DNA from: Spirochaetes bacterium GWB1_60_80
GTDB lineage: Bacteria; Spirochaetota; Spirochaetia; Treponematales; UBA12059
Length of the DNA: 64,000 bases
Assembly (NCBI GenBank): GCA_001829185.1
Contig: MIAR01000053.1
Span: 62,001 to 126,000 of the forward strand
Reading direction: 5' to 3'
Under the pieces are notes generated by a model that made no database searches, was not told where the DNA came from, and saw only the letters and a list, made by a program, of their open reading frames with translations. Position numbers and translations under genes: made by a program. Below, piece after piece: positions 1 through 64,000 of the stretch (positions are counted from its first letter, which is position 1; every line of letters starts with the position of its first letter).

Positions 1-66
1 TGTCTGCGGCATGGCACCGACCGGCTCGATGACGCGGTGGGTACCGTACTTGCTTCCCATTGGCAT
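1..66 (-). CDS. kdd: L-erythro-3,5-diaminohexanoate dehydrogenase, N-terminal end only
   Basis: Only the first 20-22 codons lie in the window; the rest is beyond base 1. The peptide contains YGTHRVIEP followed by a V-G-x-x-P-Q stretch, which I recognise from memory as the typical start of the NAD-dependent 3,5-diaminohexanoate dehydrogenase of anaerobic lysine fermentation. AGGAGG at 71-76 precedes two in-frame ATGs at 64-66 (4 nt away) and 58-60 (10 nt away), so the exact start is open. A strong promoter lies just upstream. The assignment rests on a short peptide and could be wrong; the neighbouring kam/kce genes would confirm it. Confidence 0.55.
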   Translation of the reverse strand, partial: MPMGSKYGTHRVIEPVGAMPQT

Positions 67-112
67 AAAACCTCCTAAAATGGCTGATTTGCCGCCGAAG
101 GGCGGCCATAAC

Positions 113-141
113 GTTATAAACCGCTACGTGGCGGACGTCAA
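113..141 (-). promoter_or_regulatory. Sigma70-type promoter of kdd with palindrome in the spacer
   Basis: On the minus strand TTGACG (136-141), a 17-nt spacer and TATAAC (113-118) match the consensus well, about 40 nt before the kdd start. The spacer holds the imperfect palindrome CCGCTACGTGGCGG (121-134), a position where a regulator could act. A small hairpin (GCCGCC-GAAG-GGCGGC, 91-106) lies in the resulting leader. Confidence 0.7.
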
Positions 142-186
142 GCAGCAACTTTCTCCCGGTAACGACCCGGCTGCGTCACGGCCGGC

Positions 187-215
187 TTGCCTTTTCCGGC
201 CATCGGCATTAAAAC
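187..215 (+). promoter_or_regulatory. Possible promoter of the lipoprotein gene
   Basis: TTGCCT (187-192), 17-nt spacer, TAAAAC (210-215) lie about 57 nt before the lipoprotein start. Spacing is ideal but the -10 is only a 4/6 match, so this is a weak call. Confidence 0.35.
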
Positions 216-271
216 TGAACTAGAGGCGGCTTGCAGCGCAGACTGCCGCCACCGGCAAATTGGGAGGAATC

Positions 272-1705
272 ATGCGCCTAGGTAAAATTGACAGCCGGGT
301 ATACAAGCTCTGCCTGGTCGGATTGGCCTGCCTGGCCGGCGGCTTGGGGGCCGTCAGCTGCCGGCCGCACCGGGTAATCAGAATCCGGGTGCCCGCCGCT
401 GTCCTGAGCGCTATGGAGGCCAGCCAAGTCGACGCGGTCGACGCAGCCGGTAGCATTGCCACACCAGCCAGCGCCAATCCGACCGACGGCAACCGCTACG
501 CCAACCTGCCAGCCTTTCAGCCGGGCGCCGTCATCGAGCTGCCGGCCGGCACTGTCCCCATTAACCGGCTCAGCGCCGTGGACAGCGCTTTCCGCCAACG
601 CTACATCACTGGCAATCCGCTGATGCGGCCCGGCGAACCGGACAACCCGTCTTACTCGGCCCGCTATTTCTTTTGGGGCACCATCGCCGCGCCGGGCCTG
701 CCGGAGCACGTCATCGTTTTGGAGCGGGCCGGCGCCGACCATCCAGCTTACCGGCTATACCTGCTTTGTTTTGACCAAGCCGGCCAGCTGCAAGGCACCC
801 TCGAATTGGCTGAGAACAGCCAGTATCTGGATACGACCATCGTCAGCCGCAGCGTCTTTCAGGACGGTCTCTTGAAATACGCCAAACGCACCGAAGACCG
901 CTCGCTCGACGACGGCCGGGGCATCGACCTGGCCGTCCGTCAGGACAAGACCTTCCTGATGGGCAGCGACGGCCGGCTCCAACCAGTGGCCACCGCGGCC
1001 TTCAACCCGCCGGACGGCCGTGGCCAAGATCTGTGGTACGACCTGCCCGAGGACTTCTTCAGCCGCTTCCGCATTCAAGACCGGCGGCCGCGTTTCTTCC
1101 TGCTCGGCTGGTCCAGCGACCACCGACTGGCTTACATCGTCGAGCAGTACGAACCGGAAAGCGCCAGCCTGGTCTACACCTGGACCATCCTCGATTTCGA
1201 GGCCAACCAAGTGGTCTGGACGACACGCGACACACCGACCGCCACCCCGGCAAGTCTGCCGCCGGTCGGCCAGGACGCCCGAAACGCCGCCGCCTTCCGC
1301 GGCTACTTCGCGCAAGCCATACCCAAGTACCGCGATCAATTGCTGAGCAACGGCATCATTTCCGATAACGAGAGCGCCATGGGCGATTTTCCGTGGTACG
1401 TCGGCGAATCCATCATCCGGGCAAGCGCCGACCGGACCATCGTGACCGACCCCGAACTGGGGGTCGACCTGGTGATGGCTTATGGCCTGTCCGTCGACCG
1501 CGACGGACAGCGTCAAACCGTCCACGCCCCGACCAGCCTGGCGGCCGCCTGCCTGGAAGTCCAGCCCTTCGGCCGCCTGCACTACCCCTATGACCACGAC
1601 TGGCTGGTCATCGTCAGCGCCTTGGTCATGGCCGGACCGGTCAATCAGCCCAATCGCCTGGAGCTGGCAGTAGCCGGCACCAAACTTGTGACCGGCTTCG
1701 AATGA
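272..1705 (+). CDS. Putative lipoprotein of unknown function (477 aa)
   Basis: The start is ATG at 272, 4 nt after GGGAGGAA; an in-frame TTG at 260 lies upstream of that RBS and is rejected. The N-terminus has a short basic segment, a hydrophobic stretch (about residues 12-29) and a Cys at about residue 30 in the context GAVSC, a loose lipobox of the kind tolerated in spirochaetes. The remaining ~445 residues are soluble, rich in aromatic and acidic residues (for example PEDFFSRFRI, WYVGES) and presumably exposed outside the inner membrane. I do not recognise a family. It stands alone, converging on phoR with a 21-nt gap. Confidence 0.8.
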   Translation: MRLGKIDSRVYKLCLVGLACLAGGLGAVSCRPHRVIRIRVPAAVLSAMEASQVDAVDAAGSIATPASANPTDGNRYANLPAFQPGAVIELPAGTVPINRLSAVDSAFRQRYITGNPLMRPGEPDNPSYSARYFFWGTIAAPGLPEHVIVLERAGADHPAYRLYLLCFDQAGQLQGTLELAENSQYLDTTIVSRSVFQDGLLKYAKRTEDRSLDDGRGIDLAVRQDKTFLMGSDGRLQPVATAAFNPPDGRGQDLWYDLPEDFFSRFRIQDRRPRFFLLGWSSDHRLAYIVEQYEPESASLVYTWTILDFEANQVVWTTRDTPTATPASLPPVGQDARNAAAFRGYFAQAIPKYRDQLLSNGIISDNESAMGDFPWYVGESIIRASADRTIVTDPELGVDLVMAYGLSVDRDGQRQTVHAPTSLAAACLEVQPFGRLHYPYDHDWLVIVSALVMAGPVNQPNRLELAVAGTKLVTGFE

Positions 1706-1726
1706 ACGGCGCCGCTGCCCAGCCGG

Positions 1727-3520
1727 CTAGACCGGATCGAGCGGCACGCGCAGCACGAACTCGCTGCCGCCGCCTACCCGCGGGCGCGCGTTGATATCGC
1801 CACCGTGTACGGCTGCGATATGCTTGACGATGGCCAAACCCAGGCCGGTGCCGCCCAACTGACGGCCACGCGCCTTGTCCACCCGGTAAAAACGCTCGAA
1901 GATGCGTGGCCGGTCCGCTTCCGGGATACCCGGGCCGCGATCCAGGACGCTGAAGGCCACGTAGCCGCCCCTGGTTTCCAGCTTGGCCGTCAGCTCCACC
2001 AAACCGCCTTCCGGGCCATACCTGGCGGCGTTGGCTACCAGGTTGACCAAGGCCTGCTCCAGGAGGCCGGCATGGCCTGGCAAGCGCAGTTGCGGCGGGC
2101 AATCGATGGCCAGACCGACGCGGCGCTCGGCCAGGCTGAGCTGGGCGGACTCGCCGACCGCCCGCAGCAGGTCGGCGGCCAGGATGGTCTCCATGTTTTC
2201 CGATGGCTGGCCGCGGCGCTCGCCGCCGGCCTCCAGGCTAGCCAGCAGGAGTAAATCTTCTATAATCGCGGCCATGCGGTCGGCATGGCGCCGGATGATG
2301 GCCGTAAAACGGCCGGCCTCCTCAAGCGAGACCGCGCCGGACTCGATGGTCTCGGCAAAACCCTTGATGAGCGTTATCGGCGTGCGCAGCTCGTGCGAGA
2401 CATTGGCCACGAAATCCTTGCGGACGCGCTCCAGCTGCCGCAGGGATGTCAGGTCGCCCAAGGCGATGACGGCGCCGGTGCCACCGGCCGGCAGTGCCAA
2501 CGGCTCGACCACCGCCATCAGGAAACGCTTAACTGGGCCGTAGATGACTAGCTCATCCTGGGCGCTTCGCCCTGCCGCCAGGCAGCCCAGCACCAGCCGC
2601 TCCAGCTCGGCGCTGCCGGAAACCTTAAGCAGGCTACTGCCGACCAGTTCCGCCGCCGAACCCGCCGGCAGGCCATCTCGGCCGACCAACAACTCCGCCG
2701 CCCGCGGATTGGCCAGCCGTACCGTCAAATTTCCATCTACGGCGATTACGCCTTCGCCTAAGGCCGCCAGAATGGCGGTGGTTTCGGCGCGGCTAGTTTC
2801 GGCGGCCGTAATTCGCGTCGCCAGTTCGCCGGCCATGGCGTTCATGGTATCGGCCAGGCTCAGGAAATCGGGGTCGGTCAGGCCGCGCACCCGGTTGTCC
2901 AGCTGGCCGGCCGACCAAGCCTGGGCAGTCAGGGTCATGCTGCGCAGCGGGCGGGCCAGCTTGCGGCCAAGGGTGGCGCTGGCGAGGGCGCCGGCCGTCC
3001 CCAGGCCCAAGGCCACGGCCAAAGCGACCAGCGTGAACGGCCGCAGGCGGGCGGCCAGTTCCGGCGTGTCGATGGCCAGGCGCAGCGCGGCGACGACCCG
3101 GCCGGCGGCCACGATAGGAGCGGCGGCGTAGGACAGCGGTATGCCCAGGGTGCCGGAAGTGCCCACCCGGGTAGCCGGGGAACCACGCAAGGCCTCGCGC
3201 ACTTCCGGCCGATCGATATGGTTGACCATTGTCGCCGGCAAGGAGCGGCTGTCGCCCCAGACCGTGCCGTCCGGCCCGACTATGGTCAGGCGCAGACGCG
3301 ACACGTCAGCCGCCTGGACACAAAAGTCCTGGGCCAGGGCCGGTTCCTGCGGCGCCACCGCCGCCAAGGCAGCGGCACTGCGCTCCAGTGTGAACAAGCT
3401 GACATCGCGCTGTAAATTGCTCATGGAAAACAAGGCAGCCAGGAACATTCCGCCGACGGCCAAGACCACCAGCGCGCCGAATACCAGGAACAGCCGGGTC
3501 GAAAAAGCCGGCGCTTTCAC
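1727..3520 (-). CDS. phoR: Phosphate regulon sensor histidine kinase PhoR
   Basis: 597 aa membrane kinase that autophosphorylates and passes phosphate to PhoB. An N-terminal membrane helix (about 8-32), an extracytoplasmic sensor region, a second helix near 165-185, a HAMP segment, a PAS-like region (NLTVRLANPRAAELL) and a HisKA domain with the H box SHELRTPITLIKGF (acceptor His about 376) occur in order. The ATPase has the N box NLVANAARYGPEGG, G1 DRGPGIP, an F box and G2 GGTGLGLAIVKH. The start overlaps the phoB stop by 4 nt (ATGA), so translation is coupled. It is the last gene of the pst-pho operon. Its large periplasmic region is typical of Gram-positive/spirochaete PhoR rather than the short E. 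coli form. Confidence 0.93.
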   Translation of the reverse strand: MKAPAFSTRLFLVFGALVVLAVGGMFLAALFSMSNLQRDVSLFTLERSAAALAAVAPQEPALAQDFCVQAADVSRLRLTIVGPDGTVWGDSRSLPATMVNHIDRPEVREALRGSPATRVGTSGTLGIPLSYAAAPIVAAGRVVAALRLAIDTPELAARLRPFTLVALAVALGLGTAGALASATLGRKLARPLRSMTLTAQAWSAGQLDNRVRGLTDPDFLSLADTMNAMAGELATRITAAETSRAETTAILAALGEGVIAVDGNLTVRLANPRAAELLVGRDGLPAGSAAELVGSSLLKVSGSAELERLVLGCLAAGRSAQDELVIYGPVKRFLMAVVEPLALPAGGTGAVIALGDLTSLRQLERVRKDFVANVSHELRTPITLIKGFAETIESGAVSLEEAGRFTAIIRRHADRMAAIIEDLLLLASLEAGGERRGQPSENMETILAADLLRAVGESAQLSLAERRVGLAIDCPPQLRLPGHAGLLEQALVNLVANAARYGPEGGLVELTAKLETRGGYVAFSVLDRGPGIPEADRPRIFERFYRVDKARGRQLGGTGLGLAIVKHIAAVHGGDINARPRVGGGSEFVLRVPLDPV

Positions 3521-4221
3521 GGCGCAAGCTCCAGGAAGCGATAACCGACGGCACGTACGGTGTCGACGCAGGCGCCCCTGACGCCAAGCTTGCGGCGCAG
3601 CGCCACGATCTGCACGTCGATAGAGCGATCAGTGACTGGATAGTCCGGCCCCTTGATGGCATCGATGATACCCGAACGACTATAAACGCGGCCGGGACTG
3701 CGCATCAACAAGGCCAGGATGGCGAATTCGGTAGCCGACAGATCGACCGGATGGCCGTCGACCAGCAGTTCGTGCCGCTCGCTATCGAGCAGCAGGCCGA
3801 CGGCGGCCAGGCGCGGCCCGGCCGCCGCCAAACCCTCGGCCGCCGCTTGGCGCCGGCGCAAGGCGGCACGCACCCTGGCTACCAGAACGCGCGGGCTGAA
3901 GGGCTTGATGACGTAATCGTCGGCCCCCAGCTCCAACCCGACCACCACGTCGGGATCCTCGCCGCGGGCGCTGGCCAGAAGGACCGGCACACCGGCCAGC
4001 CGGTGGTCGGCTTTCAGGCGACGGAGCGTCTCCAGGCCATCAATGCCCGGCAGCATAATGTCGAGCAGCACCAGGTCGGGCACGGCGGCGCGACAGGCGG
4101 CCAGGCCGGACTCGCCGGACTCCGCCTGGACCACGGCATAGCCTTCCTTACCCAGGTTAAAGGCCAGGAGTTCGCGAATGTCCGGATCGTCTTCGACGAC
4201 CAGTATGACTGGCTTGGCCAT
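3517..4221 (-). CDS. phoB: Phosphate regulon response regulator PhoB
   Basis: 234 aa OmpR/PhoB-class regulator. The receiver domain (1-120) has the acidic pair near residues 10-12, phospho-acceptor Asp54 in LVLLDIMLPGIDGL and the conserved Lys in KPFSPR. A winged-helix DNA-binding domain follows (about 135-230), with a short Ala-rich linker. ATG at 4221 is chosen because GGGGAGGA lies 6 nt upstream; a longer in-frame reading from 4242 starts before that RBS. It probably activates this same pst operon under phosphate starvation. Its gene overlaps phoR by 4 nt. Confidence 0.93.
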   Translation of the reverse strand: MAKPVILVVEDDPDIRELLAFNLGKEGYAVVQAESGESGLAACRAAVPDLVLLDIMLPGIDGLETLRRLKADHRLAGVPVLLASARGEDPDVVVGLELGADDYVIKPFSPRVLVARVRAALRRRQAAAEGLAAAGPRLAAVGLLLDSERHELLVDGHPVDLSATEFAILALLMRSPGRVYSRSGIIDAIKGPDYPVTDRSIDVQIVALRRKLGVRGACVDTVRAVGYRFLELAP

Positions 4222-4272
4222 GCAGTCCTCCCCACGGGGCACGCGCCCCCCTTCAACTGGCGCGCCCGACGC

Positions 4273-4932
4273 CTAATCGTTCAGTTCGGCGTGCGCGCCG
4301 CTCACCATATATACCACGCATTCGCACAGATTGGTAACATGGTCGCCGAGGCGTTCCAGGTAACCGGAGGTGGCGATCAGTTTGGTGGCCTGGACGGCCT
4401 GGTCGGGGTACTCGCGCAAGTAGTCGAGCAACTCCTTGATGAACGCCTTGTGATTGGCGTCGATCTCGTCGTCGCGGGTGGCCGTAACCCGGGCCAGGGC
4501 CTCGTCGCGGCTAAGGAAAGCGGCGATAGCGTCATGCAGCATGGCCGAGCCGGTGCGGGCCATGACCGCCAACCGCTCCAGGGATCGCGGGTATGGGGCC
4601 TCCGCCTGGCGCTTAGCGGCCTTGGCCAGGTGCACGGCATAGTCGCCGATACGCTCCAGCTGGTCGGTAAACTTGAGCATGGTCACCAGCTCGCGCAGGT
4701 CGCGCGCCACCGGCTGCTGGGTGGCGATAAGCACGGCCACCTGGTCCTCAATTTTTAGTTGCAGGGCGTTGACCAACTGGTCGCTGGCCTTTACTTCCTT
4801 GGCCAAGTCGATGTCGCCGCTGCGCAGGGCATCAAGCGCCTTGAGAATATCGTTCTCCACCCGGGTACCCATCGACAGAATGTCGTGGTGCAGGCGGGTA
4901 AGCTCTTCGTTGAACTGGATCCTAGTAATCAT
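4273..4932 (-). CDS. phoU: Phosphate transport accessory/signalling protein PhoU
   Basis: 219 aa, all helical, with the two PhoU repeats. The paired motifs around RDLRELVTMLKFTDQLERIGDY and YLERLGDHVTNLCE carry the metal-binding E/D-rich signature of the family. PhoU links the Pst transporter to PhoR and keeps the regulon off when phosphate is plentiful. The start is ATG at 4932 with AAGGA 8 nt upstream. It sits 22 nt after pstB and 51 nt before phoB. Confidence 0.94.
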   Translation of the reverse strand: MITRIQFNEELTRLHHDILSMGTRVENDILKALDALRSGDIDLAKEVKASDQLVNALQLKIEDQVAVLIATQQPVARDLRELVTMLKFTDQLERIGDYAVHLAKAAKRQAEAPYPRSLERLAVMARTGSAMLHDAIAAFLSRDEALARVTATRDDEIDANHKAFIKELLDYLREYPDQAVQATKLIATSGYLERLGDHVTNLCECVVYMVSGAHAELND

Positions 4933-4954
4933 TATGCTGCTCCTTGTCCGGTTT

Positions 4955-5809
4955 TCAACCAAAACGCCCGGAAATATAATTTTCGGTCCGCTCGTCGCGC
5001 GGATTGAGGAAAAGCTCCTTGGTGTCGGCGTACTCCACCAGATCGCCCAGCAGCATAAAGGCCGTGCGGTCGGAAACGCGGCCGGCCTGCTGCATGTTGT
5101 GCGTCACGATGATGATAGTATAACGCTTCTTGAGCTCGTCGAGGAGGGCCTCGATCTTGGCCGTGGACAAGGGGTCGAGGGCGCTGGTCGGCTCGTCCAT
5201 CAACAGGATCTCTGGCTTGAGCGCCACGGCCCGGGCGATGCACAGGCGCTGTTGCTGGCCGCCGGACAGGGCGTAGGCCGAGTCCTTCAGCTTGTCTTTC
5301 ACTTCGTCCCAGAGCGCCACCTGCTTGAGGCTGCTCTCGACCAGCTCGTCGAAATCGCCGGAATAGCCGTTGATGCGCGCTCCCCAGGCGATATTCTCGT
5401 AGATGCTCTTGGAGAAGGGGTTCGGCTTCTGGAAGACCATGCCGATCCAACGCCGCACCTGGACTGGGTCTACCGCCGGGTCGTAGGTGTTGACGCCGTG
5501 GAAAAGCACCTCGCCCTCGGTACGCACGCCCCGGATCAGCTCATTCATGCGGTTGAAGGCGCGCAAGGCGGTGCTCTTGCCGCAGCCGGACGGCCCGATC
5601 AAGGCGGTTACCTTGCGCCGCTCGAAGGCGATGGACAGGTCGTGCACGGCGCAAAAGTCACCGTAGAAGATATTGAGCTGGCGCGCTTCGAGAGCCGCGC
5701 CGGCTTCAACGCTGCCGGCGTCGGCACCACCCCTGGTGGTGGCACCATCCATGGTAGTAGCGAATTCCAGTGGGCCGGCGGCAGGCCGTTTTTTGGTCAG
5801 GAATTTCAT
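4955..5809 (-). CDS. pstB: Phosphate ABC transporter ATP-binding protein PstB
   Basis: 284 aa ATPase of the high-affinity phosphate importer. Walker A is GPSGCGKST, the ABC signature [14 protein letters not shown], and Walker [14 protein letters not shown]. The first ~40 residues before [10 protein letters not shown] are an unusually long, low-complexity N-terminal extension; most PstB proteins begin close to the family core. The start ATG overlaps the pstA stop as TGATG. It couples to PstA/PstC at the membrane. Confidence 0.95.
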
Positions 5810-7125
5810 CAGGCGGACCTCCGATTCTTGCGCAGTTTGTTGCGCGTGATGATGGCAAAAGCGTTAAGCGACAGCATCAGGCCGAGCAGCACCAGGATGG
5901 CGGCGGCGGCGATGTGCCGGAATTCTGGCTGCGGCCGGCTAGTCCACTGGTATATCTGCATCGGCAGCGTGGTGAACTTGGAGAAGATGCCCGTCGGGTC
6001 CTGGGTCAGGAAGGTGGAGGCGCCGATGACCACCAGGGGGGCCGTCTCGCCGATGGCCCGGGAAACGGCCAGCACCGTGCCGGTCAGGATGCGGTCCAGG
6101 CTGGCCGGCAGCAAGTGGGACCAGACCGTCTGCCACTTGGTGGCGCCGACCGCCAGGCTGGAATGGCGCAGGCTGCCGGGAATGGCGCGCAGCGCTTCCT
6201 GGCCGTTGATAATGATGACCGGCAGGATGAGCAGGGCCAGCGTCAGGCCGGCCGACAGGATGGTGCGGCCGTTGGCCACGTCGCCGCCGGAACCGGCGCC
6301 GAACAGCGCTCCGGAGGTGATGGGCTCCAGACCGCGCACGAAGACCGCCAGGCCGAGCATGCCGTAAATGATGGACGGCACCCCGGCCAGATTATAGATA
6401 TTCAACTGGATGAAGCGGTTCAGCCGGTTGTCGACGGCGTACTCCTCCAGCCAGACGGCGGCGGCGATACCGAGCGGGAAGGCCACCACGATGGTTATCA
6501 GGATGGTCAGCAGCGTACCTGTAAAAGCGGTCAGCACGCCAGTGGTCAGCGGCCGGGCGGTCTGCGACGTACTCATGAAGCGCCAGTTGATCCAGGAGCG
6601 GAAACTGAGGACGCTGCCCGGAAAGGCCGTTTGGCTTTCGGCCACGATGCGACCGCGCTCGAAAATAGATTCGATGAGGCCGTAGGTAGCGGCGATGTTC
6701 GGTTTGACTAGCTCGACCAGCACCAGCTCGTGCAGGTCGGCGGCCGGGCGCTCCGCCAACGGCGACTCCCGCTCCAAGGCGCGAGCCCGGCGCGGGCTGA
6801 GCTGTTCCTCAAGCGTCAGGCGCAACTGCTCGGCCGACTGGTCTTCCAGGCGCACCCCGTCGCGGGCCAGGCTGGCCGGGTCCACCTCGTTGACCATGAC
6901 CACGTAGCCGAAGGCATCGTCGACGATGGTCAGGACGAGGGTGGCTAGGAAGACGATGGTGCCGATAGTGGCCAGCATGAAAGCCAGCCGCCAGAAATTG
7001 CCGCGGGCGTGCCGACCGGCCAGATCAAGCTTGAAGTCGGGCCGCTGCGGCAGGTAAGGCCGGGCTGCCCGATGCGGCACGGAGGGGAGGACCGCGGAGA
7101 CGGCAGTCGGGGCGACTTTTTTCAT
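5809..7125 (-). CDS. pstA: Phosphate ABC transporter permease PstA, long form
   Basis: 438 aa, clearly longer than the roughly 290-aa E. coli protein. A cytoplasmic N-terminal tail (1-50) and first membrane helix ([15 protein letters not shown]) are followed by a ~130-residue soluble insert before the permease core begins at [21 protein letters not shown]. The core has the EAA-type loop ([20 protein letters not shown]). The extra part matches in layout the DUF3333-type N-terminal region known in some PstA proteins. ATG at 7125 overlaps the pstC stop (ATGA). Confidence 0.92.
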
Positions 7126-8078
7126 TCGTAGACCTCCCGGTATTTCTTGACGATGGCTCGTGATAAAATATTCAGAAACAAGGTAACCAAAAACAACACC
7201 AGCGCGATGGCGAACAGGCTGCGGTAGTCCATCGAGTCGTAGGAAATGTCGCCGCCGGAAATGCGCACGATATGGCCGGTCATGGTCTCGGCCGCCCGGA
7301 AGGGGTTGAAGGTGAAATTGGAGCCGGCGCCAGCGGCTAGGGCCACGATCATGGTTTCGCCGACGGCGCGCGACAGGCCGAGGATGAAGGCCGAGGCGAT
7401 GCCGGAGAAGGCCGCCGGCACGATGATCCGGACGCTGGTTTCCAGCTTGGTGGCGCCCATGGCGTAGGCCGCCTCGCGCAGGCCGCGCGGCACCGCCGAC
7501 AGGGCGTCCTCGCACATCGAGCTAATGAGCGGCAGGATCAGAATGCCCATCACCAGGCCAGCCGACAGAGTGTTGTAAACCTCGACCGTATCGGCGCCAA
7601 AAACCCGACGCAAGAGAGGCGTCACCACGGTGAGGGCAAAGTAACCATAGACAATGGTCGGCACGCCGGCCAGCACCTCAAGAATGGGCTTGAGCGTCTC
7701 GCGCACCTTTTCCGAGGCGTACTCCGCCAGGTAAATGGCCACGGCTAGGCCAATCGGCAGGGCTACCAACATGGCTGTCAGGCTGGTCATCAGGGTGGCG
7801 TTCAAAAGCGGCCAGATGCCGAACAGGCCAATAGTTGGCTGCCAGACCGTGCCACCGAAGAACTGTTTCAGGCTGACCTCGCCGAAGAAGGCGAAGGATT
7901 CGCGCCCCAGCACCAGCACAATGCCCAGCGTGGTCAGGATCGATACCGCCGCGCAGAAGAACAGAAAAGACTGGATAAGCAATTCGGCCGGACGCAGGCG
8001 GCGCCGGAACGAAATCCGCCGCTGTCGTTCTTCCGGGTAGTGAGCTTGTACCTTCGTGTGCATCGTACCTGCTTTCAT
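7122..8078 (-). CDS. pstC: Phosphate ABC transporter permease PstC
   Basis: 318 aa with six predicted membrane helices, beginning with IQSFLFFCAAVSILTTLGIV. The EAA-type loop ALSAVPRGLREAAYAMGATK contacts PstB. It forms the transmembrane channel with PstA. Two in-frame ATGs exist (8078 and 8063); 8078 is preceded by GGTGG at 6 nt and is kept. It follows pstS after a 95-nt gap containing a stable hairpin and overlaps pstA by 4 nt. Confidence 0.94.
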   Translation of the reverse strand: MKAGTMHTKVQAHYPEERQRRISFRRRLRPAELLIQSFLFFCAAVSILTTLGIVLVLGRESFAFFGEVSLKQFFGGTVWQPTIGLFGIWPLLNATLMTSLTAMLVALPIGLAVAIYLAEYASEKVRETLKPILEVLAGVPTIVYGYFALTVVTPLLRRVFGADTVEVYNTLSAGLVMGILILPLISSMCEDALSAVPRGLREAAYAMGATKLETSVRIIVPAAFSGIASAFILGLSRAVGETMIVALAAGAGSNFTFNPFRAAETMTGHIVRISGGDISYDSMDYRSLFAIALVLFLVTLFLNILSRAIVKKYREVYE

Positions 8079-8110
8079 CTTGGACCACCGCCTTTCAGCG
8101 ACGTAGATCG

Positions 8111-8146
8111 GCCAGGCGAAGCGGCCAGCAAGCCGCCGCGCCTGGC
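8111..8146 (-). other. Stem-loop between pstS and pstC
   Basis: GCCAGGCG (8111-8118) pairs with CGCCTGGC (8139-8146), and an inner GCGGC/GCCGC stem (8121-8125 with 8132-8136) extends it. No U-run follows. Such hairpins after the first gene usually stabilise the binding-protein mRNA relative to the permease genes; that role is inferred. Confidence 0.6.
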
Positions 8147-8173
8147 TGAGTCGCCAGGACTATTACTTTTTTA

Positions 8174-9160
8174 TCAGTAGCGGCCGCGCACCGCGTCGAG
8201 CCAGGCCTGCTTGGCGCGGCGCAGCTCTAAAGCCGGCGCCGGGAAGTAACCCACTTCGCGCAGGGCTTCCGGCACGTAAGTCAGGAAGTAGGCAATGAAG
8301 GCCGCCACCTGCGGCTTATCGTTCATGATGCGGGCGTCGCTGTACAGGAAGAGCGGCCGGGCCAGCGGATAGGTGCCGTTGTCGACGTTGGCGGCGTTGG
8401 CGGCGACGTTTTCGATGGCCAGGATGTTCAGCCGGGCGGCGTTCTCCTGGTAGTAGGCGAAGCCGAAGAAGCCGATGGCGTACTGATCCTCGGCCACGCC
8501 GCGTACCAGCACATGGTCGTCTTCGGACAGCTGCAGGTTGCGGGCGCTCAGGATGGGCTGGGCGTTCTTGTTGAAGATGGCTTCCTTGAAGTAGTCGAAG
8601 GTGCCCGAATCGGTGCCGGGGATGAAGCGCTTGATCTCGCGGCGCGGCCAGTTGGCGCGAATATCCGACCAGTAGACGGCGGTGGAGAAGGCCAGGGCCA
8701 GCTCGGCCTTGGTCATGTTGGTGGCAAAGGTGTTGGATTTGCTGACCACCACGGCCAGGGCATCGGTGCCGAAGCGGAAGGCGATGGGCGTACGGTTGAT
8801 AGTTGTAGCGGCGGCAACCTGTTCCGGCTTGATGGCCACCGAGGCGTTGGCGATATCCGTCTCGCCGGTGCGGCAGAAGCGCTCGAAACCGGCGCCGGAG
8901 CCGATCGAATCGACGGTGATCTGGCCGGTATAACCGTCCTCGCGGAACATGGAGGCAATCAACTCGGAAACCGGGAACACAGTGGAACTGCCGGCGCTAA
9001 CGATGTTGCCGCTGACACGAGATGGGTCGACACCGGGCAGCATGCGGTCCGGATCGTCGCTGGTGCGGGTGATCCAGGCAAAGCGACTTGTACTGGCGGT
9101 TTGGGCGAAGGTCGTCACGGCCAAGGCGATAGCCAGGGCGATAAACAGCAATTTCTTCAT
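8174..9160 (-). CDS. pstS: Phosphate-binding periplasmic protein PstS
   Basis: 328 aa. A type I signal peptide (MKKLLFIALAIALAVTTFA) ends before Q-T-A-S, with no lipobox Cys. The mature protein has the phosphate-binding landmarks AGSSTVFPVSELIA, SIGSGAGFERF, an ANASVAI-type motif and PGTDSGTFDYF, with Asp/Ser/Thr ligands. It captures phosphate for PstCAB. The start is ATG at 9160, 6 nt after GGAGG. First gene of the operon. Confidence 0.95.
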   Translation of the reverse strand: MKKLLFIALAIALAVTTFAQTASTSRFAWITRTSDDPDRMLPGVDPSRVSGNIVSAGSSTVFPVSELIASMFREDGYTGQITVDSIGSGAGFERFCRTGETDIANASVAIKPEQVAAATTINRTPIAFRFGTDALAVVVSKSNTFATNMTKAELALAFSTAVYWSDIRANWPRREIKRFIPGTDSGTFDYFKEAIFNKNAQPILSARNLQLSEDDHVLVRGVAEDQYAIGFFGFAYYQENAARLNILAIENVAANAANVDNGTYPLARPLFLYSDARIMNDKPQVAAFIAYFLTYVPEALREVGYFPAPALELRRAKQAWLDAVRGRY

Positions 9161-9336
9161 CAATCTGCCTCCATCGACGGGTGCGGCCTGTACCGTGCTT
9201 CCGGAAGCATCCAACCGGCGGTCATCCAGGTCCGGCCAACCAGCCGGCTGTCCGCCGCGCTATATTGTCGCGCTGCGGCCTCCGGTGGTGGCAATACAGA
9301 CTTTAAGCAACTTAGGTCAGGCCACGATGAGGAAAT

Positions 9337-9354
9337 TGTTAAGTTAACGTTAAA
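9337..9354 (-). promoter_or_regulatory. Tandem TTAAC hexamers upstream of pstS (candidate Pho-type site)
   Basis: Three abutting hexamers read on the minus strand TTTAAC, GTTAAC, TTAACA, in an AT-rich island inside a GC-rich 357-nt gap between divergent pstS and the amidohydrolase gene. They resemble the TTAACA half-sites bound by Gram-positive PhoP, but the 6-bp spacing differs from the usual 11-bp period, so the assignment is tentative. They lie about 175 nt before the pstS start. Confidence 0.35.
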
Positions 9355-9421
9355 TATGGAAAATCCCACCTCAGCCGCTAGGCCGGCCGGCTTCTTTATC
9401 ACCCGTAATCGCCGCTCGCCA

Positions 9422-9430
9422 TGCTATAAT
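9422..9430 (+). promoter_or_regulatory. Extended -10 promoter of the amidohydrolase gene
   Basis: TGC followed by a perfect TATAAT (9425-9430) forms an extended -10 element; no convincing -35 is seen at 17 nt. It would give a leader of about 80 nt before the GTG start at 9518. Confidence 0.6.
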
Positions 9431-9517
9431 GCCGCCGCCTGGCCGGCAGCCACCATGGCCGCCTACCCGAACCCAGACCAGCCCCGATCCTAGCTAGCAT
9501 CTATTAAGGAGACCAAC

Positions 9518-10750
9518 GTGGCCAAGCCCACCATCATCAAAGCCAGTGTCCTGTACGACGGCGCCACACGCCTCGAGAACCAGAAAATCGTGGTCGAGAA
9601 CGACAAGATAATCGAAGTCTCCGCTGCCGGCAGCGTCAAGGCCGATTGGGAAGGCATCGTCACCCCGGCCTTCATCGATGCCCATTCGCATATCGGCATG
9701 TTTCGCGAAGGCGAGCCGCAATCCGAAGCCGAGGGCAATGACCAGCTCAGCCAGATCATGCCCCTGTCCGACCCGCTCAACTCGGTCTACTTCGACGACC
9801 GCGCCTTCCGCGATGCCGTCGAGTTCGGCGTGCTCTACAGCTGTATCGTGCCCGGCTCCGGCAACCTGGTCGGCGGCAAGGCCCGCATTATCAAGAATTT
9901 CGCCCGTCACCGCAATGAAGCCCTACTGGCCGACTACGGCTACAAAATGGCCCTCGGCTACAACCCGCGCGGCACCACCGGCTGGAAGGGCGACCGTCCC
10001 ACCACCCGCATGGGCATTTATCAGATGCTCGAGAAGCGCTTCGACGAGGTTTTGGCCAAACGCCGGAAGGCCGAGCTGGAACTCGCCAAAAAGTTGGCCG
10101 ACGCCGACAAGGCCGCCCAGAAGGACGGGCTGAGTGCAGCCGAGCTCAAGAAACTGCGCGAGATGGCCACCGCCGAATGGACAATCGCCCTGCCCAGCGA
10201 GGACCTGGCCATCCTGGACCTGTTGTCCGGCCAGAAAACGGTCAAGGTGCACGTCCACAAGAACGACGACGCCTACTATCTCATTGATCTGGTAAAAAAA
10301 TATAACTTCAAAGCGACTGCCGACCACCTGGGCGACGTCAACGACAAAGCCGTCTTCGACGCCCTAGCCAAGGCCGGCATCCGCATCGTCTACGGCCCGC
10401 TTGGCTCGCTGGCCTACAAGGTGGAGCTGAAGAACGAGGACTACCGCAACGCCGGCCTGCTCATGAAGAGCAAGGCCGAGTACGGCTTGATGACCGACCA
10501 CCCGGTCATCCTGAGCGCCGCCCTGCGCGACAGCCTCAAGTTTTTCCTCATCCAGGGCATGAGCGAAACCGCCGCCCTCAACCTGATTACTTCCGGCAAC
10601 GCCCGCATCCTAGGCCTCCAGGACCAACTGGGCAGCATCAAGGCCGGCCACAGCGCCAGTCTGCTGGTCTGGAACCGCGAGCCGCTCAGCCTGGCCGCCT
10701 TCCCAAAAATGGTCATGGCCGAAGGCTCGGTGATCCGCAAGCAAAGCTAA
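9518..10750 (+). CDS. Amidohydrolase family protein
   Basis: 410 aa metal-dependent hydrolase of the amidohydrolase superfamily, similar in layout to imidazolonepropionase-like proteins. The small beta domain (1-50) leads into the metal motif DAHSHIG (HxH), then KVHVHKND, TADHLGD and LMTDHPV supply further His/Asp ligands. The C-terminus has the superfamily ending around GSIKAGHSASLLVW. GTG at 9518 follows AAGGAG by 6 nt. A Lys/Ala-rich coiled stretch (about 180-220) is inserted between the metal motifs. Substrate not predictable; cytoplasmic, monocistronic. Confidence 0.87.
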   Translation: MAKPTIIKASVLYDGATRLENQKIVVENDKIIEVSAAGSVKADWEGIVTPAFIDAHSHIGMFREGEPQSEAEGNDQLSQIMPLSDPLNSVYFDDRAFRDAVEFGVLYSCIVPGSGNLVGGKARIIKNFARHRNEALLADYGYKMALGYNPRGTTGWKGDRPTTRMGIYQMLEKRFDEVLAKRRKAELELAKKLADADKAAQKDGLSAAELKKLREMATAEWTIALPSEDLAILDLLSGQKTVKVHVHKNDDAYYLIDLVKKYNFKATADHLGDVNDKAVFDALAKAGIRIVYGPLGSLAYKVELKNEDYRNAGLLMKSKAEYGLMTDHPVILSAALRDSLKFFLIQGMSETAALNLITSGNARILGLQDQLGSIKAGHSASLLVWNREPLSLAAFPKMVMAEGSVIRKQS

Positions 10751-10929
10751 ACCCCGCATTAGCCCGCTTCATGGCGCGACGAGATGCAAGGAAGAACCGC
10801 GGCTTGAATGCGAAGGCAGGCTAGTGCCTGTCGAGCGTTAAAGCCATGGTTTGTCGCAAGCCCGCTGGCGCAGGCTTGCTTAGGGAGTTTCGCCACGGTG
10901 AAACTCCTGCGCCGCAGATCCCGCGTCAT

Positions 10930-10962
10930 AAAAAAAACCGTCCGAAAGGTGGACGGTTTTTT
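10930..10962 (-). terminator. Rho-independent terminator after tRNA-Ala
   Basis: On the minus strand CCGTCC and GGACGG form a stem with a 7-nt loop, flanked by A-runs and followed by eight T residues. It starts 4 nt beyond the tRNA 3' end. Confidence 0.9.
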
Positions 10963-10966
10963 GGAG

Positions 10967-11040
10967 TGGAGATGATCGGAATTGAACCGACGACCTCTTG
11001 AATGCCATTCAAGCGCTCTAGCCAACTGAGCTACATCCCC
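10967..11040 (-). tRNA. tRNA-Ala (GGC)
   Basis: A complete cloverleaf with acceptor GGGGATG/CATCTCC including the G3-U70 wobble that marks alanine tRNAs, D-arm with AGTTGGCTAGA, anticodon loop ATGGCAT (anticodon GGC) on a CTTGA/TCAAG stem, and T-arm with GGTTCAATTCC. The discriminator is A. CCA is not encoded (CTC follows). It has its own promoter and terminator. Confidence 0.96.
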
Positions 11041-11053
11041 AAGAACGATCACC

Positions 11054-11083
11054 AACATAGCAAGAAGGCGGTCGGCGTGTCAA
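11054..11083 (-). promoter_or_regulatory. Promoter of tRNA-Ala
   Basis: Consensus TTGACA (11078-11083), 18-nt spacer and TATGTT (11054-11059) on the minus strand, 13 nt before the tRNA 5' end. Confidence 0.8.
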
Positions 11084-11322
11084 GCGGTCTGCCGTAAAAA
11101 AAAGCCGACAACACTTTTTGGCCATCCCCGCTTCGCCAGCTTCTACGACCCGGTAACAATCGCTTTAATCCAATTTCTCACTGGATTTCAGGCCAGGCTA
11201 CCAGTATACTAGGAGGCAAGCGGTGGAGCAGAACCCGACGACATCGATCTGTCCAGGTTCCTACCAAGCTGTTGAAAGCCTTTGCTTTCCAGCAACCGGC
11301 TCATGCCGCACAGGAGGGTTAT

Positions 11323-11439
11323 ATGGGTGAGAAAAGCAAACAGCCAAAGGAACCGAAGAAGAAGGCCACCAAGACTTTGATGGAAAAACGCAAGGAAAAG
11401 CAGGCCAAGAAAAACGAGCACAGCTCCAGCATGGACTGA
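11323..11439 (+). CDS. Small Lys-rich protein (38 aa), unknown
   Basis: A short gene with a strong RBS (AGGAGG 4-5 nt before ATG) and a terminator directly after its stop. The product is highly basic, with repeated KK/KE/KP steps, no hydrophobic core and an SSSMD tail, so it is probably disordered or nucleic-acid/ribosome binding. A TATACT box (11205-11210) lies about 113 nt upstream, and the leader holds a hairpin GAAAGC-CTTT-GCTTTC. I do not recognise a family. Signals on both sides make a real gene likely despite its size. Confidence 0.6.
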   Translation: MGEKSKQPKEPKKKATKTLMEKRKEKQAKKNEHSSSMD

Positions 11440-11446
11440 GAGCTCG

Positions 11447-11493
11447 AACCCGCCGCGCGCTATCCAGAAGGATTAGGCCGGCGGGTTTTTCTT
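11447..11493 (+). terminator. Rho-independent terminator of the small basic protein gene
   Basis: AACCCGCCG (11447-11455) pairs with CGGCGGGTT (11479-11487) and is followed by T residues on the plus strand. The last codons of the convergent minus-strand gene lie inside the hairpin. Confidence 0.75.
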
Positions 11494-11751
11494 TCCCAGT
11501 CCGGCCTGGCCCGACTTCCGACCACTGCCCTCGACGGCTTGACCACAGTTACCAGCTTGAGCGCAGCCATCGCAATCGGCACAGCCGCTAGCATCGGCCG
11601 CCGTCCGTACTCCGCCAGCCCGGTAAGCGGCTCCGGCTCCGGCACAACCACTGCAGGCCGGCGCCCGACCACGCAAAGCGCGCACCAAACGCCAGAGCGC
11701 GACGACGGCCGCCCCGCCCACCACGGCAAAAACCATCAGGTTCTGCATCAT
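11473..11751 (-). CDS. FeoB-associated Cys-rich membrane protein
   Basis: 92 aa. One N-terminal membrane helix (about residues 5-22, MVFAVVGGAAVVALWRL) is followed by CSGCAGAG and, later, CADCDGC and NC clusters: seven Cys in a small soluble tail. This matches the short Cys-rich proteins often encoded directly after feoB, thought to assist ferrous iron transport. The ATG overlaps the feoB stop (ATGA), so it is translationally coupled. The C-terminal ~30 residues are charged and low-complexity. Confidence 0.8.
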   Translation of the reverse strand: MMQNLMVFAVVGGAAVVALWRLVRALRGRAPACSGCAGAGAAYRAGGVRTAADASGCADCDGCAQAGNCGQAVEGSGRKSGQAGLGKKNPPA

Positions 11752-13835
11752 AGCCCCCACGCCAACAGGCGGCCAACATTGTAGACGGCGAAGGTAACCA
11801 GCCAGCCCAGTATCAGCAGGTAGGCCACCGAGACGCCCAGCCACTTCCAACCCAACTCGGCCCGGATAGTGGCCAGGGTGGCAAAGCAAGGCGGAATAAT
11901 CAGCATGAACAGCATCAAGCAGAAGGCCACCAGCGGTGAGAACAAGGGGTCGGCGCGCAGGGCGCCCATCAGGCTGCCCGAATCATCCGAGTTGGCCTGG
12001 GCGTACATCACGCCCAAGGTGGAAACCACGATCTCCTTGGCGGCAAAACCGGTGACGGCGGCCACGCCGATGCGCCAGTCAAAGCCCAGCGGCCGCACCA
12101 ATGGCTCGATGACCCGGCCGAAGCGCCCGGCCAGACTATACTCCAGCGACAGGCGGGCCTGTTCGGCCGGCGGCAGGGTTTTCAGTTGGGCAGTCTGAGG
12201 CAGAGCTGGGAAATTGGTCGCCGCCCAGATCAACACCGACGCCAGTAGGATAACCGTGCCGGCCTTTTTTATGTAGGTCAGCGTCTTTTCGCCGACGTGC
12301 CAGAACAGGCCACGCCAGGTTGGCGAACGATAAGGCGGTAGTTCCATGACGAAGGGCGTGGCCTCGCCGCGCAGCAGGGTAGACTTGAATAGCAGGGCCG
12401 ACAGGAAGGCCAAGGCGACACCGCTGCCGTAAATGGCCATGACGGCCGCCGCCGGATTAGCCGGAAAGAAGGCGCCGGCCAGCAGCACATAGATCGGCAG
12501 CTTGGCGCCGCAGCTCATGAAGGGCACCACCAGCGCCGTGACGATGCGATCGCGGGTGCCGCGCAGGGTGCGGGTGGCCATGATGGCCGGCACCGAACAG
12601 CCAAAGCCCAAGATCATCGGCAGGAACGACTGGCCGTGCAGGCCGAAGATATGCAGGAATTTATCAGTTATAAAAGCGACACGGGCCATGTAGCCAGTAT
12701 CCTCCAGGATGGACAGCAGGAAGAACAGAATGATAATCAGAGGCACGAAACTGAAAACACCACCGATGCCGCCAATGATGCCGTCCACCACCAGTGAACG
12801 CAGCAGACCTTCGGGCAATAGCCGACCGGCCAGTCCGCCCAGTACACCAAACAGGCTGTCCATCCAGCCCACCGGCGCCTCGCCCAGGGCGAAGGTCAGC
12901 TTGAAAACGCCCCACATCACCAGCAGGAAAAACGGCAGCCCCAGCAGTCGGTTCATCAGCACCTTATCGATGTTCTCGGTCAAGGTCTGCCGGGTGACCA
13001 GGCGGCGGGTGACCGTTTCCTGAACCGCGCCATGCACGAAGGCGTAGCGTTGCTCGGAAACGACGATTTCAGCGTCCCGGCCGAAGTGTTGTTCCAGCCA
13101 ATGGGCGCTCTCTTCCGCCAGGCGGCGCACCGCCGCGCCTTGTAGATGGTCAGCCAGGCGGGCATAGGCGTCGACGTCTTTTTCCAGCAGCTTGATGGCC
13201 AGCCAGCGCAGTGGATAGCGCGCCAAAAAGACCGTGTCAGCCTGAAGTAGCGCTACCAGGCCGGCCAGCCGCTCCTCCAGCTCGCTGCCGTAATTCAGCT
13301 GGTGCCGGCTGGCCTCGGCCAGGCTGGCCGGACTGACGGCGTCGGCCAGAGCCAGTGCCGCCTGTAGCAGATCCTCGATACCGCGATCCTGCGAGCCGAC
13401 GGTGCGCACCAACGGTATGCCCATCAGGCGCGATAGCTGGGCGGCGTCGATCTGGACGCCGGCTGCCTCGGCCTCGTCGGCCATGTTAAGAGCGCCGATG
13501 ACCGGGACACCCAGTTCCTTGAACTGCAGGCACAGGTAAAGGTGGCGCTCCAGATTGCTGGAGTCCATGACGTCGATCACCACGTCGGGTTTCTCGTTGA
13601 GCAGGAAGTCGCGCGCCGCCACCTCGTCCGGCGAGTAGGCCGTTAGGCTGTAGGTGCCCGGCAAGTCGACCACCAGCAGCTGGCGGTCGCGAAAGCGGCA
13701 GTGGCCCTCACGTTTCTCAACGGTGACGCCTGGGTAATTGCCGACCTTGTGGTGGGCACCGGTGATGGCGTTAAAAATGGTGGTCTTGCCACAGTTCGGA
13801 TTGCCGGCGATAGCCACGATGAGGCGTTCTTTCAT
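11748..13835 (-). CDS. feoB: Ferrous iron transporter FeoB
   Basis: 695 aa inner-membrane Fe(II) permease. The N-terminal G domain has G1 GNPNCGKTT (11-19), the YPGVTVEKREG switch region, DLPGTYSL (G3) and NMADE (G4). A helical GDI-like domain follows, then the transmembrane part with the Gate motifs LPFFLLVMWG and GCSVPAIMATRTL, where the conserved Cys of the iron path lies. The C-terminal half has the second Gate repeat. Overlaps feoA and the Cys-rich gene by 4 nt on either side. Confidence 0.96.
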   Translation of the reverse strand: MKERLIVAIAGNPNCGKTTIFNAITGAHHKVGNYPGVTVEKREGHCRFRDRQLLVVDLPGTYSLTAYSPDEVAARDFLLNEKPDVVIDVMDSSNLERHLYLCLQFKELGVPVIGALNMADEAEAAGVQIDAAQLSRLMGIPLVRTVGSQDRGIEDLLQAALALADAVSPASLAEASRHQLNYGSELEERLAGLVALLQADTVFLARYPLRWLAIKLLEKDVDAYARLADHLQGAAVRRLAEESAHWLEQHFGRDAEIVVSEQRYAFVHGAVQETVTRRLVTRQTLTENIDKVLMNRLLGLPFFLLVMWGVFKLTFALGEAPVGWMDSLFGVLGGLAGRLLPEGLLRSLVVDGIIGGIGGVFSFVPLIIILFFLLSILEDTGYMARVAFITDKFLHIFGLHGQSFLPMILGFGCSVPAIMATRTLRGTRDRIVTALVVPFMSCGAKLPIYVLLAGAFFPANPAAAVMAIYGSGVALAFLSALLFKSTLLRGEATPFVMELPPYRSPTWRGLFWHVGEKTLTYIKKAGTVILLASVLIWAATNFPALPQTAQLKTLPPAEQARLSLEYSLAGRFGRVIEPLVRPLGFDWRIGVAAVTGFAAKEIVVSTLGVMYAQANSDDSGSLMGALRADPLFSPLVAFCLMLFMLIIPPCFATLATIRAELGWKWLGVSVAYLLILGWLVTFAVYNVGRLLAWGL

Positions 13836-14236
13836 GGCTGGACGTCTCCAGTAACCTCGTCCGGATCAAGGCAGGTGACACGGGGCCGGGCGCGGGGCCG
13901 AGTACCGGCCGGCGCCGGTGCATCCTCACAAACGTGGCAAGCCGCCGCCGGCCGCCCCTTCCCGCGGCCTTGTCCCCCGCCCAGAGCGCGACGCGAACCG
14001 TGCGGCGCGTATTCCAGCACCTCGATCTCCACGGCGGCCGCCTCACTGTAGCGAACCAACAGCTGGTAGCCGCCGACGCAGACGTGCAGCGGGCCATGCA
14101 GGAAGCCGCAACGCATCACCGTGCCCTCCGATCCGTTAGTAAATCCCATGTCGGCCAAACGTCGGCCGGTTTCGCGGCCGGTATGAATGGACACTACCTT
14201 AAATCTATCGAAAGCCCGCAACTCGGACAGCATCAT
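13832..14236 (-). CDS. feoA: Ferrous iron transport protein FeoA with C-terminal extension
   Basis: 134 aa. Residues 1-80 are the SH3-like FeoA domain (FKVVSIHTGRETGRRLADMGF, EVLEYAP), which normally makes up the entire protein of about 75 aa. A further ~55 residues rich in Gly, Arg and Pro carry a CHVCED motif and a later Cys, possibly a metal site. Start ATG 14236 has GGAGG 5 nt upstream; an immediately following ATG is an alternative. A Fur box about 60-80 nt upstream predicts iron repression of feoA-feoB-Cys-rich gene. Confidence 0.88.
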   Translation of the reverse strand: MMLSELRAFDRFKVVSIHTGRETGRRLADMGFTNGSEGTVMRCGFLHGPLHVCVGGYQLLVRYSEAAAVEIEVLEYAPHGSRRALGGGQGRGKGRPAAACHVCEDAPAPAGTRPRARPRVTCLDPDEVTGDVQP

Positions 14237-14293
14237 GGCAACCTCCAGTCAGGCGGAATGGCTCGCTTCATCCTATCCACCTCACAATCAAAG

Positions 14294-14315
14294 TATAATG
14301 ATAATCATTATCAAT
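14294..14315 (-). promoter_or_regulatory. Fur box upstream of feoA
   Basis: The core AATGAT-A-ATCATT (14297-14309) is a perfect 6-1-6 palindrome, embedded in a run closely resembling the classic GATAATGATAATCATTATC site. It stands about 60 nt before feoA and near a Fur-family gene at 15066-15503. Confidence 0.85.
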
Positions 14316-14329
14316 TGCAAGGAGTCTAA

Positions 14330-14681
14330 ATGCCCTTTCCATGTAGGCAAAGCCCCTGCTAAGGTCGCCGCCAAACTTACAAACAGAAAGGCAGCCTGCC
14401 GACTGTTTCGATACTTGCACAATCGCTAACTTTAAACACAGAGACAATCCGCCCGGCCGGCTCATGAAAATGGTTCTACGCGGCAGAAACTGCTACTCGA
14501 CAAGTCGATGTATTTCGTACCTGAGGTTACCACAAAAAGCGGATCGAGAAGGCCTACTCGTGTACTCCGCCGGAGAAATTTCCAACCTCAATATCTTCCT
14601 GGATGTCGGCATAGCCATGGAGTTTAGCATTTTCCGGTTTTTTTCGGGGTTGGACCGAATTTCTACAATAATTTCGGTACA
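14330..14681 (+). other. Gene-free, lower-GC stretch
   Basis: About 350 nt with visibly more A/T than the surroundings and stop codons in all frames. A 10-codon reading frame after an AAGGAG at 14319-14324 is too short to support. I see no RNA gene or clear repeat. It may be a remnant of decayed or acquired DNA. Confidence 0.4.
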
Positions 14682-14987
14682 GTGCCGCTTCTGCAAGCCG
14701 GGTTAAATGCCAAGGTCAATTTTGACGTCGTAATCGGCCCCGTCAAGGTTGGACTTTCCCGCCTTATGACCCTGGCTATCGGTTCAGACCTGGTGGTAAA
14801 CACCGCGACCGGCATGCCAGGACTGGTCTATGGCAGCGTCACCTACACCCAGCGAACCCGGGCCACGGAAATCGGCAACCTGGAATTTGCGGTCAGCAAA
14901 AAAAACATCAATGTGCCGATTTGGGCAGGTAGCGCTGCCATCGTGGTCGGCGGAGTCTTGGTCTTCGTGCGGGAAAAACGACACTAG
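14682..14987 (+). CDS. Small membrane protein, possibly a 5'-truncated remnant
   Basis: The C-terminal two thirds (GLVYGSVTYTQRTRATEIG, then NVPIWAGSAAIVVGGVLVF and a basic tail) look like the second half of a small two-helix membrane protein of a type seen in many bacteria, where a first helix normally precedes GLVYG. Here that helix is missing: the preceding residues are only mildly hydrophobic. Possible starts are GTG 14682 and ATG 14766; neither has an RBS. It adjoins a gene-poor lower-GC patch, so a recombination-truncated pseudogene is as likely as a working gene. Confidence 0.4.
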   Translation: MPLLQAGLNAKVNFDVVIGPVKVGLSRLMTLAIGSDLVVNTATGMPGLVYGSVTYTQRTRATEIGNLEFAVSKKNINVPIWAGSAAIVVGGVLVFVREKRH

Positions 14988-15065
14988 CCAATTGCAACAA
15001 TGCGCTGGCCGCGCCTTCGATCCGTACCGACGGATCAAAGACGCGGTTTTTATCAAAACTGTTGT

Positions 15066-15503
15066 TCAGGAGCGTTGCTTGGCGGCGCAATCCGGACAAA
15101 GGCCAAACAGTTCCATGCGGTGGCCGCTGGGCTGGAAACCGTAGCGTTCATAGACCGCTTTCTGGGCAGCCTCGATAGGCCCATCGACGAACTCGATGAC
15201 GCGGTCGCACTGGATGCAGCTCAAGTGATCGTGGTGGGCGTGTCGCCAGGCGTGCTCGTATTGGCGCGGGCCATCATCGCGACATGCCTCGCGCGCCAGC
15301 CCGGCGTCGGTGAAAAGCCGGATGTTGCGAAATACGGTAGCCTGGCCGATACCCGGGTCCAGCTGGCGAACGGCCTCGTACAGGTGCTCGGCGGTAACGT
15401 GGCTTTCCATGGACAGAAAAGCGTCCAGGATGGTCTGGCGGGCTTTGGTCATCTTGAGGTCGTGCTCCCGCAGGTAACGCTCCAAAACCTGTTGTTCGTC
15501 CAT
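15066..15503 (-). CDS. fur: Fur-family metalloregulator
   Basis: 145 aa from ATG 15503. The N-terminal winged helix (DLKMTKARQTILDAFL, recognition helix around GIGQATVFRNIRLF) and C-terminal dimerisation domain HAHHDHLSCIQCDRVIEF with paired CxxC (CIQC and CPDC) mark a Fur/PerR protein with a structural zinc site. It probably controls the nearby feo operon through the Fur box, though PerR or Zur cannot be excluded. A longer in-frame start at 15587 overlaps a TATAAT box and would add 28 low-complexity residues, so it is rejected. Confidence 0.9.
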   Translation of the reverse strand: MDEQQVLERYLREHDLKMTKARQTILDAFLSMESHVTAEHLYEAVRQLDPGIGQATVFRNIRLFTDAGLAREACRDDGPRQYEHAWRHAHHDHLSCIQCDRVIEFVDGPIEAAQKAVYERYGFQPSGHRMELFGLCPDCAAKQRS

Positions 15504-15585
15504 CGGCTGATCCGGCCTCCCCGCCGGCGGTGTCCGCGACAGTGACCCGGCGGCCTTAACCACCTTCCCGCTGCCAGCTTTGTTC

Positions 15586-15593
15586 ATTATACT
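15586..15593. promoter_or_regulatory. Overlapping divergent -10 boxes for fur and sbcB
   Basis: The same bases read TATAAT on the minus strand (15586-15591) and TATACT on the plus strand (15588-15593). The plus box ends 6 nt before the sbcB ATG; no RBS precedes that ATG. Neither direction has a clear -35. Confidence 0.5.
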
Positions 15594-15599
15594 GCCTAA

Positions 15600-17126
15600 A
15601 TGGCTTCGAGTATACTGTGGTACGATTTGGAAACCTTTGGCCTCGATCCGCGCCACGACCGCATTGCCCAGTTTGCCTGCCTGCGAACCAACCTGGAGCT
15701 GGAACCGCTGTCGGCCGGCCTGACGCTGTACAACCGCATCACGCCCGACTACCTGCCCTCACCCCATGCTTGCCTGGTGCACGGCCTTACGCCGCAACAC
15801 ACCCAGGCCGAAGGACAATGCGAGTACGAGCTAGCCAAGGCGCTGCGCGGTGAAATGATGCTGCCGGGCACCTGCGTGGCCGGCTATAACTCGCTGCGCT
15901 TCGACGACGAGTTTGTACGCAACCTATTTTACCGTAACCTATTTGACCCGTACGAGCGAGAATGGTCCAACGGCAACTCGCGTTGGGACGTGATAGATTT
16001 ATTCCGGGCGGCGCGTGACCTGCGGCCGGAAGGCTTTGAATGGCCGGTCGACGAGGTGGGCAAGCCGGTATTCAAGCTGGGGGCCCTGGCCGCGGCCAAC
16101 GGCATCCCTTTGGAAAGCGCCCATGATGCCCTGCACGACATCACGGCTACCATCCTGCTGGCCAAGACCCTTAAAGACCGCCAACCCAAGCTGTACAGCT
16201 GGTACTGGCGGCACCGTGGCAAGGAAGCGCTGCGGCCGTTGATCAACCTGGGCCAGCCGCAGGTGCTGCTCCATACCAGCGCCATATACACCAGCCGGGA
16301 GGGCTGCACCGCGCCGTTGCTGCCGGTGGGGGCCATCCCCGGCCGGCGTAATTCCATCGTAGCCGTCGACCTGCGCTTCGATCCGCAGCCGCTCCTGGAT
16401 ATGGACGTAGCCGAACTGCGCGGCCGCCTGTTTTCAGGCGGCGATATCAGCGCCGAGATGGGTCCGCTCTTCGCCAGCGTGGCCGGCGTTAAAATCCCGC
16501 TAATGGAGATCAACCTCGGCCGCTGCCCCTTCCTGTCGCCGCTGTCGGCGCTGGACCAAGCCGCCGGGAAACGGCTGCGCATCGACCGCGCGCAGTGTGC
16601 CGAACGCTCCAGGCGGCTACTGGCCGCGCCGGGTCTCATCCAGAAACTGGCGGCCATCTTCGCCGACTCTCCGCGGCCACGCGCCGAAGTCGACCCCGAC
16701 CACGCCATCTACTCAGGCGGCTTCTTCCGTGACGAAGACCGCGAGGCCATGGCCGCCGTCCACGACGTCATCGCCAGCCTGGGGCCGGCCGCGGCCCGGG
16801 AGCGGCTGCGCCAGGTCAGCTTCGGCGACCAGCGCCTGCCGACTATGCTGCGGCGCCTCTACGCCCGCAACTGGCCAGAGCTGGCCGGCCAGCGCGAGGC
16901 CGAGCGCTGGCGCGCCTTCTGCGCCGCCCGGCTGTTGCACCCCGGAGTGGACGGCGCTACCGACTACGCTTTGTTCAACAAGCAGTGCGACAGCCTGCTG
17001 GCCAGCGTCGACTGCCCGCCGGAGGACCGCGCCCTGCTGCTGGAATTGCAAGCCTGGCGACGCCAGCTGGATGCCGATATTTTGAGCTACGCCCCGCCGA
17101 CCGGCGGCAACGAAAGGACAGCATGA
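15600..17126 (+). CDS. sbcB: Exodeoxyribonuclease I
   Basis: 508 aa, close to the E. coli ExoI length (475). The DEDDh exonuclease domain has Exo I DLETFGLDP with the D-x-E pair, Exo II around GYNSLRFDDEF, and Exo III HDALHDITATILLAK with the catalytic His and Asp. The ExoI-specific SH3-like and C-terminal helical domains follow. It digests single-stranded DNA 3' to 5' in recombination and mismatch repair. ATG at 15600 lacks a Shine-Dalgarno and may be leaderless. The stop overlaps the MATE gene start (ATGA). Confidence 0.94.
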   Translation: MASSILWYDLETFGLDPRHDRIAQFACLRTNLELEPLSAGLTLYNRITPDYLPSPHACLVHGLTPQHTQAEGQCEYELAKALRGEMMLPGTCVAGYNSLRFDDEFVRNLFYRNLFDPYEREWSNGNSRWDVIDLFRAARDLRPEGFEWPVDEVGKPVFKLGALAAANGIPLESAHDALHDITATILLAKTLKDRQPKLYSWYWRHRGKEALRPLINLGQPQVLLHTSAIYTSREGCTAPLLPVGAIPGRRNSIVAVDLRFDPQPLLDMDVAELRGRLFSGGDISAEMGPLFASVAGVKIPLMEINLGRCPFLSPLSALDQAAGKRLRIDRAQCAERSRRLLAAPGLIQKLAAIFADSPRPRAEVDPDHAIYSGGFFRDEDREAMAAVHDVIASLGPAAARERLRQVSFGDQRLPTMLRRLYARNWPELAGQREAERWRAFCAARLLHPGVDGATDYALFNKQCDSLLASVDCPPEDRALLLELQAWRRQLDADILSYAPPTGGNERTA

Positions 17127-18487
17127 GCGACCTGACCGACGGCCGGAGCGCGCGCCGCCATTTTTTCACCGACCTACTCCGCATCGCCTTGCCTATTGCC
17201 CTGACCAACTTGGTCATTTCGTCGGTCAACCTGGTGGACACCATTATGGTCGGACGCCTGGGCGCTACCGAGTTGGCGGCGGTGGGCTTGGGCAACCAGG
17301 TCTACTTCCTGCTCATCCTGATGCTGTTCGGCGTCAGCACCGGCGCCGGCGTCTTCGTGGCCCAATTCTGGGGCAAGCAGGATGTGGCCGGCATCCGCAA
17401 GACGGTCGGCCTAGGCCTGGTGCTGGCCCTGGCCATCTCGGCCGCCTTCACCGCCGCGGCGCTCGTTCTGCCCCGCGGCATCCTGGGACTATACAGCCGC
17501 GACCCGGCCGTTATCGCCGCCGGCGCCGACTATCTGTCCATCGTGGCTTGGAGCTACATCCCGGCCGCAGTCTGCTTCTGTTTCTCCATTGCCCTGCGCG
17601 GCGTGGAGCAAGTACGGCTGCCTTTGGTGGCCACGGTCATCAGCCTGCTGACCAACGTCGCCCTCAACTGGGTGCTGATCTTCGGGCATTTCGGTTTTCC
17701 GGCCCTGGGCGTGCGCGGCGCGGCCATCGCCACCGTCATCGCCCGGGCGCTGGAAACCGTCATCACCCTCGGTGCCAGCTACCTGAAGCGCCTGCCGCCG
17801 GCCGGCAGCCTGCGCCAGTTCATGGCTTGGCGCGGCGCCTTCGCGGCCCGCTATTTCAAGATCGCCGCGCCGGTGGTGCTGAACGAAACGGCCTGGGCCC
17901 TGGGCATGACGGTCTACAATTCGATCTTCGCGCGCATTAACACCAACGCCATCGCCGCCTACAACGTGGTGGACACGGTCAGCCGCCTGGCTATGGTGCT
18001 GTTTCTGGGCACGGCCAACGCCGCGGCCGTCATGCTGGGCAAGTGCATCGGCGAAGGCGACCGGCCACGCGCCTTTGCCTGGGCGACGCGCTTTGCCTGG
18101 CTGGCGCCGTTGCTGGGCCTCGGCATGTCGGCCCTGCTCCTGCCGGTGCCGCTGCTGTTGCCGCATCTGTTCAGCATCGATGCCAGCGCCCTGGCCCAGT
18201 CGGCGCGCATGATACTGGTGCTGGCTGCGGTCTTCCCCTTCAAGGTTTTCAACCTGCACCTGATCGTCGGCATCTGCCGCTCCGGCGGCGACACCCGTTT
18301 CGGGGCCTTCTTCGACATTTTCGGCGTCTGGGGGCTGGGCGTGCCGCTGGCCTTACTGGGCGCCTTCGTCCTCAAGCTGGCGCCCTGGCAGGTCTACGTC
18401 CTGCTCAACTGCGAAGAAGTGATAAAAATGTTCTGGGGCTTGTGGCGTCTGCGCAGCCGCCGCTGGCTGAACGACGTCACGGCCTGA
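17123..18487 (+). CDS. MATE family multidrug/metabolite exporter
   Basis: 454 aa with twelve predicted membrane helices in two six-helix halves. The opening LRIALPIALTNLVISSVNLVDTI and MVGRLGATELAAVGLGNQ are characteristic of MATE proteins, and FGVSTGAGVFVAQFWG lies in the third helix. It exchanges Na+ or H+ for organic cations or metabolites. The start is set by the 4-nt overlap with sbcB; AAAGGA is 6 nt upstream. Coupling to an exonuclease gene has no obvious functional reason. Confidence 0.92.
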   Translation: MSDLTDGRSARRHFFTDLLRIALPIALTNLVISSVNLVDTIMVGRLGATELAAVGLGNQVYFLLILMLFGVSTGAGVFVAQFWGKQDVAGIRKTVGLGLVLALAISAAFTAAALVLPRGILGLYSRDPAVIAAGADYLSIVAWSYIPAAVCFCFSIALRGVEQVRLPLVATVISLLTNVALNWVLIFGHFGFPALGVRGAAIATVIARALETVITLGASYLKRLPPAGSLRQFMAWRGAFAARYFKIAAPVVLNETAWALGMTVYNSIFARINTNAIAAYNVVDTVSRLAMVLFLGTANAAAVMLGKCIGEGDRPRAFAWATRFAWLAPLLGLGMSALLLPVPLLLPHLFSIDASALAQSARMILVLAAVFPFKVFNLHLIVGICRSGGDTRFGAFFDIFGVWGLGVPLALLGAFVLKLAPWQVYVLLNCEEVIKMFWGLWRLRSRRWLNDVTA

Positions 18488-18501
18488 ACATAAGGCGCGC
18501 C

Positions 18502-19086
18502 TCAGGCGCGTGGCGTTTGCGCAGACAACCCGTCGAGACCGGCCCAGCCGCCCAGCGGCTCGGCCGGCGGCTGGTAAGCGCCGGGACCGACCGCCTCCAG
18601 GGCGGCGCTTTTAGCCAGCACTTCCTGTTCCATGGCCTGACGATATTTTGCCAGGCGACCGGACAAGCCGGCGTCGGCCGTAGCCACGATCCGGGCCGCC
18701 AACAGGCCGGCATTCTTACCGCCATCGACGGCTACCGTGGCCACCGGGATGCCATCCGGCATCTGGACGATGGACAGCAGTGAATCGAGCCCGTCCAGCG
18801 TCTTGCTGCGCACCGGCACGCCGATCACCGGCAGGTCGGTCATGGCGGCCGTCATACCCGGCAGGTGAGCTGCCCCGCCCGCGCCGGCGACAATCACCTT
18901 GAGACCGCGGCGGGACGCGCCGCTGGCATAATCGTACAGACGGGCCGGCGTGCGATGCGCCGAGACGATCAGCATCTCGTAGGCCACGCCCAGCCGCTCG
19001 AGGATGTCGGCCGCCGGCTTCATGACCGGCAAATCGGAATCGCTACCCATGATGACGCCCACCAGAGGCTTGTTCGAATTGTTCAT
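18502..19086 (-). CDS. purE: N5-carboxyaminoimidazole ribonucleotide mutase PurE
   Basis: 194 aa. [37 protein letters not shown] and [14 protein letters not shown] are the conserved active-site blocks; the His of SAHRTP is catalytic. The [11 protein letters not shown] block suggests the usual bacterial class I mutase, but no purK lies beside it, and a class II AIR carboxylase cannot be ruled out by eye. About 30 C-terminal residues exceed the usual 160-170 aa length. ATG 19086 has no RBS and lies 7 nt after a -10 box. Confidence 0.93.
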
Positions 19087-19093
19087 GGCCAAC

Positions 19094-19122
19094 AGTATAA
19101 AAAAAAGCGACGGCTTGTGCAA
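19094..19122 (-). promoter_or_regulatory. Promoter of purE, placed for a leaderless mRNA
   Basis: Minus strand TTGCAC (19117-19122), 17-nt spacer ending in seven T, and TATACT (19094-19099). The -10 ends 7 nt before the purE ATG, so transcription should begin at or one base before the start codon. Confidence 0.65.
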
Positions 19123-19180
19123 TCGAGCCGCGCTCGCCGCGTCAATCCGTCTCGTCAACTCGGCTCGTCAGCCCGCCTGG

Positions 19181-19564
19181 TCATCTAGCCTTGAGGATGG
19201 CCCGGACAACCAGTAAGCCGAGGCCGACCCACAGCAGGATGAACAATCCGGCAACTACCCAGTTATCCTTCAGATGAATCGGTTCAACCTCGGCACGGGC
19301 GCGGGCCTCGACCATCACCGCCTTCGGGATGAGGGCGATGGCCAGGCCGAGCAGCAGCGGCAGGATCAGCAGGTCATCCAGGTAGCCGATAATCGGTATA
19401 AAGTCCGGAATCAAGTCGATCGGACTCAGCGCGTAAGCCAGACAGACGATAATGATGATCTTCAGCAGCCAGCCAACCGACGGATGCCGGTAGGCGTAGT
19501 AGATGGCGGTCATCTCGTGCTTAAGCCGGGCCACTTTTTCCTTGAGCACTTCGAGCACTTTCAT
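19181..19564 (-). CDS. DUF1232 (YkvA-like) membrane protein
   Basis: 127 aa. A charged N-terminal helix is followed by the DUF1232 signature: a membrane helix ending ALSPIDLIPDFIPIIGYLDD and a second helix LILPLLLGLAIALIP. A third helix lies near the C-terminus (WVVAGLFILLWVGLGLLVV). Function of the family is unknown. ATG at 19564 is used because GGGG lies 7 nt upstream and the only earlier in-frame start is TTG. Confidence 0.85.
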   Translation of the reverse strand: MKVLEVLKEKVARLKHEMTAIYYAYRHPSVGWLLKIIIIVCLAYALSPIDLIPDFIPIIGYLDDLLILPLLLGLAIALIPKAVMVEARARAEVEPIHLKDNWVVAGLFILLWVGLGLLVVRAILKAR

Positions 19565-19596
19565 GGTCAAACCCCGCCGATTTCTTTCATTGTTAT

Positions 19597-21162
19597 TTAG
19601 CGACTATACAACCGGCACAACACCTGCAGCCGATCCCAAGCCTTGGACTTCAGGTCGCGCGGCCTAAGCCGCCAGCTCCAGTTGCGGCCCAGTGTGGACG
19701 GCGTGTTCATGCGCGTCTCGCGGCCGCTCTCCAGGATGTCTTGGGCCGGCAGAATGGCCACCCGGGCCACCGAGCGCAGGATCTCGCGCACCAGCGCGGC
19801 GCACAGATTTTTCGGCTGCCAGCCAAGATAGTCGTGCACCAGCGCCAGTTCGCGTCTGGCCGCGTCCTGGTCGGCCGGCAGGTCGCCCTCCGGCGACACA
19901 TAGCGCCCCACCAAGGTGTCGTTGTCGTGCGTGCCAGTGTAGGCCACACAGTTCTCGACGTAGTTGTGGGGCAAGAAACTGTTACTGGCGTCCAACGAGC
20001 GGCCATCGGGGCCACAACCGAAGGCAAACTGCAGGATGCGCATTCCGGGCAAGCCGAAGTCGTCGCGCAAAGAGCGCACCTCGTCGGTGATAACGCCCAG
20101 GTCCTCGGCGATGATCGGCAGGTCCACGCCCAGCTCGCGCTGCAAGGCCGTAAACAGTTCCCGGCCGGGCGCCTTCTCCCAGCGGCCGTGCCGAGCGGTC
20201 CGGGCGCCAGCTGGCACAGCCCAATAGGCCTCAAAGCCGCGAAAATGGTCGATGCGGACCATATCGTACCAACGCAGCGCCTGACGCAGGCGACTTGTCC
20301 ACCAGGCAAAAGCCTGGCGCCGGTGGGCCGGCCAGTCGTAGAGCGGGTTTCCCCATAATTGCCCGTCGGCACTGAAGTAGTCGGGCGGGACGCCGGCCAC
20401 GGCCAAAGGCTGCAAATGCTTGTCTAGCTGGAAGAATTCCGGCGCCGCCCAGACATCGGCCGAGTCCAGGGCGGCGAAGATCGGCAGGTCGCCAACGATG
20501 GCCACGCCATGCCGGTTGGCGTAAGCCTTGAGCGCCTCCCATTGCCGGAAGAAAAAGAATTGCTGGATGCGGTATGACTCCACCTCGTCAGCATGGCTGG
20601 CCCGCCAGTCCTCCAGGGCTTCCGGTCGACGTTGTTGCAATGCTACCGGCCAGGCCAGGTTCCAGATCGATACGCCGCCGCCCTGGGCCTGGGCCGCGGC
20701 CTCATGGACGGCCTTGATGGAACGGAAGAGCGCATAGTCGTCTAGCCAGTGCCGTTCGCGCGCCAGGAATTCCCGGTAGGCAGCCTTGTTGCCGCGCTTG
20801 CGCTGGAAAGTCGCCGCTGCCTTGCGCAAGAGCGGCAGCTTCCGGTTGACCAGGCGGCCGTAATCGACCGGCGCATGGCTGATATCCAGCAGGCTAGACA
20901 GGTCACTGCGGGTCAACAGGCCATCCTTCCAGAGCGTCTCGACGTCAATCAGAAGCTCATTGCCGGCAAAACTGGAAAAGGCGGCGTAAGGCGAATCGCC
21001 ATAACCGGTGGGGCCAAGCGGCAGAATCTGCCAGATTTTTTGCCCACTGGCGACCAGTCGGTCGACGAAGGCCAGGGCGGCCGGTCCCAGATCGCCGATA
21101 CCGTATTTGCCGGGTAACGAGGTGATATGGAGGAGAATACCGCTGCATCTGCCGATCTTCAT
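19597..21162 (-). CDS. malQ: 4-alpha-glucanotransferase (amylomaltase)
   Basis: 521 aa GH77 enzyme that disproportionates malto-oligosaccharides. GILLHITSLPGKYGIGDLGP and QILPLGPTGYGDSPY are the family's opening blocks. The catalytic nucleophile lies in VRIDHFRGFEAYW, the acid/base Glu in IIAEDLGVIT, and the third carboxylate in YTGTHDNDT. Start ATG 21162 has GGAGG 6 nt upstream. Together with the GH31 gene nearby it suggests intracellular glucan metabolism. It follows nadM with a 22-nt gap, so the two may be cotranscribed. Confidence 0.95.
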   Translation of the reverse strand: MKIGRCSGILLHITSLPGKYGIGDLGPAALAFVDRLVASGQKIWQILPLGPTGYGDSPYAAFSSFAGNELLIDVETLWKDGLLTRSDLSSLLDISHAPVDYGRLVNRKLPLLRKAAATFQRKRGNKAAYREFLARERHWLDDYALFRSIKAVHEAAAQAQGGGVSIWNLAWPVALQQRRPEALEDWRASHADEVESYRIQQFFFFRQWEALKAYANRHGVAIVGDLPIFAALDSADVWAAPEFFQLDKHLQPLAVAGVPPDYFSADGQLWGNPLYDWPAHRRQAFAWWTSRLRQALRWYDMVRIDHFRGFEAYWAVPAGARTARHGRWEKAPGRELFTALQRELGVDLPIIAEDLGVITDEVRSLRDDFGLPGMRILQFAFGCGPDGRSLDASNSFLPHNYVENCVAYTGTHDNDTLVGRYVSPEGDLPADQDAARRELALVHDYLGWQPKNLCAALVREILRSVARVAILPAQDILESGRETRMNTPSTLGRNWSWRLRPRDLKSKAWDRLQVLCRLYSR

Positions 21163-21184
21163 GAAAGCCTCCGATCAAGCCGGC

Positions 21185-22285
21185 TCAGGGCCGGTTCAAG
21201 AAATAGCGCAGGATGCGGTGATGGTCGGCAAAAAATTGCCCGCCGGCGTCGGCCACCAAGCGCAGCGGAAACCATAGGGCCTCGGCCGCGTCGTCCCCGG
21301 GCCGCAGAGTGGGCAATTCGGGTCGGCAGCCCAAATCATACAAAGAAGCCTGCGTGATCATCCGCCCCCGGGCATCGCGCTGCGGCTCGTCGAACAGCTG
21401 GGCGAGCTTGAAGCGGCCATCCAACAAGCCACCGTCCAGACCGGTCTCCTCGACTAGTTCGCGCAGCCCGGCTTGGAGCAGGCTCTCGTTGGCTTCCAGG
21501 AAGCCGCCTGGAAAGGCTAGCAGCCCCTTGCCGGGCTGGCGGCCGCGCCGCACCAGCAACACGTGGCCGGAGCACAATACCACCGCGTCGGCGGTAACGA
21601 AAACCGGCGGATAAGGCGCGTTCGCCCACTGGTGGCGATAAGCCTCTACCGCCGCGTATTCTTCGCTGAAGGCGGCGAACTCGGCGCTGCCGGCCCAGCC
21701 ACCGAGGTAGTCCAGAATAGCCGGTTCTACCAGGCTCTGCAGCCGGGCTGAATCAGTCGGCCGGCCGCTCAGGTGGCCTGTCGCTGGGCCGGCTGCTTGG
21801 TCAACGCCGGCTGAGGGCTGACCGAATTCCTCGAACATGGCTCGCCGGACGGCGGTAGAATTATAGTCGCCCTGAACCGCCAACTCGACCAGCGGCCACT
21901 CCGGAAAATGCTTGAGATAAAAGCTGCTGGCATCCTTGAATGCGCCGACCAGAGCCACCCGGGCATTTGGCCGGGCGTCCAGGTTCAGGCAGGCCTGCAC
22001 CTGGTTTTTAACAGTAACCAGCCACTCGTTCAGGTTGTAGGCGCTATCGTTGATAGGCACGCAGCGCACCGTCGCCGGCAACCCGCTGGCCAGACGCTTG
22101 ATCATAGCCTGCCGTTGCCCAAAGCTAAACGGATTGCGCGTAGAGGGGGCGGCATCGGCCGAACCCAGGGCGACTATCAGGCAGTCGGCCAAGGCGGCGG
22201 CCTGTCGAATCAGGGCGACGTGCCCGCGGTGCGGTGGCTGAAAACGGCCAATGTACACGGCATAATCATAGGCCTTGGCTGGCAT
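21185..22285 (-). CDS. nadM: NadM-type NMN adenylyltransferase fused to a Nudix hydrolase
   Basis: 366 aa bifunctional NAD-metabolism protein. The N-terminal nucleotidyltransferase domain (1-165) has the (H/T)xGH motif in YIGRFQPPHRGHVALI and the STRNPFSFGQRQAMI segment that closes the active site. The C-terminal Nudix domain (about 220-366) has the box around GGFLEANESLLQAGLRELVEETGL with its conserved Glu residues. This fusion is known from other bacteria, where the Nudix part acts on ADP-ribose-type substrates. GGGGA precedes the ATG. It is divergent from the GH31 gene. Confidence 0.9.
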   Translation of the reverse strand: MPAKAYDYAVYIGRFQPPHRGHVALIRQAAALADCLIVALGSADAAPSTRNPFSFGQRQAMIKRLASGLPATVRCVPINDSAYNLNEWLVTVKNQVQACLNLDARPNARVALVGAFKDASSFYLKHFPEWPLVELAVQGDYNSTAVRRAMFEEFGQPSAGVDQAAGPATGHLSGRPTDSARLQSLVEPAILDYLGGWAGSAEFAAFSEEYAAVEAYRHQWANAPYPPVFVTADAVVLCSGHVLLVRRGRQPGKGLLAFPGGFLEANESLLQAGLRELVEETGLDGGLLDGRFKLAQLFDEPQRDARGRMITQASLYDLGCRPELPTLRPGDDAAEALWFPLRLVADAGGQFFADHHRILRYFLNRP

Positions 22286-22306
22286 AAATCCCCTTCCGCT
22301 CCCCGA

Positions 22307-22335
22307 TTGTGATTAGCTTGCGTCCAGTGTATTAT
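22307..22335 (+). promoter_or_regulatory. Promoter of the GH31 gene
   Basis: TTGTGA (22307-22312), 17-nt spacer and TATTAT (22330-22335), 36 nt before the GTG start. Both boxes are good matches. Confidence 0.65.
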
Positions 22336-22371
22336 ACGGCGCGGAAAAAAACCAGCGCGCAGGAGACCACC

Positions 22372-24855
22372 GTGAACCATGCAACCATCGATACGCCAGC
22401 CAATTTCGCCTTTGCCAGCCGGGCCGACGAAGACAAGGCCGGCGACGCTGGCTTACGAACGCTCCAAATCGGCCGCGCCAAGCTGTCCCTCCACCTGAGC
22501 GCTGCCGGCGACAATGTCTTCCGTGTACAGTTGACCGGTAAGCGTTGGCCGGACGGCAATCCCTCCTGCGCCCAACTAACAAGCGCCGAATTCGCCGGAC
22601 GGCCTTCCAGCGCCACCTGCCGCATCGCGCCGGACGCCAGCCTGAACCTCGAGCTGGCTGGCCATACCATCCTGGAAGGCAGTAGTGGCCAGACCTTCGG
22701 CCTCAACGGCGCCAAATGGCTGCTTAGCCTAACCTACGATCCAGCCTGCCGTTATTTCGGTCTGGGCGGCAAAAACCTCGGCTTTGAACTTTCCGAACAG
22801 CGCGGGCTGTTCTGGAACACCGACGGCCAAGCCGATGCCAGCGCCTTTACTAGTCGCCAAGCCTTGGCCACGGCGCAAGACAGCAGCTTTCCGGTTCTGA
22901 TTATCCGCAAACCGCTACCACAGGCCCCGGCCGCCGCTTCAAATAAGCAGCAGGCGGCCCCCGCCCGGGCAGTTTGGATCGGCCTGGTCATCAATAGTTC
23001 ATACCCCAGCTTCATTAACACCGGCGCCGGCGACAACCGCTTCGGTCCAGCCTCGACGCCCTTCGAGCGGCGGCTCTACGTCGGGGCGGTCGACGGCGAA
23101 CCGGATGTCTACCTAGTGGCCGACGAGACGGCGGCCGGCCTGATCCGCAAACTGCAGGCCCTTCAGGGCCGAATGGAGCGGCCACCGCTCTGGGCGCTCG
23201 GCCATCATCAATCGCGCAGCGCCTCCCGTTCCTACGACGACCTCGACCGCCTAGCCCGCGAATTCGAGAGCCGAGGCATCCCCAACGACGGGCTGTGGCT
23301 GGATATCGACTATATGGAAGACTTCCGGGTTTTCACCATCAACAAAAAGTATTTTTGGAACCCGCCGGAACAAGTTGAGGAATTACGCAAACGCGGCTTC
23401 CAGGTAGTGCCCGTTCTCCAGCCCGGTCTGCGCCGCGACCCTACCTATATCGAATACCAAGAGGCCGTCGCCAAGAATCTGTTGTGCAAGACACCGGAAG
23501 GCCAGCCCTTCGTCGGCTTTGCCTGCCCTGGCTACGCGGTTTTCCCCGATTTCGCCCTGTCGGCCGCGCGGCGTTTCTGGACCGATCGGGTGACGCAATT
23601 CGCCCGCCTGGGCTTCGCTGGCTTCTGGTTGGACGCCAATGCTCCGGCCAGCGGCTCAGTCCCGCTCGAGGACATGCTGTTCAACCAGGGCAAGCTGAAC
23701 CACGGAAGCTGGCACAATCAATATGCCCTGGCCCTGGCCGAGGCGACCAGGCAAGGCCTGTTGAACGCCCACCCGGACCGTCGTCCCTTCGTGCTATCCC
23801 GCTCCGCCTTCCTGTCGATGAGCCGACAAGCCGCCACCTGGAATGGCCAGCCGCTGGCAACCGACAGCCAGCTGGCCGGCTCGATAGCCTCCGCCCTTAA
23901 CCTGAGCGTTTCCGGGATGCCGTTTAACGGTCCAGCTATCCTGGGCGGCGCCAGTGCTGGTGACAGCAGCGACGGCGACCGCCTACGCCGCTGGTATCAG
24001 GCCACATTCCTGTTCCCCTTGCTCCGCAATCACAGTCAGTCAAGCTCAAGCGGCGCGATGGGGGCCAATGACTCGGTCGCCAGTACCGACGCGGATCCTT
24101 GGAACCGCGACCGCAAGACCATCGCCGCCATCACCGCCTTCATCCGTTCGCGTTACAAACTGATGCCATATTTGTATAACGTTTTCCTGGAGCAGGAAAC
24201 GGCCGGAGATCCAATATTGAGGCCGCTCTGGTATCACTGCGACGAGGACTGGACCCTTGCGGCGGCCGACAGCTATACGCTAGGGCGGGACCTGTTGCAC
24301 GCACCCCTCTTGAGCGGGAAGCATACCAGCCATCGCGTCCAGCTCCCGGCCGGCCGCTGGTTTTCATTTTGCGATGGCCGTTGGCTCAGTGGTGGCTCCC
24401 ACTTGGTCAAACCAGGCACCTCAACGCCGCTCTTTGGCCGGGTCGGTAGCGTCTTGCCGCTCCGGGCAGGCCTGCCAACCGACAGCCGGACAGACTTGCG
24501 TACCATCGACCTATTGATCCTGGCCGAAGCCACCGGGCGCGACGCGGCCGCGCTAACCTTCACGGCTAGCTACTTGGCCGACGACGGCCACAGCTTCGCC
24601 TACCGCAGCGGCGCCCAAAGCGGCCTGTGCCTATCCCTCAGCATCGAGCGCGACACGATCCGCCTCGAAACCCGACAGGAGGAAACCGGCTACGGCCTAA
24701 TCCAGTTCCGGCTACTGCTGCCGGTGGCTTCCGCAGTGCGCAAGCTGTACCTAAATGGCGAAAAACAGCCCCTGAAGCGCGAAATCTTGCCGCTAGTCGG
24801 CCGCAAGTTGGCTGTCTACGCCAGTCCGACTTCCCCAGCCAGCCTTTCCTACTAA
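22372..24855 (+). CDS. GH31 alpha-glucosidase-like protein with altered catalytic site
   Basis: 827 aa from GTG 22372 (AGGAG 8 nt upstream). An N-terminal beta domain leads into the GH31 barrel: RPPLWALGHHQSR, LWLDIDYMEDFRVFT and GFQVVPVLQPGL are conserved blocks. The usual nucleophile motif (W-x-D-M-N-E) reads GFWLDANAP, keeping Asp421 but losing the M-N-E context. The acid/base motif (W-x-G-D) reads WNGQ, with Gln493 where the catalytic Asp is expected. The C-terminal beta domains look complete. There is no signal peptide. It may be a weakened or repurposed enzyme. Confidence 0.88.
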   Translation: MNHATIDTPANFAFASRADEDKAGDAGLRTLQIGRAKLSLHLSAAGDNVFRVQLTGKRWPDGNPSCAQLTSAEFAGRPSSATCRIAPDASLNLELAGHTILEGSSGQTFGLNGAKWLLSLTYDPACRYFGLGGKNLGFELSEQRGLFWNTDGQADASAFTSRQALATAQDSSFPVLIIRKPLPQAPAAASNKQQAAPARAVWIGLVINSSYPSFINTGAGDNRFGPASTPFERRLYVGAVDGEPDVYLVADETAAGLIRKLQALQGRMERPPLWALGHHQSRSASRSYDDLDRLAREFESRGIPNDGLWLDIDYMEDFRVFTINKKYFWNPPEQVEELRKRGFQVVPVLQPGLRRDPTYIEYQEAVAKNLLCKTPEGQPFVGFACPGYAVFPDFALSAARRFWTDRVTQFARLGFAGFWLDANAPASGSVPLEDMLFNQGKLNHGSWHNQYALALAEATRQGLLNAHPDRRPFVLSRSAFLSMSRQAATWNGQPLATDSQLAGSIASALNLSVSGMPFNGPAILGGASAGDSSDGDRLRRWYQATFLFPLLRNHSQSSSSGAMGANDSVASTDADPWNRDRKTIAAITAFIRSRYKLMPYLYNVFLEQETAGDPILRPLWYHCDEDWTLAAADSYTLGRDLLHAPLLSGKHTSHRVQLPAGRWFSFCDGRWLSGGSHLVKPGTSTPLFGRVGSVLPLRAGLPTDSRTDLRTIDLLILAEATGRDAAALTFTASYLADDGHSFAYRSGAQSGLCLSLSIERDTIRLETRQEETGYGLIQFRLLLPVASAVRKLYLNGEKQPLKREILPLVGRKLAVYASPTSPASLSY

Positions 24856-24969
24856 CGCCGTGCCCTGAACCTCCAGGCCTAACCTTCCGCAAGCGCTGCC
24901 TTCCGCGGATCGCTGCGGGCCGGGCTGGGTAAAACCGGCCGCGCACCGGCCAGCCTTTACGCCAAAGCC

Positions 24970-24999
24970 AAAAAAGCCGCCCCCCAAGGGAGCGGCTTT
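24970..24999 (-). terminator. Terminator downstream of tuf
   Basis: AAAGCCGC (24973-24980) pairs with GCGGCTTT (24992-24999); read on the minus strand the stem is followed by a T-run. It lies 57 nt beyond the tuf stop. Confidence 0.85.
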
Positions 25000-25055
25000 C
25001 TAGTTGCCTGACCTGTAGCTCACCGTTGTCGGCGAACCTGCAGGAAAGACAAAAC

Positions 25056-26246
25056 TCAGTCCAGGATTTCGACAACCTGGCCGGAAGCCACGGTACGACC
25101 GCCCTCGCGGATAGCGAACTTGAGGCCTTTTTCCATGGCAATCGGGTAGATCAGCTCGGCACCGATCTCGGTATTGTCACCGGGCATGACCATTTCCTTA
25201 CCTTCGGGCAGGGTAACGGCACCGGTGATGTCGGTGGTGCGGAAGTAGAACTGGGGACGATAGCCGGAGAAGAAGGGAGAGTGGCGACCACCCTCTTCCT
25301 TGCTCAGAACGTAAATCTGCCCGCGGAACTTCTTGTGCGGGGTGATAGTGCCCGGCTTGGCCAGAACCTGTCCGCGCTCAACTTCTTTCTTGTCGATACC
25401 GCGCAGCAGGGCGCCGATGTTATCGCCGGCCTGACCTTCGTCCAGCAGCTTGTTGAACATCTCGACGCCGGTACAAACGGTCTTCTTGGTGGCCTTAATA
25501 CCGACGATCTCGACTTCTTCGTTCACCTTGACAATACCGCGGTCGATCTTGCCAGTTACCACGGTACCGCGGCCGGAGATCGAAAAGACGTCTTCGATCG
25601 GCATCAGGAACGGCTTGTCGATGGCCCGCTCCGGATCGAGGAAGAAGGAGTCCATGGCATCAAGCAGTTCCTGAATGCACTTGGTGGACTCGGCGTTGTC
25701 GAGCTCGGTCATGGCCTTGAAGGCCGAACCCTTGATGATCGGGGTCTTGTCGCCGGGGAAGCCGTAGAAATTGAGCAAATCGCGGATTTCTTCCTCGACC
25801 AGCTCGACCAGTTCCGGATCGTCCAGCAGGTCGACCTTGTTGAGGAACACGATCATGGCAGGGACGCCGACCTGGCGGGCCAACAGGACGTGCTCGCGGG
25901 TCTGCGGCATGACGGAGTCGGGGGCGGAAACGACCAGGATGGAACCGTCCATCTGGGCGGCGCCGGTGATCATGTTCTTGATATAGTCGGCATGACCGGG
26001 GCAGTCGATATGGGCGTAGTGGCGCTTGTCAGACTGGTACTCAAGGTGGCGGGTATTGATGGTGATACCGCGGGCCTTCTCTTCCGGCGCGTTGTCGATA
26101 TCGTCATATTTCATGACCTTGTCGCCGAATTTCCGACCGCAATACATGGTGATGGCGGCGCTGAGCGTGGTCTTTCCATGGTCGATATGGCCGATGGTAC
26201 CGACATTCATGTGGACTTTATTCCGCTGGAACTTCTCTTTAGCCAT
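25056..26246 (-). CDS. tuf: Translation elongation factor Tu
   Basis: 396 aa GTPase that brings aminoacyl-tRNA to the ribosome. G1 [11 protein letters not shown]3 [12 protein letters not shown] with the catalytic His, and G4 [10 protein letters not shown] are clear, followed by the two beta-barrel domains ending at [15 protein letters not shown]. It is transcribed from its own near-consensus promoter and ended by its own terminator, apart from rpsL-rpsG. A conventional RBS (AGGAGGAT) precedes ATG 26246. Confidence 0.98.
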
Positions 26247-26304
26247 TGATATCCTCCTAGACTAATTTACGGAAAACGGAGACCAGCTTTCCGCCAGTCC
26301 CATC

Positions 26305-26333
26305 ATTATATAAGGCAGGTACAGTCTTTTCAA
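26305..26333 (-). promoter_or_regulatory. Strong promoter of tuf
   Basis: TTGAAA (26328-26333), 17-nt spacer and perfect TATAAT (26305-26310) on the minus strand, within the 133-nt rpsG-tuf gap. It gives a leader of about 50 nt. Confidence 0.88.
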
Positions 26334-26379
26334 GTCCTGTAGCCTGCCCGGTCTTGTACATGGTACGAGACAGGCCAGA

Positions 26380-26850
26380 TTACCAACGATAGTGAGCGAA
26401 AGCCTTATTGGCTTCGGCCATACGATGGGTATCTTCCCGCTTCTTGACGGAGGTACCGGTATTGTTGAATGCATCGGACAGCTCGGCGGCCAGGCGGTCG
26501 GCCATTGATTTGCCGGAACGCTTGCGCGCGGCGGTTATCACCCAACGCATCGCCAGTGCCTCGCGGCGAATGTCTCGGATTTCGATCGGCACCTGGTAGG
26601 TAGCGCCGCCAACGCGGCGCGACTTGACCTCAACCATCGGTTTGACGTTTTCCATGGCCTTGGTAAAGGCTTCCAGGGCCGGAGCGCCGGATTTCTCCTG
26701 CAATTTGGCCAAGGCGTCATACATGATGGCGGAGCAGATCGATTTCTTGCCTTGCCACATCATGCGGCAGACAAATTTGGTAACAGCCAAGCTGTTGTAC
26801 CGGGCATCGGGTTGATGGCCGCGGTCGATAGTCTTCTTTTTCCTACCCAC
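26380..26850 (-). CDS. rpsG: 30S ribosomal protein S7
   Basis: 156 aa, the normal length. It starts [20 protein letters not shown] and contains [13 protein letters not shown], the S7 signature segment, and the conserved [12 protein letters not shown] region contacting the 16S 3' major domain. It nucleates assembly of the 30S head. It follows rpsL with a 12-nt gap. The usual next gene, fusA, is absent. Confidence 0.97.
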
Positions 26851-26862
26851 GTTGTGCCTCCC

Positions 26863-27237
26863 TTAAGCCTTCGGCCGCTTGGCGCCGTATTTGGAACGGG
26901 AGCGCTTGCGGTCAGCGACGCCGAGGGTATCCTTGGCGCCACGGATGATATGATAACGAACACCTGGCAAGTCCTTGACGCGGCCACCGCGAATAAGGAC
27001 GACGGAGTGCTCCTGAAGGTTGTGGCCGACTCCCGGAATATAGGCGGTCACTTCGACACCATGGGAAAGGCGGACGCGTGCCACCTTGCGCAGGGCGGAG
27101 TTCGGCTTCTTCGGGGTGACGGTCATGACGCGCGTACAAACGCCGCGTTTTTGCGGGCACTCATCGAGGGCCGGGCTCTTTGTCTTCCAGATGGTCTGAC
27201 GACGACCAAACCGGACTAACTGGTTAATTGTAGGCAT
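26863..27237 (-). CDS. rpsL: 30S ribosomal protein S12
   Basis: 124 aa decoding-centre protein. It contains [12 protein letters not shown] at the start, [15 protein letters not shown] and [13 protein letters not shown]. The Lys in the PKKPNS loop and the Lys before DLPG, the two main streptomycin-resistance sites, carry the wild-type residues, so sensitivity is expected at this level. It heads a separate transcript with rpsG. Confidence 0.98.
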
Positions 27238-27340
27238 GAAACCTGAATCTCCTGATTTTAGCCGAACCTCAGCATGATCCGGCGGTATCTTGGTACACGA
27301 GAAACTATATCAGCGCGCCGATAGAACGCGCCAAGTTGAT

Positions 27341-27370
27341 ACAATAAAGAAAAGCATGCCATCATGTCAA
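27341..27370 (-). promoter_or_regulatory. Promoter of rpsL-rpsG
   Basis: Consensus TTGACA (27365-27370), 18-nt spacer and TATTGT (27341-27346) on the minus strand, about 104 nt before the rpsL start, just downstream of the rpoC-distal hairpin. Confidence 0.75.
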
Positions 27371-27406
27371 CTGCCCCAGGCAGGATATACTGGTTTGGCC
27401 CGGGGG

Positions 27407-27447
27407 ACCAGGCGGCCGGGGTGGCAATTCCATCCCGGCCGCCTGGT
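27407..27447 (-). other. Long perfect hairpin after rpoC
   Basis: An 18-bp stem (27407-27424 with 27430-27447, one G-U pair) with loop CAATT sits 2 nt after the rpoC stop. No T-run follows on the minus strand. It may act as an mRNA end or processing structure between rpoC and the rpsL promoter. Confidence 0.75.
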
Positions 27448-27449
27448 AA

Positions 27450-31814
<4,365 letters not shown>

Positions 31815-31827
31815 GTGAGCTCCCCTT

Positions 31828-35322
<3,495 letters not shown>

Positions 35323-35451
35323 CATTACCCCCTGTCAAAAATCGGGCGATTTTTTTACATCGTAAAATCCCGGGGCGGGCCTGGGCACGGCGCCGGGAAC
35401 GGATCGGAAAGGAAGGTTTGCATCGGCCAAACGCTCCCAGGACATGAATAC

Positions 35452-35485
35452 ACCGCAGGCAACAGCCGAAGCTGTCACCTGCGGT
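35452..35485 (-). other. Hairpin in the rplL-rpoB spacer
   Basis: ACCGCAGG/CCTGCGGT (8 bp), a symmetric CA/CA internal loop, ACAGC/GCTGT (5 bp) and a 4-nt loop make a strong two-step stem. In E. coli the equivalent spacer holds an attenuator and an RNase III site; an analogous role in setting the rplL:rpoB ratio is inferred. Confidence 0.7.
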
Positions 35486-35511
35486 ATGAGTCGGCTTATA
35501 AGGTTAGGACC

Positions 35512-35895
35512 TTATTTAATGTCAACAGCGCCACCAGCCTCGGCGATGGATTTCTTGATCTTCTCGGCTTCAGCCTTCGGAATGCCTTCCTTAAGCGGCT
35601 TGTCGCCAGCTTCGACCAGATCCTTGGCTTCCTTGAGGCCCAGACCGGTAATGGTGCGGACTTCCTTGATAACCGAGATCTTCTTGTCGGCCGGTACGCC
35701 ACCCTTGAGGATGACGGTGAACTCGGTCTGCTCTTCGACGGGTGCGGCGGCGGCGGCGGGGCCGGCGGCCATGGCGACCGGGGCGGCGGCGGTAACGCCG
35801 AACTTCTCTTCCATGGCTTTGACGAGGACGGAAACCTCGAGGACGGTCATGTTGGCAATGGCGTCCAGAATCTGATCAGTCGTGAGTGCTGCCAT
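35512..35895 (-). CDS. rplL: 50S ribosomal protein L7/L12
   Basis: 127 aa stalk protein. The N-terminal dimerisation helix ([20 protein letters not shown]) is followed by an Ala/Pro/Gly hinge and the C-terminal factor-binding domain [20 protein letters not shown] with [12 protein letters not shown]. It recruits EF-Tu and EF-G. It lies 125 nt after rplJ. Confidence 0.97.
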
Positions 35896-36020
35896 ATTAT
35901 CTTCTCCTTATGGCGAAAAACGATTGCCGTTTCATCGAAACGACCGGACCCGCGAGGGTCCTGTTAAGCGGACAGGAACGGCAGCATTCCCGAAGCCTGA
36001 CCGCGTGGTTCACAAAAACT

Positions 36021-36563
36021 TTAGCTGGCGACGGCGGCCTTTTGGTCGGCTACGGCCTGCAGGGTGCGCACCAACTTGGTGGGCACGCCGTTGATGGCGT
36101 AGACCAGGTTCTGCAACGGGGCGTTCATGGCGCTCATCAACATCGAGATGAGCTGGTTTTTGCCCGGCAACCTGGAGAAGGCTTCCATCATCTTGTTGTC
36201 GTAGACGGATTTCTCGACAATACCGCCCTTGAGCTTAACCGGGTTTTCCTTGGCAAATTCGACGATCACCTTGGCGACTTCATTGGAGTCGGTCGTGGCG
36301 AAGGCGATGGCGGTCGGACCGGTCAGGTACGAGGCGACGTCCGGGAAAGCCATCTTCTCGAAGGCGATGCGGGCGAAATTGTTCTTAATAACATGATATT
36401 CCGCGTTCTTGGCGCGGAGCTGGTCGCGCAGGGCAGTGATCTGCTCCACGCTGAGGCCACGATAATCGGTGAAGATAAAATCGCGGCTCTGCTTGATCTG
36501 CTCGGTAACCGCCTCAAGGGCGGAAACCTTGGCCGGTTGCAGTGTCTTTCCACGAATAGCCAT
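36021..36563 (-). CDS. rplJ: 50S ribosomal protein L10
   Basis: 180 aa. The N-terminal rRNA-binding part contains FTDYRGLSVEQITALRDQLR and EYHVIKNNFARIA, both typical of L10. The C-terminal helix (ending TLQAVADQKAAV) anchors L7/L12 dimers. It starts 3 nt after rplA stops, so the two are coupled. Confidence 0.97.
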   Translation of the reverse strand: MAIRGKTLQPAKVSALEAVTEQIKQSRDFIFTDYRGLSVEQITALRDQLRAKNAEYHVIKNNFARIAFEKMAFPDVASYLTGPTAIAFATTDSNEVAKVIVEFAKENPVKLKGGIVEKSVYDNKMMEAFSRLPGKNQLISMLMSAMNAPLQNLVYAINGVPTKLVRTLQAVADQKAAVAS

Positions 36564-36566
36564 AGT

Positions 36567-37250
36567 TTACCTCTCTGCCTTCGCTAAGGCGACCTTGACG
36601 CTGGGACCCATCGTGGAAGCCAGGTAGATGGACTGCACGAATTCGCCCTTGGCATCCGCCGGACGCTTGCGGGTGACTTCGTCGATCAGGATCTGGACGT
36701 TCTCGGCCAGGCTGGCCGGCGCCATAGACGCCTTGCCGATGGCCAGATGCACGATACCGGCCTTGTCGGCGCGGAACTCGATGCGGCCCTTCTTGAGCTC
36801 GTTGATGGCGGCCTTGATGTCAAAGGTGACGGTGCCGGTCTTGGGATTAGGCATCAGGCCCTTGCGGCCCAGTACCATACCGAGGCGACCAACGTCCTTC
36901 ATCATGTCCGGAGTGGCTACGGCGATATCGAAATCCATCCAGCCGCCCTTGATCTTCTCGACCAGGACGTCCGAACCGGCAAAGGTGGCGCCGGCTTCCA
37001 GGGCTTCTTTTTCCTTATCGGGCTTGCAGAATACCAGCACGCGCTTCTCGGCGCGGAACTGGTGCGGCAACACGACCGTGTCGCGTACCGTCTGGCTCTT
37101 CTTCAGGTTGACCCGAACGTGAATCTCGACCGTCTCGTCGAATTTGGCCGTCTTGATGTCCTGGACCAACTTGCAGGCCTCAGCGACCTCGTAAGCCTTC
37201 GTGGCGTCCACTTTTTTAACCGCATCGCGGTATTTCTTGCCATGCTTCAT
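36567..37250 (-). CDS. rplA: 50S ribosomal protein L1
   Basis: 227 aa. KHGKKYRDAVKKVD at the start, the FDETVEIHVRVNL segment, and the domain II motif GLMPNPKTGTVTFD identify L1, the stalk protein and translational repressor of the L11 operon in E. coli. ATG 37250 is chosen: GGAG lies about 9 nt upstream, whereas in-frame GTG codons just before it overlap the rplK stop. Confidence 0.97.
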   Translation of the reverse strand: MKHGKKYRDAVKKVDATKAYEVAEACKLVQDIKTAKFDETVEIHVRVNLKKSQTVRDTVVLPHQFRAEKRVLVFCKPDKEKEALEAGATFAGSDVLVEKIKGGWMDFDIAVATPDMMKDVGRLGMVLGRKGLMPNPKTGTVTFDIKAAINELKKGRIEFRADKAGIVHLAIGKASMAPASLAENVQILIDEVTRKRPADAKGEFVQSIYLASTMGPSVKVALAKAER

Positions 37251-37252
37251 GC

Positions 37253-37684
37253 TCACCACTCCACTTCCACGCCCATACTGCGGGCAGTTCCGGCAATGAT
37301 CTTCTCCGCGGCCGCGATATCGTTGGCGCTCAGATCCTTGAGCTTCAGCTGGGCGATCTCGGTGATCTTGGCGTGGGAGATCTTGGCCACCTTCTGCTTG
37401 TGCGGCACCGGCGAACCCTTTTCCAGGCCAATGGCGCGCTTGATGAGCACCGAGGCCGGCGGGGTCTTGAGGATGAAGGTGAAGGTCTTGTCTTTGTAGA
37501 TGGTAATCAGGGCCGGAATAATCAGACCTGTTTCCATCGACTTGGTCCTGTCATTGAATTGCTGACAGAACTGGGGCGCACTGACGCCGTGCGGGCCGAG
37601 CGCCGGTCCGACGGGCGGGGCCGGCGTCGCCTTACCGGCCGGGCACTGCAACTTGACGATTGCGGTGACCACTTTCTTTGCCAT
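37253..37684 (-). CDS. rplK: 50S ribosomal protein L11
   Basis: 143 aa, standard length. [20 protein letters not shown] is the diagnostic N-terminal block and the C-terminal RNA-binding domain ends [18 protein letters not shown] lies 8 nt before ATG 37684. A hairpin (37706-37725, one mismatch) immediately upstream of that RBS is a candidate L1 autoregulatory site. Confidence 0.97.
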
Positions 37685-38031
37685 ACTAGACTCCTTTCGT
37701 GGTACTTCCAGCCCTATGGCCGGAAGCTCCGGTCCGATCCGCCAGGCGGATTCGGGAGCCGGAGATAGCGTCTTGCGCCCGGCAGCCTGCGACCGCACAG
37801 CGGCCGCAGAGGCGAAAGACTCCCATCATGCGGAGAGGTCGGCAGCCTTGCGGCCATCCGACACATCCATACCGTTCTATGAGAAGCGCTTGAAACGCTG
37901 CATTAAAAGATCACGTTTGCCCCATGGGCACGCCCGAAGGGCAAGGAACGGGAGTATCTGGCGATCCGCCGATACTCCCGTATGAAATTGACAAGGCCAG
38001 AACGACCACCTGGGCCAATTCCAGCTTTTAC
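37685..38031 (-). other. nusG-rplK intergenic region with hairpins
   Basis: 347 nt without a supportable gene. It contains a strong stem 7-51 nt after nusG (ACGGGAGTATC 37948-37958 with GATACTCCCGT 37971-37981, 11 bp) without a U-run, and the imperfect hairpin directly before rplK (37706-37725). Reading frames across it look random. It is probably the leader and start region of the rplKAJL-rpoBC transcript, but I could not pick a convincing promoter. Confidence 0.55.
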
Positions 38032-38589
38032 TTAAACTTTCTCCACCTGCAGCATGTCGACCTCAACCGGCGTAGCCCGCCCGAAGATTCCGACCATGAC
38101 GCGCAGCTTGCTCTTGTCCTGCATGACTTCCTCGATGGTGCCGGAGAACGTCTCGAACGGCCCCTCGATGATCTTGACCTGCTCGCCGACCGCGAAATTC
38201 TGGCGCGACTTGACAGGCTTCTCGCCTTTGATGTCACCGGAGCGCTGCAGTATCTGGCGGGCTTCCTCGGCCGAGATAGCGGCTGGCTTGTGTTGCCCGG
38301 CGGCGCCGACAAAGCCGGTGACGCCATTGACCTTTTTGATGGTAGAACAGGTAGACTTCCAGTCGGTTTCAGGCAGATCCATCTCGACCAGCAGGTAGCC
38401 AGGCAGCATCTTGCGCTGACTGGTGCGGCGCTTGCCGTCCTTGATATCCACCACGTCTTCGCTGGGAATCTTTATATCGACAAGCACGGCCGGATCCAGC
38501 TCGCCATTAGCGATCAAAACCCGGAGCGTCTTTTCAATCTTGGCTTCGTAACCGGAGTATACATGGAGCACGTACCAGGCTTTTGCCAT
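38032..38589 (-). CDS. nusG: Transcription termination/antitermination factor NusG
   Basis: 185 aa. The NGN domain (KAWYVLHVYSGYEAKIEKTL, MLPGYLLVEMDL) and C-terminal KOW domain (FAVGEQVKIIEGPFETFSG) are complete. It bridges RNA polymerase with Rho or the ribosome. The start follows secE by 13 nt; the RBS is weak, suggesting coupling to secE. Confidence 0.97.
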   Translation of the reverse strand: MAKAWYVLHVYSGYEAKIEKTLRVLIANGELDPAVLVDIKIPSEDVVDIKDGKRRTSQRKMLPGYLLVEMDLPETDWKSTCSTIKKVNGVTGFVGAAGQHKPAAISAEEARQILQRSGDIKGEKPVKSRQNFAVGEQVKIIEGPFETFSGTIEEVMQDKSKLRVMVGIFGRATPVEVDMLQVEKV

Positions 38590-38602
38590 ATTGCATCCAG
38601 CC

Positions 38603-38782
38603 TTACAGAACCAGATCGAGCAATTTGACCCACAGCGACTCAATCGCGAACAGGAAGGCGGCAACCAGAACGGTGGAGAAAATAACCACCTTGGTGGAGG
38701 CAATGACGCTATCACGCGTCGGCCAAACCACCTTCTTAAGTTCACCCACGCAATCCTTGACGAATTGTATCAGCTTTTTCAT
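38603..38782 (-). CDS. secE: Preprotein translocase subunit SecE
   Basis: 59 aa single-helix form, typical of most bacteria outside the gamma-proteobacteria. The amphipathic segment FVKDCVGELKKVVWPTRD carries the SecE signature, followed by one membrane helix (VVIFSTVLVAAFLFAI). It clamps the SecYEG channel. AAGGAG lies 7 nt before ATG 38782. Confidence 0.96.
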   Translation of the reverse strand: MKKLIQFVKDCVGELKKVVWPTRDSVIASTKVVIFSTVLVAAFLFAIESLWVKLLDLVL

Positions 38783-38877
38783 ATTGACTCCTTGCCGAAA
38801 ATAAGCGACCCGACAGCCCGCCGCCCAAAACGACACGCTACCGGCGAAAAAACCGTACCTAGGGAAACCGAAAACTA

Positions 38878-38950
38878 CAGGCCAGGAAGGACTCGAACCC
38901 TCAACATTCGGTTTTGGAGACCGACGCTCTACCATTAGAGCTACTGGCCT
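38878..38950 (-). tRNA. tRNA-Trp (CCA)
   Basis: 73-nt cloverleaf with acceptor AGGCCAG/CTGGCCT, anticodon loop CTCCAAA (anticodon CCA) and T-loop GTTCGAGTC. The discriminator is G, as expected for Trp. The 3' CCA is not encoded. It lies between rpmG and secE, a common arrangement. Confidence 0.97.
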
Positions 38951-39044
38951 AGGTACAGACCGGCCCAAGGCCGTCCGTGCAGGCAATCAGGCGCCTGCAA
39001 GACCCGACGTTCCGGCTACGGTAACCGACAACGCCATTCCAGGC

Positions 39045-39221
39045 TTATTTTACCTTGGTTTCCTTATGGAGAGTATGCTTGCGGTCCCACTTGCAATACT
39101 TGGAAAGCTCCAGCTTCTCTTGCTGGGTCTTGCGGTTCTTGGTGGTGGTATAATTCCGTCGCTTGCATTCGCTGCAGGCAAGGGCGATAATTTCGATAGT
39201 CTGCTTCTTCTTGGTAGCCAT
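39045..39221 (-). CDS. rpmG: 50S ribosomal protein L33
   Basis: 58 aa, starting [19 protein letters not shown], with [13 protein letters not shown] and the ending [11 protein letters not shown] typical of L33. The first zinc knuckle is intact (C-S-E-C) but the second reads C-K-W-D in place of C-x-x-C, leaving three Cys and one Asp. The start is ATG 39221. It lies between tRNA-Thr and tRNA-Trp in the same transcript. Confidence 0.94.
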
Positions 39222-39394
39222 ACAATATCCTTCCGCGCGATCTCTCGCAGGCCATTCGTGGTCGATCAGCCAAGTACGCTGGCCAGCGAGCCGCCAACCG
39301 TAAAAAAAAGAGCCTGGAATGCGCCATCAAAAACGACACTGAACCCAGACACTTCAAATCGCGCACTTGAAATCAACCAGTCCTGCCTGAAATA

Positions 39395-39467
39395 AGCCCT
39401 CGAACGGAATCGAACCGTTGACCTCATCCTTACCATGGATGTGCTCTACCGACTGAGCTACAAGGGC
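39395..39467 (-). tRNA. tRNA-Thr (GGT)
   Basis: 73-nt cloverleaf with acceptor GCCCTTG/CGAGGGC, anticodon loop ATGGTAA (anticodon GGT) on a CATCC/GGATG stem, and T-loop GGTTCGATTCC. The discriminator is U. CCA is not encoded. It is the first element of the tRNA-rpmG-tRNA-secE-nusG transcript. Confidence 0.97.
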
Positions 39468-39481
39468 GCAATAGCGGTGGT

Positions 39482-39510
39482 ACATTATCAATCTGGACGG
39501 ATTTTGTCAA
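39482..39510 (-). promoter_or_regulatory. Promoter of the tRNA-Thr/rpmG/secE/nusG operon
   Basis: Consensus TTGACA (39505-39510), then TAATGT at 17 nt (39482-39487) or GATAAT at 15 nt, in an AT-rich gap 15 nt before the tRNA 5' end. Confidence 0.75.
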
Positions 39511-39534
39511 GAGGATTGGCGAAAAAGACGTAAA

Positions 39535-41190
39535 TCAATTTCGATTGGAACGCTTCTTGCGTCGCTGCAAGGCGTTAAGCAGGTAAGCCGCCACCGGATC
39601 CCTGGTCAACAGCAGCAAAGCGATGCCGACCACGCCATACATCAGCGTAGCGATGAGCAGCGGTGCCCCGGCAAACAGTAGCCGCGAACTGAAACCGGCA
39701 AAGCCGCGCTGCACAACCGGGCCCAGCAACCAGACCGGCACCGCCGCCAGTACCGACAGCAGCAGTAGCTTAAGACTATACAGCAGCACGGCCAGGAAGG
39801 CCGGCCCCGCCCCAGCCACCTTTTTACGTAGAAACATCAAAACCAAAATGACAGTATTGAGGGCACTGGCCACCGACAGGGCCAAGGCGATGCCATAACC
39901 CTGAAAATGCCGCGAAAATTGCCAGGCCAGCAACATATTGAGCAAAAAGGCGGCACTACCGGCCCAGGCCGGGTTGCGGGTATCCTTGAGGGCGTAGAAA
40001 GCCGGCGCGATAATGCGATTGAGGGCGATGAACAGTAAACCCAGGCAATGGTATAGGAAAATTTCGGCCGTTAGCCGTACCGACTCAGCCGTAAAGGCGC
40101 CGCTTTGAAAGAGCAGCGCCACGATATTCTGCCGCTGCAGGCTGGCAAAAACCACCACCGGCATGGTAACCAGCACCACCGCCTCCATAGAGCGCTTGAA
40201 GCGGTCGACGAAACGTTCCCAGGCCTGGCCGATGGCCAAGCCGGCCAGCTCCGGCAGCATGACGGTGCCGATGGAAACCACGAACAGCCCCAGAATTAGC
40301 TCCTGCAATCGCAGCGACAACTGGATGCTGGTAGCCGCGCCGACACCATAAGCCAGACCAGTGGACACAAAGGCGTTAAGCTCGTAGACGGCCATCCCCA
40401 GCAACGTCGGCAGCATTAGTAGCAGCACCCGCTTCATGCCCGGGTTGCCGAAGGCGGACTTCAGGCCGACGAAGCGAAAACGGACGCCGAGCTTGATAAG
40501 CGCCGGCAATTGGCAGGCCGCCTGGAGCAAACCACCGACTAGGACGCCCAGCGCCATGGCCCGCGCCGGATTGGGCACCCACAGCACCAGTAAGGGCGGC
40601 ACTAGCAGGAAGCTGAGGTTGAACAGGATGGGGCCGATACCCGACGGCACAAACACGCCGTGGGCGTTTAAAATACCCTGAAAAAAGGCCGCCACCGAGA
40701 CCAGCGCCAAATAAGGAAACATCAGGCGGATCAGGAAGGCCGTCTCGCCAATATCATGGGCTACGCTGGCGTCGGCGCTCATGATGCCGTAGGTAGCGGC
40801 GATGTAATAGGCTCCGGCGATGCCGGCCGCTACCACCAAGCCCGTCACCAGGCTCAAGACGGTGAAGGTGGCCGAGAGAAAATCCTGGCTACTCTTGTCG
40901 TCGCCGGCGGCAAAGTAGCCCTTCATGGTAGGAATGAAGGCCGTGGACATGGCGCCCTCGGCCAACAGTTTACGGAACAGGTTGGGGGTGTTGTAGGCCA
41001 CGGTGAACGATTCGCCCAGCGGCGAGGTGCCCATCAGGGTGGCGCGGGTCATCTCGCGCAGCAGTCCAAGGATGCGGGATACCATGGTCAACAAGGAAAG
41101 CTTGCCGCTTTCGCGCATCATGGCCTGGCCGCGCGTCTGGCCAGCACTGTCGTCGGCCGTCAGGCTGGCCGCTTCGCTTTCATCGCTCAT
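39535..41190 (-). CDS. murJ: Lipid II flippase MurJ
   Basis: 551 aa with about 14 membrane helices. SRILGLLREMTRATLMG and FTVAYNTPNLFRKLLAEGAM are the MurJ/MviN signature, with the conserved Arg residues of the central cavity. It flips lipid-linked peptidoglycan precursor to the outer leaflet. ATG 41190 has no RBS; a weak -10-like TATCCT ends 7 nt upstream. The N-terminal ~25 residues before the first helix are acidic and variable. Confidence 0.95.
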   Translation of the reverse strand: MSDESEAASLTADDSAGQTRGQAMMRESGKLSLLTMVSRILGLLREMTRATLMGTSPLGESFTVAYNTPNLFRKLLAEGAMSTAFIPTMKGYFAAGDDKSSQDFLSATFTVLSLVTGLVVAAGIAGAYYIAATYGIMSADASVAHDIGETAFLIRLMFPYLALVSVAAFFQGILNAHGVFVPSGIGPILFNLSFLLVPPLLVLWVPNPARAMALGVLVGGLLQAACQLPALIKLGVRFRFVGLKSAFGNPGMKRVLLLMLPTLLGMAVYELNAFVSTGLAYGVGAATSIQLSLRLQELILGLFVVSIGTVMLPELAGLAIGQAWERFVDRFKRSMEAVVLVTMPVVVFASLQRQNIVALLFQSGAFTAESVRLTAEIFLYHCLGLLFIALNRIIAPAFYALKDTRNPAWAGSAAFLLNMLLAWQFSRHFQGYGIALALSVASALNTVILVLMFLRKKVAGAGPAFLAVLLYSLKLLLLSVLAAVPVWLLGPVVQRGFAGFSSRLLFAGAPLLIATLMYGVVGIALLLLTRDPVAAYLLNALQRRKKRSNRN

Positions 41191-41320
41191 GGCCGGCAGG
41201 ATAGCATACCCGGGCAAGGTGGGGACAGGGGCAGGCAGCAGGCTACCCGGCCGTTCCAGAGGGAAGCGGCCAGGCGCCTGACTGACCCGGACGCCGCCTG
41301 AGTCAATTAATCAGCGCGGA

Positions 41321-42070
41321 TCAACCGCGCGGCAAGGGATTGTAGTGCTCGCCGTAATCGTAGGCATCGCTGTGTTCGGCCTTCTTGACGGCGCCAACCG
41401 CCAAGTAGGTCAGCGGCGTGAAGGCCGCCTCGATGGTCGTCTTGAACAGATAATTGGATAGCACCATGGCTATCAACACCGGCAGGGGGTAGAGCCCATA
41501 GAAGGCGATTAGCACGAACAACAGGGTGTCGAGTGCCTGGCCAACCAGGGTAGAACCGATGGTCCGCACCCACAGATAGCGGCCTTTGAACCGGATCTTG
41601 AGGCGGGACAAGACGACCGAGTTGGAATATTCGCCCGCAAAATAGGCCACGATACTGGCCAGGGCGATGCGCGGCAGAGGCAGCAGCAGGTGGTCGAAGT
41701 CAGCCTGGAAAGGCCAGCTGGGTTCGGCCGGCAGCACCCCGATCAGCCACGTGTTGGCCGACATCAGCACCAGCATCAGCAAGCCGGTCCAGATTACCTT
41801 GCGCGAATCCTTGTAGCCGTACACTTCGGTCAAAACATCGCCGAAGATGTAGGACAGCGGGAACAGCAGCGTGCCACCATCGAAAACGAAGGGCCCGAGC
41901 TGGACCATCTTGGTGGCCAGGATGTTGGATATCACCAGAACGCCGACAAAGAGTCCGGATAGCACCGGCAAGAAGTTTTTCTTGGGAAGACCGTCCGGCA
42001 GCGCGCCGACCTTTTCCCGACCCGTGGAACCGCCCTTGGCGGCTCCGTCCTTTGGTTGTGTGTGTGTCAT
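41321..42070 (-). CDS. yhhQ: YhhQ-type queuosine precursor transporter
   Basis: 249 aa with about six membrane helices. Conserved blocks include NILATKMVQLGPFVFDGGTL and FPLSYIFGDVLTEVYGYKDS, diagnostic of the YhhQ/Vut_1 family that imports preQ0/preQ1 for tRNA queuosine. Ahead of the first helix stands a ~30-residue Gly/Lys-rich tail. ATG 42070 is used since an earlier in-frame ATG (42079) sits inside the -10 box. No RBS. Confidence 0.92.
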   Translation of the reverse strand: MTHTQPKDGAAKGGSTGREKVGALPDGLPKKNFLPVLSGLFVGVLVISNILATKMVQLGPFVFDGGTLLFPLSYIFGDVLTEVYGYKDSRKVIWTGLLMLVLMSANTWLIGVLPAEPSWPFQADFDHLLLPLPRIALASIVAYFAGEYSNSVVLSRLKIRFKGRYLWVRTIGSTLVGQALDTLLFVLIAFYGLYPLPVLIAMVLSNYLFKTTIEAAFTPLTYLAVGAVKKAEHSDAYDYGEHYNPLPRG

Positions 42071-42077
42071 GGGCGGC

Positions 42078-42107
42078 ATTGTAAAGCAAGAAGGCCCCGC
42101 CCGGCAA
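42078..42107 (-). promoter_or_regulatory. Promoter of yhhQ, placed for a leaderless mRNA
   Basis: Minus strand TTGCCG (42102-42107), 18-nt spacer, TACAAT (42078-42083), ending 7 nt before ATG 42070. Confidence 0.6.
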
Positions 42108-42189
42108 GCCAATTCCACGCGACTGGCCCCGGACCGGTCATCATTAGCAGCGTTGCCAAAGCCGGCTGGATACTATAAAATGGCGCATC

Positions 42190-43182
42190 ATGATTGAAAC
42201 CAAGGATTTTACCGTCCTAGACTTGTTGGATATGGACCTCAAGGACCACGACGACCTACAATTGCGCTGCATTGCCGGGCGCAAGGGGCTAGGACGGGTC
42301 ATCAACCTACCCGACATCAACCGGCCAGGCCTGGCGCTGTCTGGGTTCTACGAAAATTTCGCCTGGCAACGGGTGCAGGTGATGGGTCTGGGCGAGAACG
42401 CCTACATCCGCAAACTGTTTGACGAAAACAAAAGCGCCAATCTGACAACACTCTTCGGCTACGATATTCCTTGTTTCATCTTCACCAACGGCGCCATGCC
42501 GGAGAAGGAGTTCCTGGCCTTGGCCGAGGAACGCGACTGCCCGGTCCTGATTACCGATCTGTCGTCTACCGAGTTCATGAACCGGCTGATGCGGGTGCTG
42601 TCGGGCGTCTTCGCGCCTAAAACCACCGTCCACGGCGTCCTGGTCGAGGTCTACGGCATCGGCATCCTGCTCACCGGCGATTCCGGCGTCGGCAAGAGCG
42701 AGACGGCCCTCGAGCTGATCGAGCGCGGCCACCGCCTGGTAGCCGACGACGTGGTCGAGATTCGCTGCGTCTCCGGCAACATTCTGATGGGCTCCGGCGC
42801 CAACAAAGTCATCGGCCACCACATGGAAATCCGCGGGCTGGGCATCATCAATGTCACCCACCTGTTCGGCGTGCGCGCCATCCGCGACAAGAAGCAAGTC
42901 CAGTTGATCTGCAATCTCGAGGAATGGGACACCAACAAGGTGTATGACCGCATCGGCACTGACGAAAAGACCCAGGCCATCCTGGATGTCCACATCCCGC
43001 ACCTCGATATCCCGGTAAAACCGGGGCGAAACATCCCAATCATCATCGAAACCGCCGCCATGAACGAGCGTCTCAAGAAAATGGGCTATCATTCGGCGCA
43101 AGAATTCAATAAAAACATCCTCCGGTGGCTTGAGAGCGAGAGCGCCCGTGCCGTATACTTTGGCAGAGACGATTCGATTTGA
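42190..43182 (+). CDS. hprK: HPr kinase/phosphorylase
   Basis: 330 aa bifunctional enzyme that phosphorylates HPr on Ser46 and removes that phosphate. The P-loop GDSGVGKS (163-170), VADDVVEI, and the HprK signature HMEIRGLGIINV are present, with an N-terminal DRTGG-like domain. No RBS is obvious; TATAAA at 42174-42179 with TTGCCA 15 nt before it suggests a very short leader. No PTS permease or enzyme I is nearby, so it probably works as a regulatory switch, as in other spirochaetes. First gene of the plus-strand operon. Confidence 0.95.
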   Translation: MIETKDFTVLDLLDMDLKDHDDLQLRCIAGRKGLGRVINLPDINRPGLALSGFYENFAWQRVQVMGLGENAYIRKLFDENKSANLTTLFGYDIPCFIFTNGAMPEKEFLALAEERDCPVLITDLSSTEFMNRLMRVLSGVFAPKTTVHGVLVEVYGIGILLTGDSGVGKSETALELIERGHRLVADDVVEIRCVSGNILMGSGANKVIGHHMEIRGLGIINVTHLFGVRAIRDKKQVQLICNLEEWDTNKVYDRIGTDEKTQAILDVHIPHLDIPVKPGRNIPIIIETAAMNERLKKMGYHSAQEFNKNILRWLESESARAVYFGRDDSI

Positions 43183-43267
43183 CGTGCCGACACCATGCTT
43201 CCGGGCAGCCGACGCCCGAACCCGCCGCGGTTAACAGCCACGGACGAACGTCAGTCTGGAGAGCACT

Positions 43268-43534
43268 ATGACCGAGAAGCTGATTACCATAAAAAACCGC
43301 GCCGGCATCCATGCCCGACCGGCCGCCATGATTGTCCAGACCGCCGGCAAATTCAAGTCACGGATTTTCCTGGAAAAGGGCAGTACCCGCATCAACGCCA
43401 AGAGCATCATGGGCATCATCACCCTGGGGGCCGGCTTTGATACCCAGCTTCGCATTATTGCCGAGGGTGACGACGAAGGCGCCGCCGCCGAAGCCGTCTT
43501 CATGTTGTTCGAGCGCCGTTTCGAAGAAGAATGA
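43268..43534 (+). CDS. ptsH: Phosphocarrier protein HPr
   Basis: 88 aa. The enzyme-I target His15 (GIHARPA) and the kinase target Ser46 (AKSIMGI) are both intact. GGAGAG lies 5 nt before the ATG. The gene follows hprK by 85 nt and precedes the sensor kinase by 37 nt. Without a visible PTS its role here is likely signalling through Ser46. Confidence 0.95.
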   Translation: MTEKLITIKNRAGIHARPAAMIVQTAGKFKSRIFLEKGSTRINAKSIMGIITLGAGFDTQLRIIAEGDDEGAAAEAVFMLFERRFEEE

Positions 43535-43571
43535 AATCCTTCTGCCGACCCGGTAACCCCGGAACCGCCTG

Positions 43572-45428
43572 ATGATCACCGGCGCCAAGGGCCGTCGCCG
43601 CATTCCCGAGATCGCCATTGTCGCCATCATATACAGTATCAGCCTCTTGGCCGCCTTCCTGCTGGTGCGTCAGGCCTTGCAAGACGCCACCGGGTTGCCG
43701 GATTTCAACCGCGGCATGACCGCCAGCCTGCTGTTGCTGCTGCCGTTGGCCCTGCTGGGCATCTTCGTGACCAGTCTGCTGCGCTTTTTCCGGCAACTGG
43801 CCCAGGGCGTCTGGGGTTCGCGCCTGCGCCTCAAGCTGGTAGTGCTGTTCCTGGCGGCCATCATGCTGGCGGCCGCCCCGGCCGTGTTGTTCATGAGCCT
43901 CCTAACCCTGCGCGCCATCGAGCTACCGGCCACCCGGACAATGCGCGACGCCCTAAGCGCCGGCTTCGAGCTGGCCCTCCACTACTACCAGACGCGAGAG
44001 CTGACGCTGCGCAATATCGCCGAGACGCGGCTGCCGGAAAGCTATGCCCGGATCGGGGCAAATCCGGCCGCGCTCTTGGCCGACCTGCAACGCTTCGACC
44101 CGGCTATCGAGGCGCTGGAACTGCGCATCCGGCACCGTGTCCTGGACTTCTCCGGCGTCCAGGCCGCCCAGACGCCCGAAACCCCGCTGCCCGGCGGCGA
44201 AGCGGCCTTCCTGCCCCGCCTAGCCAGCAACGACGCCAGCTGGGCCCGCTACTTTATCAGGAATATCGGGCTAACGGCCGACGGCCAGCCGGTCAGCGCC
44301 ATCGTCGCCCTGCGCTACCCCGGCGAGTTGGACGGCGGCGCCGAACAGCTGACCGCCGCCCGCACCGGCCTTACCACCTACGACGGCCGGGATCAGCCCT
44401 TTGCCCTCTACCTGGTTTTCTTCGTTTCCATTGTTATTGTGCCGCTGTTAACCCTGGCCATGCTCTTTGCCCTGGCGGCCAGCGATATGCTGCTACGGCC
44501 GATCAGCGCCCTGGAAGGCGCCTTCCGGCGCGTCAAGTCCGGCCAAGGCCACAGCAAACTGCTTACCAACCAGGTCGATGAAAGCGGCCGCCTGATAGAC
44601 GAATTCAACAGCATGCTGGATCAGCTCGACCGCCACCGCGACGACGAGCTGCGCAACGAGAAGATTGGCGTCTGGCGCGACATCGCCCGCCGCCTGGCGC
44701 ACGAACTACGCAACCCGTTAACGCCCATTAAGCTGTCGGCCGAGCGGGTGCTGCGCCGCTACCGCAATGATCCGGCCACCGTCGGCGATATCCTGGAAAA
44801 ATCGATGATCGCCATCGTCCAGGAAACCTCCAACATGGAAAACCTGCTGAGCGACTTCCAGGCCTTCGCCCGCCTGCCGGAAGCCCAGAAAAACTGGTTG
44901 CGGCTGGCCGACCTGGTGGGCGAGACTGTCCTACTCTACTCAGCCTCACTGCCGAATATGCAATTCATTACCAGTGGCATTCCGGACTCGATCGTGCTGA
45001 AGGCCGATCGCGGCTATCTCAAGCAGGCCCTCAGTAACCTGATTACCAACGCCGCCGACGCCTGCGACAGCCAGGGACGGGTCGAAATCCGGGCCGACCT
45101 TGTCAAAACGGCGGAATCGCGTTATTGTAGGATCCAGTTGCGCGACAACGGCCGCGGCATCCCGCCCGAACTGCAAGACAAGGTTTTTTCGCCCTACTAC
45201 ACCACCAAGCAACAAGGCACCGGCCTGGGACTGGCCGTAGTTGAGCATGTCATCAACAGCCACGGCGGCTCCATTCGCCTCGAATCGGCCATCGGGCAGG
45301 GTACGGTTTTTTATATCGACTTGCCGATCGACGAAGCGCCGCTGCCGCCGCCGCCTGAAATCGGGTTGGGCAGCGCCAGCCTGCCCAACCAGCCGCCGGC
45401 CGGCACCGTCACCGGACTGCCCGCCTGA
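43572..45428 (+). CDS. ntrY: NtrY-like sensor histidine kinase
   Basis: 618 aa. Several N-terminal membrane helices (residues ~12-35, 50-70, 93-117) precede an extracytoplasmic segment, another helix (VFFVSIVIVPLLTLAMLFAL) and a HAMP domain. The HisKA H box is RRLAHELRNPLTPIKLSA (His377); the ATPase has NLITNAADACDSQG, DNGRGIPPE and GTGLGLAVVEH. It pairs with the following NtrX-like regulator. The layout matches NtrY, but the stimulus is unknown. Confidence 0.9.
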   Translation: MITGAKGRRRIPEIAIVAIIYSISLLAAFLLVRQALQDATGLPDFNRGMTASLLLLLPLALLGIFVTSLLRFFRQLAQGVWGSRLRLKLVVLFLAAIMLAAAPAVLFMSLLTLRAIELPATRTMRDALSAGFELALHYYQTRELTLRNIAETRLPESYARIGANPAALLADLQRFDPAIEALELRIRHRVLDFSGVQAAQTPETPLPGGEAAFLPRLASNDASWARYFIRNIGLTADGQPVSAIVALRYPGELDGGAEQLTAARTGLTTYDGRDQPFALYLVFFVSIVIVPLLTLAMLFALAASDMLLRPISALEGAFRRVKSGQGHSKLLTNQVDESGRLIDEFNSMLDQLDRHRDDELRNEKIGVWRDIARRLAHELRNPLTPIKLSAERVLRRYRNDPATVGDILEKSMIAIVQETSNMENLLSDFQAFARLPEAQKNWLRLADLVGETVLLYSASLPNMQFITSGIPDSIVLKADRGYLKQALSNLITNAADACDSQGRVEIRADLVKTAESRYCRIQLRDNGRGIPPELQDKVFSPYYTTKQQGTGLGLAVVEHVINSHGGSIRLESAIGQGTVFYIDLPIDEAPLPPPPEIGLGSASLPNQPPAGTVTGLPA

Positions 45429-45450
45429 GAAAACGGAGACACGCCACAGC

Positions 45451-46821
45451 ATGGATGCGATCCTGGTAATCGACGATGAACCCGGCATCCGGAACACGGT
45501 ACGGGACATCCTGGAAGACGAAAAGTACCGCGTCCTCACTGCCGAAGACGGCCCAAGCGGGCTGCAGGTACTGATCGACGAGACTGTTGATGTAGTCATC
45601 CTCGATGTCTGGCTGCCGCGCATGGGCGGCATCGACGTGCTCAAGGCCATCAAGGAACAGTGGCCGGACATCGAAACCATCGTCATTTCCGGGCACGCCA
45701 GCATTGACATGGCAGTCAACGCCGTCAAGCTGGGCGCCTTCGACTTTATTGAGAAACCGCTGTCCATCGACCGGCTACTGACCGCCGTACGCAACGCCAA
45801 GGCCATCGCCGACCTGCGGCGCGAAAACATCCGCCTCAAACAAGTGACGCCGCCGCCCAACCAGCTGACCGGCACTTCGCCGGCCATCCTGGCCATCCTG
45901 AAACTGATCGACCAAGCGGCCACCAGCCACGCCCGCGTCCTGATTACCGGCGAGAACGGTACCGGCAAGGAGTTGGCCGCCCGCAGCATCCACGAGCGCT
46001 CGGACCGGGCCAACAGCCCCTTCGTGGCCGTCAATTGCGCCGCCATCCCTGAAAACCTGATCGAAAGCGAGCTGTTTGGCCACGAGAAGGGCTCCTTTAC
46101 CGATGCCTCCGCGCGCCGCAAGGGCAAATTCGAGGTGGCGCACCGCGGTACCATCTTCCTGGACGAGATCGCCGACATGTCGCCCCAAGCCCAGGCCAAG
46201 GTACTGCGCGTCATCCAGGACATGCGCTTCGAGCGCCTGGGCGGCGAACAGGCCATCGACGTCGACGTCCGGGTGATTGCCGCCACCAACAAGGACCTGG
46301 CGGCCGAAATCGCCGCTGGACGCTTCCGCGAGGACCTGTTCTTCCGCCTGAACGTCATTCCGCTGCATATGCCCGCCCTGCGCGACCGGCTGGAAGACAT
46401 CGAACCGCTAGCCGCCCGCTTCCTGGACGAACTAAGCGCCAAACACCACTACTTTTCCGGCGAGGCCTGCCAGACACTGCGCCAATATCCCTGGCCAGGC
46501 AATGTCCGGGAACTGCGCAATGTGGTGGAGCGGCTGGTGATCATGGTCGACCAGGCCGAAATCGGCCCTACGGCTGTGCAGCAAGTCCTCGGCCAGGAAC
46601 CGATTCCGGGCCTCAACCCTGGCCAAGCGGTCGATACCCTGCTCTGCCAACTGATGGAGATGCGACTTTCCGACGCCAAAGACCGCTTTGAGCGCCATTA
46701 TCTGGTTCACAATCTGCGCAGAGCCGGTTATAATATATCCCGGGCGGCAGAAATGATCGGCATGTACGCCAGCAACCTGCATGCTAAAATCAAGAAATAC
46801 CAGATTGAGGCAGGGGAATGA
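45451..46821 (+). CDS. ntrX: NtrX-like sigma54-type response regulator
   Basis: 456 aa. Receiver domain with Asp52 (VVILDVWLP) and KPLSIDRL; AAA+ domain with Walker A GENGTGKE, sensor and Walker B TIFLDEIADM; C-terminal Fis-type helix-turn-helix (GYNISRAAEMIGMYASNL). The sigma54-contact loop, normally GAFTGA, reads GSFTDA (46090-46107). It lies 22 nt after ntrY and overlaps lexA by 4 nt. It may activate sigma54 promoters or, given the loop change, act without sigma54. Confidence 0.92.
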   Translation: MDAILVIDDEPGIRNTVRDILEDEKYRVLTAEDGPSGLQVLIDETVDVVILDVWLPRMGGIDVLKAIKEQWPDIETIVISGHASIDMAVNAVKLGAFDFIEKPLSIDRLLTAVRNAKAIADLRRENIRLKQVTPPPNQLTGTSPAILAILKLIDQAATSHARVLITGENGTGKELAARSIHERSDRANSPFVAVNCAAIPENLIESELFGHEKGSFTDASARRKGKFEVAHRGTIFLDEIADMSPQAQAKVLRVIQDMRFERLGGEQAIDVDVRVIAATNKDLAAEIAAGRFREDLFFRLNVIPLHMPALRDRLEDIEPLAARFLDELSAKHHYFSGEACQTLRQYPWPGNVRELRNVVERLVIMVDQAEIGPTAVQQVLGQEPIPGLNPGQAVDTLLCQLMEMRLSDAKDRFERHYLVHNLRRAGYNISRAAEMIGMYASNLHAKIKKYQIEAGE

Positions 46822-47417
46822 AACCGTTAACCGAACGACAGCAAAAAGTGCTGACCTTCATCGAAGGCTACATCAAGGCAAAGCCCTATCCACCCACCAT
46901 GCGGGAGATTGCCGAGCATTTTTGCATCTCGGTCAAAGGCGCCTACGACCATGTCAAGGCGCTGGAACGCAAGGGTTGCATCAAGAGCGGCCAACACCGC
47001 TCCCGCACCATGGAACTTGTAGGCAAAAATTGCGATGAAAACGGCACCGTACAAGTGCCCCTGCTGGGCGAGGTGGCGGCCGGCAAGCCGATCTTCGCCG
47101 ACGACAGCGTCCGCGACTGCATCGCCGTGCCCAGCAGCATGGTAGGCAGCCGCAGCTGCTTCGCCCTGCGCGTCCGCGGCGACAGCATGATTAACGCCGG
47201 CATCCTGGACGGCGATACCGCCATAATTGAAGAAAAGGCCACTGCCGTCAACGGCGACATCATCGTGGCCATGCTTGAAGACTCGGTCACCCTGAAACGT
47301 TTCTTCAAGGAAAAGGACCGCATCCGCCTAGCGCCCGAAAATCCTGCCTTCAGCCCGATCTTCACCCAGGACTTGCGGATACTCGGCAAGCTGCGTGGCA
47401 TCATCCGCAGCTACTGA
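46818..47417 (+). CDS. lexA: SOS repressor LexA
   Basis: 199 aa. A winged-helix domain (1-68, PPTMREIAEHFCIS and YDHVKALERKGCI) is joined to the S24 peptidase domain. The self-cleavage bond is Ala88-Gly89 in EVAAGKP, and the Ser123 (GDSM)/Lys160 (VTLKRF) dyad is intact, so RecA-stimulated cleavage should work. Translationally coupled to ntrX (ATGA) and 1 nt before holA. I saw no obvious LexA operator in front, so autoregulation is not evident. Confidence 0.94.
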   Translation: MKPLTERQQKVLTFIEGYIKAKPYPPTMREIAEHFCISVKGAYDHVKALERKGCIKSGQHRSRTMELVGKNCDENGTVQVPLLGEVAAGKPIFADDSVRDCIAVPSSMVGSRSCFALRVRGDSMINAGILDGDTAIIEEKATAVNGDIIVAMLEDSVTLKRFFKEKDRIRLAPENPAFSPIFTQDLRILGKLRGIIRSY

Positions 47418-47418
47418 C

Positions 47419-48417
47419 ATGCTGAGCGTCCACCTACTGGGCGGTCCGGAGACCGGCCGCCGCAACGATTTCATCGCCCAATTGCGCAAGCAATGCCTGC
47501 AAGCCTGGCGCGAAGAACCGGAAAACCATAAACTCTATGCCCAGGACTGCGGTGTCAGCCAACTGCTCGACCTCTTAATGAACGGCTCGCTCTTCGCGGT
47601 CGGTAAATTCGTCGTCTACATGGGGGCCGAGCAGATCAAGGGTAAAGCCGACGTGCAGGCCTTACTGGGCTACATCCGCAAGCCGGCCGCCAACACCGTC
47701 CTGGTGCTGGTGTCTGAAACCTATGGCATCGACAAGACACTGGAAGACGCCCTGCCCAAGGAAGCCCGTAAAATCTTCTGGGAACTGTCTAGCGGTGAGA
47801 TGGAACGCTGGGTAGGCGATTACTTCGCCGGCAAGGGCATTCACATCGACGCCGAGGCTCTGGAATTGATCCTGGAGCTGGTGGAAAACAACACCGACGC
47901 CCTGCGCCTGGAATGCTCGCGGCTGGCGCTATTCTTCCCGCACGGCGCCCGCATCGGCGAAGACGACATCGAGCGCTATATCGCCCACAACCGCAGCGAA
48001 GACGCCTTCAGCCTGTTTGACCGCATGGCCACCGGCAACCTAGAACAAGCCCTGGAAACCTGGTCGGCTATTTTGGCCTCACGCGAAGGCAACGGCGTCA
48101 GCCTGATGGCCGGGCTGCTCTGGAGCCTGCGCCGCCTGGCCAGCCTGCACGAGGCCATGGCCAACGGCAACCCCTTCGAGCAGGCCGCCCGCAGTCTGCG
48201 CATCACCTCGCGCAAGTTGCTGTCAGTCTACGACAGCGCCCGGCGACGCTGGCCGGAAAAACTCTGTCGACAGCTGCTCGCCTTTGGCGTCGAAACCGAC
48301 ATCCAACTGCGGGCGCTTGGCTCCGGCCAGGAGCGTATCCTGGTGGAGCTGTTCCTGTATGGCTGCCTGCACGCCAAACGCCCCGTCGCCCTGACCGTGC
48401 CCGCGGCGCTGTACTAA
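47419..48417 (+). CDS. holA: DNA polymerase III subunit delta
   Basis: 332 aa, typical length. The order of domains fits HolA: an AAA+-like N-terminal part with poor nucleotide motifs (LLDLLMNGSLFAVGKFVVYM), then helical segments with NNTDALRLECSRLALFF and the C-terminal collar region with LLWSLRRLASL. It loads the beta clamp. Sequence conservation in this family is low, so the call relies on domain layout as well as motifs. One base after lexA. Confidence 0.82.
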   Translation: MLSVHLLGGPETGRRNDFIAQLRKQCLQAWREEPENHKLYAQDCGVSQLLDLLMNGSLFAVGKFVVYMGAEQIKGKADVQALLGYIRKPAANTVLVLVSETYGIDKTLEDALPKEARKIFWELSSGEMERWVGDYFAGKGIHIDAEALELILELVENNTDALRLECSRLALFFPHGARIGEDDIERYIAHNRSEDAFSLFDRMATGNLEQALETWSAILASREGNGVSLMAGLLWSLRRLASLHEAMANGNPFEQAARSLRITSRKLLSVYDSARRRWPEKLCRQLLAFGVETDIQLRALGSGQERILVELFLYGCLHAKRPVALTVPAALY

Positions 48418-48424
48418 GCCACCC

Positions 48425-49057
48425 ATGAAGGCGGCGTGCGTTATTCCGGCCGCCGGTCGCTCCTCGCGCATGGGGGAATGGAAGCCGCTGTTGCCCTGGG
48501 GCCGGGCTACCATCATCGAAACGGTTATTGACGCTGTATTGGAGGCTGGCTGCCAAGCGCTGATAGTTACCGGCTACCGAGCGGCCGAGTTGGAGGCGCT
48601 GCTGGCCGGGCGACCAGAGCTGCACACAATCCGCAATCCCGACTGGGAGGCCGGCATGCTCGGTTCGGTGCGCTATGGCGTCCGCGCCGCCGCCGCGCTG
48701 GCCGAGCCCGGTGGCGCCGCTGGGCAGGGCGGCTGCCTGATCCTGCCGGCCGACATGCCACTGCTGCAGCCTTGTGTTATTAAATTATTGCTAGAGCGGG
48801 CCGCTCAGGAAACGGCTACCGGCCCCGACCGGCCGCTCAGCCTGTTCCCGACCTGCGGTGGTACAAGCGGCCACCCGGTCTGGCTGGATTACTGTTTACT
48901 GCCGGCCATGGACAAGCTGGAACCAGACAGCCGCCTGCGTGATTTCCTGCTGACACAACCCCACGCCTTCCTGGAATGCGGCGAAAGCGGCATCCTCCTG
49001 GACCTGGATACGACCGACGCCTACCGGGCGGCGCGGCCAGCCACCCCGCAACATTAA
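48425..49057 (+). CDS. MocA-like nucleotidyltransferase
   Basis: 210 aa GT-A fold protein. PAAGRSSRMGEWKPLLPWG is the NTP-binding signature of MobA/MocA-type transferases; LPADMPLLQP carries the metal-binding Asp; GGTSGHPVWL is typical of the molybdopterin cytidylyltransferase branch. Likely substrate is molybdopterin, but other sugar- or cofactor-nucleotide roles are possible. It ends the hprK operon, 7 nt from the convergent aminotransferase. Confidence 0.85.
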   Translation: MKAACVIPAAGRSSRMGEWKPLLPWGRATIIETVIDAVLEAGCQALIVTGYRAAELEALLAGRPELHTIRNPDWEAGMLGSVRYGVRAAAALAEPGGAAGQGGCLILPADMPLLQPCVIKLLLERAAQETATGPDRPLSLFPTCGGTSGHPVWLDYCLLPAMDKLEPDSRLRDFLLTQPHAFLECGESGILLDLDTTDAYRAARPATPQH

Positions 49058-49064
49058 GTCCGCG

Positions 49065-49916
49065 TCACTTCAGGCCCTGAATCACCAACCATTCGCCGTA
49101 AATCCGTTGCAGATCCGGTATAGCCGGGTTCAACGGCAGCTCGCTGGCCGTTCCGGGCGCCGCCAAGCCGTATACGGCGCGCACCGGGATGATATCGCTC
49201 GAGGTGCTGGTCATCAACAGCGACACTTTTCCCTGCCGCAGCTCGGACAGGTACAACGGACGCTCCTCCACCGTCACGCCGGCCGCGCTCAGGGCGGTGA
49301 TGATCGTGCGCCAGGTGATGCCGGCCAGGACGTCGCCCGACGGTGGCGTGAAGACCAGACCGGGCGTGCCGGCGTCCAGCCAAAACAAATTAGTGCGCGT
49401 ACCCTCGGTCAGCTGGCCGCGGTGGTTGATGAGCAAGGCGTCGTAGCAGCCCAGCCGTTTGGCCTCGCGAAAGGCGATAGTCGACAGCAGCATGCCCAGG
49501 CTCTTGGCCGTCGGGAAGGGCCGTTCGCCATGGTAGAGCAGGCAACTGACGCCGGCCCGGTGGGCGTCGGCCGGCGGCACCACCAGCGGCAGCTGGAAGG
49601 CGTACCAGTCGGCTGGCCGGTCTTCGTGGGCTATCAGCATCACCTTGATGGTACTGTTCTCCAGCCCGTTGGCCGTTATAAGGGAACGCAGCGCCGCCAC
49701 CAACTGGCCGGCCACCAGGTCGTGCTTAAAACCTAACAGGCGCGCCGAGGCCAGCAGTCGCTCTTCATGAAATTCCGGGAAATACAGCCGGCCGTCGCTT
49801 AGCCTGAGCACCTCGTAGCAACCGTAGCCATAGGTTATATCAATATCATCCAGGTTGAAACTGGCTTCCTCCAGCCGGCACAACCGGCCGTTATGGATTA
49901 TTGACTGCCCGAGCAT
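49065..49916 (-). CDS. Class IV aminotransferase (branched-chain or aminodeoxychorismate lyase-like)
   Basis: 283 aa PLP enzyme of fold type IV. The PLP Lys lies in TAKSLGMLLSTIAFREAKRL, followed by DALLINHRGQLTEGTRTNLFWL, which matches the class IV signature (E-G-x-x-x-N). YGYGCYEVLRL at the N-terminus is the substrate-side motif. Branched-chain aminotransferase, D-amino-acid aminotransferase and aminodeoxychorismate lyase are not separable by eye. It follows the chemoreceptor gene by 19 nt. Confidence 0.85.
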   Translation of the reverse strand: MLGQSIIHNGRLCRLEEASFNLDDIDITYGYGCYEVLRLSDGRLYFPEFHEERLLASARLLGFKHDLVAGQLVAALRSLITANGLENSTIKVMLIAHEDRPADWYAFQLPLVVPPADAHRAGVSCLLYHGERPFPTAKSLGMLLSTIAFREAKRLGCYDALLINHRGQLTEGTRTNLFWLDAGTPGLVFTPPSGDVLAGITWRTIITALSAAGVTVEERPLYLSELRQGKVSLLMTSTSSDIIPVRAVYGLAAPGTASELPLNPAIPDLQRIYGEWLVIQGLK

Positions 49917-49935
49917 CAGCTTCGCCCCCGACCGC

Positions 49936-51915
49936 TCACAATTGGTACCTGGCCACCTGGGCCTCCAGCTGGCTGACCTTAGTAAACACCTGCTCCATGC
50001 CGTGGCTAAGGCCGTCGAGCGCCTGGTTGATTTGTCTGGCCTCGGCCAGCAACTTGCCATTGAGGCCCAGGGAACGCAGGCGCGAATCGTCGACCCGCTG
50101 GATCATGGACGAGATATCGCCGATGGCCGACGCGGTGGTCAAGGCGCTCTGCTCCAAATCGGCCGCCATGGTGGCCACCGCTTCGAGCGAGCCCAAAGCC
50201 TGGCGGGCTCCGGAGGCCAGCTTGGCCGATTCGACGGCGTCGGCCTGGGCCTGATCGAGGGCGGCCTCGATTTCCCCGGTCAGATTGGCCACCACCCGTC
50301 CCATCCTGTCCAGGACGGCGCGGCCCTTGGCGTTGCTCTGGTCCATGGCTCCAACCAAGCCGGATATGCCATTGGCCGACTTGATGATGGTTTCGGACAA
50401 GACTTTCATCTCGCGCGCCACCACGATAAATCCCTTGCCGGCGCTGCCGGCGTGGGCCGCCTCGATCGAGGCATTCATGGCCAGCAAGTTGGTACGGTCG
50501 GCGATGTCACTGATGATGGCGGCGATCTCGTTGACCCGACCGCCCAGGTCGCTGATTTCCTGGGCACTGGCGGCCGAAGCCTGCAGGTCCTGGCGGCTCT
50601 CCTCGATGTTGCCAATCAAGCGGCCGAAACGCTCCTGGAAACGGGCGCTCTTGGCGGCCTCCTGCCGCAGCATCTCGTCGACCGCCTGGGCCGACGACAG
50701 CACCTCGCGCAAGCCATCGAACTTGCCGATCAGGGCATTGAAGGCGGTTCGCAGGCCGGCTTCCGTGGCGCGGATGGATTCCATGACGCGGACGGCGTCG
50801 ACCGCCTGGGTGGCGTTGCTGACGTCGACCTCGCTTAGTAGACCGTTGACCGCGCCGGCGCGAGTCACGGATTCGGCCGCTGCCTGCCGGACGGCACCCG
50901 AGGCATCAAACAGATCGGCGATCATGCTGCGCAGCTTTCGGAAGCTGCCGCCCAGGCTGGTAATGATGCTATTGAAGCCGCTGGTCATCTCGCCGATATC
51001 GTCGAAGCTAATCAGGGTGATGCGGGCGGTCAGGTCCATTTGGCCGGTGGCGTAGACTTTTATCTGTCGCCGCAGGTTGTTGATATGCTTCTGCATCTCG
51101 GTGAGCACGATGAGGAAAAGCAGCGCGGCTATGGCGACTAAAATACCGATCAGCGACAACGAGGTGGCCAGGCGGGGCTGGCTGGCCGCGCGCAGTCCGG
51201 CCGCGAAGGCCGCTCCGGCCGGCGCTTGCCCCAAGCCAGCCGCCACAGCCAGCCGATAGTGCTCCGTCGCCAGGCTCTGAATATTTTCCCAGTTAACGTA
51301 GAGGATGGCGCCGGCAAAGCCACCAATAAAGACAAACAGCACCAGCCCGGACAAGAACAGCCGGCCGCGGGTCGTTTCCAGCCGCTTGAGGCCGAGTATC
51401 GAAATGTCGAAGACCTTCAATTCGAGCCGGGCCTGGATGAGGACGATATTGATGACCCGGGCGGTGACGATGCCGTTGATGAAACCAAAGCTACTGGCAA
51501 AAATAATCCGTACCACCGCCACCCACGCTTCCATCGGCGCGCCTTTGGCCAGGTCGACCGTGAAATTGATGAGGAAGGCGAACAGATAGGCCGAGGCGCC
51601 AAACCAGAACAGGAAGCGCGGGATGGCGCCGAGGGCCGCCAGGGCCTTGCGGTAGCGCGCCGGATCGAGCAAGCGCAACGATGGCCCGACCACCATGGCC
51701 GAGGCGATGGGGCAGTAGATGAGGTAGACGACGATCATGGTCAACACGGTACACAGGCCACCCACCGCCAGCATGCGCCTGATAAAGTCGTCCCTGGCCG
51801 ATGTATCGTAGGCCAGGGCGGCGGGCATGAAGAAGGTGTAGGTGACCACGCAGAGCATGATGGTCAGGAAGGTAGTACCGAGCACCTTGGTGGTGAGCAC
51901 GGCGCTTTTTTTCAT
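49936..51915 (-). CDS. Methyl-accepting chemotaxis protein with six-helix membrane domain
   Basis: 659 aa. Six predicted membrane helices (first TTKVLGTTFLTIMLCVVTYT; last SLIGILVAIAALLFLIVL) take the place of the usual periplasmic sensor between two helices. A HAMP segment (TGQMDLTARITLISFDDIGE) and the coiled-coil signalling domain follow; the kinase-contact tip reads DRTNLLAMNASIEAAHAGSA. It should signal to CheA/CheW. The small extracytoplasmic loops suggest sensing within the membrane or through a partner. It overlaps the PurA-like gene by 4 nt. Confidence 0.9.
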   Translation of the reverse strand: MKKSAVLTTKVLGTTFLTIMLCVVTYTFFMPAALAYDTSARDDFIRRMLAVGGLCTVLTMIVVYLIYCPIASAMVVGPSLRLLDPARYRKALAALGAIPRFLFWFGASAYLFAFLINFTVDLAKGAPMEAWVAVVRIIFASSFGFINGIVTARVINIVLIQARLELKVFDISILGLKRLETTRGRLFLSGLVLFVFIGGFAGAILYVNWENIQSLATEHYRLAVAAGLGQAPAGAAFAAGLRAASQPRLATSLSLIGILVAIAALLFLIVLTEMQKHINNLRRQIKVYATGQMDLTARITLISFDDIGEMTSGFNSIITSLGGSFRKLRSMIADLFDASGAVRQAAAESVTRAGAVNGLLSEVDVSNATQAVDAVRVMESIRATEAGLRTAFNALIGKFDGLREVLSSAQAVDEMLRQEAAKSARFQERFGRLIGNIEESRQDLQASAASAQEISDLGGRVNEIAAIISDIADRTNLLAMNASIEAAHAGSAGKGFIVVAREMKVLSETIIKSANGISGLVGAMDQSNAKGRAVLDRMGRVVANLTGEIEAALDQAQADAVESAKLASGARQALGSLEAVATMAADLEQSALTTASAIGDISSMIQRVDDSRLRSLGLNGKLLAEARQINQALDGLSHGMEQVFTKVSQLEAQVARYQL

Positions 51916-53141
51916 AGTGTCTCCAGGTCGAGGTTGTTTCCGCAAAAGGCGCGCAGCGCCGCTGAATCGGCCGACGGGGAATAATAAACCCGATCGGGCG
52001 GCCAGTCCAGCCGTCGCACCAGTTCCGCCAGGCGAAAGCCGGGCCGTTGATCCAGGCAGGTGACCACCAGGTTCTCGCGGACTGCAAATTTGACTGGCAG
52101 GTCGGCCCGCTCGGCCCGGTCCGAAACCAGGGCGTAAGCCAACAACTCGGGATCCAGCTCGGCGCTTCGGAAAGCCCCCTGAAATCCGTTGTCGCGGTTG
52201 GTCTCAGCGTCCGCCGCCACCAAGGCAACTGGTTGGCTGGAGCTCATCGGCCCGCGGCCGTGGCGCGTCTGGTAGCAGCGGGTGACGCAGTAGAGGTCCA
52301 CCGGGCAAACCCGCCAGGCTGAGCCGGCTTGGTTGGCGCCACCGCCGGAATCCGCCAGCCCGGCTAGCAAGGCCAGGGCCGGCGCGCTGCCGGTGGAACT
52401 CCAGGTGACATGGGGGTAAATGCCGTGATGCTGGTCGAGCATCAGGCCCTGGTGACCCTCGAAAACCAAATGATCCTTGCCCGCCAGGCATTCCTCCAGC
52501 CCAGCCAACCGGTAGCAGGCGGCGGCGGCCCGGCACTGGGCCAGGTAGGCATCAAGGTCCAGGCTGTCGCACTCGGCGGCAAAGCAGCCGGCGAAGTCGT
52601 CGCCGGAGGCTGACCAGGCCGCCGCCCGTTGCCCATACCAGTAACGGATACCCTGCAGCTTCTGGCGCGCCACCCAGTCGAAGGCCAGGTCCTTGGCGTA
52701 GAGCGGCACGCCGGCGGCATGGCGCTCCACCGTGGCGCCGAAACCGACGCCGCAGGAGCCGTGCCCCAACTCGGCCTCGGCCGCCCGGTTCCAGGCGATG
52801 TCCCAAGGCGTGCAGACTTTGGCTAGCGGATGGATGGCCAACTCCGGCGACGGGCTCCCGGGCGGCAGGAGAGCGGTGAGGGCGGCCTGCTCGGCGGCGA
52901 TGGCCGGCGGAAAGACCGTACAGTCGCGGCCAAACCAGGTCGGCACGCCGCGTAAACTGCCGGCCCCAAAATTGCTGAAGACATGGACGAGCCCGCCGAT
53001 GGAGACCGTATGGCCGACCTGGTGGCCGCCACCGTAACGGATAACCAAGCTGGACTCCGGCCGCCGGGCGCACAGCCAGTCCACGGTGCGCCCCTTGCCG
53101 GCGTCTCCGAATCCGAGATCGATGACCATGGAAACCTGCAT
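51912..53141 (-). CDS. Divergent adenylosuccinate synthetase (PurA)-like protein
   Basis: 409 aa. The N-terminal block GFGDAGKGRTVDWL replaces the PurA G-D-E-G-K-G-K motif; the catalytic Asp is kept while the following Glu is Ala. GHTV retains the catalytic His. LVFEGHQGLMLDQHHGIYP and TRHGRGPMSSS match later PurA blocks. It is shorter than PurA, and its C-terminal nucleotide region has diverged. The start is uncertain: ATG 53141 or in-frame ATG 53129, both with weak RBS. A MITE-like element ends 4 nt upstream. Whether it makes adenylosuccinate is doubtful. Confidence 0.75.
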   Translation of the reverse strand: MQVSMVIDLGFGDAGKGRTVDWLCARRPESSLVIRYGGGHQVGHTVSIGGLVHVFSNFGAGSLRGVPTWFGRDCTVFPPAIAAEQAALTALLPPGSPSPELAIHPLAKVCTPWDIAWNRAAEAELGHGSCGVGFGATVERHAAGVPLYAKDLAFDWVARQKLQGIRYWYGQRAAAWSASGDDFAGCFAAECDSLDLDAYLAQCRAAAACYRLAGLEECLAGKDHLVFEGHQGLMLDQHHGIYPHVTWSSTGSAPALALLAGLADSGGGANQAGSAWRVCPVDLYCVTRCYQTRHGRGPMSSSQPVALVAADAETNRDNGFQGAFRSAELDPELLAYALVSDRAERADLPVKFAVRENLVVTCLDQRPGFRLAELVRRLDWPPDRVYYSPSADSAALRAFCGNNLDLETL

Positions 53142-53144
53142 CGC

Positions 53145-53315
53145 CTAGGAGCCTGTCGGACTTAGGATTTTGATCGGGCGAAAATGATCTGCGAGTGAAA
53201 AATTGGCACGGATTGAGGGCCATACTTCCTGTATGGCCCGATTGACGAGCCGATTTTGCGCCGCAGAACATCGAGTCCGGTCAAAAAGCACTGGTTTGAT
53301 CAGCATTTCTTTCAT
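53145..53315 (-). CDS. Short ORF inside the MITE-like element (56 aa)
   Basis: A frame runs from ATG 53315, 4 nt after GGGAG, to a TAG at the opposite terminal repeat. It ends KILSPTGS, so most of its tail is translated terminal repeat. It has no recognisable domain. It may be an artefact of the element or a remnant of a transposase end. Confidence 0.3.
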   Translation of the reverse strand: MKEMLIKPVLFDRTRCSAAQNRLVNRAIQEVWPSIRANFSLADHFRPIKILSPTGS

Positions 53316-53362
53316 TGTCTCCCAAAATATCTTTTAGCGTTCATAAATCCGACAGGCTCCTA
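53146..53362. mobile_element. 217-bp MITE-like inverted-repeat element
   Basis: The ends carry a perfect 15-bp inverted repeat, TAGGAGCCTGTCGGA (53146-53160) and its complement (53348-53362), beginning and ending with TA. Inside is a 9-bp hairpin GGGCCATAC/GTATGGCCC (53217-53239). No transposase is encoded. Its GC content is lower than its neighbours'. It separates the vWA gene, whose TAG stop lies in the right repeat, from the PurA-like gene, whose start lies 4 nt from the left repeat. The TA ends suggest mobilisation by an IS630/Tc1-type enzyme, but the family is not assigned. Confidence 0.8.
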
Positions 53363-54226
53363 AAGCATGTCCACGACAGTTGGCTCGGCGTCGCCAGGCT
53401 TAGCTGGCTTGGCCGGTTTGGCGTGCGGTTTGTGCCGGTCGATAACCAGGCGGGCGATGGTCCGGGCGATGCGCTTGTAGTCGTCCAGGATAATCATGTC
53501 TTGGCCAATCAGGTCGCGCCAGCCGGCCTGGCGCACGGCGGTGGCCGAGGCTGCATCATGGTTGAGGTGCAGGTGGTAGACGTTATAGCGCTGACGGGCT
53601 TCGGCCAGCATGTCCGCCGAGCTGATGCGCACGGGCTGCTTTTCCGGAGTCAACTTGCCAATAATCTCGGCCGGGATGTCCTGGTTGACCGGCTCGTCGC
53701 CGATGGTGAAGACAAAACCCTTTTGCTTGCGCTTCTCCCAGCAGTCGATGGCCGTGTGGCGGGCCGCGACCAGCCAGGCCAGGTTGTACGATTCGCAGTT
53801 GTTGCCGCCGCCGCCGCCTTCCAGCCAGACACGCGTCAACCAGCGGTCCAGCAGTTCGGCCGAGGACTCGAATTGGCCAATCTGGAGCGGAGCGTTATCA
53901 TAGACGAAATCGCCAATGCCCAGGAACAAGATCTGGGGGTCGGGAATCCCGGCGTCGATGATGGTGCCGACCAGCTCCGGCAACGATTCCTTGACAATCT
54001 GCTCGGGCACCATACCCATGCTGCCAGTGACGTCAAGCGCCACGATGATGGACAGCGACTCCGGATGCTCCTCCGAATCGCGCGATTCGCGCACCGTCAC
54101 CGCCTTGGGGTCCATCTGCGGGTCAATCGAGCGCGCCACGAAAATCTGCTCGCGGCTCTTGCCTGAATAGCCCTTGCTGACCTTGATCGATTCGTAAGCG
54201 CTGTATGAAAAGACGCCGTTGCCCAC
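53360..54226 (-). CDS. von Willebrand factor A domain protein
   Basis: 288 aa soluble protein. The vWA domain spans about residues 58-255 with a MIDAS-like DVTGSMG (D-x-T-x-S), a conserved FLGIGDFVYD and a glycine-rich loop GGGGGNN. A Lys/Pro-rich tail follows. It probably binds a divalent metal and a partner protein. Its TAG stop is contributed by the end of the MITE-like element, so the original C-terminus may have been cut. It lies 1 nt after the coiled-coil gene, a strict pair. Confidence 0.85.
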   Translation of the reverse strand: MGNGVFSYSAYESIKVSKGYSGKSREQIFVARSIDPQMDPKAVTVRESRDSEEHPESLSIIVALDVTGSMGMVPEQIVKESLPELVGTIIDAGIPDPQILFLGIGDFVYDNAPLQIGQFESSAELLDRWLTRVWLEGGGGGNNCESYNLAWLVAARHTAIDCWEKRKQKGFVFTIGDEPVNQDIPAEIIGKLTPEKQPVRISSADMLAEARQRYNVYHLHLNHDAASATAVRQAGWRDLIGQDMIILDDYKRIARTIARLVIDRHKPHAKPAKPAKPGDAEPTVVDML

Positions 54227-54227
54227 T

Positions 54228-54578
54228 TTACACCTCCAAGGTCTGGCCGAAGAGATACTGGTAGCGCTGGCGAGCCAGCTCCAGCTTGATCTCCAGGTTG
54301 CGGATCTTGACGGCCAGCTCGAGGTCCCGGGCGACGTAATCCTTGGAGTCGAAATCGGAGGCTAGTACCAGGCTGGTCGCCTCGGCCGGACTCAGGTCAA
54401 GCATGTTCTCCTGCTCGCGGCGCAGTTTCTTGATGGTCAGGGCCAAGTCCTCGACCTCGCGCTTGTAGATCAACTGGGCATCCTCGGCGATGGTGGCTGC
54501 CCGGTCTTCACGGATCTTGGCGTTGTTGCGCTTCAGCGAATCGATGAAGGCGCCGGCTACATTGGTATCATCTGCCAT
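54228..54578 (-). CDS. Small coiled-coil protein paired with the vWA protein
   Basis: 116 aa, almost all predicted helix and highly charged. Two coiled-coil stretches (about residues 35-62 and 82-110) flank a short loop with DLSPAEATSLVL. No membrane helix or known domain is visible. AAAGGAG lies 6-7 nt before ATG. The one-base gap to the vWA gene suggests the two products form a complex. Confidence 0.75.
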   Translation of the reverse strand: MADDTNVAGAFIDSLKRNNAKIREDRAATIAEDAQLIYKREVEDLALTIKKLRREQENMLDLSPAEATSLVLASDFDSKDYVARDLELAVKIRNLEIKLELARQRYQYLFGQTLEV

Positions 54579-54673
54579 GATGGATCTCCTTTGGGTCGCT
54601 TGCGGTTAGCTGGAAACTCGACGCGGCCGTCACTGGTCCCGCATACCCAATTCTGGAGCATTCCGGGAAAATG

Positions 54674-55447
54674 TCAAGGCGCGGACGGCAGGTCCGGGCG
54701 GCGATAGTCCGAAAAATCCATCCGAACGCGGAAATATTTACGGATCAGCAGAAAACCGCCTTCGCCGGAGAAACCGACCGCCGAAACCACCAGGGCGCCG
54801 TCTGGAAGGATCTGGAACTCGATGTCGCCGTCAAAGCGGCTGACGAAAGGCGGCAGGGGTTTGAGGGTGTAGACCAGCCGTTGGGGGTGGCCATCCGGAT
54901 TGAAAAACAGTTCGCCAGCGGCGCCGAATTTGGGCCGCACCAGTTCGTACGGCACCACCAGCTGGCCGGTGCGCAAGACTGGCGCGGCGCGGCGCAAGGC
55001 ATCGGCCGCCTGGGCCGCAAAGGGTAGGATATCGGCCGCCGCCATCGACCCGCCGCCGAAGGCGCCGCCGGTTTCGCCGCCGTCGGCGCTGCGTCGGTCC
55101 TGACGGGCATACTCGATCCGGGTTTGGGCGCTGATGTCGCGGCCATCCTTGATCGACGACAGCACCTCGGTGACGGTTTGGCCGCCTACGTAGCGCAGCG
55201 CCAGCTCGGTGGTGGTAGTCGAGCTGACGCGCCCCCGGCTATCCAGGTCCTCGGACAGGATACGCATCCGCCCGGCCTGGTAGTCCTCGCCCTGCTGCCA
55301 GGCGGCCTGCGCGGCTAGCCACAGGCGGTTAAAGGCCGCCGGGTCAACGACGGCTAGTTGTGGCGCTGGAAGGTCTTGGTTGGAAGCCAGCCGGGCAACC
55401 AGCGAAAAAAACAGGACGGCGACCAAATTGGGCAAACGGCTTGGCAT
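54674..55447 (-). CDS. Secreted hypothetical protein (257 aa)
   Basis: ATG 55447 has GAGG 5 nt upstream. Residues 1-21 form a signal peptide (LVAVLFFSLVARLA) with no lipobox. The mature part is soluble: helices around FNRLWLAAQAAWQQGEDYQA, a Gly-rich loop (about 132-141) and a beta-rich C-terminal half. This could be a periplasmic lipoprotein-carrier-like fold, but I do not recognise a family. It stands between mglC and the coiled-coil gene. Confidence 0.7.
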   Translation of the reverse strand: MPSRLPNLVAVLFFSLVARLASNQDLPAPQLAVVDPAAFNRLWLAAQAAWQQGEDYQAGRMRILSEDLDSRGRVSSTTTTELALRYVGGQTVTEVLSSIKDGRDISAQTRIEYARQDRRSADGGETGGAFGGGSMAAADILPFAAQAADALRRAAPVLRTGQLVVPYELVRPKFGAAGELFFNPDGHPQRLVYTLKPLPPFVSRFDGDIEFQILPDGALVVSAVGFSGEGGFLLIRKYFRVRMDFSDYRRPDLPSAP

Positions 55448-55561
55448 GGTATCCTCGCTGACATGACGATTTCTTACTAGAGTTGGTTTCTTTTTCGACA
55501 CTCTTTGAAAATACTGCATCGCCCCTTGAACGGCAACGGACCGATGCGGTCGCCAAAAGGA

Positions 55562-55592
55562 TCCGGCGATAACGCAACGCGCTACCGCCGGA
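55562..55592 (-). terminator. Possible terminator after mglC
   Basis: TCCGGCG (55562-55568) pairs with CGCCGGA (55586-55592), and four T residues follow soon after on the minus strand. The loop is long (17 nt), so this is moderate evidence. Confidence 0.4.
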
Positions 55593-55613
55593 AGGAGGAG
55601 AAACGAGAGGAAA

Positions 55614-56642
55614 TCAGGTTTTCTTGAGGTATTTCTTGGCGTCCAGGGCCACCGCGGCGACGATGATGACGCCTTTGATGATATACTGGTAGTATTGTTC
55701 CATGCCGATAAAGGTCATGCCATAGCTGATAATGGTGAATAAGAGCACGCCGGTGATGGCGCCGGACACCTTGCCGATGCCGCCGGAGAAGCTGATGCCG
55801 CCCACTACGCAAGCGGCGATGGCGTCCAGCTCATAGCCATAGCCGGTACCGTTGTTGGCGCTGCCGATGCGGGCAGCTTCTAGGAAACCGCCGATGCCGT
55901 ACAGCACGCCGGCCATGACGTAGACCAGCACGATGGTCTTGGTCACATTGACGCCGGACACCTTGGCGGCCTCGGGATTGCCGCCGACGGCGTACAGATT
56001 CTTGCCGAAGGTGGTTTTGTTCCAGAGCACCCAGACTACGATGCTGACAATGACGGCGTAGATGACCAGGTTGGGCACCCCCAGCGTCTCGCCAATGACG
56101 AATTCGGTATAGCGCGGGTCAAAGCCGCCAATTGGCTGCGGACCAGGCGCGCCGGAGGCAAAGTAGATGGACAGGATGCCGTACAGGGTAATCATCATGC
56201 CTAGGGTGGCCAGGAAAGGGTGAATCTTGAATTTGGCCACCACGAAGCCGTTAATAGCGCTGAAGAAGGCAATAACCGCGCAGGAAATAAGCAGCGGCAC
56301 GAACAGCGGCAGGGGGGACAAGTCCGGGTAAAAACGCGAGGCGTAATCGGCGCGCTGCAAGAGCGAACCGGTGATTACGGCCGCGAAACCAACCATGCGG
56401 CCGAGCGACAGGTCGGTACCCTGGGTGATGATGATGCCGCCGACGCCGAAGGCCAGTATCAGGCGGACTGCGCTCTGGGTCAGGATGTTGCGGAAGACAT
56501 TGAGCGACAGAAAAGCCGGCTCGCGGACAATGATGAAAATGATGATGGCCAGAATAACCAGGTAGATGGCGTTCTTGACGAACAGTTCCTTCCATTGCTC
56601 CTTACCCATGGCCGAAAGCTTGATCCGATTCCCGCGGCTCAT
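55614..56642 (-). CDS. mglC: Galactose/methyl-galactoside ABC transporter permease
   Basis: 342 aa with eight to ten membrane helices of the ribose/galactose (BPD_transp_2) permease family. [20 protein letters not shown] and [11 protein letters not shown] at the end are typical of MglC. It forms the membrane channel for the sugar. The ATG overlaps the mglA stop (ATGA). Confidence 0.93.
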
Positions 56643-58159
56643 ACTTCTGCCTCCTTCGAATTGTTGAGATATTTAGTGGCCAGGTGGAAAATTTCCGTTT
56701 GGTTGGTCTTGTCGGTATCGACGATGCCGGCGACGCGCCCGTTGCTCATTACCAGGATGCGGTTGGTGATGCCGAGCAGCTCCGGCATCTCGGAAGAGAC
56801 CACGATGACTGACTTGCCGCTGGCTGCCAGCTTGATGATCAACTGGTAAATCTCGTACTTGGCGCCGACGTCGATGCCGCGCGTCGGTTCGTCCAGGAGC
56901 AGGATGTCGGGCTGGGTCAAGAGCCAGCGCCCGATAATCACTTTCTGCTGGTTGCCGCCGGACAGCGAGCGGATGAGCTCGCGCTTGCCTGGAGTCTTGA
57001 TGTGCATAGCCTCAATCTGAAGGTCGGTATCTTTCTCCATCCGCCGATCCTGCAGCAAGCCGAGGCGGTTGCGGTAGGCGGCGACATTGGCGATAGTCGT
57101 ATTGAAGGTGATGTCGGAAAGCGGATAGAGGCCGGTCTCGCGGCGCTCCTCGGTCAGGTAGGCGAAGCGGTTACGGATGGCCTGGTTGGGGTGATGGTTT
57201 TTGACCACCTTGTTGTCGACCTTCACCTCGCCGGAATCCAGGCTGCGGCAGCCGAAGAGCGATTCCAGAAGCTCGGTCCGGCCGGAGCCGACCAGGCCGG
57301 AAATGCCCAGTATCTCGCCGCAGCGCAAGTCAAACTCGATATCGCGCAGGTAGGGTTCGTACTTGGTGCACAACTTGCGCACCGTGAGGTGCACATCCTT
57401 AGGCTGGTTGACCTTAGGTGGGAAGCGGTCTTCCAGGTCGCGGCCGACCATCATGTTCACAAGCTGCTCGATGGTCAGGTCTAGGACGGCCTTAGTGCCG
57501 ATGTAGCAGCCGTCGCGCAGCACCGTCACCTGGTCGGCAATCTGGAAAATCTCGTCCATCTTGTGGGAAATGTAGATAATGCCGACACCGTGCTGCCTGA
57601 GCATGCGGATCATCTCGAACAGCATCGTCACTTCCTTGTCGGTCAGGGAGGACGTCGGCTCGTCGAGCACGATGATCTTGGCGTCGTAAGATACGGCCTT
57701 GGCGATCTCGACCATCTGGCGTTGCGAAACCGAAAGGTTCTGCAGGAGAATGTCGGGATCAAGGTGGATTTTCAGCCGTTCAAAGAGGGCCAGCGTGTCG
57801 CGGCGCATCTTGCGCTCGTCCACGAACGGACCCTTGGTAGGGTAGCGGCCCAGCCAGATATTGTCGCTGATGGAGCGCTTGGTTACCTGGTTGAGTTCCT
57901 GATGCACCATGGAGACGCCGTTCTCCAGCGCATGCTTGGGGTCGGTGAAATTGAAAGGCTTCCCTTGGAGGAAAAACTCGCCGGCGTCCTGATGGTAGAT
58001 GCCGAACAGGCATTTCATGAGCGTTGATTTGCCGGCGCCGTTCTCCCCCATCAGGGCGTGCACCGAGCCGGCGTTGACTTCCAGGTGCACGTTCTTGAGC
58101 ACTCGCACGCCGGAGAAGGCCTTGCATAAACCACTGATCCTCAACAAGCTGTCCGGCAT
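56639..58159 (-). CDS. mglA: Galactose/methyl-galactoside ABC transporter ATP-binding protein
   Basis: 506 aa with two ABC domains, as usual for sugar importers of this class. Domain 1 has GENGAGKST and the signature [14 protein letters not shown] with [10 protein letters not shown]. Domain 2 has the degenerate P-loop GLVGSGRTE but an intact signature [15 protein letters not shown] and [13 protein letters not shown]. It powers MglC. It starts 70 nt after mglB, beyond a hairpin. Confidence 0.95.
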
Positions 58160-58184
58160 GGGCCACTCCCTTCAAAGCAAAAGT

Positions 58185-58206
58185 GCGGGCAGCTCGCGCT
58201 GCCCGC
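58185..58206 (-). other. Hairpin between mglB and mglA
   Basis: GCGGGCAGC/GCTGCCCGC form a 9-bp stem closed by a GCGA (GNRA) tetraloop on the minus strand. Only four T residues follow. It probably stabilises the mglB part of the message or partly terminates transcription. Confidence 0.65.
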
Positions 58207-58228
58207 GTCATGCTGTCCGTGTTATTTT

Positions 58229-59254
58229 TTAATTCCGGAATTCCTGGTAGTTGCTCGGGGTAACGGGCAGGTACGGGACGCGTACGGCCTTGCTACCGTC
58301 AGTGGAAAGCGTCCAGCGGGTGCCTTCGGTTACGCTAAGGCCCATAGCCGCGTTGATGGCCAAATCGAGGGCGGCGCGGCTCTGGTTGACGCCGTCGTTG
58401 AGGACGGTGCCGTTCATCTCGCCGTCGGCAATGTGGGTCAGGGCCTGGTCGAGGGCGTCCACGCCGTAGATCGGCAGGCTGACGCCGGCGGCTTTCAGGG
58501 CATTGATGGCGCCGAAGGCCATGCCATCGTTGTTACAGATAACCAGCTCGATCCGGTTGCCGAAGCTGGAAGTCAGCCAGGCGGCCATCTTGTCGTTGCC
58601 GTGCTGGGTAGACCAGTTCGGGTCGGCCTCAAGCGCCAGCTGCTCTACCTGGAGACCGGCATCGACGAAGGCGCGGACGGACTCGACGGTGCGGGCTTCG
58701 GCGTCGGGATGGCCCGGCTCGCCCTTGAGCAGCACATACTGGACGATACCGTCGGCGTTGCGGTCCCAGGTCGGGTTGGCGCGCCAGTCGGCGACCATCA
58801 TCTGGCCCTGGATGATACCGGACTCGGCGGAATTGGTGCCGACGTACCAGACATAGTCGTAGCTGGCCATGACGCCGCGCTCGGTAGCTTCCTTGTTGAA
58901 CAGCACCAGCGGGATGCCGGCGGCCTTAGCCTTGGCGATGATGGTGCCGGCAGCGGCCGGGTCAACCAGGTTGATCACCAGGACATCGACCTTACGAGTG
59001 ATAAAAACGTCAACCTGGTCATTCAGCTTGGCCTGCTGGCCCTCGGAATCGACGATCTCGATGCGGACGCCCTTGCCGGCGGCGTAGCTCTCGAGCTCGG
59101 GCTTCATGACGCCGTTCATGAAATTGTCGGCAAAGGTGTAGATGTTGGCGCCGATGACGATCTGATCGTCCTTCTTTTCGCAGGCGACGAACAGGCTGAC
59201 CAGACTAATGGCCAGCAGGGCCATCATGACGAGCGACGTAATACTTCGTTTCAT
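58229..59254 (-). CDS. mglB: Galactose/glucose-binding lipoprotein MglB
   Basis: 341 aa. The signal peptide ends SLFVAC, a lipobox with Cys about residue 25, so the protein is membrane-anchored as in Treponema rather than free as in E. coli. The periplasmic-binding fold includes GANIYTFADNFMNGVM, VWYVGTNSAESG and a calcium loop DRNADGIVQ as in the E. coli galactose-binding protein. It delivers hexose to MglC and may serve chemotaxis. ATG 59254 has GAGGAG 7 nt upstream. Confidence 0.93.
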   Translation of the reverse strand: MKRSITSLVMMALLAISLVSLFVACEKKDDQIVIGANIYTFADNFMNGVMKPELESYAAGKGVRIEIVDSEGQQAKLNDQVDVFITRKVDVLVINLVDPAAAGTIIAKAKAAGIPLVLFNKEATERGVMASYDYVWYVGTNSAESGIIQGQMMVADWRANPTWDRNADGIVQYVLLKGEPGHPDAEARTVESVRAFVDAGLQVEQLALEADPNWSTQHGNDKMAAWLTSSFGNRIELVICNNDGMAFGAINALKAAGVSLPIYGVDALDQALTHIADGEMNGTVLNDGVNQSRAALDLAINAAMGLSVTEGTRWTLSTDGSKAVRVPYLPVTPSNYQEFRN

Positions 59255-59333
59255 AGGTATGCTCCTCGAGGGGATTAAGGATGCCTGGGGCATCCCTGTT
59301 ATTCCCATATTAAGGGCCTTCCGCGAGCCCCAC

Positions 59334-59361
59334 AATGTAAAAATCGACGGACTTTTTACAA
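59334..59361 (-). promoter_or_regulatory. mglBAC promoter with inverted-repeat operator
   Basis: On the minus strand TTGTAA (59356-59361), 16-nt spacer, TACATT (59334-59339). The perfect inverted repeat GTAAAAA-N9-TTTTTAC (59337-59359) spans the space between the two boxes and overlaps both. The leader also holds a 7-bp hairpin (59279-59295). Confidence 0.55.
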
Positions 59362-59382
59362 TTATCGCCACAAGCCGGTTGG

Positions 59383-60456
59383 TCATGGCTGATAGACGTA
59401 GGGGGTATAGTCCACCCAGATATAGCGGCCGTCCTCGACCGTCGCCGACAGACTCGAGCCGGAGCGCCGACCCAACAGGAATTCAGCCAGTTCGATGATG
59501 GCCAGCGCCATGCTCAGCGAGTCATTCTTGACGGTGCCGTAAAGGTAACCTTCCGTGATGGCCTGCTCGGCGGCGCGCAAGCCGTCGATGCCGACCACCG
59601 GCGTCCAGTCGGGGTCGCGGGAGTCAATCACGCCATTGCCGTCAGCGTCATTGAACCAGCCGTTCTGGCGCATGCGGCTGATGGCGCCTAAAGCCATGGC
59701 ATCGTTGTTGGAGATGACCAGCTCGATGGCCGACTGGTATTGGCGCAACAGGTGGTGGATCTTCTCGTAGGCCTCGGCCTGGTTCCAGTTTGCTATCTCC
59801 AGAGCCAATACCTCGACCCGGAAGGCACGCTCCTCAAAGCTGTGCAGTACTTCCCGGGTGCGGATCTCGGCGTCCTGGTGCCCTTGCTCGCCCTTCAGGA
59901 TCAGCGCCTGGATGACGTTGTCGCCATTGCGGTCAAAGGCGTTCAGGTGAGCTGGATCGCCGCCGAACAGTTTGATGACCAGCTCGGCCTGGAGGCGCCC
60001 CGACTGGATGGCTTTGGCGCCGACGTACCAGACGCGGTCCCACAGCGCCATGTCCGCCGCCAGCGGCTCGCGGTTGAAGAACACGACCGGTACCGCGGCG
60101 GACCGGGCGCGCTGGATGATGGCGTAAGCCCCCAGGCGGTCTACCGGATTGACCACCAGGAGATCGGGACGGCGGTCGAGGAAATTATCGATTTGTTCAT
60201 TCTGGATCGGCTGCGAATTGGCGGCGTCGAATTTCTTGATGGCGAAGCCGGAGGGAGCGGCCCCTAGAATCTGGCGGCCGAATTCCAGGATATAGGGGTC
60301 AGCCTCGTTGTAAAGGAAAAGGCCGACCAGCGGATCGCCGCCGGCGCAGCCGGCGACAGCCAGAGCCATCAACGCCGCAATCAACACGCCAGCCGGCCAA
60401 GCGGCCAGCCGGCCACTGGTCGGCCATGATTCCCTTATCACAGTGGAGTTTCTCAT
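59383..60456 (-). CDS. Second galactose-binding-type lipoprotein, linked to a sensor kinase
   Basis: 357 aa from ATG 60456, 1 nt after the kinase stop. The lipobox (LAVAGC) predicts a lipoprotein. It shares blocks with MglB: DNFLDRRPDLLVVNPVDR, VWYVGAKAIQSG, SNNDAMALGAI and VVGIDGLRAAEQAI. It has the calcium loop DRNGDNVIQ and a further EF-hand-like loop DADGNGVIDSRD near the C-terminal third. Being encoded with a YesM/YesN pair rather than a transporter, it is probably the ligand-sensing subunit of that system. Confidence 0.87.
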   Translation of the reverse strand: MRNSTVIRESWPTSGRLAAWPAGVLIAALMALAVAGCAGGDPLVGLFLYNEADPYILEFGRQILGAAPSGFAIKKFDAANSQPIQNEQIDNFLDRRPDLLVVNPVDRLGAYAIIQRARSAAVPVVFFNREPLAADMALWDRVWYVGAKAIQSGRLQAELVIKLFGGDPAHLNAFDRNGDNVIQALILKGEQGHQDAEIRTREVLHSFEERAFRVEVLALEIANWNQAEAYEKIHHLLRQYQSAIELVISNNDAMALGAISRMRQNGWFNDADGNGVIDSRDPDWTPVVGIDGLRAAEQAITEGYLYGTVKNDSLSMALAIIELAEFLLGRRSGSSLSATVEDGRYIWVDYTPYVYQP

Positions 60457-60457
60457 G

Positions 60458-62191
60458 TCAGCTTCGCTCCTCGGGACCGGCCAGCGGCACCAGCAGACTG
60501 ATGGTGGTGCTTTCATCGGGGCGGCTCTCGACCAGAATGTCGGCCGACTCGCCATAATACAGCTTCAGGCGTTGGTAGACATTGCGCAGGCCGACGCTGG
60601 ACTTCTCGGCCGTGCCGCGCATCGCTTTGCACAATAAAGCTATTTTTTCATCACTAATACCGTAACCGGTATTAGTGACGGACAACACCAGAAATCCGTC
60701 TCGTTGCCTGGCGGCGATGGCGATATGGCCACCCTCCCCGCCAACTCCGTGGTAAATGGCATTCTCGACCAGGGGCTGCAGCACCAGTTTCATGACCTTG
60801 CCGGCCAGCAACTCGTCCGGCACGTCGAAACCATAGGTGAATTTATTGACGTAGCGGATGGACTGGATGGTCAGGTAATGCCGGACGTGCTCCATTTCCT
60901 CCGCCAAGCTGATGAAATTCTGGCCCTTGGAAATACTGATCCGGAAAAACCGGGCCAACGCCACCACGGTAGCGATAACATCCTTGTTCCGTTGCTGCTC
61001 GGCCAACCAGACTATCGAATCCAGGGTATTATAGAGAAAATGCGGATTGATCTGGTTTTGCAGGGCGCGCAGCTCGGTCTTGCGTTTCTCCTGCTGCTCG
61101 TCGACTAGGCGAGCCATCAGGTCCTGCAGCTTGCCTATCATGCTGTTGAAGGAATGGGCCAAGGAGACGATCTCGCGCTGGCCACGCACCTCGATGGGCG
61201 CGATGAACTTGCCGGTCTCGATTTCGAGCATCGACGACTTAAGCTGGCTGATCGGCTTGGACAGACGCATCGAGATCAGGCCCGAGAACAGCGCCGCCAG
61301 CAGAGTGATGACGGCCAGTATAAAGAGCAAGAGAACGATCAAGCGGCGAGCCAGGCCGGCGCTCTCGTCGGCGTTGCTGATAGTGACGATCCGCCAGCGG
61401 GTTTGGCCGAGGGTATTGACGTTGACGAACATCTCGGTACCGGCCAAGTCGTGACGCTGCCCGCCCATGAACAAGTCAGCCACCACCGCCAGGGCCGGAG
61501 CGGTCCGGCGATCAGGCGAGGCCTCGGAGGAGTAGAGCAGCGAGCCAGCCTCGTCGACGATAAGCAGGAAGCCGTCGCGGCCCAGGTTGGTCTTCCTGGC
61601 CAAGTCGGTCAGGCCGGCGTTGTTCAGCTCAATGAGCAGCACGCCGCGCTCCAATCGCCCGCCGTTCAGGAACTCGAACGATTTTGAAACCGGGATGACC
61701 AAATCTTCGCGGCTGTCGACCAGGCTACTGGCCTGCCAATCATTGAAGTGGAAGACCCCGTCAGTGGCGACGGTAGTCCGGAACCAGGCCTGGCTGGCCA
61801 CCGAGTCCCGCCGCGCCACATCCAAGCCGGAGCCGAGCACCTTGTTGCCAGTGGAATCGAACAGGAAAATGGCCAGGACGTCGCGCTTCAGATTGACGTT
61901 CTGCCGCAACAGTTCGCTGAGCGCGGCCGCCTCGGTTGTCAGATCGCGGTTGTAGGACGCGAATTCAATGTAGTTGGCCGTCTCGATGACGCTGTTGATA
62001 TAGCTCTCGAAATTCATGACGATCTGCTTGTTGATTTCGCGGGCGTTGCGTTCCACCAATCCATTGAGGGTGGCGGAAAAAAATAGCAGGAAAACCAGTC
62101 CCGTTAGCAGCAACGCCACGAACACGATGCCCAGCGTGGTTATGAAAATATTAAAGCCGATCGATATCGACCACTCAGGCGGTTTCTTCAC
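60458..62191 (-). CDS. YesM-type sensor histidine kinase
   Basis: 577 aa from GTG 62191. Two membrane helices (near the N-terminus and around LIVLLLFILAVITLLAALFS) flank a ~260-residue extracytoplasmic dCache-like sensor. A HAMP segment and the His_kinase domain follow (ALQNQINPHFLYNTLDSI, acceptor His about 384), with the ATPase N box LVENAIYHGVGG. The start is inferred: the upstream in-frame ATG (62251) overlaps the regulator gene by 77 nt, whereas GTG 62191 overlaps by 17. Confidence 0.9.
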   Translation of the reverse strand: MKKPPEWSISIGFNIFITTLGIVFVALLLTGLVFLLFFSATLNGLVERNAREINKQIVMNFESYINSVIETANYIEFASYNRDLTTEAAALSELLRQNVNLKRDVLAIFLFDSTGNKVLGSGLDVARRDSVASQAWFRTTVATDGVFHFNDWQASSLVDSREDLVIPVSKSFEFLNGGRLERGVLLIELNNAGLTDLARKTNLGRDGFLLIVDEAGSLLYSSEASPDRRTAPALAVVADLFMGGQRHDLAGTEMFVNVNTLGQTRWRIVTISNADESAGLARRLIVLLLFILAVITLLAALFSGLISMRLSKPISQLKSSMLEIETGKFIAPIEVRGQREIVSLAHSFNSMIGKLQDLMARLVDEQQEKRKTELRALQNQINPHFLYNTLDSIVWLAEQQRNKDVIATVVALARFFRISISKGQNFISLAEEMEHVRHYLTIQSIRYVNKFTYGFDVPDELLAGKVMKLVLQPLVENAIYHGVGGEGGHIAIAARQRDGFLVLSVTNTGYGISDEKIALLCKAMRGTAEKSSVGLRNVYQRLKLYYGESADILVESRPDESTTISLLVPLAGPEERS

Positions 62192-63818
62192 GGTATTTCT
62201 TCGGCGATACGCCGTAATGCTTCTTGAAGCTGTGGCTGAAGTAGTAGACATCGCGGTAGCCGCAGGCCGCGGCCAGCTCCACGATCCGGTCGCCGGTGGT
62301 GGCCAGCAGCTCTCTGGCCTTTTCCATGCGCACCGTTGTCAGGAATTTCACGAAGCTGGTATCGGCGAATTTCTTGAACAGTTGCCCCAGATAGGAGGGA
62401 CTGATGGCCAGGCTCTCGCACAAGCCTTCCATCGTAAGTTCTGGATCGGCGAAATTGCGGCGGATGCCGGCCATAGCCAAGTCGAGCAGCCTTTGGGCAT
62501 TGCTGGCCCGGGAGCTGACACCGCACTCGCGGATGCGCGTGGCCAGATTGTGAACCCAGCCGAAAAGCTGGTCGAGGCCGCGCAGCTTCTGGACGATGGC
62601 CAGGATATCCTCGCCGAGTAGGTCGTTGAGTTCGACGCCGCAGGTGGCCGCATAGTTGACCAGAATGGCGGCGACATTGAGCATATAGGCGGACAGGCTG
62701 GCCTTGTCGCCGCCGCTGGCCGCCGCCGACCGCTTCATGTCATCGAGGAAGGCCGCTAGAGCCTGGTCGTCGGCGTAGCGCAGGCAATGCTCCAGGCCCT
62801 TGGCGTCGCCCTCGGCAAAACGCAGGGCGGGGGCAGCCGGGATGGCGGCTTCCTCAAAGTAAGCGATGCGGCTGACCGTCCCGAAACGGCTGCTGGACAA
62901 AGCGCGGTCGGCTTCCTCCCAGGCCATACCCAGTTGCCGGAAGTCGCGGTGCAGCGCCGAGACGCCGATGTCGATGCCGACTGACAGAAAAATCTCATTG
63001 GTCTTGACCATGCGATTGAGCAGCACGTCCAGCTGCTGGCTGAAAGCCGATCCCTGTTGTTTGATAATGAAGACCAGGCTATCGTTGAAGGGAAAATGAT
63101 AATGCTCGTGCTGCTCTTGCTTCAGGAGCTGGTCGAGGCGGGCGCGTACCGCCAGTTTGAGCTTCTGGTACTCGATGGCTCCCCAGTGCTCGGGTTGGCG
63201 CTCCACCTGCACCGCCGCCAGCCGATAGGCCGCGTCATCCAGCGAGACGCCGTGTTGGCGCAGCTGCTCGATATCGGCCTGGCCGGCCCCGGACGACGGG
63301 CCGCCGGCGCTACCCGCCGCCAGGCAGGAAACGAACCAGTTCTCGATAGCCAAGGGTAGGCTGGCCTCGTAGCGCAGGCGAATTTCCTCCCGGCTCAAGT
63401 TTTCGGCCATCTCGCAGTCCAGCTCCTGCTTGAGCTTGCCCAGGAAGCGCGAGATGTCTTCCTGGGTAAGCGGCTTGGTCAGGTAACTGCGGACATTGAG
63501 CTCGATGGCCTCGCGCGCGTAGTCGAACTCGTCGTAACCGGTAATGAAGCCGATGCGCACCGTCGGGTACTCGCGGCGGATGATCGCGGCCAGCTCGATG
63601 CCGTCGATGTAGGGCATCTTGATGTCGGTCAGGACGACGTGCGGGGCGTGCCGCTCGATGAGCTCCAGGGCGTCGTAGCCATTGCCGGCCGTGGCCACCA
63701 CTTCAAAGCCGCTGCCCTCCGAGATCTTCGACGAAATGCGGCCGCGCACCTCGTCCTCGTCGTCAACCAGGATAATCCGGTACAGTCCGGACACGCCGCC
63801 CGCCGCGCTGTGGTTCAT
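62175..63818 (-). CDS. YesN-type AraC-family response regulator
   Basis: 547 aa. The receiver domain holds Asp65 in [13 protein letters not shown] and the Lys of TKPLTQED. A long middle region of about 300 residues has no clear motif. Two helix-turn-helix motifs of AraC type end the protein ([15 protein letters not shown] and [20 protein letters not shown]). It is phosphorylated by the adjacent kinase and probably binds at the mgl promoter. The start overlaps the cobO-like stop (ATGA). Confidence 0.92.
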
Positions 63819-64000
63819 TTCTCGATGCCCAGCCGCGCTTCGACGCCTTGCCGGTAGTAATGTTTTATTTCGCGCATCTCGGTGACGAGGTCGGCCTTAG
63901 CCAGCAGCTCGTCTGGCGCGTAGCGTCCGGTAATGACCACCTCGACGCCGGGCGCCCGGCCCTCGACCAACGCCCACAGCTCGACAAAAGTGAACAATCC
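63815..64000 (-). CDS. cobO: Cob(I)alamin adenosyltransferase, C-terminal end
   Basis: Only the last 61 residues are in the window. [20 protein letters not shown] and [15 protein letters not shown] followed by a GIEK ending are the C-terminal signature of the BtuR/CobO family, which attaches the adenosyl group to cobalamin. The stop overlaps the regulator start by 4 nt. Confidence 0.88.

Follow-up and report, generated by a model that had tools for sequence, protein, structure and literature searches.

A divergent homologue of the adenylosuccinate synthetase PurA, encoded in the genome of Spirochaetes bacterium GWB1_60_80, belongs to a tightly conserved gene cassette that is carried mostly by large tailed phages and is sporadically present on the chromosomes and plasmids of bacteria. 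The genes of this cassette travel together: the PurA-like gene is accompanied by a vWA gene and, in most viral loci studied, by a gene for either a coiled-coil-like or a kinase-fold protein. The PurA-like protein is best read as an NTP-dependent ligase that would activate the carbonyl group of a purine in a non-canonical substrate. Features of the window, that is, the whole stretch of 64,000 nucleotides of contig MIAR01000053.1 that was analyzed, are listed in Table 1. A literature search that took in few subscription papers returned no account of the cassette, which we take to be previously undescribed; those passages of a Kuttervirus paper that list both a PurA and a vWA gene do not link the two.

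Table 1. Genes and other features at the cassette locus (positions in the window)
Feature	Position	Strand	Length	Remarks
Class IV aminotransferase	49065..49916	(-)		PF01063; resident chromosomal neighbour
Methyl-accepting chemotaxis protein (MCP)	49936..51915	(-)		PF00015; local neighbour outside the conserved cassette
PurA-like enzyme, cassette gene 3	51912..53141	(-)	409 aa	Intact ORF; PF00709 2e-31, phrog_1211 2.6e-45
vWA/MIDAS protein, cassette gene 2	53360..54226	(-)	288 aa	phrog_2971 1e-41; MIDAS motif DVTGSMG conserved
Coiled-coil-like small protein, cassette gene 1	54228..54578	(-)	116 aa	Named by sequence appearance
Promoter-like site TTGACA-16-CAGAAT ahead of the cassette	54650..54677	(-)		Consensus match only, 10/12

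Family assignment and phylogeny

The PurA-like protein matched PF00709 with 110 bits over profile positions 2-275 of 416, and its best family was phrog_1211, which at 156 bits scored above the Pfam PurA profile. NCBIfam PurA models gave 83.8 of 402 bits, and all models remained at or below 84 bits against curated cut-offs of at least 368. Judged by this profile match and by the adjoining phrog_2971-type vWA gene (144 bits), the protein is a bacterial member of the phage family phrog_1211. Its AlphaFold2 model (pLDDT 91.2) matched solely PurA, PurZ0 and PurZ in the PDB at E <= 0.001 (Foldseek, best E 3.8e-22).

Phylogenetic analysis of 64 rows, with SH-aLRT supports from a quick search, resolved canonical PurA (96), PurZ (100) and the cassette family (99) as three separate clades, with the window protein outside the PurA clade and on a branch separate from PurZ. 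It grouped with the proteins of a Hahella MAG and of G212, a genome from another family of the window's phylum (support 99), inside a group (96) in which 38 of 41 rows come from phages. This position fits a transfer from phages to bacteria, the direction of which we infer. A canonical purA (487.7 bits) lies on another contig of the same genome, and a PF00709 scan of eight genomes showed a canonical PurA besides the cassette copy in each of the seven that carry the cassette. The first-pass annotation of this DNA had doubted that the gene was a housekeeping purA, had argued from the retained Asp against the PurZ type, had noted a differing C-terminal region and had proposed a phylogeny and a search for a second purA as checks. 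Its doubts were justified: given the second, canonical copy in the genome and a canonical clade that excludes the window protein, this gene is not the housekeeping one; the protein keeps Asp13 and falls outside the PurZ clade; and the PF00709 match stops at profile position 275, the C-terminal third being divergent.

Existing labels for the family are of limited help. Members from cluster C mycobacteriophages, annotated as '2-aminooxy adenylosuccinate synthetase' or 'PurA-like adenylosuccinate synthetase', belong to the same family by sequence, and our literature search returned no tested function for them. The former label is misleading, as it stands on both the true PurZ of phiVC8 and the cassette family.

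Conservation of the cassette in phages and bacteria

The PurA-like and the vWA protein were each searched by tblastn against 50,697 phage records. Each retrieved 207 isolate-phage records, with a near-identical host make-up (Mycobacterium 189 and 188, respectively, Rhizobium 10, Vibrio 6 and few others), and in each of the three cultured phage lineages inspected the two genes lie side by side. Of the 491 contigs that a scan of IMG/VR with the vWA protein confirmed, we studied the best 80: the PurA-like gene is carried by 78, and the remaining two break off at the contig edge. Conversely, among 80 loci selected through the PurA-like gene, 78 carry the vWA gene and the two exceptions begin at the edge of their contig, so that a vWA gene is present at every testable PurA-like viral locus; the two sets overlap in contigs and are not independent samples. 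The gene before the vWA gene in the 80 viral loci encodes the coil protein in 45, a kinase-fold protein in 27 and neither in eight, and never both. The order coil, vWA, PurA-like recurs in the Hahella MAG and in G212. Two upstream genes on the same strand in the window, vWA and coil, which the earlier annotation did not mention, are these conserved partners.

The vWA protein contains the MIDAS motif (DxSxS/DxTxS), with residues D65, T67 and S69 invariant in 50 sequences, and its model (pLDDT 90.8) matched vWA/integrin-I-type folds in the PDB (Foldseek E 3e-6 to 1e-4, modest TM-scores). The coil protein has no match in Pfam, NCBIfam or PHROG and shares a median identity of 62% with its viral homologues. 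Where readable, in few cases, the kinase-fold partners (for example, L031:6762-7964) have HGN or HRG instead of the HRD catalytic loop, which suggests that they may be pseudokinases; some of their N-termini match DnaJ weakly. A pyruvate-kinase-barrel-like gene (L027:7517-8443; G006, a genome of the window's own family) lies between a long vWA gene and the PurA-like gene of a kinase-type cassette. At L032:8001-9029, on a Rhodovulum plasmid, we found no PurA-like gene beside the regulator, kinase-fold and vWA genes, the last of which is annotated as a TonB-dependent receptor.

Among bacteria the cassette has a sparse, patchy distribution: it is present in 11 of the 393 genomes scanned from the window's phylum, distant kinase-type forms included, and in 6/398, 3/385 and 7/369 genomes of other groups, these last three groups overlapping. 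An R2K ATP-grasp gene follows the PurA-like gene in 22 of the 27 kinase-type viral loci (for example, L048, L054 and L056-L061) and in no coil-type locus, and a HAD_SAK gene is often found upstream in kinase-type phages. TROVE (Ro-like) genes lie near the cassette in eight coil-type viral contigs and occur in all three cultured cassette phage lineages (for example, L026:12354-13862, L108:6865-8634, positions 127477-128508 of the L025 record and 140589-141332 of the L024 record). These neighbours hint at ligase and RNA-repair settings. TROVE was rejected as an obligatory partner, as few other contigs have it and many TROVE phages belong to groups lacking the cassette. None of the three cassette proteins of the window matched a known defence system in PADLOC.

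Phage homologues of PurA are usually labelled adenylosuccinate or 2-aminoadenine synthetases. The part of a 2026 survey that counts 481 phage PurA-homologue proteins and assigns 147 phage sequences to PurZ does not discuss the rest (PMC12884076); our results suggest that many of these non-PurZ homologues belong to one obligate cassette of vWA and coil or kinase-fold genes.

Active-site residues

Residues were surveyed in 85 family members in the numbering of E. coli PurA, two members being gapped at the first positions. Asp13 and Lys16 (83/83 each), His41 and Gln224 (85/85 each) and Asp333 (83/85) are kept. The window protein has the loop GDAGKG and retains Asp13, Lys16 and His41 (its own His44), with Glu14 replaced by Ala. 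These features had been read correctly in the first-pass annotation, which had singled out the Glu-to-Ala change; the change is real, but Ala is a minority variant at position 14 (E 71, A 4, C 3 and S 3 of about 83), and the informative trait is the remodelling of the nucleotide and donor pockets. There the family shows the uniform changes N38Q (83/85), T129 to C or V (83/85), V273H (85/85) and T301Q (84/85), together with the loss of R131, R143 and R303, the alignment of the loop 298-306 being uncertain owing to length differences. The window protein shares these alterations, with Q, C, G, H, Q and A at N38, T129, R143, V273, T301 and R303, respectively. Residues of phosphoryl transfer and base activation are retained, and the nucleotide and aspartate pockets are uniformly altered.

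In the structure of S-2L PurZ, the base pocket includes the counterparts of N38, T129, Q224 and V273, and PurA uses R303 to contact aspartate and the O2' of the ribose (PMC8342488); the correspondence with the cassette family is our own mapping. As the altered residues map to the base pocket and to ribose and aspartate contacts, the changes concern substrate recognition, and the activation chemistry seems to be retained. PurZ in the same alignment is also missing part of the aspartate loop and yet uses aspartate (PMC8342488), so the loss of aspartate-loop residues is no proof of a different amine donor.

The cassette enzyme is distinct from both known relatives. With PurA (PF00709, TIGR00184) it shares the fold, a GD(E/A)GKG loop and the five kept residues, but it is only about 16-24% identical, has the substitutions and losses described above, forms a separate clade, lies in a vWA cassette and coexists with a purA elsewhere in the genome. 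PurZ/PurZ0, the 2-aminoadenylosuccinate synthetase of Z-genome phages, is likewise a phage-borne PurA relative of the same fold (7vf6, 7odx and 6fm1 were matched). However, both PurZ sequences in our alignment have Ser for Asp13, a replacement also given in a passage of PMC12884076, and keep N38, T129 and V273, whereas every cassette-family member that has the position carries Asp rather than Ser or Gly. No datZ/mazZ or dutZ/dmtZ gene was recognised directly beside the cassette.

These residues bear directly on the possibility that the protein is a second adenylosuccinate synthetase, catalysing the PurA reaction, which phages would have taken up to increase the supply of AMP and some bacteria would have retained. 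Its PurA fold and the retained Asp13, Lys16, His41, Gln224 and Asp333 would suit such a role, and a phage-encoded PurB, sought as a partner in 24 records and found in none, could be replaced by that of the host, a passage of PMC12884076 describing the use of host enzymes by PurZ phages. We nevertheless regard a second synthetase as rather unlikely, given that N38, T129 and V273, which are common to PurA and PurZ, are uniformly replaced, that R303 and R143 are lost, and that the family forms a separate deep clade with strict vWA linkage. To our knowledge, such linkage is known for no PurA.

In an 800-aa phage PurA-like protein (L109:6933-9335), the catalytic 'AGH' motif is immediately followed by a long insertion, which thus lies at the His41 site. 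The ends of this insertion are splice-like (Cys ... His-Asn-Thr) and its middle is homing-endonuclease-like, so that it is apparently an intein.

Regulatory neighbours and proposed function

We consider it reasonably probable that the cassette encodes an NTP-dependent ligase with the activation chemistry of PurA, acting on a purine-like substrate other than IMP plus aspartate. In this scheme the 6-oxo group of a purine-like ring would be phosphorylated at the expense of an NTP, probably GTP, and the activated ring would then be coupled to an amine, as in PurA. vWA domains are known for Mg-dependent protein binding; the vWA and coil or kinase-fold proteins would be indispensable partners, either presenting the substrate to the enzyme or controlling its activity.

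The bacterial loci offer an initial hint as to the metabolite. Among 24 of these, a non-random draw including some close relatives, profile matches place a Nudix domain and an NrtR-type winged helix in a neighbouring, divergently oriented gene at 11, and six such genes tested directly against Pfam matched NrtR_WHD at E 2e-15 or better. Two more bacterial loci, both on plasmids of Actinomycetota, carry a Nudix gene just downstream of the cassette. NrtR-type regulators have been reported to sense ADP-ribose (PMC9503650), and since bacterial cassettes often adjoin one, we favour, as a guess, a substrate of the NAD/ADP-ribose type or another nucleoside-diphosphate-X. A nucleotide with an extended 5' phosphate would also explain the lost 5'-phosphate clamp. 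Against this guess, no NrtR-type gene lies next to the window cassette, the 80 viral loci gave a single weak match, and the ligand of a regulator need not be the substrate of the enzyme. A fuller version, in which an NrtR-controlled, vWA-dependent PurA-like ligase modifies the purine of an NAD/ADP-ribose-type molecule, with phages rewriting or neutralising host nucleotide signals and bacteria holding the counterpart, is offered tentatively, as possible but rather unlikely. The NAD/ADP-ribose conflict systems of PMC9503650 resemble the cassette in combining a Nudix-winged-helix regulator and a vWA protein in a phage-host setting; they differ in being centred on an ADP-ribosylglycohydrolase, a gene that we did not recognise at cassette loci, and the paper makes no mention of PurA.

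The phage-dominated distribution, and the position of some loci beside replication-type genes (RecA-like, clamp-loader-like and DNA ligase), could instead indicate an enzyme that makes a precursor for modified phage DNA, in parallel to PurZ and with a different modified purine. This seems improbable to us, as bacterial chromosomes and plasmids carry the cassette too, often with the NrtR-type regulator next to it, and as vWA and kinase-fold partners are, as far as we know, not typical of base-modification cassettes. Less probable still is a catalytically silent NTP-binding switch that regulates the vWA/coil complex. The remodelled pockets, and the HGN or similar loop in the few readable kinase-fold partners, which may make the partners pseudoenzymes, would allow such a switch; D13, K16, H41 and Q224 are, however, essentially invariant over 85 diverse members, and the intein-like insertion of L109 coincides precisely with the His41 motif, inteins tending to occupy essential active sites.

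The preferred reading, a ligase acting on a non-canonical purine-like substrate, is open to genetic analysis, the cassette occurring in the well-studied cluster C mycobacteriophages, in which knockouts are feasible. Should the product be a new nucleotide derivative, it would represent new phage-host chemistry.

The chemoreceptor and the chromosomal site

The first-pass annotation had coupled the PurA-like gene to the adjacent chemoreceptor and had suggested a specialised nucleotide-modifying or sensory role. Both the overlap, in which the MCP frame starting from the ATG at 51915 shares exactly 4 nt, ATGA, with the stop of the PurA-like gene, and the class IV aminotransferase gene downstream are present as it described, and a nucleotide-modifying role remains likely. 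The sensory part finds no such support: we sought an MCP at about 100 other cassette loci and found it at none of the 80 viral and about 20 other loci, the Hahella and G212 cassettes, which bear on the synteny check that the annotation had proposed, included. The chemoreceptor link therefore looks like a local accident, and a nucleotide-signal enzyme feeding the adjacent receptor is hardly credible, even if the ATGA overlap suggests that translation of the two genes is coupled in this genome, since the closest MCP homologues of relatives are located at other sites and the congener G001 has a different gene at this place.

In G001, the mgl operon, a homologue of window positions 54674-55519, the aminotransferase and a nucleotidyltransferase-like gene follow in the same order as in the window, and an MscS-like gene stands where the window has the cassette and the MCP; there is no cassette there. 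The aminotransferase, 52% identical between the two genomes, is therefore a resident gene. Either the window genome gained the cassette, perhaps with the MCP, or the congener lost it. As both flanks are conserved in G001, a prophage at this position was ruled out.

Within positions 48000-56000 there were no Rfam matches to structured RNA, and the 218-nt gap between the vWA and PurA-like genes (53142-53359) holds just one 56-aa open reading frame, without support. The base composition of the cassette is not distinct, and four promoter-like sites were found in the region against 0.7 expected. Upstream of the cassette, positions 54674-55519 encode a 281-aa protein of unknown family that was matched in 10 of 25 related genomes, its own included.
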